The position numbers were made by a program, and so were the translations under genes. Under the pieces are notes generated by a model, which saw only the letters and a program-made list of their open reading frames with translations, was not told the DNA's origin and did not search any database. Of a stretch of DNA of 64,000 nt, positions 1 to 64,000 are shown in pieces (within the stretch, counting starts at the first letter, position 1; every line of letters starts with the position of its first letter). The DNA lies in NCBI GenBank assembly GCA_949751835.1, contig CATKHK010000010.1:434001-498000 (forward strand). The letters run 5' to 3'. This stretch comes from Blepharisma japonicum (Eukaryota > Ciliophora > Heterotrichea > Heterotrichida > Blepharismidae).

Positions 1-517
1 TACGAAAAAAATTAAAACCCTTTCAGAGTGCCCAATTTGCCATGAAAGTATTGTTTCAGCTTCACTTACATCTTGTGGTCATACTTTTTGCGAATTTTGT
101 ATCCTAAATCATCTCTTATACAAATCTGTAATTTTTACTTAGGATTGCCCTGTGTGCAGAAAAGAAATCACTAAAAGTTCGCTTTATCCCTGCTTCCAAT
201 TTGATCAAGCGACTAAAGCAAATCTAGACCCAGAAGAATTGGAAAGTTGATATAAAAGAGAAATTGAATTAAAAAACTGGAAAAATTCAAGTAAATTGAA
301 AAAGGCCAAGCCTGGGATGAAGATTGACGTCCTAAATGAAGCTGGAGAATGATGCTCAGGGGAAGTAAAAATGAAAATTGATTATGGTGATGAGTACCCG
401 ATGCTTGTTATACATTTTGAAGACAAAGAAGACATTGATGACGAAATCATATCACAAAGCTCAGATAGACTTGCTCCTGTTGGATTTTATACCAAAAATG
501 TGAAAAAAGTTATATAA
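1..517 (+). CDS. RING-finger protein with C-terminal Tudor-like domain (5' partial)
   Basis: Reading frame enters from upstream at base 2, so the N-terminus is outside the window. A C3HC4 RING begins with ECPICHESI and continues CGHTFCEFC, then DCPVCRKEI after a 15-nt intron at 128-142 (gtaatttttacttag). Such RINGs usually recruit E2 enzymes as ubiquitin ligases. The rest is a basic linker and a C-terminal region (PGMKIDVLNEAGEWCSGEV ... IISQSSDRLAP) with the pattern of Tudor/MBT-like beta-barrels common in ciliate RING proteins. One in-frame UGA in GEWCSGEV sits where that family has Trp. Stop is UAA at 515-517. RING call firm; Tudor-like call is by pattern only. Confidence 0.85.
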
Positions 518-853
518 CGATAATTAGGTAATTATAAACGGCTAGAACAACCTAATATTTAATCGTTAAGTGCATTGGCGAGAGATTGTTATCTGTTAGC
601 TATTTTTAAGCAAAGTATTTTCATATTTAGACTGCTAAATACTTATAGTCTTCAATTTTATATGTAAATATATAAATTGTATTTCAAATAAATTAATTTC
701 AATTTATGTGACGGCCTAAGGGTCACTTCATTATCTCATTGATAAGAGGTATTTATTTCCACTTGATTAATCTATCCAATTATTATGATTGTACAGTATT
801 TCATTTAACTGAATTTCCATAATTAAAATAATGGTTTTTATAAATCTTAAACA
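518..853. other. intergenic, two small adjacent hairpins
   Basis: AT-rich spacer. Two short perfect stems lie side by side: GTGAC 708-712 with GTCAC 722-726, and TTATC 731-735 with GATAA 741-745. They lie about 110 nt before the first transporter start. The 3' part is presumably its promoter/5' UTR. No gene seen. Confidence 0.4.
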
Positions 854-1960
854 ATGGGAATAGATTGAGACGGAACTGCAGTTGGTTTTGCATTTTTAGG
901 AGGATTTCTAATATCTATCTCTACAATCATCAACCTATACGTAATGGGAAGAATAACAGGCATGAGTGGAATTTTATTTACCATTTCTACATGAAATAAA
1001 AAAGAAGGCTTAATATGAAAAATAAGCTTCATTACTGGATTAATAGGAATTGTCTTATTACTTAGGCTTATTGCAGATAAAGATGTAGGTGGCCAAAAAA
1101 TATTTGATGGAGAAGAAGCTGGAGATAACTTAGATTTAGCTGGATGGATTATAGGTGGATTACTTATAGGAATTGGAACTAAGTGGGGAAATGGCTGCAC
1201 AAGTGGGCATGCTGTATGTGGGGTGCCAAGGCTTTCAATAAGATCTATTATAGCAACTTGCATATTTTTAGCATTTGGAGTCGCGACAGCAACGCTGAGA
1301 TATTATCAACCATTTCTAGATGATACTTTTGATGTGAGTAGTGGAGCTTATGATACTTATAGATTGGTCAGTGGATGGATTTATTTAGCCATTTTTGTAG
1401 GATTTTTGATTTACGCAACGATAAATACACTCTCAGAGGTCACAGATAAAATAAAGAAAATTGATTTATGAATATCTTGCTCTACTGGAGCATTGTTTGG
1501 ATTAGGACTTTTACTATCTGGAATGTGCAGAAGGACCAAGATTTTAGCATTTTTAACGTTAGCCGATGGTTGGGATCCTAGTCTTATATTTGTAATGGCT
1601 ACTGCTGTAGGTATTAATTTTATTGTTTTTCATTTTGTATTAAAACAAGAAAAGCCTTTATGCAACGAGAAATTTGGTATTCCTTCTAATAAAAAAATTG
1701 ATTATGGGATTATTTTTGGCCCTTCTCTTTTTGGAATTGGATGGGGTTTAACAGGTTTTTGCCCTGGGCCTGCTATGGCAAATCTAGTTCTTCTACCACA
1801 AGCAGCTTTAGAACTTCTATTTATTATAATCGGCCAAATCTGTACTGACTTCGCTTTAAAGAAATATGAAGCTCACAATGAAAATCAAAGCTCTAAAAAT
1901 GATTCTGAGCTAGTAGATCCTCTGATAAAGCATAATCCTTCAGACACTCGGTCTTCTTAA
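854..1960 (+). CDS. YeeE/YedE-type sulfur-compound transporter (copy 1)
   Basis: Single uninterrupted 368-aa frame with UGA read as Trp (first at codon 5, MGIDWDG). It is a polytopic membrane protein with about nine hydrophobic segments. The Cys motifs typical of the YeeE/YedE (TsuA, thiosulfate-uptake) family are visible: [12 protein letters not shown] near residue 115, [12 protein letters not shown] near 217, and GFCPGPA near 305. In bacterial TsuA such cysteines relay thiosulfate through the membrane. The acidic/Ser-rich tail is probably cytosolic. A close paralogue follows on the same strand, so this is a tandem duplication. The eukaryotic substrate is inference. The first ATG is used because the conserved N-terminal helix starts directly after it. 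Confidence 0.85.
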
Positions 1961-2107
1961 TCATAATCTGAGCTTTATTAATTTTGATTTCTGAATACAG
2001 AATAATAAAAATAGTAAAAAAACCTGAATTTTTCGATCAAAAATTGTCTATTATTAAATATCTGCATATTAAAATAATACCGTAAATTTTATTACTGATT
2101 AATAAAT

Positions 2108-3151
2108 ATGCTAATCGATTGGAATACAAATGCAGTGATACTTGCTCTGCTTGGTGGGTCCTTAATATCTCTTTCAACTATTCTTAACCTTCTGTTTATG
2201 GGTAGGGTCACAGGAATAAGTGGAATGGTCTTTACAGTCATAAAATTAAATACAAGGGAAGGATTATTTTGGAAAATTAGTTTTCTTCTAGGTTTAGTAA
2301 GCGCAGTATTATTTTTTAAGAATTTTGTTGGTGATGCTATATGAAATATCAAAATTTTTGATGGGAAAGAAGCAGAATTAGGTATTACAATGAATGAATG
2401 GATTATAGGCTCTTTATTAGTAGGAATAGGGACACAATGGGGAAATGGCTGCACAAGTGGTCATGCAGTTTGTGGAATTCCTAGGCTTTCACCTCGTTCG
2501 ATAATTGCCACTTTGATTTTCATGCTTTTTGGTGTTGCTACAGCTACTTTTAAGCAGAATAAACCTTTTCAAAGAGAAGAATTTATTTTAGAGCCAAAAA
2601 TGTTTGAAATTATAGTAAAAGTCTCCCAACTTATTTTTATTACCTTATATGGGGTTTATTTTTTTTCAGTATTTATTTATTCAATATCTTCACGGCCTAT
2701 AAAAAGTAAACTCGAACCTGTTTTTTCATTTATAATAGGAAATGTTTTTGGATCAGGGCTAGTTTTAGCTGGAATGTGCAGAAGGACAAAAATTTTAGGA
2801 TTTTTAACTTTAAAAGATGGATGGGATCCAAGTTTATTGTTTGTCATGGGAGCTGCTGTCGGTATAAATTTGATAGCTTTTAACTTAATTTTAAGGGAAT
2901 CGAAACCTTTGATGATGGAAAAATGGTCAGTGCCGACTAGAAAAGATATAGATGTAGGAGTTATTGTTGGGCCTGCGCTTTTTGGAGTTGGATGGGGTAT
3001 TACAGGAATGTGTCCAGGACCTGCTGTGACAAATTTAGTGCTGCTTCCACAAGCTATTCTAATGGTAGTTTTTATAGGAATTGGACAAATAACAATTAGA
3101 GCAATTTTAGATACTTTTCCACCTGCTGCAGATAAGGTTCATAAAGGATAA
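2108..3151 (+). CDS. YeeE/YedE-type sulfur-compound transporter (copy 2)
   Basis: 347-aa paralogue of the preceding gene, 147 nt downstream, same strand, no intron. Shared landmarks are [47 protein letters not shown] and GMCPGPAV. It lacks the long Ser/Asp tail of copy 1. An in-frame UGA at 2342-2344 must be Trp for the frame to continue into the conserved half. Divergence is considerable in the loops but all Cys motifs are kept, so both copies are probably functional. Role inferred from TsuA: import of thiosulfate or a related sulfur compound. Confidence 0.85.
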
Positions 3152-3513
3152 TAAATTTTATAAAATTATTTTATAGTTCTATCTAAAAGCTAAGTTTGAA
3201 AAGGAAACTAAATCAAGGATAGAAATCTAAATAATAAAATGGCTAGATTAGCTTTATTATTACTATGAGATCAATTTCAAATTCTTAAACATGAGAAGAA
3301 TTCTCGAGATTCAGTCCTTCATACTCTTTTATTAATAGTTAAAAATTAAACCATTTTAAGAAAAGCAATTCATGCTTCTCTTACTATATTATCTATTATA
3401 GAAATATAGTATATCAGAGTCAACTATTAAAAAATATAATAAATATTTTGTCATTAATTCCCATCAATTCTTTTCCACCATGAAAATAACAATTTATCAG
3501 AATTATTAGAAAA
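3152..3513. other. intergenic, nothing firm
   Basis: AT-rich spacer. A 36-codon open frame begins at 3239 (MARLALLLLW...) and ends at 3349. It is too short to separate from chance. No repeat or RNA seen. Confidence 0.3.
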
Positions 3514-4386
3514 ATGAGCACCCGAAAACCACAAAATAAGAAAGAGCCAAAAGAAGAGCCTAAAGAGGATACAGAATCTGAAGAAGAGGAAGAAGAATCT
3601 ACAGCCGATAGATGGTTTAAGGGCGATCCAAATCTTCAAATGCCCCCACCCAAAAGAAATAAAAGTGCATATGTATTCTATACTCTTGAAAAAAGACCGG
3701 TACTTATGGAAAAATATCCAGGGATTAGCGGCCGTGATATTCTCATAAAACTTGGAAAAATGTGAAGAAAAACTTCATATGATGAAAGGGAGCCTTATCA
3801 AAAAATGTACGAAACAGATAAAGAAAGGTTTGAAAGACAAAGAAAAGAATATGAAGAAACTGGAAAATATTATGATGATGAAGGAAATATTGACAGGTCT
3901 CAATTTTTCTCCCGAAGACCTACATCTCAAAGTGTCCAGGCCAAAGCTAAAAGAAAAGTCTCGTTCGAAGAGGCCCAGGCCAAAAAACCTGAAAAGATCA
4001 CTAAGCCAAAGCATAAAGAATATTATAAAGACCAAGACGTACAGCTCCCTCCCCCAAGAAGAAATCTTAGCGCTTATACTTTTTGGACATTAGATAAAAG
4101 ACCTGAAATTATGGAAAAACATCCAGGAATAAGTGGACGAGATATTCTGATTAAACTTGGAGAATTATGGCATAAAACAAGTGAAAAAGAAAAAGAGCCA
4201 TATTATCAAAAATATGAAGATGATCGAAAAAGATATGAAAGACAAGCCCTGGAGTATGAAAAGAGAGGGAAATATTTTGATGAGGAAGGGAACCTTGATA
4301 GGTCGAGAATGTTTGCCAGAAGAAAAATTAGTTCGAGAAGTGTAGGAGCGATGGCAAAAAGGAAGGCGCAGGTTGGATATAATTAA
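3514..4386 (+). CDS. double HMG-box protein
   Basis: 290-aa protein. An acidic/basic N-terminal tail rich in Lys/Glu is followed by two HMG boxes, residues about 42-120 and 176-255. Each starts with PPP(K/R)RN(K/L)SAY and contains KRP, HPGISGRDILIKLG or YPGISGRDILIKLG, and a basic helix ending in Y(E)KRGKY or YEETGKY. HMG boxes bend DNA, so a chromatin or transcription role is likely. The two boxes and their downstream linkers (DEGN(I/L)DRS, RR motif) are so alike that they arose by internal duplication. The UGA in box 1 (GKMWRKTS) aligns with the conserved Trp of box 2 (GELWHKTS), direct evidence for UGA=Trp. Confidence 0.9.
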
Positions 4387-4426
4387 AATGAAATATTTAT
4401 TTTTTATTATTAAATAATTAAGCATA

Positions 4427-4738
4427 TTATCCAATAGCTTCTATTGACTCCAGCAATATTCATATATCTATAGCATCTCAAACGCACTCTTTCAAAATTT
4501 TATTATACTTGTGCAAAAATTGAATAATTGTTTTCATAACATTAATAGAGCAGTCAATTTGGGATTTTAAGTAATTTTTCAATATATATTTATCTGCACT
4601 TAATACTTGCTCAATAGCATTATCATCATTTAATAATTCCCCTTCTCTATTAAAAAGCTTCATTAAATTAGGGTGAATGAGGATTTTTCTTTATTAGGAT
4701 ATTAAAGAATTCCAATAATAATCTTCCGGATTTTTCAT
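4427..4738 (-). pseudogene. doubtful open frame with two adjacent internal UAA codons
   Basis: Minus-strand frame starting MKNPEDYYWNSLIS, then UAA UAA, then RKILIHPNLMKLFN and 78 further open codons to UAA. The composition looks protein-like and the frame stays open upstream as well. There is no GT...AG pair to remove the stops. It could be a decayed gene or chance; open frames of this length are expected by chance in AT-rich DNA with only two stop codons. Confidence 0.15.
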
Positions 4739-4887
4739 ATTGCTTCATAATAGCAATTCAACTGGAGAATAAAAGAAATTTTAATAAAAATTTCTATGCA
4801 TATAACTAGAATGTCTAGAAGTATTGCCAATTAAAGTTGCAAATTATGCATTCTTTTATTTTATCTTAAAAGATTATTTTTAATAAT

Positions 4888-6483
4888 CTATGGTATGGTT
4901 TTAGTATCATCTTCTCTTGTCAATGAGCAGACAAATTCCTGAATATCGATTTTTCGATTCTTGTTTAAATCTGCATACTTGAAATATTCTTTCAATTGAT
5001 TTTCGTGGACTCCTGGTATCGCTTTAACTAGCTCATTAAAGCTCAAACTTCCACTATTATCTAAATCATAGAATTGGAACATTTTTTCTAATTTTTTAAT
5101 TTCCTCAGGAGAATTTCAGTTAGTAAAGCCTGCGAGAAAAATTGAAAAATTCATTTCTTCATTCTCTTTCAGGTGGCATTTTTGGAAAATTTCTTTTATT
5201 TCGTTTTTATCATCAAAACCAAATAATTTATATCCATCAATGCACTCTTTAATTTGGATCGTTCCGCTATGATCTTTATCAAGAGCTTCAAATAAATCTC
5301 TCAACTCAATTTCGTCAGATAAATTTGACACTTGACTTACACAGGATGAGAGAATTATTTTTTGGATTCTATTTTTGGACTGTATAAAAATTACTTGAAA
5401 ATGAGAAAACCAAGTCATTGACTCTTTAGTCAATTTCACACTATGAACTCGATCATCTCTTAACTCAAGCCAAGGATGATTAAGGGCATCTGATACAGAA
5501 ATTCGATGCTGAGGGTCTAGTGTTAGCATTTTTACCAATAAGTCTTGGACCTCTTTTGAATAACTGAAAAACACAAACTCGTCCAAAATGAATCCCTTTA
5601 ATATTTTCTCAATTAGCTTTTCTGTGTCTTCTTCAAGAAATGGTAATGTTTTTGCGAGCATCATATATAAGATAACTCCAAGACTTCAAATATCGCTTGA
5701 AGGGTTATTGGCTTTACCTTGCAAAGCTTCTGGAGCTGCATAGTACATCTATATAGAAACTACTGAATTTAATTTGCTTGACTTAGATAATTTATTTCAT
5801 GAAAACCCAAAATCGGTAAGTTTAAGTACTGAGTTTTGATTTTTTCCTTCAAAAAGTATATTTCTTGGCGTTAATTTCCCATGAACTATCCCTTTAATAT
5901 GGCAATAGTTTAAAGTACTCAAAATAGTTCTTATGCAAGCTCTTGCCTTATCTTCTTCAATAAAATGGCCGTGCTGGATTTTCATTTCCAAGCTGTCTCC
6001 TTCAAGATATTCAGTGATAATATAAACTGCATTAAAGTGTTTTATGAATTCATAAACTTTTATAATATTTGGAAGATCCTATATATTTTTTACCAATCCT
6101 CTTAATTTTTCTAGTTCATTTAATACTGCTGCACTTGTTTTTTTACTACCAAGGGTCGCTAAGTCGATTTCAGAAATCACCCTTTTAAATCCTCCACTTT
6201 TAAGTATTGAAAGTCAAACATCGCCAAATTTACCACTATTGATAACCTTTTTTATTAGGTATTTTTCTTCAATTTCTCCTTCATAGATTTGTATATAATC
6301 TCCTTGATTAATTTCTAGAGCAAGCTCAGCTTTAAACGTTGTCCTTTTAGATGACTCTGGAGTTTTACTATTTGGCGCTCGAGGCCTACGTGTTCTTTGG
6401 GTTTTATTATTATTTGGGGATTTTTGTGTAGTAGCTAATTTTGCATCATCAGGATTGTCGCCTTTAGAATCACAGCAACCCAT
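4888..6483 (-). CDS. CDPK-like calcium-binding pseudokinase A
   Basis: 521 aa; introns of 15 nt at 6079-6093 and 5749-5763. I start at the second Met because it gives MGCCDSK, an N-myristoylation plus palmitoylation signal, so membrane anchoring is likely. Protein kinase fold about residues 75-330: Gly loop NSGKFGDV, DFG retained (LTDFGFS), APE retained (YYAAPEAL). The ATP-binding Lys position reads VISEI instead of AIK-like, and the catalytic loop reads VHGKLTPRNIL instead of HRDLKPENIL, so both the Lys and catalytic Asp are lost. C-terminal EF-hands: EF1 DKDHSGTIQIKE intact, EF2 degenerate, EF3 DLDNSGSLSFNE and EF4 DLNKNRKIDIQE intact. Likely a calcium-responsive scaffold rather than an enzyme. 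Confidence 0.85.
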
Positions 6484-7009
6484 TTTTTTCACTTTATTAG
6501 TCTAAATCCCATGAATAATAATAACTATTCTCGATATTTATTGTTATTTATTTAATTTATCTATTTCATAATTATTTAATTAATTCAAACTTAAAAGATT
6601 CTATAAATTATATGCTACATTAAAGGTTTACAGATAATTAAGAGTATCTGCTACTTCTTATTTGAACAAACAAGACAATTGTTTTTTATAAATCGTTTGC
6701 TAGACAAAAAATTTCGAAAAAAATTGATATGAAAATGGTTTATTCTGATTTAGAATCATTGATATAAATTTCTTTTTGCATAATTCAATAAAACTAACAG
6801 AAATGGGTAGCTATGTTAGTGAAATTATAATTTTTTGGAAATATTAGAGTTATATGAAGATTTTAATTATATTTACCATGTAAATGGAATTATTAGTTTA
6901 TGAAAGCTCACTATACTAATTTCACCGGCCTTTGAAGATTAGATTAGCTAGCGCTAATACTTAATTAAGCTAATTTATTATTTATTTTAGCAAAACACAC
7001 TTAATAAAA

Positions 7010-7285
7010 TGGTAAGCAGAAAGTGGCATAGGCATACCCCAATGACCCAGGGCTGGCTCCCGAATCTCTAGGCGTTAGCGAGACTCTATTCTGTCTGGGT
7101 TTACCACCGGTACCAATGCAACACAAATTTTGACAAGTTTCAAAATCTTGGAATTCTATCTTACTAAGCATCTAAGAGGCCACCTATGCAGGTAGAATTC
7201 TTTTGACAAAATAGCGCGATTAGAAGCATTTTTCGGCGACCAATATGCTCCTGAGATTAGAAAATATAAATTTTACTTCTTTTTT
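7010..7285 (+). ncRNA. candidate structured, Pol III-like non-coding RNA
   Basis: Compact segment with nested complementarity: GCAT 7032-7035 with ATGC 7116-7119, ACCCAG 7045-7050 with CTGGGT 7095-7100, and GCTGGC 7052-7057 with GTTAGC 7074-7079. Two more stems follow: ATTTTGA 7127-7133 with TCAAAAT 7140-7146, and an 11-bp GAATTCTATCT 7151-7161 with AGGTAGAATTC 7190-7200. A run of six T at 7280-7285 could end Pol III transcription. TGGCATAGGC near 7024 resembles an A box and CCCGAATCTC near 7059 weakly resembles a B box. It does not match tRNA, 5S, U1-U6 or SRP as I know them. Strand is chosen from the T-run. Confidence 0.4.
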
Positions 7286-7681
7286 GTGGGGAGTGGAAAG
7301 AGATAAGGAAGTTACTTGCTGAACCTAAAATTAATTATGGTAAAAGTTCGTTCGTGTTGAATAAATTTAGGAGATATTAAAATAGCTTAAAGGGGAATTA
7401 ACTCAAGGGGAAATTACATCAGAAGTTTGCCAATATTTGCATTTGCATTCTCTTAATAGAGTACCTCTTCTTTTTATTCTAAATTCTTTGGTTTATCAAA
7501 AGCCATTTGGCAAGACAATTCTAGCAATTTTTTTTAAAAAAAAGTAAAAAGGTACTAGCACTTCTGACATTATTTATTTAAAACCTTATCAAAAATGATT
7601 TCATTTATCAAGAATATTATATAGATAGATTAATGGTTATGTCTCATATGAGACCAATTACTTTCCATAAACTTCAAATTT

Positions 7682-7759
7682 AAACTTCATAAAAACTTCA
7701 TAAACATCATAAAACTCAATAAAACTTCATAAAATTTCATAGAACTTCACAAAACTTCA
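7682..7759. repeat. short degenerate tandem repeat, unit about AAAACTTCAT
   Basis: Seven to eight imperfect copies of a 9-11 nt unit related to AAAACTTCAT, with variants such as AAAATTTCAT and AGAACTTCAC. It lies just 3' of the minus-strand open frame at 7769. Confidence 0.75.
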
Positions 7760-7768
7760 ATGCATCAC

Positions 7769-7975
7769 CTACTTGCATTCAATGTATGCGATATCGAATT
7801 TTGCATTCACCCCTCAGAATTCATCTAGTGCATCTTCAGCTTCTTTACTTCTCCTTCCTACAGCGATTCTTCAGGGTACTCCAGCATCACCAGGTGCTCT
7901 CCAAGCTCATCCATAACTGTTCAAGGCTGCAAAAACCCTTGGGATTACTACTTCTAACTTTGGCGCGAACGCCAT
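7769..7975 (-). CDS. small open frame, 68 aa, unrecognised
   Basis: Complete ATG-to-UAG frame with three UGA-Trp codons (YGWAWRAPG, GVPWRIAVG, DEFWGVNAK). Beginning MAFAPKLEV, it has mixed charged and hydrophobic residues. The opposite strand is also partly open, so coding status is uncertain. It resembles no family I know. No intron or paralogue seen. Confidence 0.25.
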
Positions 7976-8684
7976 TATGTGCGCGAATAATAATAAGAAT
8001 ATTATATAATCTTTAAATTTAAATCATGGATATTGAAACTTCATTGGGAGGCGTTGGACTTGCGTGGTGAAGATGCAGATATGGCTTTCAGTCTGCTTCT
8101 GGAGTATAGACTTGCGTGGGAAAGAGTCAGTGAGTGGCATTTGAAGATGAAGGCTATGAAGAAGGAAATATTGAAGATAGAGATTATCAAGGGAGGACTC
8201 TGCTGGTGATAATTATGACACTGCTTCAAAAGAAAGCTTAGTTGATATAATTAAATGTTTTTTGATGAGGAATGCTACAATGAGGATAAAATTCTTTGAC
8301 TCACAACTACAACATGAAATGTGAAAATTATTGAGAGCAATGAAAAACTTTTTTGCCAATCCTATCTAATAGAAATAGAATTCTTTGCTTCCAACTTGTT
8401 AAAAATATCTCCTGATCAGAATTAAAATTAAATAATATCATTTAGCTAGGGAAGCAGCCATAAGAGAAGCACATGATGCCCATACAAAATAAGAAGGTTT
8501 GTAAAGAAATTTTATTGTTATTCTTAATTTTACTGCAAATCTTGCCGCATTTCTCTCTTTTTAAATCACAAATTCAAAAAAATTCTAAACTTCAAATCCA
8601 CTCAAAAAACTCCAAACCTACTTCAATCCTCATGATGCAAATCCAAATTGCACGTCATTCTAATTTCCTATCCATTTCGAATTT

Positions 8685-8882
8685 TTAATTGAATCACCGA
8701 TTCGCATCCACTGGGATCGGCCAATCAAAAACTCAACAAAGTTCATGCTCATTTCTTGCTGCAATGATTGCAATATGCTTCACAAACACTCTGCAGACTC
8801 CTAACTGATCCTTCATGCCTTCTCACAACTGCTCAGAGTTCCCGCACTTCTTACCTCTTTTCTGTTCTTTGGCAGAAAGCAC
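8685..8882 (-). pseudogene. open frame without a start, possible gene fragment
   Basis: 66 codons open on the minus strand, entered directly after a UAG and lacking an early ATG. Residues include EQLWEGMKDQLGVCRVFVK and WVFDWPIPVDANRW. It looks protein-like with four UGA as Trp, but has no start, splice acceptor or recognisable family. Either a decayed fragment or chance. Confidence 0.18.
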
Positions 8883-9022
8883 CTAAAATAATAAATTAAA
8901 GAAATTTTATAAAGCAGAACCTATAAAAACCAAAGGAGCAAACATGAACGAAGCATTTGCATCAAAAAGGCTCAATGGTACTTTGGGAAAGGTTAAAGGA
9001 GGGTTTAGCAAATATTTAGCTC

Positions 9023-10594
9023 TTACTTAAATTTGCTCATAAAAGCAAAATTTGGGGTCTTAACTTCTAAATAATTATTGGTTTGCGGCTTTAGCAAAGC
9101 TTCCTTTAGCTGATCAATATTAACATATCCAGCTTCAACCTTACCAACAATTCTATAAAACTGTTCCCATTCACTATTTTCCACAGCTGGTATTTTACTT
9201 CTAATATTGTTCATATCAATCCTCCTAGTTTTATTTTGGGATAAATTTTTTAAAGCATTTTCTAATATGTTTCTATAGGGATCTGAGTTCCAGTTAATTA
9301 GAATTGTCATGAACATAGTGAAGTTAAAGCTATAATTTTCCTCGATATCCATTCCTAATAATATCTCCTCCATTTCTTGAGGATCTTCAAATATTTTTCC
9401 TTTGCAAATATCTTTGAGATCTTGCTTGTCAACTAAACCATCATAATTTTTGTCTAGAAATTTAAAAAGCTCAATATGTTGCTTCTCTTCATTAAAATTA
9501 GAATATAAAGAAGACACGTAAGCAAGCAAATATTGCTCAATTTTATTTCTTGTTAAAAATTTTGAAATAGTTGCAACAGTTTGTTCGTTTAAAAGACTCT
9601 GAGGGGAATGATCAAGAGCTTGGAGCCATGGGTGTTTTAGAGCTTCAATTGCAGAAAATCGCTGTTTATAGTCAGGCATGAGCATTTTGCTAAGAAAATC
9701 CTTCATTTCAGGTGAATAAATTAGAAACATATCATTATTTCAATCAATTCCCCTTTCCACATCCATTGTGGTATTAAAGGGGAATCGTCCAATAAGCATG
9801 ACATACAAAGCAACTCCAAGGCTTCAAATATCACTTTTATCATTATATATCCCTTCAAACGTTTCTGGTGCTAAATATTTTAGCTCAAATTCATCTATCT
9901 CATTATTTTGAGGTTGCTTCATATTTTCTCTCCAAACAAAGCCAAAATCATTTAATTTGGCTACTGAATCATCAGATTTCGAGTCAAATAAAATATTTTC
10001 AAGACTAATATTTCTATGAAGAACTCCTAGATTATGGCAATATGCCAAACCTTCTAATAAATTTTTAGTATATTTTGCCGCAAATTGCTCATTTATGTAT
10101 TTACGCTTAAGTCTTTTAAATATATTTTCCCCTGCCATGAATTCGAATACAAGATAATAATTTCCACCTGAAATCACTAATTCTTGAAATTTTACAATAT
10201 TAGGATAATCCTATATAAAGCTTACAAGCTCTTTCAGCTTTTCTATTTCTTCTAAAAAGCTATCTTGAGTCAAGGGTTCTAAAGCACTTTTCTTAATTTC
10301 TTTAATGGCTCTGTGAACGTTTGTTCTCTTATCTAAGGCAAGTCATATGCTTCCACTCCTTGCCTTATGAATGCTTTTAATTTTTTGATAAAAATCATAG
10401 ATGTTACCTTGTGTGTTTTTTGCTTTATTTATTAAAGGAGTTATTTTCCGGTTAAGATTTCGCTGGCAAATTTCTGATGCTTTATCTGGATCACTTTTTT
10501 GACTTAATTTTGTTCTTTTTCTTCTTAGAGACCGTTTCAACGTTACTTTTCGTTTCTCTGCTCTTTCAGGAGTCCGAGAGGCACAACATCCCAT
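9023..10594 (-). CDS. CDPK-like calcium-binding pseudokinase B
   Basis: 518 aa with one 15-nt intron at 10211-10225. The MGCCASR start is a myristoylation/palmitoylation signal, followed by a very basic stretch. Kinase fold about residues 65-330. The ATP Lys is kept (HRAIKEI) and DFG is kept (NDFGFVW). The catalytic loop reads LHRNISLENIL, so the catalytic Asp is Asn, and no Gly-rich loop is obvious (KARSGSIW). The C-terminal part has one good EF-hand (DKNYDGLVDKQD, residue about 376); the others are degenerate. Same architecture and strand as pseudokinase A 2.5 kb away but different lesions, so they decayed independently after an old duplication. Residual kinase activity cannot be excluded from sequence. 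Confidence 0.85.
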
Positions 10595-11054
10595 AATTAT
10601 TATTTTAAAATTTTGTCAAATTAGACATATTTTATTAAAATAACGGCTAAGGCTTATTAATAAATTTAAATAATTTTAAAATAATTCATTTGAGGATGAA
10701 TATTATAGAACAAGATCTTATTAATTTATCACTTATAAAATTCATATACTAATAATATTTCAATATTACGCATTTATCTTTAGACTTTGAGAAAAAAATT
10801 ATATATATATCTTATTTGGAGCAATTATTACACTTTTTATATCAATCTTTTTATACTTTATAAAGTTTATTAAACCAAACGTATTCTTCGCATTTTATTG
10901 TTTATTTTATTTCTAGTTTAAATTTTTAAAATTTCCTATAACAAATTAAATTTCTGCCCAGTTTATTCTTCCTACCATTATCAGCCCTTATCATCTTATT
11001 TTCTATTTATCATCTTATTTCTAAAACCATATCAAAACTTAGTAATTAGTAAAA
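10595..11054. other. intergenic, nothing seen
   Basis: Very AT-rich divergent spacer between pseudokinase B and exportin-7, presumably holding both promoters. It includes a short TATA run near 10800. Confidence 0.5.
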
Positions 11055-14000
11055 ATGAACGAGCAATACATCTCTCACCTTGAATCATTAAGCAACTTAC
11101 TTTACACATCACAGAACGAACAAGTAAGCATCATTTAGGAAAGATCAAATGCAGGACAAGCTCTCTGCAATGTTTTAGAGTCTTCAGAAAATTTCAAGAA
11201 TTTGATCCCAATCTTAAACAACTCTCAAAACTCAAATTTAGTTTTTCTGACAGTTCGAGCAATAACAAAAGTCCTTCCATTAGAGTGAAAGCTGCTTTCT
11301 AAAGAAGAAAAAAACATCCTTTATCAAGAAATTTTCAATATGCTTTTTGATCAGCAGCCCAGACAAAGTTTTGTTATAACAGGACTAGCCAAAGCGCTAG
11401 CAAGAATAAGCAGACTAGGGTGGCTTGAATCAGATTCCATAAAAAATGTGATCAGCTCTATACAGCAAATCATTGAACAAAATTTGTTTTTCGCTGAGCG
11501 GGGTTTTAAGTTCTTTGAAGAAATCCTCAATGAGATGTCAGAACCAATTAAAAACAGGCCTTTGTCAGTTAATAGAAGAACTGCAATTAACTTTAGAGAT
11601 GAAGCAATGGAGAAGGTCTTTGCAATGTGTATGTATTTTTTATCAAAAATACAAGAAATTCCGAACAGCTTAATTGTGGAAGTTCTTAATGTTTTAATAC
11701 TCTCTCTTACTTTTGATTTTTTAGCTATTTGCTCGGATGAGACTAATGAAGATTCTTTGTGCTTGCAAATTCCTTTGGCATGGAAAGGACACTTTGAAAA
11801 TTCTGTGTCGTTGGATTATTTAGAATTTTTGATTATTAATGGAAATAATGAAGTTGAATCTTTAGCAATGAGAGCACTTAATCATATGGGAGCAATTAGG
11901 AAAAGCATTTTTGCAAATAATCAAGAAGGGAAACTTAATTATGAGCAAAAATATTTAAAGATTTTGGCTGATATCATAACAAATAAAAATATAAGCGGTG
12001 ATACAAAATTTGAATACATGACTACCTGCAAGAGATTTTTTTCGAATTTTAACTTGAAAGAATGCCATGAACAGCCAACCTTTAGCAACTGAATCAATGC
12101 GCTGGCAAATTTTTCTGCTGGATTATTTTCCAATAGAGAATCAATATATTCTGGATATGAAAGCTCATTCTATATTTGAAGCTATCTAGCTTATGAAGCC
12201 CATCATCAGCTTCCTCAAGGAAACCAAATAGAGCAATTTCTTCCAAAACTTTTTGATTTGTTTTTGCAATCAACCTTAAACAACGCAGCTCCAGATCTAC
12301 TTAGTGAAGAGTTTGAAAATGAATTTAAAGATCAGCTAACACAAATAGGACAATATTGCCAATACTATTATCCTCAATTTATTGTTTTGATAGAAAGAAA
12401 TTACACTGCAGCTCTAAATTCATATGAATCAGCCAGAGCTCAAGGAATAAACCTAGAAGCTAATGAAGTAAAGTTAGCTTGGTTAACCTTTATTGCCTCA
12501 TCTTTAATTTCCTTAAGAGAAAAGAAGGTAAATCAGTCTGAAGAACATTTAGATGGCCCAATGATTAATTTTGTATTACAACTAGCAGCACAAACTAGTT
12601 TGTATAATCCATTAGAATGCTTAGAAGCATCAATTGTTCATTTTATGACAGCTTTGACGAAATCATATATAAACTCTCCTCATGAAACTATATGAATTTT
12701 CTATGAAAAGTCAAGAGGCGTAGATGATGGCGCTGCACAGATTATTGCTGAAGAAACGTTGAAATTTGTAATTAAATCATTGCTCAATAAATTGATGCAT
12801 AATTTGACAAGATACTCCGAAGGTAGAATAGTAAGATGGACATTAGAACTATTTGAATGGCTAACTAAAGGCTTCTATAGCAGTAAAATTTTGGTTAAAA
12901 TTGATATAATCCAAGATTTGATGATTCAATATGAGACTTACCAATTATGCTCCACAAATGCTAAATACCGTGAAAGACTGTATTTTGCTCTAACAAATCT
13001 ATGGACAAATGAAGAGGTTCAAGAGCCTCTAACCCATTTCCTGAGACCTATTGGCTCTCAAATACAACGATTAATGATGACTCCAAATGAAGTCGAGCTG
13101 CTGTTTTTATATAAAGAACTTAAAGGGGTTTGTGGAGTTCTTTTCAATGCAAAGCTATATAATGAATTTTTTGAATGGTTCTATGAAGGAAATATTTCAA
13201 TTATTTTTACTACTGTCCAAAATTACATGTATAACAACAATCTCATCAATTCTTTATTAGGATTTCTTACAGAGCTCGCATTTTCTAGAAACACAAGAAT
13301 AACATTTGATGTTGCATGTGCTTATGGGATAATTATCTTCAAAAATTTAAGCCACATTTTGACAGCTTGTTGCAAGTCTTTGATAGAGCAGCAAATTACC
13401 CAAGAAAATTATAATATTTTTTATAAAAGGATAAAAAATATATTGAAGCTTATAGTTAAGCTTTTAAGTGGAAATTATGTGAATTTCGGAGTTTTTGAGG
13501 TGTATGGAGATACTTGCTTTCTTGAGACATTGAGTTTTTGCTTCTCAGTGCTAGATAAAATTCCAAAATCTGAAGCAATTGTATTTTTTATTTAGACATT
13601 CAGCAAATTAGTTGACAACATCTATGAATTTCTTGAACTCGTGACAAAATCCCACTTGAAAACTGTATTCACTCAACTTCAATCTTCATGCTATTCTACA
13701 ATTATATTTTATATTCTCCAAGGCCTAAACTCAACCAGTGATTTTTATTTAGACATGAAAAATTGTTTGTCTGCTGCTAATGCTACAACTTATATATGTG
13801 ATTATATAATAAGAATTGGAGCTAAAAACACGCAAGAAACAGAAGCTGTAAAAAGAATCTTGAATGAATTTCCCTCAAGCTTAACTGATTTACTAAGCCA
13901 GGTGATGGATATTATCTTAACTGAAGACAGCAATTATATGTGAACTCTTAGTAAGCCACTTTTAGGACTTCTTATTATAAATGAAAATTCATTTGAGCAA

Positions 14001-14174
14001 ATTAAAAATTTTTCAATTACAAAGGCTACAAATAATCCTCAGTCTCAACAAATTTTAAATGAAGCTTTATCGAAGTTAATGAATGGCATTGCTAGGAGCA
14101 TGGATGCAAGAAATCGCGACCGTTTTGCTAAAAATTTCAACGATCTAAGAACAGCTTTAAATTTGGTTAATTAA
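11055..14174 (+). CDS. XPO7: exportin-7 (RanBP16) family nuclear transport receptor
   Basis: 1029 aa (human XPO7 about 1087), introns of 15 nt at 11124-11138 and 13581-13595. The importin-beta/HEAT architecture is seen from the N-terminal alpha-helical repeats onward. Family matches include LARISRLGWLESD (XPO7: ARITKLGWFD), PLSVNRRTAINFRDEAM (PLTKHRKIASSFRD), LTFDFLAICSDETNEDS and LQIPLAWKGHF. It is expected to shuttle cargo through the nuclear pore with Ran-GTP. Without the second splice the frame would end at codon TAG 13593-13595; splicing restores a long C-terminal continuation. Many in-frame UGA codons occur. Length and conservation suggest an intact gene. Confidence 0.9.
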
Positions 14175-14449
14175 TCATACATTTCTGAAATAAATTTCAG
14201 TTATTTAAACTTTTCACGTCATAATTCCAAATTTTTCATAATAAATAATATTCATCATATAATAACAGATTTTGCTAAAATATGATGGCTTAAGATTACT
14301 AAAATACTCACACAAAAGCAATTATGATCATTTCTTTAATATGTATAAGAAATTTTATTCAAAAAATATTTCGAACTTCATTTACTGATTTCATTACGCA
14401 TAAGGTAGACTATTTTTTTATCATAATTCAATATTCATGATAAAAACCA

Positions 14450-15169
14450 ATGGACTTACAAAGAAACAGAATCAAGCATAATACTCGTCTCCCTTCGGTA
14501 GCTAAAAGAAAGATATCTCCAAACCGTAAATGTATGGCCAAAGAATTGCATTTGCCTGTACTGAGCACAAGAAGAAGTGCTTCTCCTTATGCACGAACCA
14601 TAATTCCTACTCTTGCTCCTAAGCCAAAAATCAAAAATTCAAGCCTAGGTCACCAAAGGCTCTTAAACATAAAGTTTATCACAAAGCTTGCAAAATTAAG
14701 TGGAGCTACATCCTCAACGGCTGATACTATTGTTGAAGATTTAGAAAACCATATTAAAGAGCCTAATACTTCCAAGCATACAGAGATAAATTCCTCCACA
14801 GCAGTGAACACTCCTATTTATAGAATTAACCCGAGCTTGCAAGTTTATCTTGATTCAGACTTGACTTCTGAATTAAATCGTGATCCTAAGACACAATTCA
14901 GAGAACCAATTGAGATCAAAAGAGGAAGGATAATTAAACTAGAATACAATGATGTAGTCATTGAAGATACACATTTGATGCCTTTAGATTCAGAAAGTCC
15001 AAAGTTTTCAAAACGAGGAAATTTCAGTTCCCCTTTTGATTTGGATGAAGTTCAAGAAAATTCTAGATGGATTTCACCTGCCCCACCTAGACCTGAAACA
15101 AGAATAACAATGGCAAAGCCTCCAAATTATTTGAGGCATTTTCGATCTAATTCTAACGTAATCATGTAA
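14450..15169 (+). CDS. hypothetical basic, low-complexity protein
   Basis: 239 aa, single exon, no UGA codon. Basic N-terminal half (RLPSVAKRKISPNRK, STRRSASPYARTIIP) and a mixed charge, Ser/Pro-rich C-terminal half. No domain recognised. Looks intrinsically disordered, as in many ciliate cytoskeletal or cortical proteins; that is only inference. It sits 275 nt after exportin-7 on the same strand. Confidence 0.7.
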   Translation: MDLQRNRIKHNTRLPSVAKRKISPNRKCMAKELHLPVLSTRRSASPYARTIIPTLAPKPKIKNSSLGHQRLLNIKFITKLAKLSGATSSTADTIVEDLENHIKEPNTSKHTEINSSTAVNTPIYRINPSLQVYLDSDLTSELNRDPKTQFREPIEIKRGRIIKLEYNDVVIEDTHLMPLDSESPKFSKRGNFSSPFDLDEVQENSRWISPAPPRPETRITMAKPPNYLRHFRSNSNVIM

Positions 15170-15634
15170 GCTTAGATTTAAGTAATTTTGGAATTGAAAA
15201 AGTGGATTTCTACATAATAGGCATGAAAATCGTTAAATTTAAAAATGAGATTTACGCAAGTTCTATAAAATATATTTAAAAATTGATTCTTTTGGTGCTA
15301 ATAAGCGATGCTTTATTTTTATGATTAATATAGAATCTCTTTTTTAAAAAGTTTTAAAGTCACTATATATTATATAAACTTAAGGCTTTTCAGATTTCAT
15401 AATGGTCTTTCTTGGCCCATTAACTATTTTCTGTTGTCATTTAATTTCGATTATCCATGAATTTGTTTTAGATCATTCAAGAATTTAAATAAATTTAGCT
15501 ATTATTAGCCATTTTCCAAATAATATTTAAATTTTCTTACCATTTGAATTATTTCATTTATTTTGTCCAAATTCAGCAATTTTCTGAAGCTCTTTTTATT
15601 GTTAAGCAAGCTTTTATTAAATATAAATATTGTT
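15170..15634. other. intergenic, nothing seen
   Basis: 465 nt of AT-rich DNA. The last part is the leader of the FHA-RING gene. No repeat or RNA noted. Confidence 0.5.
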
Positions 15635-16783
15635 ATGGAATCACGTAGACCTGATACATGGGGAGTCAAAGAAGTCGGAGACTGACTTGCTTCTCTTGAG
15701 CTTGGGCAATATAAGCAAAAATTCGAAGCTCTATCAATAGATGGGATGCTTCTTTTTGAAATGACTGACACAGATCTTATGAATGACTTAGAAGTGCCTG
15801 TTAGACTTCATAGATTCAAAATTTTAGAAAATATTAAAAAGCTCAAAGATCGCTGTCTTGCAGAGCCAAGAGAGCCAGAACAAGAAGATAACTCTCAACA
15901 GCAGGCAAATTCGCGTGCTGTTGTTCCTGAAGTGGAAGAAGTCAAATGGGAAATGCTTGTTTTAAAAGCAGTTGAAGGGCAGCTCTTAAACAACACTTTC
16001 CTTATCGGCGCGGAAGGCGCCTCTATCGGAAGAAATTCTGCATCTAATGATATTGTTATAGGTGAAAGTTTTGTGAGCAGAAAACACTGTGAAATCAGAT
16101 TTAACCAGCAGACGAACCAGTTTTTACTAACAGATACAGGCAGCACAACAGGGACTTTTCTGATGGTAAGACAGCCTTTGCATCTTGATCTAGGGATGAT
16201 GTTCCAGATGGGCTTAAGCGAATTTAAGGTAAATAACGTCAGGTATAATCCTTATGGAAAAGTCACAGCTCTTGAACTTGCTATATATGAAGGACCCGCA
16301 AGACAGAATACCATAAATGTTAACTCTGAAGGACTAACTATTGGAAGGGATACCGCAAATACGTATTGTATAAGAGAAGACTCTCAAATGAGCTCATTTC
16401 ATGGGAAAATTACGTTTGATAATGGAACTTTTTACTTGGCAGATGTAGGATCAACTAATAGAACATGGAGAAGATTAAGCGGAGAAGGACAAAAAAGTGA
16501 ACCTTATCCACTACTTGTAGGAGACGTCATCAAGATTGGATCAACTGTACTTGTAGTCCAGCTTCCTGATAGCTCGCAGTTATCAGCGGTAATGAATCCT
16601 GCTGAAAAAGAGCCTACTGAGCCAGTCCCTGAGGAATCTGCATGCAAAATTTGTTTTTCAAGAGAATTAAATGTTGCTTGTTATCCTTGTGGACATATGT
16701 TTTGCAGCTTCTGTGTATCAAAATGCAATACTTGTCCTATTTGCAGAAAGAATATACAAGATCTAGTTAAACTGTACAAATAA
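15635..16783 (+). CDS. SAM-FHA-FHA-RING protein, probable E3 ubiquitin ligase
   Basis: 382 aa, no intron. The start at 15635 is chosen because it captures a SAM domain (residues about 8-72: WGVKEVGDWLASLELGQY ... LMNDLEVPVRLHRFKIL). First FHA domain about 118-200: ASIGRNSASNDIVI, FVSRKHCEI, TDTGSTTGTF. Second FHA about 228-310: LTIGRDTANTYCI, SSFHGKI, ADVGSTNRTW. C-terminal RING: CKICFSRELNVACYPCGHMF, CSFCVSKCNTCPICRK. FHA domains bind phosphothreonine peptides, so this would ubiquitinate phosphorylated targets. The Arg, Ser and His of FHA peptide recognition are seen in FHA1; FHA2 has SSFHG where SRxH is usual. Architecture resembles CHFR-like ligases but with two FHAs and an added SAM. Confidence 0.88.
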
Positions 16784-17049
16784 AGTTTACAGGTTGATAA
16801 CTTTTAAGAATAAAAATTTCATTTGAATCAGTTTTCACTTGATAATATATACATTTCTATTGAAATAATCGCATAAATTGGGAATTTTACAACATAATCA
16901 ATTGATTCTATATATTTTCTTTGTGACTATTTTAGGTCGATAATATATCTAAATTGAATTTTTCTGTAATAATTTTGTATAATAATACTATTCTATTAGA
17001 ATTTTGATCAGAAATTTATTAAAAATGCCAAAATTTAATTATTTACCAT

Positions 17050-20000
17050 ATGAGTGATGTTGAAAGCAACAGTGAAGATAAAAAGCCTGATCATTTTATA
17101 GAAATTCATGGATTCAACTTAAAAATTCCTGATTTAATTAAACAAATACAACTATCAGAATCTGAGCTGCAAGCTATTGAAAATAAAATAAATAAGGCTG
17201 AAAAAGACTTTGAAGAGTCTTTGACAAGCAAGCCCATAAATGTTAGACATATCTATAAATCTGCAACAGTTTCAATTTTATTTATATTTTTGTGTATATA
17301 CACAAATAGCATAGAAAGGATTTCATGGATGAGTACTCTTATGCAAAATCATTTTGAGCATCAGCCTTGAATTGGCTCAACTGCAAAATCTTTTGAAAAA
17401 ATACAAACTCAAATTGATTTAGAGAGTTATATAAGATCAGTATTCCTACCAAGTGCTTTTAATCATAAATATATAAATATTTATAACTATGTGGTTGGAG
17501 TCCGTTTTACGCTAAAAATCGCAAAAGTCGTCAGAAACCCATTTGAAGAGTATGAAGATGCAGTTTTAATTGTAAGAGAAAATCCAACTATTAGCCCTTA
17601 TGAAAGTAGTTCAGGAGAGTCAAAGAAAGAGTTATTTCCATGAAGATTTACAGATGATGGGGGATTTAATGAAGGTGGAGGATATGTATCATATTTTTTA
17701 AACATGGATTTGGATCAAGCAATGCTAAAATGGAGACAAATAAGGTCAGGGTGATTTGGAAGCCCAGAGTTTAATAGCTTAGTTGCTGAGGTTTTAATCC
17801 ACAATACAAACTTACAAACAACTCTTGATTATTATCAGGTTTTTGAAGCTAAAAGTTCTGGCTATTTATCTGTAAGTTCTGGAGTGTTAGGGATTTTTCC
17901 AGAAATGTATGAAACTTGGTCGAACTTTAAAATAGCTGTCGTAGTAATAGGTTCTATTTATATCATAGGACTGATTTGGCAGATTTATGAAGTGCTAGAT
18001 TATATTCATTGAGTTTCTATAAGATTGTGAGTAAGGTTAAAATGAGAGTTATCATGAAGTGGATTTACGAATATTTTATCTATTTGTTTGGCTTCTACAG
18101 CAGTAGCATTGTTCATTAAAATTGTGTTATGTAATATTGGCCATTATAAACTTCCTATAACAAATGAAGACGATTTCGATTCATTAGTAGAATATGCAGC
18201 GTCATATAGAGCCTTATTAAGAGTAATTTCAATAACAGTGCTATTAACTTGTTTCAAGGTTTTTATTGCCTTTGAAGAAAAATTTCCATCATTTGGCATT
18301 CTGTTTGATACAATTTCTGCAGCAAAGCATGATATCCTTTATTTTTGAATTCTGACAAGTTTTATTATCATATCTATCAGTTTAATGGGAAATTTAGGGT
18401 TTGGGATAGAACTATCAGATTTTGCAACACTAGGATATTCAGCTCTATCATTAATTAATTTAGCTTTTGGAAAATATGATATAAAGCAGCTTTCAATCGC
18501 AAATATAAAACTTTATCGAGTTTTTGTTATTTTTGTTGTATTTTACATAATATTTATTCTAATAAACAATTTTCTAGCGATTTTGTTAAGCACTTATATC
18601 AATCTGAGAAAGAAAAATTATTTGCTGGTAGAGGCTAAAGCTATGCTTTTGAAGCAGCACAGTAAAATATTTCTTGATAAAATTTTGAATTTGATTCTCT
18701 TTAGGTATAAATCTAGTATTGTAGAAGATTCTCAGGAGTATTTAAGATTGTCTTCAATCATAACTTCAGATGCAAATCAGCAAAATGAAATCAATGCGAA
18801 GCTGAGAAACCTTGAAAGTTTTATTCTCAAACAAAATAAAGTTGATTTTTTACAAGTTTTGAAATATAATTTAATCCAGCTTTCACTATTAAGAAAAGGG
18901 ACATCGTTACTCACTCGCGAAAAATATCTTAAAAAAATTCAAAATTGTGCAAGAATTATATTAACCAATAAAAAGAAAAAAGAAAAGCTCAAAAACCATT
19001 TAGAAAATCTTGTTAATTACAATTTCTACCTTTTGTTAAACGTAGTGATTGGAATTATTTACATAGCCGTATTTCTTGTTATGGTTGGCTCAAGGTTGAA
19101 AATATCAGAAACATTTTATCTTAGCAAAGCACAGTACAATAGCATTAGTACTCAAAAATTTGTATATCAAAACATAAACCAGACATTTCGAGCTATAAAA
19201 AATGAAGATTCAGCTTATGCTTATCTTCAGCAAGTTATTCTACCTTTATTTAGCAGCGAATCAGTTGCCAGTCAAAACTTTTGGATAGGAGAATCTATAG
19301 CAAGAATTACCTTCACAAGATATGACTATAGCATTAATAAAGATGGTTTTTCTAGTAAAGCAGTACCATTTTATTTACCTCTGAATCTGCCGTTATACAA
19401 AAAAGATTTCACAGGCAACAGCACTGGAATCACCTATAAATACTTAGAATCAAGAGATTCAAATACTTTCAATTGCATGGGAGGTTATAAAATCGACTTT
19501 ATTAAAGGCTCTAACTTTACCAATCTTTTTCTCCAAATCCAGAACGACAAATTAATAGGTAAAAATACAAATAAATTCATAATTGAATGAATCCTCTACA
19601 ATACAAACGCAAATATTTTTCTTTTGAACTACTTAACATTTGAAAATACAGTATCAGGATTATTAAGTACAAGCTTTTCTTCAAATCCGATTGAGCTGGA
19701 TATTTATGAATCATCTAGTTTAACATTTGGGGCTGAGATTGTTTTTTATTTAATAAGTCTTTACTATTTATTAAGGGTTGGATTTCAATGATATAGAATA
19801 CTGACAGAATTAAATCAGGATAGAAGAGATTACTATAATGGAAAATATGCAGTTAAGCGTGTATTAAAAATAATAAATGGAGAAAGTTCTGCTCAAGGGC
19901 CCTTTGAATATATTATTTGTTATTTAGCAAGAAAAGCTAGAAATCTATTTTTATGGATACATTCTTTAGGGCTCCAGCTGTTCAGAGCTTGAGTTGTTTA

Positions 20001-21735
20001 TATGAAACAAGGAATTTTTAAAGTTATGGAGCTGATATCAATTATCTTGTGTATTATAATGCTATATTATGTTGTTAGAATTTATACTAATGACTATATT
20101 TCTAATTTTAAACTCCCACCAGAAGATGTAAATTATTATAATGGATTTGAAGAGATAAATACCTATCAGAATAATTATAGGGTAATTGTGGCTGTCAACT
20201 CTATTTTCATTTTTTGTAAATTAATTGAATTCGGCAAATTCACGAAGCATTTTGGTCATTTTATTGATGTAATAAACTCAGCAAAGCTTGATTTAGGATT
20301 TTATTTAGCTATTTTTTGAGTTATATTGCTTTCATATTCACTCACGTCTTATTTGCTTGTTGGGCATATTGTGCCTCAATTTTCCAGCTTTTTATTGTCG
20401 CTCTTTTCAAGCTATATCATATTAATAGGACAGTTTAATAGCTTCAGTATGCTATCAGCAGATAGCATTTGTGGTTGTATAGTATTTCTATCAATGATTT
20501 TAATATTCAATCTACTCTTATTAAACATTTTTATAGCAATTATTGCTGCACATTATAGCAGTCTAAAAAGCAGAAATAATAAAGAAGATATCAATTTTTT
20601 CAAAAAAATAATTTTTGTTATTCACTCGAGGATTAAAGGAAAAAAATACATGGATTGACAAAAAATGGAAAATAAAGAACCAAAAATAAATGATAAAGAG
20701 AGTGAAAAAGTCTTAAGTGCTGCAGAAATTGAAATAATTAGCAAGCAATACAGTCTCGAAAAAATTCCAAAAAGAGTAAATTATTTATCGACAAGCTATT
20801 TATCATATTTAGAAGAAATTGTTAAATTTTCATTTGATTTCTTAGGGCATAATAATAGAGAAATAATCGAGCCAGCGACCTTGCAAGAAGTATCTATTTT
20901 ATCAGATGAAGAATGGCTGAGTGCATGCATTTATGAAAAATTGAGAATTTGAAAGAGGCTTTTAATTTCTCATAATATCCCAGAAATCGTGATTAGCACC
21001 CAAGAAATAAATCGAGAATTTTTATTACCTCCCAGATTAATCGATTTATGGCAAAAAACTTCTATAAAAGATAAATTATCTATGTGGATAGGAATTTTCC
21101 AGTTTGACGAACAAGAAAAAATAATGATATGAAACAAAATGATATTTACTGCAGGATGTTGATGAACTAATAATGAAGAGCAAAATCAAGAGAATCAGTA
21201 CAAATTTTGAAGCGATTTAACTCAAAGTCAAAGGAAAAAACTAATTCATGAAACTTTAAATCCTTTGCAAAAATATATAGAGAGCTATAAAAAAGCCAAA
21301 GATCCAATAGAATTTTTATTGAAAAATCAAAATTTATTAAAAGATGAAAAACTCTTGCTTTGGTTTAGCTTGTGAAAATATGAGTTTCATAAATTCAGCA
21401 TTTTTATGAATCAAAATAGCTCAAAAGAAGCAGAAATTATAGGATATTTAATGCAAGAAGAAAGGATGAAGAGTGTTTTTAGCTTAGATACAGCAGATTA
21501 TATGCTTGAAAGTATGATAGATAAAAAAATTTATGATTTTATGTGTGAAAGTGCTGTCTATCAAGCTGAATCTGTTGGGAGAAATTCATCGAAAGATAGG
21601 ATTAAAGAAACAAGACAGCAAATAAAAAATTTAAAAAAGTACTTAGGTCAACTTAAATATCAAAAACCTGCTCTAAAGAAAGAAAATAATGAAAAAATGA
21701 AATTTATAGAAGAAAACAAAGAAAATGATGATTAA
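17050..21735 (+). CDS. tandem (two-module) polycystin-like channel protein
   Basis: Single 1561-aa frame, no intron, over 30 UGA-Trp. Module 1: TM1 about residue 72, a large extracellular polycystin (TOP)-type domain 95-290 with features such as GWFGSPEFNSLVAEVLIHN and YLSVSSGVLGIFPE, TMs near 295, 340, 395, 433, pore helix FATLGYSALSLINLAFGKYD 457-480, TM6 near 497. Linker with charged helices 520-655. Module 2: TM1 about 657, extracellular domain 690-880, TMs near 893, 991, 1040, 1083, pore helix SSFLLSLFSSYIILIGQF, TM6 near 1140 (LLLLNIFIAIIAAH). Cytosolic tail 1165-1561. Polycystins (PKD2/TRPP) are cation channels with one such module and work as tetramers. The usual LGD filter reads FGK and IGQ here. 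Confidence 0.8.
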
Positions 21736-21739
21736 ATAA

Positions 21740-23464
21740 TTATGGTTTAGTAGATTTACTCATAAATACTGGCTTGAATGTACACATACTCATTTCTCCA
21801 TTTATTTTCAATTCCTTCATTTTTTTAATCTTATCTTCTTTTAGCTTAGAAGCGCTCATTAATCTTTCATAAAGATCTTTAGGCCTTGTCTTTTCATTTT
21901 TCCTAATGATTTTTTCTGATCCTAAGCAAACAAGTGACTTCCTCTCAATATTATTTTGGTCAATTTTTGAATCTCTTTTCAAAATATAAGCTTTTTCTTC
22001 AACTGTCATAGCTTTCATAAAATTCTCAAGTTTTACAATAAATTTTTGAAAATTAAGGATCTCTTTGTTTATTTCTAAATCATTAAAAAATACTGATAAG
22101 CCCAGTGCTGTTTTTGGGTCTAAACTGTCTTTATATATATGGTCACCAGAAATTAACCCATCTTTATCAGAATCCAGTATATTAAATAATTTTTCATATT
22201 GTTTTTCTTTAAATATCTCATAAATAATATTTGAATTTTCGCTTGATTTTGGAGTCATTGCTGTTGCTTTTCAAAATTCATCATTTAATTCATTTGTTTG
22301 TTCAATTATTGAAGCCTGCCTATCCTTTTGGGAATATAAATGTTCTCAAATTGGTACATTTAAACCTTCTCTATCCTTAGACAAAATTTGTGGATGAAAA
22401 AAGTCTTGGCCAGTAGATTTATCTACAAGGACATCAGATTTATGCCTCAAATGCTCCATTTTTGTATCAAATGCAAATTTTGTGTTATAAAGCCTGCTAA
22501 AAACTTCACTAGTATTCTTTGAAGTGCTTTTTTTGGTTGATCTTGGACTATTCAATGAAGTCATTGATTTCTCTGAATTTATGCTACTTCTTGCACGCCT
22601 TATCTCTGCTTCTTTATATAAATAGTCTTTCTCTACTATTCTGCTTTTAGTTCTAGAAGTTTCTATAATTTTTGGAGTAAAAGAACATTCTTTAAGCTCC
22701 TCCTTAATTAGGACCTCTTTAAGATCGTTTAGCTTTTGTTCATAATCTTTAGCTTTATCCAGAAGTAAATCTTCAGTTTTTTCAAAGCTCCTTCTTACCA
22801 TCAAAGTCGACGCTGGGTCGACTTTTGGCTTAAAAGAATTTTCATTTATTTTTTCTTCATCTCTTATTTTTATTTCTTTAGCACTCTTTTTAAGCTCTTC
22901 CTTCTTACGAATTCCATTTGCATAAAGCCATTCTCCATGATTAATAGATGAAGGTCTCGATTTTTTCTCAATGTCTGGTGTTGGAGATTGCAGAGGCGTT
23001 TTTCTATTCCGTTTATATAATCTTTCGTAAACATCTTGATTATTTAACCTTTTTGCAATTTCTCTAGACTTTTTGTCAATTTGTGGAGAGTGTCCTTTAT
23101 CTATAGTTTTTCTTAAATCTGCATCATTCTGAGGTGATTTAGTTGGCGTTGATAAAATTTCTTCTAACTTAATCATGTCAGGCGAAGTGGATATCGCACG
23201 ATTTTCTATCAATTCTTTATTTGATTTAATTAACTTTGTTAATGATTTCTCAACAGTTTCGTTTAAACGATTTTTCTTTACGAATTTTTTGGCTAAAATT
23301 GAAGGATCATCGTTTGAATGGATAATTAATTTTTCTTTTTTATCATTTCCTATCTCAATTTTTAGTGTAAAAAGTTCTGGGTTTTTTAGACTTTTGCAGG
23401 CAATTGGGGATTGATCTGGAATATTAAAATCAATAACATCTGACAAATCACTGTTTTGCTCCAT
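21740..23464 (-). CDS. EF-hand scaffold-like protein with repeated F-x-P motifs
   Basis: 574 aa, one exon. The N-terminus (residues about 30-60: LFTLKIEIGNDKKEKLIIHS ... AKKFVKKNRL) matches the short beta-grasp-like module often found at the start of ciliate cytoskeletal proteins. The middle is charged and repeats short motifs NSFKPKV, CSFTPKI, CTFKPVF and the RLYKRN / RLYNTK / RLMSASK type. One EF-hand loop, DSDKDGLISGDH, near residue 430. The tail is basic. The stop is only 4 nt from the channel gene stop, convergent. Function unknown; probably a calcium-responsive structural protein (inference). Confidence 0.75.
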
Positions 23465-23887
23465 AGTAGATTGTATAATTAATAGTTAGGTTATAAGTAT
23501 TTATTATATTCGTGGATAATTTTAAAAAGCATGGGACTAATAGCCATTTCATTTTAAATATTTTAAGTTTTCATCTTTTCAAATTTAAGCTTTAAGATCA
23601 CCTATACATAAATTGAAATTACTGTATTGATTGAGAATGACTCATGCATTTGAATGGATAAAAAAGGATATTTTGTAAAAAGATCAAGCCAAAAGCATTA
23701 GAATGGTAGGAATAAAACCAAGTTTATAAAATGCTTTAAAATGTCCTAAATTATTTAAGTTTAAAATTTTATAAGGAAATGATTTTATAAAGTCTCTTTT
23801 TTATTTCCTAAGAATATTATTTTGGTATAGCTTGCTTGATTCAATCTACAAATTTTAGCTTTTAATATTGATTATTATATCATAAAT
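23465..23887. other. intergenic, nothing seen
   Basis: 423 nt divergent spacer, AT-rich, presumably two promoters. Confidence 0.5.
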
Positions 23888-25270
23888 ATGTATTACACAT
23901 TTTTATGAAGCCTAGCATCAATTCTAGTACTTATTAACTTTGCTCTAGGCGTTCATAAGCCAGTACCATACAATGGATGCCCTGTTTTTGATCTCAAAAA
24001 CCATCTCTCTATTATCGAAAAATCTTCCATTTCGATCTTCTCATTGCAAAAAAACATATCAACTTTTAATCTTTTTACAGACACACAATTTATTTTAGAT
24101 TTGCTAAGGCTGCATATATCCGAAGAGGAGTTTTGTGAGCTACAGTCATCAGCGAATATAATGATGATGTTTCCAGCAGCAATCTGACTTCCTGAGAAAC
24201 ACATGTTTCTTACAGTTGTCAGGCTGAGGTATTCTGGAAGGACGGTTCTTAAGAGTTTTTTATATGCAAGTTTATTTGACTCTAACTGAAAGGAAGTAAT
24301 AACAGAAGAAATGATTGGGGTTACTCAAGTCCCTGGAATCATCCCAATTGATGTATTTGATTATAACATTGAAAACTCAGGGCCAGAGGACCCTCGCATA
24401 TTTTCATTTTCAAACGAAATCTACGTTATCTATAACATGATTGATATAGATGGAAAGAGAAAAATGTTTCTTTATAATTTTTCAACTGGCGAATCTAGGA
24501 CTCTAAGAATTATTGACCATCTCTGATGGTACCATTATGCTGAGAAAAACTGGACCCCTTTAATTATCGATGACAAAAGCATGTATTTTGTGTACAATTA
24601 TAAGAATTTTCAAATTTTGGATTGTACTGATAGAAAAAATTACTGCATAAAAAGCTCTGGAGAGTTTTTTACTGTTCCTTCTGTATTGAGAGGTGGATCA
24701 CCTTATGTGAGATTCCAGAAAACTAATTATTTTGTTTCATTTGGATACACACATATTGATTACAGAAAGGGTGAAGAATTTTGTGTTGTGTATAGGCCAG
24801 CAATTACGATTGTTTTCATTGAAGAAAATCCGCTTTCGTTTCAACTAATTTATCAAAGTGAGCCAATTGAATTTCAAGATAAACTATTTATTCAGCCTAT
24901 TATGAATTATACCTCAGGGAGCCAGGCTGAGATCTGTGGAGATAGGCGAATTATGATGGTAGTATCAATAGCTAACTGGGATTACGATAAAGACATAGTA
25001 GACATCACAATCAACCTAAATGACACAATCCCTCTTGCTATTCAGATTTCTGGACTCACAGATTTGGCTAATGATGTCATAAAAATGCATGAGAATCGTG
25101 TCTTTCTTGAAGAAACCAATTGTGCTGAAAAACTTGCTTGGAAGCATTTCGATCTTGAAGATATAGAGGGCACTAAGTTTAGCCCAAGGAAGAAAAGAAT
25201 GAGAGAGGTGAAAAACGATAAAAAAGACTTGGACCTAACAAAGGTGGTATTTCAAAATCTCCAAATCTAA
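23888..25270 (+). CDS. secreted beta-mannosyltransferase (GT91/BMT)-like protein, copy 1
   Basis: 460 aa with a signal peptide or signal anchor (MYYTFLWSLASILVLINFAL). The start at 23888 is required to include it. The order of motifs follows the fungal BMT family (GT91): GPEDPRIF about residue 165, YNMIDIDGKRKMF, EKNWTPLI about 218, MYFVYNYKNFQILDC, LRGGSPYVRF about 268, FVSFGYTHI, VVYRPAITIV about 303, SIANWDYDKDIVDI. Candida BMTs add beta-1,2-mannose to cell-surface glycans in the Golgi. Here the glycan acceptor is unknown. The Lys/Arg-rich tail lacks a retention signal I recognise. A paralogue lies 0.7 kb downstream. Confidence 0.7.
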
Positions 25271-25997
25271 GCATTTTTTAAATTATTTTGTTAAACATAT
25301 TTATTTTTAACTTTATAATATCTCAGCTATTGTTTCTGTTTCATACAGTTTAAACAGATTATTAAGAAAAACTACTAGCAGATATACTCTTATCTTAGTT
25401 TGAGCTATTTCAAAATGATTTCTGCTGCTTCGGATGAAGTTTAAATACAGCTTAGGGGTTACAAAAATATTAAAAAAATGTTGGCAACTTTTAACCCCTG
25501 TTGTTTGGCAAGGATATGCTTTTAATAATCAAGCTAAAACTTGAGAAGGCTAAAAAACAAGTAAAGCTATTCAGCTGGAAGTTTATCCTTTTAATGCTCA
25601 GCTAAAGGAAAAAATCTAATTTAAGCAGCTTAAAATAAAGAGAAACCTTTATTAATAGCCTGAGATATCTAGAAATATATTTTGGCTATCATTCTTAATT
25701 CCTGCTATTATATTTAACTCTCAATCATCAATACGGAAAATTTAAATAGGTCTAATTTTTCAATAACAATTTTTTTAAAAATCCAGTTTTGATAAATACT
25801 GCATCTGCTAAGTTTAATATGGATTTAATGATTTCAGTAGCTTATTTTTAAAGTTTTATTTCAAAGAATTGAGATTTGAAAGGATATATAAATCTAAAAT
25901 GGATAACCAAATTAATTTCAAATAGTTTCACTTCATTTTCAATGGCAAAATAACCAAATAATAGTTATTACTATGTATAAATAATAAATAATTATAG
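25271..25997. other. intergenic with an 8-bp inverted repeat
   Basis: 727 nt between the two BMT-like genes. AGGGGTTA at 25454-25461 is complementary to TAACCCCT at 25492-25499 with a 30-nt loop. The stretch 25440-25620 is slightly less AT-rich than its surroundings. No gene supported. Confidence 0.4.
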
Positions 25998-27332
25998 ATG
26001 AATATGAAGCTATCATTAGGTGTTATCGCAATTCTACTACTCATAAAATGCACATTAGGAGACCATAAGCCTGTGTCTTTTAAAGGATGTCCTGTATTTG
26101 ACATCAATAAGCGCGTATTTGTGATGCAAAATTCTTTACTGTCTTGGCCTCCATTCAAGAGAGGAGTTGCTGCTCATAAGATATTCACGGACACAGAATT
26201 CATTTATAGCATGCTGAAGCTACATTTAACAGAAGAAGAATTTTGCAGCATACAATCAGCTAATGGCATCAATTTGATGTTCCCCGCAGCTATATGGCTT
26301 CCAGAAAAAAATATGTACCTTGTTGTAGTAAGACTGTTTCTAAATTTAACTAAAAGCTATTTATACACAAGTTTCTTTGATTCTGATTGAAAAGAAGTAA
26401 TAACAGAGGACGTGGTGGGTGCTACACAAGTTCCTGGAATACTCCCTATTGAAGTCTACGATTACAATGTAGAATGCTCTGGACCAGAAGACCCAAGGAT
26501 TTTTAGATTTGGCAAAGAAATCTATGTTATTTATAACATGATTGATGTTGACCTCAGGAGGAAAATGTTTCTTTATCGATTTGAAACGGGTGAAACATGG
26601 CCTTTAGAAATAATAGAGCACACTTGGGGTACAGCTTATGCAGAAAAGAATTGGACTCCTTTGATTGTGGATGATGAGCATCTGTATTTTGTGTATAATC
26701 ATAAAAATTTTCAAATATTGGATTGCACATATAGCCAAAAAGAGCTATGTAAAAGAGTATCTGGAGAGCCATATAGTTTGCCTGCCGGCTTAAGGGGCGG
26801 CTCACCTTATGTTAGGTTCGGGTCTTCAAACTATTTTGTATCCCTTGGATATTCACACTTAAAGTACAAAAAAGGTATTGACTGTTGTGTCTTTTACAGG
26901 CCAACTCTCACAATTGCTGCAATTGGTAAAAATCCAGATAAATTCGACTTAATTTTTCAAAGCGAGCCTATTGATTTTCAAACCCTCCTAATTGAACCAT
27001 TTACTCAATACAATTCAACTGAACATATCAAGATCTGTGATTCAGGAAGAATTATGATGGCTCTTTCAATCGCTAACTGGGATTATGATGACGATGTGGT
27101 GGATATCACTTTAAATTTAAACGACGCAGTAGCACTGGCTGCTAAAGTAACTGGGCTTACTGATTTGGTTTTAGATGTGATTAATATGCATGAAAAAGGC
27201 TCTTTATATGGTGGGGATGATTGCGTAGAAAAACTTGTTTATAGGCATTTTGATTTTGAAGACCCAGAAATTAGCCAAAGAAATAGCTTAAGGAGAAGGA
27301 GAATGAAGAAAACAGCAGTAAATAATAACTAA
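25998..27332 (+). CDS. secreted beta-mannosyltransferase (GT91/BMT)-like protein, copy 2
   Basis: 444-aa tandem paralogue of the previous gene, same strand. Clear signal peptide (MNMKLSLGVIAILLLIKCTL). Conserved landmarks: KGCPVFDI, MFPAAIWLPEKN, VPGILPIEVYDYN, GPEDPRIF about 161, EKNWTPLI about 215, LRGGSPYVRF about 266, YRPTLTIA about 300, MMALSIANWDYDDDVVDI. The UGA in FFDSDWKEVITED aligns with the same Trp in copy 1. Both copies keep all motifs, so they were retained by selection. Expected site is the secretory pathway lumen; activity is inferred from fungal BMTs only. Confidence 0.7.
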
Positions 27333-27430
27333 TATACAAAACAGAAAATAGCCTTTTTATAATAAATAATTTTTAATATTCGAGTGAGTTTATTAAATAC
27401 TCATGTTAAGCTGATAATCTGATATTACTT

Positions 27431-28129
27431 CTAAAGAATTCTTCTATTATCTAAAAGCTTTTTGATGTAATAAGCTTGCCAAGCGCTAACTGCAATAACC
27501 CCCAAACTTTCCAAAATGCTAAAAATGAACACATTTCTATTAGAATCAGCCATAGTCCTATAATGCGACTCTTGTCTCAGCTGAGCAAATTGGTTGTCGA
27601 CTTGGAAATCTTTAATTTCTTTCTGTATATCTACGAGCTGCGTTTCAAGAGGAGTTAAATGCTCAGTCTTCAACACTTCATCAGTAGAATTCCCACAATT
27701 TAATGCAAAAGTCACTACATGTTTTTGTATCACTTTTGTATTTTTGAATTTAAATGTGTACATCCCTACTTGCTCTGCATCAAAATAAAAAAGCGCTTCA
27801 GATTTTTTCTTTTTTTCAAAAATCACTTTCATGCTTGGGTTCATGATTGAAAATTCAATATCGCGGGATTCCTTACTTGTAATGAACCACGCTCCTCGAA
27901 TTTTTGATGGAATTACGTCAATTGTTTCAAAGAAAATCTCTTCTCCTCTTGCAGGGAGCTCAAAAGTGACCATATCTGATGGGACGAAGCCTACCATATG
28001 TTCGTCCCATTCTTTCATTAGTTGAGATCTCTCATCTTCTGCATTGATTTCAACTGATTCTTCATGAGGAATCCTTCTCTTTTCCTGTGCAAATGCAAAT
28101 GCGAAAACACACACAAATGCCAATTTCAT
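27431..28129 (-). CDS. p24/TMED family cargo receptor (GOLD domain)
   Basis: 232 aa. Signal peptide of about 14 residues, GOLD domain about 30-150 (VTFELPARGEEIFFETI ... YTFKFKN, FALNCGN), coiled coil about 155-190 (LTPLETQLVDIQKEIKDFQ), the p24-typical HYRTMADSNRNVFIFSILES segment, one TM about 200-220, and a short tail with two adjacent Lys (YYIKKLL). p24 proteins cycle between ER and Golgi in COPI/COPII vesicles and select lumenal cargo. Head-to-head with the TBC gene; the two start codons are only 52 nt apart. Confidence 0.9.
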   Translation of the reverse strand: MKLAFVCVFAFAFAQEKRRIPHEESVEINAEDERSQLMKEWDEHMVGFVPSDMVTFELPARGEEIFFETIDVIPSKIRGAWFITSKESRDIEFSIMNPSMKVIFEKKKKSEALFYFDAEQVGMYTFKFKNTKVIQKHVVTFALNCGNSTDEVLKTEHLTPLETQLVDIQKEIKDFQVDNQFAQLRQESHYRTMADSNRNVFIFSILESLGVIAVSAWQAYYIKKLLDNRRIL

Positions 28130-28181
28130 TTGTAATTAATTTATGAATCATTGATTTCCTTAATTGCTTGCGTATTTATAA

Positions 28182-29544
28182 ATGGAATCCTGGTATTCAG
28201 GTGCGTCATTTGAAGAAATAAGAAGATTGGCCTTAGATGGCCATTTAAGACACCGCTTTATTGCATGGCAAGTTATGCTTGGCATATTTTATGGGACTGT
28301 TGACAACTGGGTGCTGATAACTCATAAGCACAGGCTCGATTATAATAGAAAAAAGGCTGAATTAATTCCAAAGAAAATTTTAGGTCAAGACATAATTCTT
28401 GATAATCCTCTTTCAAACAATGCCCAAGTAATCTCTAACTAGACAGAGCCCCTGGTATACTCATTTTAAGAACCAAGAAATCCGTCGAATCATCAGAATT
28501 GATGTGGATAGGACTTTCCAAAAATATCAATTTTTCCAACAAGAAAGAAACAAAGCATACTTAGAAAATACTTTATTTGTTTGGAGCATGACCCATACTT
28601 TAGGATATAATCAAGGGTTCAATGAAATAATGGCTGTTATATTATATGCAGGTCTTTCCGATGAAGAAACCCCAGATAATTTAATTAGCCGTGAAAACAT
28701 TGAAGCAGACTGCTATACGATATTTTCTAAACTAATGGATACAGGCATTGCTAATATGTTTATACAAAAGTTTTCAAGGCCTAAACTCAGGGATAATGCC
28801 CTAGATGAAATCACAACTGTCGATAGATCATCAGAGAACGATTTATCAGAAACGATCAGAAGATGCCATTACGTATATCACAGAGTTCTGCAGGCAACTG
28901 ATCCAGAGCTATATCATCATATATTAAGATATAAATATGAGCCTCAGCTATTTTTGGTAAGATGACTGAGGTGCATGCTTAGTCGTGAATTTTCATTGAA
29001 CCAAACCCTTGTTATTTGGGACACGATTTTTGCATGCCATGACTTAAAATGTAAGGATTTTGAATTGCTTAATTATATATGTGCAGCTATGCTTTCTTCA
29101 AATAGAGAAAACTGTAAATGATATTTAGTGCTGGGTAAAAGGGATTCTGATTTGTTGCAAGAATTAATGAATCCTCTTCCTATTGAAGATATCAGAGGAG
29201 TTCTGCAAATTGCTATGAGATATCTTAGGGAGAAACCTGATAATAAAATTAATTATACTCCACGTCAAGGATCGAACATTTTTACTTCTTCATTGAAAAT
29301 GCTGTATGACTTGGTGACGACAAGAATTGGGCCTCCTATTGCACCAGTTGTTAAAATTTCAGAAATTCCTAAAAAAGAGAGAGAGATTACTCTAGAAAGT
29401 ATGTTAAAAATTACAAAGCAGGTTAAAGCTATGATTGAAAAACAAAAAAAAGAGTAAAGCTTATATAGAAAAGAGATAGATGAAAATGAAATGCGATCAG
29501 CAATTAGACTATTAAAAATCATGCTTGATTATAATGAAGATTAA
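28182..29544 (+). CDS. TBC-domain Rab GTPase-activating protein, TBC1D5-like
   Basis: 438 aa from four exons. Introns 28428-28442 (15 nt), 28455-28470 (16 nt) and 29454-29468 (15 nt). The second exon is only 12 nt (28443-28454, TEPL). The TBC dual finger is intact: IIRIDVDRTFQKY supplies the catalytic Arg and LGYNQGFNEIMAVI the Gln. Downstream ADCYTIFSKLMDT, ELYHHILRYKYEPQLFLVRW and LSREFSLNQTLVIWDTIF follow TBC1D5, which acts on Rab7 and retromer. The third intron, if unspliced, ends the protein at UAA; splicing adds KEIDENEMRSAIRLLKIMLD. Substrate Rab is inference. Confidence 0.88.
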
Positions 29545-29728
29545 TGTAAAGATTCATTAAATTGCTATCTATTAAATTAAATAATCAATATAAGAGTATC
29601 TACTTGTTTGATTTTACAGCTCAAAATAAATGAAGATCTGCATATAATAATATATTAAAATTTTAAGCTAACTAAATATCCTAACTTAAAATGATAGTTT
29701 AACTGTGAATAAATTATTATGTATAGAC

Positions 29729-30091
29729 TTAATAGACATGGCGGAGCCTTTCTTTGAAATCCCCATTGTCAATGTTTTTTTGAAGTTCTCTCAAGCCTCC
29801 AAAATAAGTCCCGCCAATGAAAATGTAAGGAGTAGATTTCCTTGACGTCATATTTTGTAAAGCATCATAAATCTGGCTATTGTCATTCATATGATCCAAT
29901 TCAAAATATTCAAAATTTACGGAATTCTTCCTAAGTAAAGACTTTGTTACCATTGATTGCTCACATAATGATCGAGAATATACTAAAACAGGATATTCTT
30001 TTGCTTGATTTTTTACAACTTCAGTAAAGGGCTCAATAAAGTCAATTCTGGCTTCTGCATGCTTATCATATTTAGAGCATTGGCATCCCAT
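29729..30091 (-). CDS. membrane-anchored monothiol glutaredoxin-like protein
   Basis: 120 aa. MGCQCSKYD gives an N-terminal myristoylation/palmitoylation signal. Thioredoxin fold follows: VLVYSRSLCEQSMVTKSLL carries the active-site Cys in a CEQS motif in place of CPYC, so only one thiol remains. STPYIFIGGTYFGGLRELQ has the cis-Pro and the glutathione-binding GG. Such monothiol forms either deglutathionylate proteins or bind Fe-S clusters; here lipid anchoring implies a role at a membrane. Complete gene, no intron. Confidence 0.85.
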   Translation of the reverse strand: MGCQCSKYDKHAEARIDFIEPFTEVVKNQAKEYPVLVYSRSLCEQSMVTKSLLRKNSVNFEYFELDHMNDNSQIYDALQNMTSRKSTPYIFIGGTYFGGLRELQKNIDNGDFKERLRHVY

Positions 30092-30240
30092 TTTTTTTAC
30101 GAATTGTATATAATAGAATCTTTAAAAGTATAATTAAATTCATACTAAAGGTTTGTAACTATAAAATTTTAATCAAAAAAGAAATACACTAATGATAAAT
30201 TGTATTTTACCACTAAAAATTGGAATATTAATATATTTAT

Positions 30241-32190
30241 TTAAACTGTGTGCAATGGGACCATTTGTAAGTTTTGCAGTATAGAGTACACTATTTTGTG
30301 TAAGCGATTAAGTTCTTTTTTTTCTTTAGCTATTAATTTTCTTTCTTTTATTTGCTCTGATTTTATTTTATTAAGTTTTTCATTTCCTTCTTCAAGCTTT
30401 TCTTTAATTTGCTTGATATGCTCCCTTTCATTGGTTATTCTTTCTTTTTCTCTTTCTAATTCTATTTTTTCATCTTTTAATATTTCAAAGTAATCTTTAG
30501 TGTCAGGACTTTTATAGAACAGCTCTTGAAAATATTTTTCATTTTCGTTAAATTGGTTTTCTTTCTGATCAAGATAGTCTAAATTTTTGTCTAAGGATAA
30601 TAAATTTGGGTCCTGAGGTAGTAGAATATCTGAATAATTTGTTGAAAGTTGTTCAGGGCTCTCAGTTGTTGAGCATCTTTCAGGCGAGTCTTCTTGAATT
30701 GGGAACAAAAATGCCTGTGCTCTTGGAGTTTCAAGCTTTCTTGTTCTGCTATACTGGGTCATCATAATTTTTGAAGCAATCCCATATTTTTTGTATATTT
30801 GCTGAATCAAATCTTTTCTTTTTTTCTCTTTATTATCAGATTCTTTTTCCATAGCTCTGACCATATGAGCCAGTGATCTTACCTGCTTTTTTGATTCATA
30901 AATGGCTTTTTCTCCTCTTAAATTGGATATTTTATTTTTAACATTATCAATTTTCAATTCAATTTTATCAGGATCTCCAGTGGTTTCTGAATATTCCTTT
31001 ATTTTTGATTCAAGCTCTTCAAGACGTCCCTGAAGCCCAACAACTTGTTTAAATCTATAGGAAGGTGTTTGAGGCTTTGTGGAGCTTGATACAAAACTAT
31101 CATCTAGGGAAAAATCTAAATCGACTTCTTTTGATAATAATTGCTGAGAACTTACACTTAAATCTTGATAGCCATAATTTTTAAAAAACATTTCTAAATG
31201 CCTCTTTAATTTGTAAGTTTCTTGCTCCTGAATCCTCATTTGATCTCTTCATATCTGCTTTTCTCTTTCATAGGCGGATTTTGCTGATTTGAGTTCATTT
31301 TCTCTTTTTGCTAGCATCGATTTTTGCTCGTTTAATTCTTTGATTCTCATTAAATAGTGTGCTTTTAATTCACCTAATTCTTCTTGTTGTGAATTTAAAT
31401 ATTCTTGTGCCAATTCTGACTGAGGGTCTTTACTTAAAGCATATTTCATTTCCATCTCTGAAGCAATTTCTTCTCTTATCCTATCTATACTAATAGATCT
31501 TTCCTTTCAATTTTTTTCGTATGACTGCTTTGAATTTTCCAAACCATTTTTATTCATTCCGCCATGTAAATTCTCACACAAAACTTGAGCATCTTTTAAC
31601 TCGTCAACTTCATTCTCCAATTCCCTTATATAAGCTTCCAAATATTCTTTGGTCCTATATTCCTCTGATCTTTCCTTCGCAATATCCTGGTACGACAGCA
31701 CTTCATACTGAATATCTAAATTCAACAAAACATCTCCAAAAGGAATTTCAACAGACTGATCAGACTTATTGTCAAGGATGCGATTAAAAATCCTGATATT
31801 ATTAAAGACGTCAATATTTGTGCATGAAACTCTTAAATGTTTTGGATTTTCGGATATTCTCATTTCAAAAGCGCTAAAATCCTCAATTATCATCTGGTAG
31901 CGGTCAAGTTGAATTAGCAGGTCTTCAAGCTTTTGTTCAAAATCTTCTTGAATATAGAAGGAGTCATAGACTTTAAGCTGCTCTTCCAGTTGGAGACTGT
32001 CATATTCTACTTCTTCTGCTGTAAGGATAGAACCTATTGATTTCATGATATCAGAATTCTCTACCCTTATTGGGGAACGGTTTTCAATCTCATTTAAAGC
32101 TTCTTCTAAAGCAGCATTTATTCTGTCTATTTGGCTCTCTAGAAATACAGGGTTTTCTTTTTCGCTAAGAGTTTTAGATACGTCGGCCAT
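30241..32190 (-). CDS. long coiled-coil protein, unrecognised
   Basis: 649 aa, one exon with UGA-Trp at two junctions (YEKNWKERSI and REKQIWRDQM). N-terminal 190 residues look globular or mixed, with an acidic segment. Extensive coiled coil from about 190 to 330 and 350-450, and again 540-640 (ERITNEREHIKQIKEKLEEG). Ser/Pro-rich spacer near 380-420. No catalytic motif. Probably structural (centriolar, cortical or vesicular), which the sequence alone cannot decide. Confidence 0.8.
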
Positions 32191-32406
32191 TTGATAAGTT
32201 TAAAATTAAACGATGAAAGAGATACTAACTATTTAAATTTAATAAATAATTAATTTAATTAAAAATTAAGAAGAAAAAATTATGATTTGGGGTTGTATCA
32301 ATGGGGAGATTGGTAATTCTATTTTAAAATATTGTAAAAATTTTTAAAAGTTTATATTAATTATCAGAGTTACATAATTCTCCTGATTTATTGGAGGCTC
32401 CAAATG

Positions 32407-32610
32407 CTATATTGTAGAATAGGATTCATCTTTATAGGGATTCAGATATTTATCACAGCAATCACAGCAAGCACAGCATCTTTCTTTCATTGGATACCAC
32501 CACAGAGAGCAGCAATCCTTGACTTTATTTTTGCAATAAACTATTCCGTTGTAAGTATATTTGCAGCATATTGCAATACCTTTGCAAAATGCAGAGCAGC
32601 AGGCACCCAT
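32407..32610 (-). CDS. small Cys-rich lipid-anchored-type protein
   Basis: 67 aa, 14 cysteines, mostly as CC pairs. Begins MGACCSAFCKG, matching N-myristoylation followed by palmitoylation. Ends in a short polar tail. The plus strand is also open here, but the minus frame has an ATG with a plausible targeting signal and ends in UAG. No zinc-binding spacing recognised. Small palmitoylated Cys-rich proteins are common on ciliate membranes. Coding status is likely but not proven. Confidence 0.55.
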   Translation of the reverse strand: MGACCSAFCKGIAICCKYTYNGIVYCKNKVKDCCSLWWYPMKERCCACCDCCDKYLNPYKDESYSTI

Positions 32611-33059
32611 TTATTACGTTATGCGTTATTTAATAAGAAAATTTGATAAATAATAGAAATCTAGATATTAATTTTACTTTTCTGGTTTATTTTGCACCAA
32701 ATGCCATTAAAGCACAGGGAAAAAATAATATGACTGTTACAAATTAAATTAGTTCAGTTAAATTATCTTCTAAGTGGAAATAAAAATTCTGATCTATTAG
32801 TTTTGCATTATAGGAGTCTAATGCTATGAAATTTTAAAAAATTTATAGTAATAATAAAATTTGATGCTTAATACTCAAAGAAAAACTCTTAATAAAATTT
32901 GTCTCAGAAATAATAAGATTTCACTAAATTGAAAATATAGCTAAATTCATCTTAATGCATAATTTTGTCAAATTAACTATTTCTTTTCCTAGCCCAATTT
33001 ATTAAAAAAACAATGCAAATTCCTCAATAAAATAAATCATAAACTAATATCTGTAAAGA
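32611..33059. other. intergenic, nothing seen
   Basis: 449 nt AT-rich divergent spacer. Confidence 0.5.
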
Positions 33060-36000
33060 ATGGCAAGCAAGAAATATGTAAATCTTATCTAGGGAGCATT
33101 CTGACTGCCTCAGTCAGCTGGCATAGCTTCAGACCTTCCTCCACCAAAGCACCTTTTCCCCTCCAATCTTCATCTCAAATCTTGTGCCGTTGGAATTAAA
33201 AAAGGGATCTGCTTGGCAGAAGATGGAAAAGTTTACGAAAAAAGATTCACGAAAGAAGAAAACAAAGAACAGCTTAAAGAAATTTTCATCCAAAATACCA
33301 TAAAAAATATTTCATGCACTGATATGATGGGGATGATGATAAATATTCAAGGAGAAGTTTTCATCTGAGGAGAAGACTCCAATCAAGGTGGGCTTTTTGT
33401 GGAGCCGGGGCTATTTTTCTCGGAAAATCCTATTAAAGTTCCACAACTCTCTGAAATAGTCCAAGGTTCCTTAGGCAAAACACATGCTGCTGTAATTGAT
33501 TCTATGGGTCATCTTTTTACGTGGGGAACTGGCTCGCAAGGTGAGCTTGGGACTCTTGGCTTTACAATCAGCAATCAGCCACCACAGATTGTTGAAAGCG
33601 CAAAAATCTTTAAAGCCAAACAAGTGATATGTGGGCCTTCTTTTACTTGTATATGTACAGACGGATGCTATGTGTACTTATACGGGATTATTGGAAGTGC
33701 TCACAATTACATTAATTCAAGAAGATCATCAGTAGTAAGAAGACTCTCAACTTCCTCACCAAAAAAAGGAGCTGGAAATTATCCTTATACATTACCAGAA
33801 TTAGAGAAATATTCAACGATTTTTGTCTGCTGTGGGACTAATTACATTGCAATACTCACAGATTCTGGAGAAGTTTATGTTTTTGATGACTGTATGGACT
33901 TAGTAAAGCTTCCTATTAATTATGGGAACGATATTAATTTTATAGCAAGCACGCTGGAGGTAGTGTATGGGTATTCAAGAAATTCAAATTGTATTTATGA
34001 ATGAAGAGAAAAAGTCCAAAGCATGCTGTCAACGAACTCTGATTTCTGTGATTGTCAGCTTGCTTATTGGATAGGAAGGGTTTATAGTGTTGATAGCGAG
34101 TACTCTACAAGGCTAAGCTTGATCTCTACTTCTTCACATATGGCTGGGCTGTTATATGAAGCTGAAGAGCCAGGCTATAAGCATATAGCTACCTTTGTAG
34201 ACGAACTTTCTCCTTATAAGAGATCAGAATGCACGACGAAGCTAATAGGTTCAGTCTTTGACTCAATTGACTACAAAATGGAAAAAAATCTATCTTTACG
34301 ATCAAGCCTAAGAAGTTCATTAGATCTCACCAATATAGAAGGCCATGAAGATTTGGAAAGGCTTTATCCAAAAGGCTATAATGACAAAACAATTGTGAAA
34401 ATAATTCAATACCGAAATGAATTCGAAAGAAAAGAAAAATTAACAAAATCAATATCTCTTATAGTCAGTCCATTAATAAAGAGTAGTTTTTTGAAAATAA
34501 AAGAATTTGCAAGTGTAAAAAAAATGTATGAAAAGACTCTATCAGCAGCCTTGATGTCTGGGGTAATTGGAAAATTTTATCATAAATATAGGATTGGAAG
34601 TGAAGCTTATGCATTTCAATTAATTAAAAGATTTTCTAATCTGAGCTGAAAGGATGACTCAAACTATGATCAACGAAAAATAGAAGGGACTAGAGAAATC
34701 TGGCATGAAATTTCAACTTTATGCTATAAGCAGAAATTAATGGCTTTTACCTTGATAAAAGGAAGAGAGATTTTTTGTCTGCAAAGAAAAACAGCTTTGT
34801 TGACGCTAAAACAATTAATTAAAGATATGAACAGAAGAGCTATCAATATAGCGTTTGAGAAATGATCAAGTTGTAACGCATTTGATGAAAATAAATTTCA
34901 CATCTATAAATTGGTCAGTTTGATTTCACAAAAAAGGACTCGGAATTTAAATTTTGGACTTAAAAGTCTGATTTTATCAGCAAAAGAAAAGGATACTGGG
35001 CAAAAAACTATTGGGAAAATTTTGAAAAAATGCATTATTTTATATGAAAGAACTTATTTTAAGCAAGCTATAAAGATATGGAAAAAGAATATCGATTTTG
35101 TAAAAATGAGCGAATTTAACCAGGATTATCGAAAAAGATTAAACGCAAAAATAATTTTTACAAGAATATCTTTGAGTGTAAAACGGCTTAAATCAAAAGT
35201 TTTCAAAATTCTTCATGATCACTCTACCGAAGGTTATTATCAAAGGAAAGAAGAAAATTTAGCTCAAGGTGCCTTAAGCCAAGACAACAATAGTGATTCT
35301 GAACGAGCAAAGAACGACAAAGATTCAACATTTGAAGAAAAGCTCCAAACTCTTGAAAGTTACCTGCAAATTATCCAATTAAATATTTTAAGCGAAGCAT
35401 GGAGTAGCTTTATGGACAATGGCAAAAAAAGGGTATATAGTATTATAAGTTTACCAAATACAACTGATGCTACTTCAAATAACACCCCAGAAATCTTCAG
35501 GCAGGATGATGAAATGGTTCATATGCCCCCAATTGATATCTTTCCAGTTCGTCATGGAACAAATTCATCTTTGAGTTCCAATCCATTTAACTTCTTGTCT
35601 ATCTTTCCTAATTTGCATATGCAACTATCTGAGAAAGATAAACAAAAATTAGAATTTATTTCACCAATTTATTCAGATAAATTTATCTTAGACTTGCCAA
35701 ATGAGCAGAGGTCTCACCCAATGGATCTTGAAGACTCTGATGCTCTAAGAACTCCAAACTCAACCCCAACTAAATTCAAGCTTTTTAATATCTCTCAGCC
35801 TGCATTTAAAACCCCTGAAGTTAAGGACCAAAATGAAACAAGTAGGTCGAATCTATTTGCAGATCAATCATTGCAAAGAAGCTTCGATAATTCAGATTAC
35901 CAGAAAAAGCTGATCCAAAACATGATTTCTAAGCCAAAAATCGTAAAAGAAAAAGAACCAGAAAAGGAAAAAGGGTTAGAAGTTGCTCTTAACTCAGGCA

Positions 36001-36593
36001 GACCTCCTTGGAAGCCGTCCAGCAAGAGTGCAGTAATAGAAGAAAAAAAGAAATCATTAATCAATCCTACTAAAATAATGCAGCAATATGACTATGGACT
36101 AAAAGAAAGACTGAAATTTATAGCAAAACAAAAAGCCAGAGTACAAACTCCAAACTCAGATAGACCCCAAAATTATTCTCCTTACCCAAGTTTATTAACT
36201 TTGCCTGACAGCGTTCCTTCAGAAAGTGAGCTTTTTATTCCACTAGATGAGAAAATTCTTTTTAATGGCGATATGAGCTTTGGTAAGAAGCTTGGAGATG
36301 ACAAAAGAAGGAGAATTAGCTATAAAAAATTGATAAAATATCGAAAAGGTATGCCTATTTTTGAAAAAATTATGATGAAAATACTTTTAAAGGTGAAGTC
36401 TGGGGCTTTAATGAATATAAAGTTTAAGCCAAAAGATGTAGCAAAAATAAGAAGCAGTAGAAGAACAGAAAATAAAAAGAAACAGATATCATGACAGAAA
36501 CGTTTATACATTCTAGCTTCAGATAGCTTGAAAAAAGCCATGAGAAAAATTTTTGCTAAAAGATTTGTTGCGAAATTAATGAAATACCGCTAA
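33060..36593 (+). CDS. large protein with N-terminal RCC1-like repeats
   Basis: 1172 aa. The first exon codes only six residues (MASKKY) before a 15-nt intron at 33078-33092. Residues about 30-310 form RCC1/RLD-type repeats (EVFIWGEDSNQGGLF, HLFTWGTGSQGELG, DSGEVYVFDD). Residues about 440-700 contain recurring helical motifs with spaced Trp/Leu/Lys (SSFLKIKEFASVKKMY, AFTLIKGREIF, YFKQAIKIWKKNIDF), loosely like Sfi1/IQ-type helical repeats. The remainder is Ser/Pro-rich and disordered with a basic C-terminus. UGA 36492-36494 is Trp; the frame continues 32 codons to UAA. Possibly a basal body or cytoskeletal protein (inference). Confidence 0.75.
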
Positions 36594-36611
36594 TTAATAA
36601 ACTGATAATAT

Positions 36612-37187
36612 TTATGAACTTTGGCTTGGCCCGGCATTTTCTTGTTTTTTCTTAATTTTAAGAACTTGTACTTTCTCGCCCAGCTCTTCGTGAATTTGTT
36701 CAAAAGTATCACTGAATTTTGCATATGATTTAGCAAGAAGTGGAAATGTCTTTATTGCCCAAGAATTTCCAACGAAAAATTGCATCACATATGAAAAACT
36801 TAAAAAATCAGCTACCCCTGGATAATCTCCACCTATAAAATCTCCTTTCAAATTTTGTTCTAAATTCTTAATTGCAGCTATAAGTTCTTTATTTGTTTTT
36901 ATTGCAGTTTTTTGTGCTTCAGCAACAATCTGCTTCAGCCTATAAACAATTCATTCTTCAAGATGCAAATCGGATGCCCCCCTACATGAAGATTGCTCCA
37001 TAATATATCTCAAAATGCTGAGCTCTCCCATTACTTCAATCAAATTTCCGACACTATCTTGAGCTTCTATTTGAAGGGTCACAATAAACCCATCATCAAT
37101 TCTTTTTAATGCGTTAATTCCAGTTCATTTCAAAGCTAATAAGATTGCCTTAACCCCTTCGTCAGGTGATTGATAGACTAATCTCAT
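36612..37187 (-). CDS. glutathione S-transferase-fold protein
   Basis: 191 aa, one exon with two UGA-Trp. N-terminal thioredoxin-like half (MRLVYQSPDEGVKAILLALK ... VMGELSILRYIMEQS) and an all-helical C-terminal half (LKGDFIGGDYPGVADFLSFS is the typical GST N-capping/hydrophobic staple region). The catalytic Tyr/Ser/Cys of standard GSTs is not obvious, so it may be a binding-type GST, as in eEF1B-gamma or synthetase-complex proteins. The tail is Lys/Gln-rich. Convergent with the RCC1-repeat gene, 18 nt between stops. Confidence 0.7.
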
Positions 37188-37227
37188 TTGGAATTAATTT
37201 TAGAAAAAAGTTATTAATAAATTAAGA

Positions 37228-39645
37228 CTAAGAGCATGGGCATTCCATACTTCCAATATCTTTACAGCCTCGGTCTGATGTGTAGTTAAATAAAGAGTAT
37301 CCAAACCTAAATCTTCCAGTGCCTGGGGCATGGAGAGTGTCCCATGCCTCAATATCAGACAATTTTTCTTGTGTAATATTTTCTGCTTTATTGATAAAAT
37401 CTTCGGAACTGATCCAAGATTGCATTTCTAAATCGAATGCTGCATCAAGAAGCCAGATATAAGAATCATAATCTTTAATCACATCATAAACTGTAACATC
37501 ATAGCAAGTCTTACTTTTGCATGAAGGAACATTTTCAAGATCCAGCTTAATTGGCTTATCAAAGCCAAGAAATCTTGACTTATCAGCTGGCAGCTCATGC
37601 TTCATTGGATCTTCACTAGGCTCTGATTTCTCATATGTATCAATACAATATCTAAGTTTTGTAAACACATTGGGAAGTTGATTATCAAAATTATCCCAGC
37701 CATCTGCATTATAAAATTCTTTTTCTCTAAAATACCATATGTCTTTCATATATTTTTCGTTAGCCTGGCAGTCCCATAAACTTGTGTGTATATTTAATTG
37801 CTCTTGATAATTCAATTGGTTCCCTCCAAACTCAGGCAACTTTGCTAAAGATCTTATAGTCCAATGGGTATCATAATGACTCATTAATCTCTGCTTATTT
37901 TCGACTAGCCCTTGTTTTATATGAGGATATTTCTCTGTAAACCATTTAGGAAAAATCATAAAAATTTCAGGCATTTTGTGCTCAATTCTTCCAGCTTGAG
38001 AAAAGGTGTAATATAAAGACATGTGGGACCCATGGTCACTTGTTATAATAAGTACTGTATTGTTGAGGTTTCCTGTTGAATAGAACCAATCTAGTAAAGA
38101 AGAGAGCCCTGGGTCAAGAGTTGCAATGACTTCCATACTAGCTTCATGGGCTTCTTGAAGAGGAGAAAGGACCATTTTCCCATATTCTTTGTAGTTGTTT
38201 CAGAATTGTTTTAAATATCCGAATAAATGTTCATTTACTGGTTTTCCATCAATGCAGCGTCTTCTCATTGAGTTGACTCCGTTAAAATTGCTAAAAGTGG
38301 TATTTACAGGATGGTAAGCAGGATGGCACCAAGGCTTGAAGACAAGATGGTCCATTCCATAAGGCTTTTTCTTTAGAAACCTCCATGACCAATCTTCACA
38401 GAATCCATTTAAGTATAGCACAGCGTTGTCTTGTTTCTGAAAAATTTCCCAGATTGGTCTTCCACTTCTATTTTGCCTCAAAAGAGAGCCTGTGTATAGG
38501 GCTTTGGTGTTGAGTTCAGTATTAAACCCAATGGTAGAAAGTCTCACCATTTCAAACACATCATACTCGTTAGTGGAATTCAAAAATTCCAATTTTTTCA
38601 CTGTTTTTACCAATTTTCTCATAAAATGAGCTCTTGAAAGTGTATCTATTTGAAAAATCAATAGATTCATTCTGTTTATTTCTGAGGTTTTATTGCTCAG
38701 CCTTTGTTTTACATCATCACTAGGTATATTTTGAACAAAATAATTCTCAGTACTGCCACATTTTACTTGAAAATATTCACTCGTGATGCTTAAAGTTGAT
38801 TTTCCTTCGACCTTGTATTTTTTTTCTAGTAACTTTGAGTCTGCAATTCAATTTTCAATTCCAGTTTCATCAATGATAAATGGGTCAGTATGAGCTGAAA
38901 GAAAATCTGGGTTTTCAATGATTTCAGCATATTTTTCATCGCAATCAAGCTCCAGAACTCCATTGTTTAAATGGGCTATTTTTTTGACTTTTGGGCAGTC
39001 GTTACTACCCATGAAAAAATTCATAGTTCTATCTGGTAAAATTGCCATCCAAGGAGTGCCTCTTAGTTCAATATTGCAATTCGGCCACTTATACACTAAA
39101 TGATCTCCCCCTAAAGTTTTATTTCAGTTTTTAATAGCAACTTCACTTCTAGTTTCCCAAATATAAACCCAAAATAAGGCTATGACAATTACACAAATTC
39201 AAAATTTTTTAGGTCCTACATTCCTTTTGGCATAAAAGCAGAATTTGATGGATAAAGTTATCATAAACAAAATAGTCCAAAACATAAAAAATGCTGTCAA
39301 ATTATATTGTCCATGATGCAATAATGTTGTACTCAAATCTGCAATTGCTGAAGCCATAAAAATGAGCCATCCTGTTGCTATTGCTGCAATTTTTACTGCA
39401 ATATTTATTTGTCTAAAATAAAAGATAGGCAAAATTGTAAGGCAAAGTGTTGATAAAACAGAAATCGCTAAACAAATTCCAAAATCCACTAAATGGCCTG
39501 TCACATATTTTACATCACCTCCTTGCAATGTGTATACGTATAAAAGAGTGCTTACTTTAAAACTCGCAAGATAAGCAAAGAAAAAATAGGCATCTTTAGG
39601 TTGAAGTTTGCCTACTGGCTGATCACTTATGTTTGGATTGTTCAT
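37228..39645 (-). CDS. DUF229-type sulfatase-like membrane protein
   Basis: 805 aa. Four TM segments occupy residues about 15-145 and a fifth about 150-168, followed by a large, probably lumenal/extracellular domain with several NxT/S sites. That domain matches the DUF229 branch of the alkaline phosphatase/sulfatase superfamily: LLIFQIDTLSRAHFMRKLV (first metal-binding Asp with TLS), GFCEDWSWRF, TVLIITSDHGSHMSLYYTF (DHG metal ligands), PEIFMIFPKWF. Usual DUF229 proteins have one N-terminal anchor, so the five-TM lead is unusual. Substrate unknown; candidates are sulfated or phosphoethanolamine-modified glycans. Confidence 0.75.
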
Positions 39646-39869
39646 AATTATTATTTTGGAAATATGTTCTACTTTTCTTATTGATTTTCACTGTGCAAGA
39701 CTATGCAAATTAAGCCAAATAACAGAATTTGAAACTCAATTAGCAAGAAATTGAATGATTATTAGCAGGAACAACAATATTGCAAACTAAGATATAATTA
39801 TCAATAAAACCAATGAATGAAATAAACAAATTCAAATAATAATAATTTCTTAGACAGAAACGTTATATC

Positions 39870-40440
39870 ATGCTTAAAAATGCGGACCGAAAATAGTAAT
39901 TACTATGAAGCGACTTCAATTTTAAATTCTTTCTGATAGGAGATTATTCTGCAGGAAAAACAAGCATCCTCTATCGTTTTACAGACAACCAATTTGAAGT
40001 CACTAGATTTGGTAGGATTGGAATTGATTTTGTAATAAATATTCTAGAAAATAAGACATATCAAATACAAACTTCATTCAATTAAGCTGATGATTTGAGA
40101 TACAGCTGAGCAAGAAAGATACAAGAATTATAAGGCAAATCTAAAAGCTGCTGCGGGAATTTTTATGATTTTTGATTTGTCAAGCAGAGATTCTTTTACA
40201 AATCTGCCGAAATGATGAAAATATATCGAAAGTCTTTCATATGCTAGCAGAACAGTTTTGCTTGGCAATAAATCTGATCTCAGAGATAACAGAGAAATTT
40301 CATATGAAGAAGCAAAAAATTTTGCTGAGACGCTAAATATTCCTTATATAGAAGTGTCAGCAAAGAATGGAAATAATATTGGAAACGCATTTGAAGTTTT
40401 AGTCAACATTGCTATAAAAAATTTTAAATTTTATGCTTAG
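39870..40440 (+). CDS. Rab-like small GTPase with altered switch residues
   Basis: 179 aa from three exons; introns 39896-39910 (15 nt) and 40032-40047 (16 nt). The start at 39870 is the only ATG in phase with the first splice, giving KYDFNFKFFLIGDYSAGKTS (P-loop). Other GTPase boxes: IKLMIWDTAEQERY (switch II), LLGNKSDL (guanine specificity), EVSAKNG. Switch I reads FGRIGIDFK, with Arg where Rabs have the Mg-binding Thr, and the DTAGQ Gly is Glu. The C-terminus ends FKFYA with no prenylation cysteines. The UGA in IWDTA is the invariant Trp. Probably a nucleotide-binding but not cycling Rab relative. Confidence 0.82.
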
Positions 40441-40717
40441 ATTGGCTTTTAAAATTGTATAGCTATAAAAGACTACCCAAAAACTATTGAGATAAAAAAT
40501 CTTTCATAAAATTATTAATTTAATTTGATTTATTTAGATTGTTTTAAGCTAAAAGTTGTCTTTTTGAGATGCAAAAATTGAGATGCCTTCGAATTGCATT
40601 ATTAGTGGGATTCAAAATATTTTCAACGTTATGGCATATTTATAATCGAGAATTAGATTAAATTGATAATTAATACTCTTTACCCTTTTTATCGTTTTGA
40701 ATTTTTAATATTCCATC

Positions 40718-43700
40718 ATGAAATTCCTTTCACTAAAATCAATCTTAATGGCTTCTGAAAGTATATTGACAAAATCAAATCAGAGTAATCAAGATTTTGG
40801 TGAAACAAATAAGCCAAATGACATGGAAAATCTTGCAAGTAAAAGAGAAAATTACAATAAAAAATTGCAAGAGCAAAATATCTGTGAAGCAGTCAAGGAG
40901 CCAATTGAGATTTTGCATTGAAGCGATAATAGCACTCATTCTTTTGCTCAATCTCAGATAGAAAATCCTCAAGAATTTATTGATTGTAAACGCAGAAATA
41001 TTGAAGATTTCCATTCCAGTAGCCAAAACATGCTTAAAAATCCTTCAAACACTATAAAAGAACATCAAAATATCGAAAATGGCACTAAGAAAGACAATAG
41101 TTTTCAATTAAATGAAATGAAATCACAATTTTGTAGCTTTCCTATCGAAAATCACACTGCCTCTGACACAGATCTTATAGGACAGAAAATTATTGAAAAC
41201 AAAAATAGCAATAACTCTGACTATGAATTTATATCAGATTTTGCATCTTTCCATCTACCCAAAATAAATAAACCCAATCCACTTCACAAACCAACTCGAG
41301 CAATAAAAAAAGAAACCCCAAAAACTGAGAAGCCCAAATCTTTTATATCAAAATTCACAAGTGTGTTTTCAAAAGGAGCGCCAGAAGACAAGCCACCAGA
41401 AATGAAATTAGGAAACTCTGGAGGTTTTTATTATGATAAAACAAAAAAGAAATGGGTCATTGAAGGAAAAGAAGAAGAAAAAGAAGAAGATTTGGCACCT
41501 CCACCCATAGATTTTAAAAATACAACTACAGGATCTCAAAAAAGAAGACAAATGTATGTAGACACAATTGGACAGACTTCATTTAACGAATCTACCTATA
41601 AACCAGCAGACCATGAAGAGCCCGAAGTTTTTGATGAAGAATTTAAACCAGACCCAAAACCAGAAGAAAATTATGAGACCTTAAGTGAAAAAATGGAAAT
41701 TAGCCAAATAAATGAAGGGGTTAAGGAAGAAACTAAACAAGAAGAAAACGCTCTTGCAGGCTTTAAAGAATATAGTGGCTCAGAAACCCCTCCAAGCGAA
41801 TTAAAAGAAGACTCAAAAACCGAAGAAATAAAGCAAAATGAAAAACTTATTGCCAAACTTAAAGAAGAATTATGAGAGTTAAATTGGAAGTCAAGTGAAA
41901 AAATTGAAGAGCTTTCTGCAATAAATGAAGAATTATACCAGCAAATTTCGTTTTTAAATGATTTAGGGGTGCAAAATGAATTGAAAATTCAAGACTTGAA
42001 TTGAAGACTACAAACAGAAGTAGACAGTAAATCAATAATTCAAGAAGACTTAGAAAATATGAGAGATACAATAAATTTATTAACAAAAGAAATTTCCTGC
42101 CTAAAATCGTCAGACCCAGTATTTTTGTCTGAAGATGCTGATCCTTATGAGCTTCAGCTACAAATTGCTCAGCTAGAAAACGAAAAATTACAGTTTCAAT
42201 CAAATCTTGCAACTAAAGACTTAGAAATTGCCAATTTAAACTCCAGGCTAATTGAGACAGACACCAATGTTGGGCTTCTTTCGAAACAAATTGAGAGGCA
42301 AAAGCATGAATATGAGCTAAAAGAGCAATACTTTACTGAAGAAAGGCAAAGAGCACAGCAAGCTGTGTCATCATTTCGGTCACAGCTGACACAAATAAAA
42401 GAGCTACATAGAGTTGATTTAGATGAGCTTGAACATCTAAGAAGCTTGGTTGAAGAAAATGATATAAAAATAGGAATTTTAAGTAAGTCTAAAAGCAAAG
42501 CTGATATTGAGTTAAAAAAAGCAATATTTGATCAGCAGCAAGCAGAAGATGAGCTCCTTGAAGCAACCAAAAAATTAAAAGAAATCGAAGTATTTCGGAG
42601 AAATTTGGAACTGGAAATCCATCAGCTGAAAATGGAATTATTATCAGAACAAAATGAAGATTTTATAAGGGAGCTGCAATCTCAGTTACAGTCAGCAGAA
42701 ACTGAAAAGGTTAAGCTGCAAACTTTAGTTATTGAAAGTAAGAGAGAGGCCCAAAATATAAAACACCAACTTTCAGATGCTGAAAAAAGGCTAAAGTTTG
42801 ATGCTGATGAAAATGCTGCAAAAATTCAAAGTCTTGCAAAGGAAATGAAAGAAAAAGCTAAAGAGAGTGAAATAAGAGAGACTGAAAATAGGAAAATGAA
42901 AGAAATTGAAAAAGATTTGGAAGATAAAATTGGTATGATGAGGAATGAAATTAAAGGAATGAATGAGAGTTTGAATAAAAAAATTAATATAATTGCTGAA
43001 AAAGAGGAAGAAATAGCTGAAATGGCTAAAAAAATAGATAGACTTGAAAAAGAATTAATTGAAAAGGAGAATGAAATTAATCAAATTCAAGAAAATCTGT
43101 TCAAAATCCAGCATGAAAAAGATGAACTTTGTAAAATTTTAGAAGATAATCGTGAAAATTATGGAGAAAAGCTCGCAAATGAAATTTCGCAGAATTCTGA
43201 GCTAAGCCTACAGATAAACGAGCTAAAGGAAAATATTACAAATCAAGAATTAGAAATCAATAACCTTAAAGCAGATATAGAAGAAATCTCAAAAAAATCA
43301 GAAGAAGCAATCTCACAAGAAAAAATAAATAATTTCAAGCTCAACAAACTCTTAGAAGAAACTAAAAAGGAATTTGATGAAAAAGAAAAAAACGAAAAAA
43401 AACTGCTAGAGCAAATATCAGAACTTAAGGAAGAAGCTCAGCAAATGGAATTAGAACTGGAAAAAATTGAAGAAGAGAAAAATTCTGCCATTGAAAGCGC
43501 AGTTTCTTTACAAAAAGAACTTGAAAAATTAGAAGAAGAGAAAAACCAAGGCGCAGAAAGCTTGGAATCTTTAAAGCATGAATTTGATGAAAAATTGTCG
43601 GAAAATGAAATAAAAATTGATGTATTGGATAAGCAAAATAAATTGTTAATCGAAGATATCGCATCTAAAGATAGAAAAATACAAGAAATTGATAGCCAGT

Positions 43701-45178
43701 ATGAAGAATTATTAAAAGAAAATATAGAATTAAAAGAAAGCCATGAGATTGAAGTAGAAGATCTGAATTCAGTAATAAACGACTATATTGGAGCTAATGG
43801 GCAATTAAGAAACGAAGTGAAAACTCTCAAAGACGAAAATTCAAAGTTATCTGAAGAGTTTTTGGCCAGTAAAGACTTAATCACAGAAAATAATGAAACA
43901 ATTCAAGAATTAAACAGTGAAATAACACAAATTTCAAGTGAGTGTGAAAAATATAAAGGTGAAATAAATCTTTTGAGATCACAAGAACAGACATATATTT
44001 CAACAATTAAAGATTTAAGTGACAAATTAGATAATTGGAGTGCTCAAAATCAAGAAGTCCTTGATAAAATTGAAGAAGATAAAAATACCCTGATATCAAA
44101 AAAAGATGAAGAACTTACAACTTTGCAAAGCCAATTCAAACAAGCTGAAGAAGATTTAATTTCTGCTTCAAATGAAAGAAATGAGCTACTGCAAAATCTC
44201 ACAAATATCAAGGAAGAATTAAGACTAAACCAAGAAAAACTTTCTGAGCTACAAAGCTTATTCCTTGAAAAAAATAATTTAATTAAAGAGCTTAACTGCA
44301 CAATTGCTTACAAAGATTTAGAGCTCTGTGAAGAAAGAGAAAAATACGAAGAACAAATTTCGCAAATTAAAGAGGAGCAGAACGAAAATTTAAGTGGAGA
44401 TATAAAATTGTTAGAAAAAGAAATAAATGAACTTAATGAAAAAAATAAAGGAATAAGTAAAGAACTGCAAGAAGTAAAGGAGAGTGACTCGAATAAAAAT
44501 GACACTATATCGTATTTACAAAGTTTAACAGCTAATCTTAAAGACCAGCTGAATAGGAAAGACCAAGAATTAAAAGTCCAAAAAGAGGAAATTAAGTCTA
44601 TCAATGAAATAAATGCAGGGCATGAAAAACAGATAAGATTGCTAAAAGCCAAAAGCAATACAAATACTGAGTTGGAAGATTATAAAAGAAAAAATGAAGA
44701 GTTATCTGAAGAAATAAAATCTATGAATAAAGACATTGAAGATTTGTATGAGCGCAGATGGAAAGAGCAGCAAGATGCTACTGCGAATCTTGAAAAACAA
44801 AAGCTAAGCTATGAAAAAATGATAGAAGAGCTAAAAACTGACTTTGAAAAGCAAAAGCTGTATTATGAAAATCTCATAGAAGAAAATAAAAATCCAGAGA
44901 AGAAGAGCGAGGTTGAAAATGTGAGTACTAGTGAAGAAAAGGAGCTCTTTTCAGAAGTACTCATTAATGAACAAAAACTAAATAAAATATCACAAGAAGA
45001 TGTACAGATTCAAATTCAAGAGCCAGCACAAATGCAAAAATTGGTGACAGAGACTGTTGAGGCGATAAAACATCAAGCAGAAAAGCAGCAAGCTTCACAA
45101 GTTCCTCAAGAGTCTGAAGGTTGGTTTACATCTCTGTTGGGATCAATCTTTTTAACAGATAGAGAAAGAGGGCAATAA
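40718..45178 (+). CDS. giant golgin-like coiled-coil protein with Sec16-type motif
   Basis: 1486 aa, no intron. The start could also be the second Met at 40748 (MASESILT). Residues 1-220 are disordered. A segment near 230, KLGNSGGFYYDKTKKKWVIE followed by APPPI, copies the conserved C-terminal motif of Sec16 (LGxxxxFYYDxxxKxWV). From about 385 to 1430 the protein is almost continuous heptad-repeat coiled coil. It ends SEGWFTSLLGSIF, a hydrophobic tail that may bind membrane. Combination suggests an ER-exit-site or Golgi tether; the neighbouring Rab-like gene fits but may be coincidence. A piece near 40843-40890 is duplicated at 49815. Confidence 0.8.
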
Positions 45179-45407
45179 TAAAATAATCTGAGAGATTTAT
45201 ATTTTCATTTATTTTATGATCTTATTATAACTTTTTTTAATATAAAACTTTATAGATTGAAATATAAGCCTACATTTACTGAAAATTTAATTAAATGATT
45301 TAAATAAAACTTATTATTTTATTAATCTTTAACGTTTGACATCTATTGATAGGTTGTAAACATCACAGCTACCTCCAACATGCACTGGTGCATTTAGGCC
45401 AAATTTC
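45179..45407. other. spacer after the golgin-like gene
   Basis: AT-rich, nothing recognised; the LINE relic begins beyond it. Confidence 0.4.
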
Positions 45408-46006
45408 TCAAACCTCGTACAATGACTGCATGCTACATAATTTATAAATGATGAGGAGACATTTCTCCCTATAAACGTAAAGCCTTGATGGAGGAAGTAG
45501 CTTCATGCTATACCTACATATTAAATTTATAAGCATAATATCATTTTCATTAGTGCCTTCAAAGAGATGCTCTTTAATATGGGCATTGATTTCACCCAGT
45601 AGCACTATTGAACCATAAGTAAAATTTTTTTCTGCACATTGTCTATATGAGCTCTTCAAAAAAATTTTCTGTTTCCTTGCTGTCATAGTAAACCGGCACA
45701 CATATTTCAAATATAATTATGTATGGTAGCCTAATCTCAATAACCCTACTACACATTACATCAGTTATTCCAAGTTGAATTTTCTTAGCTTTTATTTATT
45801 CCCTAGCATAAATTCTTACTACTTCTTTGGACGTTTCTATACCATTATTCCCAAACTAATTGTAATCTTTTAGAGTTTAAGCACTCCAAGCATGATCTAA
45901 GTGCGTCTCTATAGATCTAACACATTAATACAATAATTGGTCTAGAAATGTTGCAATTCAACGATTTTTTGATACAGCCCACATATATTTCTATGAGCAA
46001 TCTTAA
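45408..46006 (-). mobile_element. decayed LINE (non-LTR retrotransposon) endonuclease fragment
   Basis: Read on the minus strand in two frames with several stops, fragments appear in the order of an apurinic-type LINE endonuclease. AHRNICGLYQK comes near 45990, where such proteins have an Asn-containing 'N(V/I)RGL' start. EIRLPYIIIFEICVPVYY comes near 45720, the 'vyvPp' strand. After a frameshift VLLGEINAHIKE comes near 45600, the GDFNAH catalytic motif with Asp changed to Glu. No reverse transcriptase follows. It lies inside the first MIR unit, directly after its start codons. Confidence 0.55.
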
Positions 46007-46079
46007 GTTGAGTCCAAATACTTGAATCGACATCAATTTTATTATAGTCTCATGGCCTAAACTGGAATAATGAAACTTA

Positions 46080-46115
46080 ATAATCTTAAGTGATGGGAGG
46101 AGTTCAGTAGGACAT
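46080..46115 (-). pseudogene. MIR-domain gene unit D, only the first codons remain
   Basis: ATG at 46113-46115 starts MSYWTPPIT, matching MSHGTPPVT of the intact copies, then a stop. Everything beyond is replaced by LINE-derived sequence. Its 5' flank (46116-46480) matches those of copies A and B, so the assignment does not rest on nine codons alone. Confidence 0.65.
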
Positions 46116-46480
46116 TTTTATTATTTTATTATGGCCATTATTTTAATTGTTGAAAGTATATTTTAATGATAAAATGGATTTATTTCTCAATGATAATTTT
46201 GAATTTCAAATTTCTGTATTTTTAAGATTTTATATTTATTTAAGTTGTTGTTTAATAAAATAGATGTAATTTGCAAATTCCGAAGAAAAATAAATAGATA
46301 TATATAAAATAAAGTTTTAATTACATTATTATAATTTTAGAAAATTTACATTGAATTTATAAATGAAAATTGAAAGAAATCCTTGATTTTTTGTCGTGAT
46401 ATTTCCATAAAATTTATCAAAAATTTTTAAAAATTGGTATAAATGAAAATTAATGGAACACGTGTAGATACCCTATTAAA
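46116..46480 (-). repeat. duplicated 5' flank of MIR unit D
   Basis: Similar to 48149-48490 and 51453-51800. Near the gene the shared part includes TTTTAATTGTTGAAA and TGATAAAATGGATTT; GGAACACGTG sits at 46455-46464, about 340 nt upstream of the ATG. Confidence 0.7.
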
Positions 46481-46710
46481 GAAATCAAAAATTTTTAAAA
46501 GTATAAATTATTCTCTTCATGCCATAAGCTTAGGAAATATACACGTTTAAATAAGAATGATAAGAGCTAGTATAAAATTCATTACTTTATAATTTTCATG
46601 AAAAATTTAAATTAGCTCTATGCTATCATTTATCTTAAAATCAAAATTTTCAATTAATGATTTTTTAAAACTTAATAAGTTTAAGTTGCGTATTCAGATC
46701 TTGTTAGAAT

Positions 46711-47240
46711 CTATATTAGATTTTTCTGGAATGGAAAATATAAAACACATTTGGACTGCGAGTTAATTAGATTATGTGAACATTTAAGATATCTCCTTTC
46801 GTATGTGACATTGTGTGAGATAAAGTTGATTTCCAACTCTGGTAACTTTGTCTTCGGCCTAAGCTCTAGTTTCTCGGTTGCTATATTGCTATTTTGATTC
46901 ATTGATCATGTCAGGCATCATCATTTTCTACTCAAATCTTCGCCTGTCTGGTTACTCTTCCCTTCTTAAATTACCTTAAGAAAAGGGATTGCTTTGATAG
47001 TCAAGTCTAGCTTGGCTCCCCTTTTATAGATCATCCTTGAAAAATACTCAATCTGAACCTTTGATTCGAAGAAGACTATTGCTGAGGCATGAATAGATAA
47101 GTTACCCTTACCATCTAGAGCATTAAGTTGTTTGGATACTGCTAGAAAAATAATGCACAGCAGCATTTCATTGGGTCACCTTACAAATACATCGAGTTTA
47201 TGCTTGAGTCCCTGGCATTGAGGAGCCTGATATTTCTGGC
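46711..47240 (-). pseudogene. possible decayed gene, faintly Rad9-like
   Basis: Minus-strand frame open from about 47240 except for one UAA at about 46969, ending UAG near 46711. Segments such as GNLSIHASAIVFFES, LDLTIKAIPFLKVI and LEINFISHNVTYERRYLKC follow the strand pattern of the Rad9 subunit of the 9-1-1 checkpoint clamp. The similarity is weak and judged by eye. No start, no intron that removes the UAA. It lies between MIR units D and A. Confidence 0.2.
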
Positions 47241-47379
47241 TCCAAAAAAATTGTGAAGGCTATAGTTTTGTGATCATCTCTTAAAGAACAGTCGGATGTT
47301 AACTAAATCCAAGATCTTCATATTCACTTAGACTTTTAAGACTCGAATCTTTTTAAATGCTATTTTCTTATATAAACTC

Positions 47380-47584
47380 TTAATAATCATATAAGTGGCA
47401 ATTCTATCTTAAAGATAAGAATTTTAACTGAAAGTTTGCTTACCATATATACATAATAAAAAATGTGAAAGTTTTATAAGTTTGGCTCATGTCTATGTAG
47501 AGTTAAAATAGAAAATTTACAGTTCAAATTACTTTGGGCCATGTATCAAATATTTTTAATGATTAGTCCATTAATGATTATGAC
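47380..47584 (-). repeat. duplicated 3' flank of MIR copy A
   Basis: Shares order and wording with 49050-49272 and 50660-50888, for example TTAATGATTATGRCTTAA at the stop and AATAGAAAATTT further out. Marks the downstream edge of the repeated unit. Confidence 0.7.
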
Positions 47585-48148
47585 TTAAACATCTTGGTCA
47601 CTGTAACTTCCACATCTCCAAATATCGTTCTCATCGCTTCCTTCATACGCAGTGACTTCTTGCTGGCCTTTAGCGTTGTCATGACCCCTATGAGAATGCA
47701 AGGCGTGGTTGCTGTTACAGTGAATAAGCCTGGTGCGGTATGATATATACCAAGGAGTTCCATCCTCGTGATCAGTTTCGACCAACCAATCGTCATTTTC
47801 ATCACCCACTCCATTATTCCCAAATGCGCTTACTTCTTGTTGTCCGGATGATGGTGATCGAATTCCTGGGGAAGAGTGGAGGTTTTTTCCAGTTGCTATA
47901 TGTTCTAGCCTGACTTTAGATTTATTCATGATGACAGTGCCTTTAAGTTGGCGCCAAGTATCGCCCATATAATTGGGTCCTTTAACAATAAACCATGAAT
48001 AATCATCAGCCACCCTCTGGCTTGTAACTTCCTGCTGGCCTGATCCTGTTGTATAGTTAACAGGTTCAGAGCGAAGATAAGTACCAGTTGCATGGTGGTA
48101 TAACTGTAACCGAGCTCCATAAGTAACAGGAGGAGTTCCGTGAGACAT
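47585..48148 (-). CDS. MIR-domain protein, copy A
   Basis: 187 aa, intact. MIR (protein mannosyltransferase, IP3R, RyR) beta-trefoil repeats: YGARLQLYHHATGTYLRS, SGQQEVTSQ, VRLEHIATGKNLHSSPG, NDDWLVETDH, TRLIHCNSNHALHSHRGH, GQQEVTAYEG. SDF2-type MIR proteins are ER-lumenal, but no signal peptide or KDEL is present, so this one is probably cytosolic or the family acts differently here. 78% or so of residues match copy B by eye and the length is identical. Ends UAA. Several UGA codons are read as Trp. Intact copy in a decaying array. Confidence 0.85.
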   Translation of the reverse strand: MSHGTPPVTYGARLQLYHHATGTYLRSEPVNYTTGSGQQEVTSQRVADDYSWFIVKGPNYMGDTWRQLKGTVIMNKSKVRLEHIATGKNLHSSPGIRSPSSGQQEVSAFGNNGVGDENDDWLVETDHEDGTPWYISYRTRLIHCNSNHALHSHRGHDNAKGQQEVTAYEGSDENDIWRCGSYSDQDV

Positions 48149-48490
48149 ATTTAAATATTATATCCACGATTTTAATTGTTGAAAATATGTTTTAATGATA
48201 AAATGAATTTATTTCACTTAAGTTCATTTTGAATTAACTGATTTATATTTTGATTTTTTACTGTTTCTTTGCTAAAATAGACTTATTTTTGGATAATCTC
48301 CATTCTGAAAAGTGTAACTAAAACATATTTTATGTATTTTATAATTACTGAAAAATTACATTTAAATAACAAAAGAAGCTGAACAAAATCTTTGTGTTTT
48401 ATTTTCGCAATATTTGCATAAATTTAGCAAATTTTTAAAAAGGTTCTAAATAAAATAAATGGAACACGTGTGAAAACCCTGTTTAAGATA
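48149..48490 (-). repeat. duplicated 5' flank of MIR copy A
   Basis: Matches the flanks of copies B and D. GGAACACGTG lies at 48461-48470, about 313 nt upstream of the ATG. Presumed promoter region. Confidence 0.7.
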
Positions 48491-49049
48491 ATCAAAAATA
48501 TTTAAAACGGATAAAAATGCCCTTTTTCGCATGCACTAATCTCAAATAAAATTTATATGCTTAAAATACACGTAATTAATGTAAGCTTCATTACTTAGCT
48601 GCTCTCCTGCCTTTAAATTATATGGAAAATCGAATAATTTATTAAATAACGATAATAAATATAAGGCAGAAAATAGATTTTCAACTATTCGTTTTGAATT
48701 ATACAAAAGTGCAATGTTTGCTCGGTATAAACGCAATTATTAATTCGCAAATTATGATTTAAAATAAAAATAATCAGAAAAATTGAAAATCATAAATATA
48801 AAATTCTCGATGAACTCAAAGTTTAAAGTAAATCCAATGCGAGTTTCGAATTAAGCTTCTCTAATGAAAATTGTAAAATTTTCAATAATTTTAGCAATTT
48901 TTTTATACTTATATATTTTATAGTTGATAATTATAGAAGTTAAATTGTTAGGTTAAATTTTTTTAATATTGAATTTTCTAAATTGTTTTCTCTTTAATCA
49001 ATGGGAGTAATTTAAGCAAGACAGGTCTTTTAAATGCTCCATTTCTCTC
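48491..49049. other. spacer within the MIR array
   Basis: AT-rich. A 64-codon minus-strand open frame at 48542-48736 looks like chance. No relic recognised. Confidence 0.35.
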
Positions 49050-49272
49050 ATAGAAAAATCTAATATTCATATAAGCTTCAAATTTTATCTTGAAGAGTAG
49101 AATTTTAGTTAAGTGTTTAATTATCATATATTTTGGTAATTAAAATTCCAAAATTTATTAGTTTGGTATGCGCCTATGCAGATTTTAAATAGAAAATTTT
49201 ACAAATTTCCCTCCAGTTGCTTTGGGTCATCTATAAAATAATTTTAATGTTTACTCAATTAATGATTATGAC
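49050..49272 (-). repeat. duplicated 3' flank of MIR pseudogene C
   Basis: Related to 47380-47584 and 50660-50888; closest in sequence to the flank of copy B. Confidence 0.7.
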
Positions 49273-49812
49273 TTAAGCATTGATGCCTTTGCAGTTCCAA
49301 CATCTCTAAATGTCGTTTTTATCTCTTCCAGAATACTCAGTGAATTCTTGCAGGCCTTGAACATTATTATGCCCCTTATGAGTATGCAAGATGCAGTTGG
49401 ATCTAATGTGGACGAGCATGGCACGGTATTATGCATACCAAGGAGTTCCATCTTCGTCGTCATTTACAATTTGCCAATCGTCATTATCGTCGCTTACTTT
49501 ATATTACCATATGTGCTTACTCCTTGTTGCCCAGATGATGGTGATGAAATTCAGGGGGAAGAGTGGAGGTTTTTTCCAGTTGCTCTATGCTCAAGTCTGA
49601 TAATAATCTTAATCATGATTTGATTTCCTTTAAGTTGGTACTAAGCGTCGCCCATAGAATGAGGTCCTTGACAATAAGCCACGAATTTTCATCAATCGAT
49701 CTCTGGTATGTACTTCCTGTTGATGAGTAGCTGTTATAGTTAAAAGGACCAGAGTTAGATAAGAGTTAGTTTGAGAGTGGATGAGCTGAAAATAAGTTCC
49801 ATATGGGACAGG
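49273..49812 (-). pseudogene. MIR-domain gene copy C, decayed
   Basis: Full-length relic of the MIR gene on the minus strand, from VPYGTYFQLIH near the start to NAYSGRD-like and final UAA. Frameshifts and stop codons interrupt it, for example in the region of the second MIR repeat. Conserved pieces such as DDNDDWQIVNDDEDGTPWYA and RSNCILHTHKGHNN identify it. The first codons and the usual 5' flank are missing, replaced at 49813 by sequence copied from the golgin-like gene. Confidence 0.85.
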
Positions 49813-49862
49813 AGAAAGAGAAAATTACAATAAAAAGTTGCAAGAGCACAAAATCTTTGAAA
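49813..49862 (+). repeat. short fragment duplicated from the golgin-like gene
   Basis: Positions 49815-49860 repeat 40843-40888 with few mismatches; both contain AGAGAAAATTACAATAAAAA followed by TTGCAAGAGCA. The match in the golgin-like gene is coding. Here it sits exactly where the promoter of MIR copy C should be. Confidence 0.75.
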
Positions 49863-50659
49863 TCTTATATTTTTATAGTTTGAGCTTGTTTAATTTCATT
49901 AATATTTTCATAACTAGAACAACGTATGGCCCTTATTGTCACTGATTTCAAGCTCTCCTTTAAAATCATACATGTCACTTTTTGAAATTTTTTTATAGCA
50001 TTTTTATGGAACAATTGATTTGAAAACGATATAGATATAGTCTTTGTATTTTTGTAGGATTTATTATTGTATTTTATTAAATAAGAAATAATTTATCCTA
50101 TCAATCTAGCTTTAGTTGCCTGCTCTCTGTTTGGCACTATGCTACAATGATATCGAAATCTTTTAGATTTAAATTTATAATTTATAAAGTAGAATGAATT
50201 CAAGAAATCAAAACTTCAACAAGTGTAAACTTCAAATTTTATATTTTCTTTAGCTAAAAATGGATAATTATCATTTAAGCACATGCTAATACTCTTATAA
50301 AAAAATAAAATAGCCATGCTCTGCAAGAATTATTTTCAGCGCTTATTGATCCTTAGAAAAAAATAAAATATATAAATCCGCATCAGCTGCTTTTAAAATG
50401 TTTTCTAATTAACTTCAATATTCTTAAAGGTTAAAATTTCTATTAATGATTAAATTAAATGCAATTATTTGAGTTATAAATTATTTTTGTAGGAGTTCCA
50501 ATTCAAAAATTTCACTCGTTAATTTTGCAGTCTGGACTTTAACGATTCGCCAACTATTGTTGTCGTGTTTTTCAGGAATCTCAATTCGTTGTTAATGTGC
50601 TTCTGTTTCTAATTAGCTCAATTTAAGCAAGCCAGAATTTTATAATCTTCTTAAATACT
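49863..50659. other. spacer within the MIR array
   Basis: AT-rich; no frame, repeat unit or RNA that I can support. Confidence 0.4.
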
Positions 50660-50888
50660 CCATTTCTCTTATAGAAACTTTTAATATTCATACAAGCATC
50701 AAATTTTATCTTGATTAATAGAACTTTAGGCAAAAGTTTAATTATCATATTTTGGTAATTAAAAACTCATTTTTAAGTTTGGCCATGCCTATGCATATTT
50801 TAATTAGAAAATTTTAACAAATTTCCCTCAATTACTTTGGGTCAATCTATCAAATGATTTTAATGTTTAGTCGATTAATGATTATGGC
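50660..50888 (-). repeat. duplicated 3' flank of MIR copy B
   Basis: Matches 49050-49272 closely and 47380-47584 more loosely. Confidence 0.7.
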
Positions 50889-51452
50889 TTAAACATTGAT
50901 GTCGTTGTAGTTCCAACAAGTCCAAATGTCGTTTTCATCTCTTCCAGAATACGCAGTGACTTCTTGCTGGCCTTGAGCGTTATTATGCCCCCTATGAGTA
51001 TGCAAAACGCATCTAGATCTAACGTGCATGAGCCTGGTATAGTATGATGAATGCCAAGGAGTTCCAGGATCGTGATCAGTTTGAACTTCCCAATCGTCAT
51101 TATCGTCGCCTATTCCATTATTCCCATATAGGCTCACTTCTTGTTGTCCAGATGATGGTGATGGAATTCCTGGGGACGAATGGAGATTTTTTCCAGTTGC
51201 TCTATGCTCGAGTCTGACAATGCTCCCATTTATGATTGGATTTCCTTTAAGTTGGCGCCAAGCGTCGCCCATAGAATGAGGTCCTTTGACAATAAACCAC
51301 GAATTTTCATCAGCTGATCCCTGGGCTGTAACTTGCCGTTGCTGAGTTCCTGTTGTATAGTTAATAGGATCAGAGCGAATAATAGATCGAGTTTCACGGT
51401 GAATGAGCTGAAAATGGGCTCCATAGGTGACAGGAGGAGTTCCGTGAGACAT
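50889..51452 (-). CDS. MIR-domain protein, copy B
   Basis: 187 aa, same length as copy A when started at MSHGTPPVTYG. An upstream in-frame ATG at 51468 would add six residues (MAIILN) absent from copy A, so it is not chosen. MIR trefoil motifs: YGAHFQLIHRETRSIIRS, VRLEHRATGKNLHSSPG, DWEVQTDHDPGTPWHSS, TRLMHVRSRCVLHTHRGH, GQQEVTAYSGRD. No signal peptide. Ligand unknown; MIR domains usually bind glycans or mediate protein contacts. Intact, with duplicated flanks on both sides. Confidence 0.85.
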   Translation of the reverse strand: MSHGTPPVTYGAHFQLIHRETRSIIRSDPINYTTGTQQRQVTAQGSADENSWFIVKGPHSMGDAWRQLKGNPIINGSIVRLEHRATGKNLHSSPGIPSPSSGQQEVSLYGNNGIGDDNDDWEVQTDHDPGTPWHSSYYTRLMHVRSRCVLHTHRGHNNAQGQQEVTAYSGRDENDIWTCWNYNDINV

Positions 51453-51800
51453 ATTTAATATTATAGCCACGATTTTATTTGTCGAAAATATGTTTTATTG
51501 ATAAAATGGATTTGTTTCTCGAAAACTCCTTTTGAATTCATTGATCTATATTTTTAAGATTTTACTATATCGTTAGATTGCTATTAGCAAAATAGATTTA
51601 ATTTTATATAGTCTCCATTGAGAAGAAGCTAAATAAAAAAAATTTTTTAATTTTTTTCTAATCGCTAAATAAATTGAAATAAAATAGCCAAATATACTAA
51701 AACAAAATATCTAGGCTTCCGCAATAATTGCATAAAATTTAGTAATTTAAAGACCCTATGATTGATAATAAATGGAACACGTGTGAAAACCATATTAAAG
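51453..51800 (-). repeat. duplicated 5' flank of MIR copy B
   Basis: Matches flanks of copies A and D. GGAACACGTG at 51774-51783, about 322 nt upstream of the ATG. Confidence 0.7.
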
Positions 51801-52555
51801 AAAAAGTAAAATTTTTAAAACTGTCAAAACTGATCTTTTTTATCATTTGCTTTTTAATACTCGTTTGTATTGTGAACCCATCTCTAAGCTCAACTCATGT
51901 CTTCAATTTCATGGAAAAATTAAATAATTTATAAAAAAAAATAAGACATGTAGATTAAAAATAGACTTATAGTTATTCGTTTTAAGTATTAGCAAAAATA
52001 CAAAATGTATGTTCAGGTATAAAATAATGACTATTTCTACAATAAAATAAAAATGATAAACATAAATTTAAGATAAGCTGAAATCATTGAATCTATTATT
52101 GCTTTTACTTGAGATCTCACAATTTCAATTAATGATTATTTCTAAAATTATAGTTTAAGCCTAGTTTCTTTTTAACTTTGATCATATATCTGTTATTCAG
52201 GTAAAGTGATAATTGCTATTTTCATAAGTTGCTTTAGAGGCTCTATGTGAGAGAGTGTTAGAAGAAGTACATAATTCTAATTATTTCCAAATTTAAAAAT
52301 TCTTGTTGCCGTTCAGTTTTAAAGTTCAAATGAGAATGAACTATTTTATATATAAATTATTAAAATTTAAAAAACATTTTTAAAAAGAATTTTAATTCCC
52401 ACGATAGTTAATTTTAGGAATTTTTCTGATAGTTTTCTCCTACTTATTGTAAAGAAGTCAGACACATTTTTAAATTAAATTTTAGAACCTTTGCATAATG
52501 AAAATCAAATAGTTTTTATTTATTCAAACTCAAAAAGTTAAAATAATTATTATCA
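51801..52555. other. spacer at the right edge of the MIR array
   Basis: AT-rich; nothing recognised. Confidence 0.4.
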
Positions 52556-55194
52556 TTATCTTATTGATGTCAGCAGTTTTCTCATTCTTCTTGGATTCTT
52601 AAACATTGCAAACTCAACATAAGAATTTTCCAATTTTTCATCAAGAGGTGGATCTTCGACTGAATAAACTTTGAAAATATCTGCTTCAGGATTATCAGAT
52701 TCTTGAAGATCAGTCAATCTTGCCCAAGCGTCTAAAAACTCCAAAAACGAAGCTTGCATATGGAGTTTTAAGTTAATTTCGTCAACTTGAGTCATCATTG
52801 CCAAATGATAGCAGATGACTGCTTGTCTTGCATTGACTTTTTCATTTATATGACCTACTTTTTGGCAAAGTGCTAAGAATTCATCTAAGACCATAAATCT
52901 GCGTTCTCCAGGAAGAGAAAACTTTCCACTGTGGGCTTCATATACAGCTTCTAGAAGCTCTTTATTATTTTGGATGATAGCATCACAATCTTCATTGAAA
53001 TATCGCTCCCATCTTCATTTATTTGCGTCAAAATTTTTGAAATATGGCCTGATATCTTCCATGAATCTTTTAATTGCAGTAACTTCGTCACCACAAACTC
53101 CTGACCTCATGTACTTATCAAGTGCCGATCTCACTATTATTTCCAAAAACTCATGCCTGATTACTCCAAAGGTAGGATTTCCTTGCACTGCAACTTGGTT
53201 TGTGAAATTTGCCGCCTTTATATGCAAATCCATATCAGAGATTTTAAACTGTTTATCAAAAATATTGCACTTTTGAAAAATCTCTGTTAAAGTCATTGAA
53301 TTCACAAGAAAAATATTATTCCTATTCCCAATGGATGCATGATACTTATAAGCTTCATATCTCTATTTGACTATTACATTATCTTGTATTCTCTTCTAAG
53401 AAATTCTTTTACATGATTGAGCATTTCTCCATTTTTAATAATATTATGAATTTTGGTATTAGCCCAATCAAATTCAAAGCACCGATCAAGGAGTTCCTAC
53501 TTTAAAATTACAGGTGTATCAGTTATATATTTCGCAAATATTGAGGTTTCCAAAGATCAAACAGGAATATCAGGCTCAGGCTTATCCCCAGGAGGTGGCA
53601 CATATTCTTCAAAGTTCGGACGAGGTGATACAGTTAGCCCATTGTCCTCAACATCAATATAATTAACCACAACAACCAATAAAGTTTTGGAATAATTTCC
53701 ATAAAAATGATAATTTCTTTCCAATCTTTCTCCTAAAGCTTCTACCTTAAATTGACTTGAAATTTGTGCAAATCCCCTATAGCTAAAGAAAAAGCGGACT
53801 TTCCCAGTTCTTACAGCTCGGAGAGCTTCATATGTGCCATCTTCTGTTTTAGATAAAAGATGAGGCTGGAAATCATCAATTTCAAGATGCAGAAAAACTG
53901 GCTCTGTCTGTGTGTTTAATTTATCCATAGCAAAATGTTTAAGCCTCCTATTCCATACAATACAAGCTGGATTTCATGAAATTTTCAAGTCAGTCCATCC
54001 TTCACAAATCCAGCAATTTCTATTGATTTTTCTAAAATTAGTCCTAGTTAGAATTCTTGATGCAAAATGATCATATTTTTCTTTGAAAGTATTATTTTTT
54101 GGATGAATATACCCAAAAGAATCCAAAACACAATGATTTCCTTCAATATGAAATCCTATCAATGTATGATTTAAGCTCAATCCCTTCGCTATATCTTTGC
54201 TTTCTTCAAAAGTGATGTAATTATTTGACAAATCGAAATGTTTTAGCCTTTCATTTTGAGCCAGAGCTTCTGAAAGCGCTATCGAGGTTTTGTGTATTTT
54301 ATCGTTTCCCATGGAATTTCATGACAAATCTAGACCTTGCAAATTTGTGTTGTCTATTAATCCTTTAAAAATCCCAATCGCGCCTTCTCCTCTGATATAG
54401 TTTCAGTGTAAATCTAAGCTTATAAGCGACCGATTATAAAAAAGCAATTTTCCCAAATGAATCCCGGCTAATTCGTTTAGGTTGTTTTTAGCTAGATTTA
54501 AATGTCTCAGAGTTGTATTGTAGTATAATGCTTCTGTCATCACTTTGATAGATTCACTTGATATTTTGGTGCTTTCTAATTTTAGCACTTCTATCGAACA
54601 GCTGCTGCTTTTAAGTACTCCTGCTAATCCAGAAATACTTTTAGAGCCTAAAATATTTCCGGATAGGTCAAGATACTTTAAATTTTGAGAGTTTATATTG
54701 GAGATAATGCTAACTGCACCTTGATCTCTCAGTCTGTTATTTTTTAAGTTTAATTTTTCCAATCTTGGGAGATCTTTTATGGCAGCCGAGAAAACAGTCG
54801 CAAATGCATCACCTATCCCATATTCATTTATAGAAAGTGACCTTACATTTTCTTCTTCATCATGAAACAGCCTAAGAGTTTCTGGCTTTTTGTGAGATCT
54901 AGACAGCTCTTTTAAGTAGGAGACCTGAGGAGATGAGTTTTCTAGTTTCGCATATGAATTTGTATTAATCCGTTTATACCCTTCGTAAAAGGCAAATTTT
55001 GTGTTATATTTTTCAGGAGAAAAAGGAGATACACTTCTCCTCAAATCTTCTAAACTTTGCCCAACTGTTTGTCTTGATGAGGAAACGTCTTGGGTGAGCT
55101 TAGTTGGGGTAATATATCGAATTTTTCTACTGGTACGCCTTCTTATTAATGGTACGAGCTTTACTGGGGTCTGATGTCCTTGGGTATTTAACAT
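52556..55194 (-). CDS. leucine-rich-repeat (RI-like) protein with conserved C-terminal helical domain
   Basis: 868 aa in three exons; introns 53497-53511 (15 nt) and 53361-53377 (17 nt). Basic disordered N-terminus, then RNase-inhibitor-type LRRs about residues 120-330 (LEKLNLKNNRLRDQGAVSI, LKYLDLSGNILGSKSISGL, LRHLNLAKNNLNELAGIHL, LISLDLHWNYIRGEGAIGI). The C-terminal 450 residues include HLEIDDFQPHLLS and a helical region containing FLRREYKI-IYEAYKYHAS across the 17-nt intron, found also in other ciliate LRR proteins as far as I recall. LRRs bind proteins; a flagellar/cortical role is plausible. Splicing both introns keeps one frame to UAA. Confidence 0.82.
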
Positions 55195-55511
55195 TTCATA
55201 ATGGAAAAATGTTGATAGTGTTGATTAAAAGTGTAGTAATAAAGAAATGCAAAAATAAGCATTATTTATTTAATCTAATAGATCAGGAAGAAATGTCATG
55301 CCTATGATAGACACTCAGAATTGGTTGACATACTAAATCATAAAGACTATGGCTTAATCATATTTAATTTAGGTTTTAAAGCTACCGTAAAGACTAAATT
55401 TTAACTGCATTTGTTATGAATTTTTTAATAATCGTTATGTTTTCCTTTCAAATAATTTTTTTTCTAAATTTTATTATCAAAAAACCTGCATAAACACTTT
55501 TAAGCAATAAA
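55195..55511. other. intergenic, nothing seen
   Basis: 317 nt AT-rich spacer: 3' region of the L35 gene and promoter of the LRR gene. Confidence 0.5.
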
Positions 55512-55883
55512 TTAATTAGCTACTGCAAATTTTCTTTTTGGGAAGTTTAATTGTTTCTTCAGAATTCTAAGTGGGAGTTTTTTGGCTTGCTCTTTTGTTA
55601 GTCTTAGTCTGATTGCTCTTGTTAATTTATGTCTGATATCGAATGGTAAATATTTTTTGCCTTTACTATCAGCTTTTATTTGATCTCTTTTCTTTTCATG
55701 AATAATGGTTAGGACTTTAGCAACATCTTTTCTGAAGACTTTTATTTTAGACAACTTGGATGGCGCTCCACCAGCAACTTTTGCAACTTTTAAGTGTGAA
55801 AGCTCTGTTTTAAGTTCTTCAAGCTGCTTCTTTAGTGCTTCTTGATCCTTCTTCCTAAGCTCGTATGCTTTTACCTTCACCAT
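55512..55883 (-). CDS. RPL35: 60S ribosomal protein L35 (uL29)
   Basis: 123 aa, the usual length. Begins MVKVKAYELRKKDQEALKKQ and carries the uL29 helical hairpin (LEELKTELSHLKVAKVAGG), then FRKDVAKVLTIIHEKKRDQI and KYLPFDIRHKLTRAIR, RLTKEQAKKLP. It sits by the peptide exit tunnel of the large subunit. No intron. High-expression gene, useful as a codon-usage reference: no UGA occurs because it has no Trp. Confidence 0.97.
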   Translation of the reverse strand: MVKVKAYELRKKDQEALKKQLEELKTELSHLKVAKVAGGAPSKLSKIKVFRKDVAKVLTIIHEKKRDQIKADSKGKKYLPFDIRHKLTRAIRLRLTKEQAKKLPLRILKKQLNFPKRKFAVAN

Positions 55884-56153
55884 TTATTATTCTTCTTAGC
55901 AAATAGTTACTGATATTTTAATATATTTAAAAATTTACCCATAAGCAGTAAAATAAAATACAATGATTTCTATTTGTTCAAAATAACGAAAAAAATCCAT
56001 TATTAACTATAAACTTTATCAAATCAGAGAGTAAACGATTATTTAATTCAAAAATCAAGGATCTTTTAGTTATAATTCAAAATAACAAAATTTATTTCTT
56101 AAAAAATTAAAAAATTTTGATTAATTTAAAACTGAACAATATTGAAATAATAA

Positions 56154-56627
56154 ATGGGAGAAAGACATCTTGGACTTCGTGGAGACTCAAACAAGCAGAC
56201 ATGGGAAGAAGCAGACTTCCCAATTGTATGCACAGCTTGCTTAGGACAAAACAAATACATAAGAATGATGAAAACCCACTTTGACCGTGCTTGCAGAGTA
56301 TGTGAAAGGCCATACACAGTATTCAGATGAAGACCAACAGCTCGTGAGCGATTCAGAAGGACCGAAATCTGCCAAGTCTGTGCAAGAAGCAAGCATGTTT
56401 GTCAATGCTGTGTAAATGACATTGAAACAGGAGTTCCAGTTCATGAAAGAGATAAGCACATCGATCTCGATAACAAATTTGAGGCACCCAAAGACATCGT
56501 AAATCGAGATTTCTGGGCACAAATGAAAGCTATGGAAGTTTCCAAAGAAATCGAAAAAGAAAAAAAAATATCAGAAGAACAAGAAAAAGCCCTAAAAAAT
56601 GTAAAATCATTAGAAGACAATAAATAA
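56154..56627 (+). CDS. stand-alone RBM22/Slt11-type zinc-binding domain protein
   Basis: 157 aa, one exon. Closely follows the N-terminal domain of RBM22/Cwc2-Slt11 spliceosomal proteins: NKQTWEEADFPIVCTACLGQ, KYIRMMKTHFDRACRVCERP, YTVFRWRPTARERFRRTEIC, QVCARSKHVCQCCVND, VPVHERDK. The UGA in TVFRWRP aligns with the invariant Trp of RBM22. Eight or more Cys make the zinc fingers of the NTC-related splicing factor. The CCCH finger and RRM of full-length RBM22 are absent: after the domain comes an acidic/Lys helix and UAA. Either a split gene or a shortened factor in a lineage with 15-nt introns. Confidence 0.9.
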
Positions 56628-56645
56628 ATGTGAAATTTATTATTC

Positions 56646-58157
56646 CTAGAATCTTAACACTTTATCTATAATTTTCTTCTCAAAATCAAATCTCCAAAGT
56701 GTTTGGTCAGTTCTTGCAAAGAAAGAATGATGCCCAGCAATAACAGGAGGAAATTGGCATCACCATTGACTTTTTGGAATATCAGCGATTTTTTCGATTG
56801 CTTCTCCAACTGGATCTATTTGTCAACAAGAATTATCTTGAAATACAAATAAGTATCCAGAAATATAGATCGTTGTTGTATATGAGCTCGATTCAGGCAT
56901 GCTAATAGGACTGCTGCTAAATGTATTTGTTTCTGGGTCAAAAATTTCTATTACTCTTGAATCACCAATTATATAGAATTTCCCATTTACGATTGATATT
57001 GTAAACGCGCTTCTCATAGACTGCATGTCTGGCAAATCCACCCAAGTTTTCTCAATTAAATCATATTTTTCGCATCTTCTTAAATTACCATTATCATTTT
57101 CTCCCCCAAAAACGTAAACTGCATCTTTGTGGTAAACCATCCCGGGGAAAGATCTTGCATATCTCATATCAGGAAGCTTCGAAAATTCAAGAGATGGGAT
57201 TTGGATTAAAAATGCTTCAGAAATGTATGTCGTGCTGTTTTCCTTACCGCCAGCATAAAATATTTGTCCTGATGGAAGCTCACATCACCCTCCGCTCATT
57301 CTTAAATTAAGATGATGAGGAATTTTTATTTTAATTGGCTTGTGGGTTTCTGAGCCTACTTCATATAAGAATAAATTGAACTCTTTTTCAATTTTCTTGA
57401 AAAAATGGATTGTGGGAGCAAGCTTTGATGGGTCTTTTATAAAGTTGATTTTACCTATATTGTTGATGGCTTCTTGGGCTTGTTGCAAATTTATTTCTGG
57501 GTGAACGATTTTTAATCTTTTAGACATAATGTGTAAATTGGATAGCTTGCAATATTTTATGATGTTGTCTGCCCAATCCCCATCTTCAAGATCTTTTTTA
57601 TAAGCACGGGTTTCTATGTGCTTTATTAGATTTTCTATATGATTTTCAGCTTCATTGATTTCATTCAGTAGTTTTCCATAAGCCATTTCTATATGGTCAA
57701 TTAATGTAATTTTTATCTCATCTAGCTTCGTTTTATATTTTTCTAAATCATTTATATTGGTTCTTGCCTCATTTATCAGATAATCTACGATAAGCTTTCT
57801 CTCCATGTAGTCTCTTAAGCTTTCACCTTGGGCAATAAAATCATCGGCTTCAATTGGTTCAATAGGATGAGAGATACCAGGGGCTTGGTTAATATGAAAT
57901 GATATACAGCTATGGCATAAGCGTTGCTTTTTTCCTTGGCAAACACAAATAACGCTTGGCTGTTTCCCATTGCAAACATCACAGGTAATAAGCTGTTTAG
58001 TATAGTCTTCCAGAGTGATTTGTCCAGCTTTGTGAGCATATGGAAGGCATACATGCTTTGGAAAGCAATTTCTGCAGAAGAACTGGGTCCTTTCTAAGCA
58101 AAAGCATTTTAAATAAGCTATTGTTTCTTTGCAATCAACGCAGAAAATACCTTCCAT
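56646..58157 (-). CDS. B-box/kelch-repeat protein
   Basis: 503 aa, one exon. N-terminal paired Cys/His zinc modules (CVDCKETIAYLKCFC, FFCRNCFPKHVC; CDVCNGKQPSVICVC, LCHSCISFHINQ) like B-boxes, no RING. Coiled coil about 120-200. C-terminal kelch repeats about 285-490: AVYVFGGENDNGNLRRCEKY, KFYIIGDSRVIEIFDPETN, WRFDFEKKIID. This is an architecture greatly expanded in ciliates. UGA-Trp is needed at three places to reach UAG at 56646-56648. Possibly a substrate adaptor or cytoskeletal protein; not determined. Convergent with the RBM22-like gene, 18 nt between stops. Confidence 0.82.
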
Positions 58158-58303
58158 CTTGTAGCAGGAAATAAATTATCTGGAATTATTAGACAAATCT
58201 TTTTATATATTTTTTATCAATATAAAGTAGAAACAAATAGTATCAAATAATAATTAAAATAAATTACCATTACAATAAATCATAATTATTAAGAAGCAGC
58301 ATA

Positions 58304-59047
58304 ATGGTTAATTTAAATAATTTCTTATTTTCGATTATTTACTTGTTTAATGTAAAATTCATGTCCAATATGCACGCCATTCAAGTGAAATCTTTTACAT
58401 TTGACGCACTAGACGAGCCTAGAGTTAAAAAAGCTTCCCCATTAAGAAAGAATTTTTCTAAAAAGACCTTGAATATTCCTCATTCTGCAAAATCAACCAG
58501 GCAGCAGAACGAGAATCATAAAAAGCAACTATTTTATTGCTCAAGTGAATTTATGCTAAATTTGCTTGAAAGAAAGCCATCAATTCCTGTGAGCGAAAGA
58601 ATATCTAATCTAAATTATCGATATGTGAGCTTACATGCAGTAACAACTAAGCATTTTTCTAACTCGAAACCACAAAAAGCAGATTTTCTTCTAAAATCAC
58701 ATATTAATATCAGAGAGCAATTTACAACTTTTATAAGAGAAAGACCAAATACAGCGAAACAGAGACCAGCTACTTTTCATGCACAACAGAGACCTAAAAC
58801 AGCTAAAGTTACAGTCAAGCCGTTAAATAATCCATTCTCAATAACAAAGGAAAAAGTTGAAGCTATAACAGTTGTTGAAAATAAAGAAAGAAAGTCAGAT
58901 CCAAGCCCAATTAAAAGAAATCGGCATGAAATATTGAGAATTGATATAAAAGTTCCTCAATTTGATAATTTTGACAATGATTCAGAAGAAGAAATGATTT
59001 CTGATGAATATTTGTCATCTTTTAAATACCCAGAAGCTAACAACTAA
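58304..59047 (+). CDS. hypothetical basic protein
   Basis: 247 aa as listed; the real start may be Met 20 (SNMHAIQ... preceded by ATGTCC at 58361), since the first 19 residues are hydrophobic and unlike the rest. Basic, Ser/Thr/Pro-rich, with IRERPNTAKQRPATF and repeated RP-K-TA segments, and an acidic C-terminus (DNDSEEEMISDEY). No domain recognised. Looks disordered. Confidence 0.65.
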   Translation: MVNLNNFLFSIIYLFNVKFMSNMHAIQVKSFTFDALDEPRVKKASPLRKNFSKKTLNIPHSAKSTRQQNENHKKQLFYCSSEFMLNLLERKPSIPVSERISNLNYRYVSLHAVTTKHFSNSKPQKADFLLKSHINIREQFTTFIRERPNTAKQRPATFHAQQRPKTAKVTVKPLNNPFSITKEKVEAITVVENKERKSDPSPIKRNRHEILRIDIKVPQFDNFDNDSEEEMISDEYLSSFKYPEANN

Positions 59048-59233
59048 TATTTGTAATAAAGCCTGTAAATAAATAGATAATTTAATTTATCCTAATAAAT
59101 TATTACAATATAAAAAGTTTTATTAAATAATATAGAAGCAAGGATAATAAAGTTAAATAAGCTTGCATTAAAGCTTAAAATCTATTGCTTTGATATCTTA
59201 AAAGCTATTATTCTAAAAAAATAATAATTAAAA

Positions 59234-60319
59234 ATGAATAGATCTCAGAGCTACACTAAAGTATACAGTAGATTTGGCAAAACACTTGACGAAAAATTCA
59301 CCAATGCCAAATCGCATCGCAAAGAAATCTTTTTCGGTCACAAAACCAAACTTCCTTTGAGAAAAATAGAAAGCCCTCACCGAGAGCTTGCAAAGCCTGA
59401 ACAGATCATGGAACTTCTAAGTTCAATTGAGAGCTTCAAAACCAAAAATAAATCTAGGTCAGTCAAGCGGTTATCACCTGCCTTCAAAGCTCAAGGCAGA
59501 GAAGAATATTACCACTCTATTGTAAGCTTAACTTAGAGTAACAAAGATAATGTCCCTCATGCAGGATACTACAATTTATGCTTCGATTTAACGAAACAAA
59601 GAACTTTAGAAGCCTCAATGCCAGTAGAACCAGCTTCTAAGTCTAGGGTACAAAAAGAAAAAATTGATATAGACTTTAGGATAGTCGACAAGCCACTGCC
59701 CAAAACGGCTGGACCTATTGATTTTGGAAAACAGCTAAAAAGAGAAAGGAAAAATCTTTTTGATGTAAATGAAAAAAGGTTTGAAATTTTCAATGACAAG
59801 CCATCAATTTTCTCAAAAACTAAGAGAATTGCGACGCCAAATTTCAACTTGCAGATTGGGCATAACTATCCTATTAGAGAAGTGCTGAATTCAGCGATTT
59901 ATTCACCTAAACATTCTAGTGTGTGAACTGACACTTCTAAGCCAATTCTTAATTTCTCAAAATATCCTCAAAGAAAAACCCTTTCAAATCCATGCCTGGT
60001 AGATTCTGCATATTATACAGTAAACTTTTCACAAATAGATAAAGATCAGCCAGTTGTAGATTTAACTAAAAGTTTGTCAAGGCCAATAGATCCACATTTC
60101 CCATCTTTTATGATTAAAAGTACAGGGAGAAACGGTCTTAATATGATGACTGAAAAATCATTGGAATCAAATTATTACTCAAATGGGCAGTTTTTTGATC
60201 GTGAATCTGATTTTAAGAGCTGCCCGAACTCACCTAAAAGATTTTCTCCAATGAGATCACAATCAAGTGTGTCTGCGGCCAGTCCTAAAAAGCAAAGAGC
60301 TTCTAGTATTCAAATGTAA
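59234..60319 (+). CDS. hypothetical basic, repeat-rich protein
   Basis: 356 aa in two exons; intron 59522-59536 (gtaagcttaacttag) removes a UAG. Basic and disordered, with KTAGPIDFGKQLKRERKN, KRFEIFNDKPSIFSKTKR, DPHFPSFMIKSTGRNG and a Ser/Pro-rich end. The spaced Pro/Gly/aromatic motifs recall axonemal or microtubule inner proteins, but I cannot name a family. Confidence 0.75.
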
Positions 60320-60369
60320 ATATTTCTAATTAGCATGTGCAGAAATTTCTATTAAATTTTATAATTTAC

Positions 60370-61557
60370 TTATTCTTTAATATTATTGAAGTCTTTTTTG
60401 ATAACCAAAGCTTCCTTTAGCTGTGGAATCACTGTTTTAAGAATTGTAAGCAGCTGCGAAATTGCGCCTCCAGAGTTCAGATTATCATAGGTAGCCACAA
60501 TGGACTCTATTGGTTCACAAACTTGATTGAGCACAGTACCAAGCTGTGCTTTGTTCTCATTAATCTTATCATTGCATGTATTTGCAATAATTTCATAATG
60601 AGCCAAATCTTCTTGGTATTTTTTCAAATCTTTTGTAAGAAATTCAATTTCTGATTTAAACTGCTTTCTTTCTGAGCCAATTTTGCCCATCACTTCTTTG
60701 ACATAATTTTTGCCAGTTGGAATTGACTTTGACATTAATTTTTTAGTGATTTCTTGGAAATTGAGATTTTCTTCAACAATTTCTTTGGAGGGCAGCTGAA
60801 TCCCTAATTTCAATAGACAGCTTCTGGCTTCTTTAATTCTGTCAGGCAGCTCAGGATGTTTGGGGTTTGAGATTATTTCTAATAAGCTGGTTAATTTTTC
60901 TTCTGTTTTAAATATATCATTTCCATCTAATTTTATAGCAGGGGACCAATTAGGCTCATTTATTTCAGTTTTTATATTCCCAACTGTAACTCTGTTTATA
61001 TATTGAGCATATGCTGTTTTGCTGTTGCATTCAGCACTCCTTTGCTTTTTTCTTGCATTTTTAATTAGAGTATTAATAGACAGCAATGTTTCGTCAGGTC
61101 TTTCTGACTCTTTTATCATTATATAAATCTTTGACATCATTGATTCAATCTCGAAATTCAATGCTTTCTGCGATTTAAGTGCTAACTGTAGCAGCATAAT
61201 CTATATATGCCTTACAAGCCTTTCTTGTTTCCTAAGTTTCGCTTTATATAACAAAAGTTTTCTGATATCATAATTTTCTTCAGAAACTGCATTTATTACA
61301 CTTAAAAACTCTTCTTTGTAGTTAATTTCTTCTTGGGCGAGTTTTAGGCTTTCTGTTAAATAGGAATTTTCTTTTTTAAGTCGTTGATTTTCTTTATAGA
61401 GAGATAACGTTTCTTTTCGAGGAGTAAAATGAGTTTCTGCTACGCTTTGCATTTTGGGTAAACTTGGGGATTTTTCTGCAGATTTTGTAGGAGTTTTGTT
61501 TATGGATCGAAGACTTAATTCATCAAATGTTTTGAGAAAAGGTGAACGCCCATTCAT
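60370..61557 (-). CDS. hypothetical coiled-coil protein
   Basis: 390 aa in two exons; intron 61201-61215 (gtaaggcatatatag) removes a UAG. N-terminal 45 residues are Ser/Thr/Pro-rich, then coiled coil about 55-110 (LYKENQRLKKENSYLTESLK) and 265-340 (RKQFKSEIEFLTKDLKKYQE). Ends with an amphipathic region. No known domain. Confidence 0.75.
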
Positions 61558-61996
61558 ATTGCGAAAAATATGACAAAAATAGGATTTGATTAAATAATTA
61601 TGGTGAGGATTAGGAATTATATGTTTAGAGTTATTGACTATCTTTGAATTTATTTTTAAAATCTTATGGATTCAGTTTATACTTAGAAATGAAGCATATA
61701 AAGAGCAAAAGTAGTTATTTCTTATCTGGAAAATTAAACTAGATGGTATTAAAAGATCTCATATAAGAAGAGTCCATAAGCAGAAAAGAAAGCAGTTATT
61801 TAATTAGGAAGCTCGAAAACTAGCCATATAGCTGATCCTCTAAATTTTAATTAAAAGTACTTGTTCAAATTTAGCTTTATAAGTTCATATTAATAGTTTA
61901 ACCTTAAAACTGAATTTGCTTAAAACAATTAATATTGATTTACATTAAAATTATCTCTCAAAAAATTGAAAATCCCTAATGATAGTTTTTTATATT
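61558..61996. other. intergenic, nothing seen
   Basis: 439 nt, AT-rich. Confidence 0.5.
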
Positions 61997-62524
61997 TCAG
62001 CACTTTATAGAAGAAAGACCGCTTGGGCTATTAAAATCTACCCTCTCAGATATATTTTCAATACTAGGGTGGTCTCTCTTATAGGCTGGAGTATCAAATT
62101 GAAATGCGCATCTTAGACAGCTTGTTTTCTCATCAAAAATGTATCTATTTTGCTTTCTATCTGTTTTTAAATCATTATTATTATCCAAGAAATCATAAAC
62201 ATCTTGGATCTTTATGTGCCTAAGATTTTTATTGGAATATGATTTTATGTGCTTTTGTGAAGGCGAAGATAATGATGAACCAACTATTTTCTTCGCATTT
62301 GTTTTAAATAGTGCTTTATATGGGATTCCAGAATATACATTTGATATTTCTGGCTTAATTTCTAGCTTGGAGTTAAACAGGGATTGTGATTTCTTTCCAT
62401 ATCTCTTGGTTCCAGGAATATCATCTTGAATAGTGTATTTAGAAAAGTAAGGGTGCAATTTCATTGAATTAAACTTCTTATTAAACAGCTTCTTTTTGTA
62501 AGGAGAAAAATAGTCTTCATCCAT
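61997..62524 (-). CDS. hypothetical protein
   Basis: 175 aa, one exon, no UGA. Begins MDEDYFSPYKKKLFNKK; Lys/Ser/Tyr-rich, probably disordered. A short helix IQDVYDFLDNNNDLKTD and a CLRCAF pair near the end. No family recognised; the length and clean ORF support it being a gene. Confidence 0.65.
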   Translation of the reverse strand: MDEDYFSPYKKKLFNKKFNSMKLHPYFSKYTIQDDIPGTKRYGKKSQSLFNSKLEIKPEISNVYSGIPYKALFKTNAKKIVGSSLSSPSQKHIKSYSNKNLRHIKIQDVYDFLDNNNDLKTDRKQNRYIFDEKTSCLRCAFQFDTPAYKRDHPSIENISERVDFNSPSGLSSIKC

Positions 62525-64000
62525 AATGAATATACTTTTTAGATGAGCTATAAAAAGCTTCTGAAAGGTAAAAGTTTTTTTTTACATTTGAAAATTCAAA
62601 CTCCAAATTTAGAGGTATTTTTGCCTTACAAGAAGCTTTCGTAATAAATCCAATAGATTATACAATTATTAAGGTTTTTTAAACATTCAATGGATTTGAC
62701 AAAATTAGCCCACTAATAAACATAAAAATAATTATTATGCAATTGAGCGAAATATTCTCTATGTTTACACCTATACTTATGCTAAGATATCACTATCAAA
62801 ATCTTTTTTTTGAGATCTTTAAACGAGAGAGCAACCCAAGTTAAGATAAAGATAAACCATAAACTCTAGCCGCTTGTCCATCTAACTTGCTAAACTCCAC
62901 CATTTCTCCATAGATCACTTCTTTTGTTAAAGGTCATCAAAAAAATAAAGAATACCCCACCAGTCCAATTTAAGTTGCCTTAAATGAATCCATTTTTAAT
63001 TGTAAGCGAAATAGTAAAATAAATGCAATATACAAAAAATTATATTGATAAAAAATTAAATTAGAATATTAATAAAGTAATCCAGGTTGATAAAACTCTT
63101 TAAGATTATTAAGCAGTTTGCATTCCTTAAAAAATTGCAATTTTATAGATATAGACATGCTATTAGCTATATTATCATAAACTAGTGAAATAAGCACATA
63201 TAACTACATATTTTTATTTTAATTGATTAATTCTATCGGGTTTTTTAATAAATTGGTTTTTTTTGTATCAATATTTCATGTGTCCAATATTTTGGAGTGG
63301 ATATCAGAGTTGATCAGATCTTTACATGCAAAATTTATTGGCATGTTGTGCCCTTATGCAAAAAATTTTATGCATTATAAAAGTTTAAGTATAATCAAAA
63401 AATATCACAACTTTTTACAGTTTCAGATATTAAATAAATAATCATCATAAATTCTTGAGAAGATGCTTATTTTTCTCATTAAGTCCCTAGAACTTAATTT
63501 TAATTAATATGAATAATCAAGTTGCCTATTGGAGGATTCCAATCTAGAATTCTATATTCTACTCGTAAAAAAGTATTTTTATAATCATTAAATGTCATGA
63601 AACAAAATATCATTGCTCAAAAATTGCCAAACGAACCGAGGGGATAAAGAATGTGGATGATTTTTGGCTATCAAGGCACATCTAATTGAATTTTTATCAA
63701 AAACATTTAGAAGAAAATATAGTTCCAAATTCAATTTAAAAAGCCAACTTACCTCTGAAATAATAGTTAACGCTGTGATTACTTTTCAGATGATATCAAT
63801 TTTTTGATATAATAGCATGCCAATTCATAACTGAAACACATGAAAAACTCCATGAATTTTTTTACGAACTATTAATATAGACAACTTTTGTGCATATTTT
63901 GGTATTATTGATGTCTGCTTTGTAGGGTTTTCGTCTATCATTGGTATTTGTACTGCTGTCTTTATTTTTTGTGGCATCTTTTATTGGCATAGTAAAAAGT
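62525..64000. other. 1.5 kb without a supported gene
   Basis: AT-rich. Contains the interrupted small frame at 62841-62993. An AT-rich 72-codon plus frame at 63223-63441 and a short minus frame 63859-63990 look like chance. A gene may lie beyond the window edge. Confidence 0.45.
62841..62993 (-). pseudogene. small membrane-protein-like frame with one internal UAA
   Basis: 51 codons: MDSFKAT, UAA, then IGLVGYSLFFWWPLTKEVIY and a charged tail ending ARVYGLSLS, UAA. Tandem UGA codons give WW in a hydrophobic stretch. No intron can remove the UAA. Could be a decayed gene, a sequence error, or chance. Confidence 0.2.

Follow-up and report, generated by a model that had tools for sequence, protein, structure and literature searches.

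The window, a 64,000-nucleotide stretch of the genome of the ciliate Blepharisma japonicum (contig CATKHK010000010.1; positions 434,001 to 498,000), carries on its forward strand a single ATG-to-TAA reading frame (17050..21735) that almost certainly encodes two homologous polycystin modules in one chain (Table 1). With TGA read as tryptophan the frame comprises 1561 codons, 19 of them TGA, with no internal TAA or TAG, and the size of its product, estimated from length, is roughly 180 kDa. Under translation table 11, the sole open reading frame of at least 150 amino acids (aa) inside the gene was one of 401 aa in mid-gene, and the tandem finding therefore rests on TGA encoding tryptophan. Two lines of evidence support this reading, the telomere repeat and the paralogues of the gene. 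The 24-mer telomere repeat of Blepharisma stoltei, a species for which this repeat and the use of UGA for tryptophan have been published (PMC9942806), had 77 forward and 91 reverse matches in the genome, with 0 and 0 for a reversed-pattern control, and the frames of four full-length paralogues contain 6, 10, 16 and 19 TGA codons and are otherwise free of stops.

Table 1. Features of the tandem polycystin gene (positions are those of the window)
Feature	Residues	Position	Strand	Basis or remark
Whole gene, two polycystin modules		17050..21735	+	one frame, 1561 aa, TGA = Trp
N-terminal segment, predicted cytosolic	1-66	17050..17247	+	hydropathy
Module A, S1 to S6	67-512	17248..18585	+	PKD_channel 34.5 bits; profile searches
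Module A predicted extracellular (polycystin/TOP-like) domain	86-294	17305..17931	+	profile-profile alignment
Module A pore loop	448-493	18391..18528	+	alignment
Module A filter triad FGK	473-475	18466-18474	+	alignment
Module A S6	494-512	18529..18585	+	Asn aligned to polycystin-2 S6 gate Asn present
Linker, predicted cytosolic	513-660	18586..19029	+	148 aa; conserved in five paralogues
Module B, S1 to S6	661-1165	19030..20544	+	PKD_channel 52.1 bits; profile searches
Module B predicted extracellular polycystin domain	680-892	19087..19725	+	Polycystin_dom at threshold
Module B pore loop	1105-1146	20362..20487	+	alignment
Module B filter triad IGQ	1126-1128	20425-20433	+	alignment
C-terminal region, predicted cytosolic	1166-1561	20545..21732	+	last 346 aa with relatives in the four closest tandem genes

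Hydropathy and alignment assign six helices and an S5-S6 pore loop to each module. In family-averaged hydropathy the main helices of half A were placed at residues 67-85, 295-313, 342-360, 388-406, 429-447 and 494-512 and those of half B at 661-679, 893-911, 993-1011, 1046-1064, 1086-1104 and 1147-1165, weaker windows overlapping the main helices being excluded. The original prediction had given each half this order of helices and pore, and both methods agree with it, apart from an additional hydrophobic stretch in half B, at residues 967-985 of its S2-S3 region. The predicted ectodomain of module B (residues 680-892) includes three N-glycosylation sequons, and the first 40 residues of the protein are weakly conserved. 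The linker is charged, as had been claimed, with 28 Lys and Arg and 12 Asp and Glu residues, and includes a single Met at residue 532. A coiled-coil or EF-hand in the linker was also considered and was dropped, as no result favoured it. AlphaFold models of the halves, each modelled singly with the other half as its sole companion sequence, were uninformative (mean pLDDT 36.0 and 37.6; pTM 0.22 and 0.23).

When the halves were scanned apart with the Pfam profile PKD_channel (PF08016), A scored 34.5 bits and B 52.1 bits, both above the cut-off of 22.4 bits, and the whole protein scored 70.6 bits in two stretches. Both halves, and not one only, therefore match the channel profile within one reading frame, as the original prediction of two polycystin-type channel modules in tandem had anticipated. 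Polycystin_dom (PF20519) was found in half B at its 23.6-bit threshold (23.8 bits for the half alone; 22.9 bits, slightly below, within the whole protein). The half A ectodomain had no Pfam Polycystin_dom match and is seen solely in profile-profile alignment, where the ectodomains of both halves were aligned with single-module polycystins. In that comparison, made with hhalign against a profile of human polycystin-2 and four single-module genes, S1 to S6 aligned over 436 (A) and 450 (B) columns with a probability of 99.6; reversed-profile controls stayed below 1%. When the PDB was searched by phmmer with the protein sequence alone, the best polycystin stretches, among the matches listed, were in half B only. 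Half A reached PDB polycystins through a profile (hmmsearch to PKD2L1, 2.7e-13), and the best hmmsearch match of the half B profile was polycystin-2 (3.8e-33). The two halves are 25% identical over 312 aa by BLASTP (E 5e-7) and align with each other over 440 columns in a profile-profile comparison (probability 99.2).

The genome was found to hold five additional single-frame tandem polycystins of 1332-1610 aa, and all 12 modules of the six genes (T1 to T6) passed the PKD_channel cut-off. Ion_trans, which scored 21.7 bits in the window protein (cut-off 25), exceeded its cut-off in T2, T3, T4 and T6 (45.7, 55.6, 40.9 and 75.6), in each case below PKD_channel (96.2, 118.7, 101.3 and 130.5). The linker is common to the window gene and four of the other five tandem genes (43-46% identity; E 1.7e-28 to 2.4e-25), and a search of the genome with the window linker gave no match beyond these four. 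In the same way, the last 346 aa of the window protein have relatives in the genome solely in the four closest tandem genes. Linker conservation in the family alignment equals that of the modules, and in T3/T4, the one pair in which dN/dS could be measured well, other pairs being mostly saturated, the ratios (module A 0.14, linker 0.10, module B 0.17, C-terminus 0.17) indicate purifying selection on the linker. For the C-terminal region of the window protein, a PDB search gave nothing below E 0.1, and no Pfam family reached its cut-off. Among the C-terminal regions of the five members scanned, bZIP_1 matched two (best 9.7e-05) and seven further Pfam families matched one member each.

A tree was made from the 12 tandem modules, five single-module genes and human channels, with C39 omitted because two short frames each encode part of its channel. 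The tandem modules formed one clade (bootstrap 97/96, 97/98 and 98/97), within which five A halves and five B halves each formed a clade at 100/100. A clade of A halves including T6A was obtained in one tree (77/77) and was missing from two others. AU tests gave p values of 0.154 and 0.21 with the A halves kept together and of 0.16, 0.37 and 0.357 with the B halves kept together, and T6A and T6B as a pair were not rejected (p 0.161). The branches flagged as long were S_C43, S_C84, S_C66 and, in one analysis, T6A. At least five family members stem from one fused ancestor, and a fusion origin shared between T6 and T1 to T5 is neither shown nor rejected by these sequences. Judging from the relatives sampled, the tandem family arose by duplication of one module, not by the joining of two unrelated channels.

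Of the 35 PKD_channel matches in the genome, the six tandem genes account for 12, one per module. Other polycystin-domain genes contribute five (C66, C65 at 144 kb, C84, C39 and C10 at 387 kb), another 13 fall on runs of CaV-like Ion_trans repeats, and five (C12, C11, C48, C49 and C78) belong to other or unclear channels. C6, C26 and others had been candidates for further tandem polycystins and were dropped in view of this breakdown. A sixth non-tandem gene with a polycystin domain, C43, lacks a PKD_channel match, and an intron-naive reading revealed no second match near any of these six genes. Searches with two peptide patterns gave 58 pattern matches in viral contigs and 27 in bacterial and archaeal genome contigs, none confirmed, as expected for a ciliate gene.

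Pore loops could be aligned in all 12 tandem modules. The filter triads are FGK, LAI, FGL, FGI, YGE and FDN in the A halves and IGQ, LGQ, IGK, IGN, LCY and IGE in the B halves, which gives A/B pairs of K/Q, I/Q, L/K, I/N, E/Y and N/E at the third position. The S6 Asn of polycystin-2, which we take to be the gate residue, is aligned with an Asn in window module A, and overall in six of six B modules and four of six A modules. As the LGD filter is absent from both window modules, the window gene was not filed as a PKD2 orthologue. An acidic triad residue was found in none of the eight modules of T1 to T4 but is present in T5A, T6A and T6B, and every A half has an Asp or Glu at the first or second position past the triad. 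The acidic residue of LGD is also missing in four of the five single-module genes of this genome, indicating that its loss is not specific to the tandem genes. In PKD2L1, replacement of D523 by A or S gave zero current (PMC6056229). Conduction by the window channel is uncertain, judging from its filters.

To our knowledge, the polycystins described so far have a single module in each chain. PKD1 has large extracellular parts (PLAT, GAIN and REJ), which Pfam scans did not reveal in the tandem proteins, and PKD2-like proteins end in an EF-hand and a coiled coil, whereas no EF-hand was found in Pfam scans of the window protein and the tandem C-terminal regions. PKD1-like proteins have eleven helices (PMC6627415), in contrast to the twelve main helices of the window protein, which are distributed over two channel modules. 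The window modules share the layout of S1, large ectodomain, S2 to S6 and pore loop with polycystin-2 and PKD2L1, but these are homotetramers with a single module per chain and an LGD filter (PMC6056229). Paramecium, a ciliate that also has TRPP channels, is reported to have PKD2a, PKD2b and a distant PKD2L; its Pkd2 is a six-helix protein, and the available part of the report makes no mention of a two-module form (PMC6627415). The original claim that no polycystin of this kind has been described agrees with our search, which covered the literature and in which no two-module form was found among the matches listed.

We propose that the gene encodes one membrane protein with two polycystin (TRPP-type) modules in series. 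We infer one mature chain whose ectodomains both face outwards, while its N-terminus, the linker and the C-terminal region lie in the cytosol. As a polycystin pore is made of four modules, two chains would most likely form one cation channel, an A-B-A-B pseudo-tetramer of 2:2 composition. In two-pore channels, two chains likewise make one pore and the repeats are paired within it. The chains of these channels also have two six-helix repeats (PMC7312350), but of the voltage-gated type (Ion_trans), whereas the window repeats match best with PKD_channel and carry ectodomains. The pore proposed here would have a mixed filter, FGK from A and IGQ from B. A mixed Lys/Asp filter has a precedent in the 1:3 heteromer of PKD1L3 and PKD2L1, which has an asymmetric, Lys-guarded 'KDDD' filter (PMC8357825), though the Lys of the window A triad is not at an exactly equivalent place. 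As in that heteromer and in PKD1/PKD2, two unlike module types would share a pore; however, those modules are encoded by separate genes, whereas the window modules are in one gene, 1:1 per chain, and the proposed ratio is 2:2 instead of 1:3. Taken jointly, the two-module TRPP-type protein, its topology and family, and the alternating two-chain channel make a reading that we consider moderately probable.

The best of the other explanations, though rather unlikely, is compatible with two chains per pore: B would conduct and A, with a pore segment that has ceased to form a normal filter, would serve as a PKD1-like regulatory partner, in a 1:1 receptor-channel pair fixed by the fusion. It is favoured by the poorer fit of A to the channel profiles, both in the window gene and in the PDB searches, and by the irregular A triads and the S6 gate Asn missing in two of six A halves. 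However, the A halves have a complete in-register pore loop and S6 and are better conserved than the B halves (71% versus 65% mean column identity), the B triads are irregular too, and the tandem proteins lack the PKD1 parts in the Pfam scans. It is less likely that the two modules of a chain enter different tetramers (A/A and B/B), or join single-module polycystins, with pores tethered in clusters and the subunit number not halved; the length of the linker and the six other polycystin-domain genes as possible partners would allow this, but the sequence gives no sign of it and the repeats of two-pore channels pair within one pore. We doubt still more that the protein is a non- or poorly conducting anchor or sensor with a polycystin fold, for example a ciliary membrane tether. 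The triads of T1 to T4 and the loss of PKD2L1 current without the Asp are in keeping with that role, but the acidic triad residues of T5A, T6A and T6B, the Asp or Glu past each A triad and the mostly retained S6 gate Asn speak against it. Finally, although the frame is broken under table 11, it is most improbable that two separate genes or proteins were joined by chance, by an assembly error or by the TGA reading, as six loci have the same one-frame arrangement, the code fits the genome, the window linker has a single Met, and the linker matches the modules in conservation, with apparent purifying selection on it in T3/T4.

With the two-chain 2:2 channel as the preferred reading, a lineage of the TRP superfamily may have gone the way of two-pore channels: a duplicated and fused module would give obligate two-chain pores whose mixed 2:2 filter is set genetically, followed by radiation into at least six paralogues with differing filter pairs, of which five have a conserved linker and C-terminal region peculiar to them; we see this as evenly balanced between true and false. 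If true, it would be a further case, inside the TRP superfamily, of the duplication route known from two-pore and four-repeat channels. It is difficult to dissect polycystin pores of mixed composition, and the channel activity of PKD1/PKD2 has been called controversial (PMC8357825). A chain of two unlike modules fixes their ratio genetically, so that filter and gate residues could be altered in one module independently of the other, and the one-module relatives in the same genome can be used for comparison with the tandem genes. Two tandem chains could build a pore that usually needs four proteins.

The original prediction, that two polycystin (TRPP-type) channel modules are joined in one polypeptide, held for the window gene (T1), which is a single 1561-aa frame with both halves polycystin-like by sequence; a PKD_channel domain search (Pfam) returned two matches in its product. 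The frame includes 19 TGA codons and is open only if TGA is translated as Trp, the meaning reported for UGA in Blepharisma stoltei, where introns are 15-16 bp (PMC9942806). The first (A, aa 67-512) and second (B, aa 661-1165) halves share 25% identity over 312 aa (BLASTP, E 5e-7), and profiles built separately from A halves and from B halves, with five sequences each, aligned over 440 columns with 99.2% probability. A single-module polycystin profile, which combined four such genes of this genome with human polycystin-2, aligned with the A profile over 436 columns and with the B profile over 450 (both 99.6%); the reversed A and B profiles used as controls gave 0.5 and 0.6%. Comparisons with two CaV-type repeats and another channel did not exceed 79% or 129 columns and fell in the S4-S6 part, except for the weakest, A with contig C26, whose 39 columns lay elsewhere. 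The top PDB match was PKD2L1 for the A profile (2.7e-13) and polycystin-2 for the B profile (3.8e-33), and when the window protein was searched as a single sequence the best polycystin stretches listed fell solely in the B half.

Hydropathy averaged over five paralogues revealed six main helices per half, plus a further hydrophobic segment at aa 967-985. In the window protein, N-glycosylation sequons lie in the predicted B ectodomain (710, 790 and 822) and the C-terminal region (1456 and 1512), with none in the predicted A ectodomain. The A ectodomains of the other tandem proteins (T2-T6) have one or two each and the linkers have none, a distribution that lends weak support to the predicted topology.

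A whole-protein search of the genome identified four further full-length relatives (T2-T5; 35-38% identity), each with both modules in one open frame. All 12 modules of T1, these four genes and the shorter T6 passed the PKD_channel cut-off, and none of the six other genes with a polycystin domain had a second channel match. Many series of CaV-like Ion_trans repeats were also observed (contigs C6, C16, C26, C51, C71, C95 and C159), several of them adjacent on C16 and on C71, and the multi-repeat channel set is large for a ciliate.

Three maximum-likelihood trees were constructed from the 12 tandem modules together with human polycystin-2 and five single-module genes; two of the trees also included PKD2L1. 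In these trees, which include several long branches and ciliate sequences from this one genome, the 12 tandem modules formed one clade apart from the single-module genes and human channels (support 97/96, 97/98 and 98/97), the A halves and the B halves of T1-T5 each grouped together (100/100 for both), and the branching order of T2-T4 was identical in the A and B halves. Because of the single clade, the A and B groups and the matching order, T1-T5 would most simply derive from one fused gene, with both modules coming from one duplicated module. T6 may share this fusion or have arisen by a separate one.

Judged by its sequence, the linker (aa 513-660) very probably belongs to the protein. Across aa 521-640, T1-T5 shared a mean pairwise identity of 0.54-0.55, within a range of 0.33-0.63 for 40-residue bins over aa 41-1200, and the window linker, which contains one Met (aa 532), retrieved T2-T5 (E 1.7e-28 to 2.4e-25; 43-46% identity) and nothing else in the genome. 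For T3/T4, dN/dS was 0.14 (A), 0.10 (linker), 0.17 (B) and 0.17 (C-terminus); in the other pairs (T2/T3, T2/T4 and T1/T3) synonymous sites were mostly saturated. In the linker, synonymous divergence of T3/T4 was 0.13, against 0.53-0.56 for the modules and C-terminal region, a pattern that resembles a patch of gene conversion between T3 and T4. The 346 C-terminal residues of the window protein found relatives in T2-T5 only, and T6 was absent from the results of both the linker and C-terminal genome searches. This segment matched no Pfam family above its cut-off, and none of its three profile matches in PDB had E < 0.1; it is possibly a new cytosolic domain.

Tandem polycystin genes and neighbouring window features (triads, pore-loop residues aligned to the LGD filter)
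Feature	Location	Strand	Length (aa)	Triads A/B	Remarks
T1 (window gene)	window 17050-21735	+	1561	FGK/IGQ	
T1 C-terminal region	window 20695-21732	+	346		last 346 aa
T2	contig C143			LAI/LGQ	
T3	contig C4			FGL/IGK	~7 kb from T4
T4	contig C4			FGI/IGN	
T5	contig C29			YGE/LCY	
T6	contig C65		1332	FDN/IGE	two modules, one frame; A has one extra residue, alternative reading LFD
ORF	window 15635-16783	+			single product carries a SAM domain, a RING finger and two FHA stretches
ORF	window 21740-23464	-	574		convergent with T1
ORF	window 40718-45178	+	1486		
MIR-domain ORF	window 47585-48148	-	187		
MIR-domain ORF	window 50889-51452	-	187		

The 574-aa ORF ends 4 bases beyond the stop of the tandem channel, a very tight packing. 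Neither it nor the 1486-aa ORF, which sits within strong AT skew (up to 0.38), had a Pfam match at E 0.001. The two MIR-domain ORFs, equal in length and ~2.7 kb apart, are perhaps a local duplicate.

The DNA is taken to come from a Blepharisma species. The genome assembly comprises 45.2 Mb in 224 contigs, unlike that described for B. stoltei, with 41 Mbp and 64 telomere-to-telomere sequences (PMC9942806). A 24-mer of the B. stoltei telomere repeat, CCCTAACA (PMC9942806), occurred 77 times forward and 91 times in reverse (control 0 and 0), and among the matches listed was within ~420 bases of a contig start or at a contig end (C4 and C6).

No two-module polycystin was present among the matches listed in the open-access full-text literature, where a direct phrase search gave 0 matches; protein databases may contain entries with two PKD_channel domains that have gone unnoticed. 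The oomycete polycystin described with ryanodine-receptor domains (PMC7399828) has an architecture unlike the tandem chain.

Polycystin channels are described as homotetramers of modules (PMC6056229) or, for PKD1L3/PKD2L1, as heterotetramers (PMC8357825). As polycystin pores are module tetramers and each chain here has two modules, two chains per pore with A and B alternating would be the simplest arrangement. Alternatively, the A module could be a regulatory partner, the modules could form tethered separate pores, or conduction could have been lost. The S6 gate Asn is present in all six B modules and four of six A modules. In PKD2L1, replacement of D523 by A or S is reported to abolish current and D523N to lower relative calcium permeability 18-fold (PMC6056229), and PKD1L3/PKD2L1 is a known mixed filter containing Lys (PMC8357825). 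The triads, taken from the positions that align with LGD in the polycystin-2 and PKD2L1 filters, are also variable in the single-module genes of this genome (FGN, LGN, IGH, LGL and LGD). The window channel, if conducting, is predicted to be less calcium-selective than PKD2L1.
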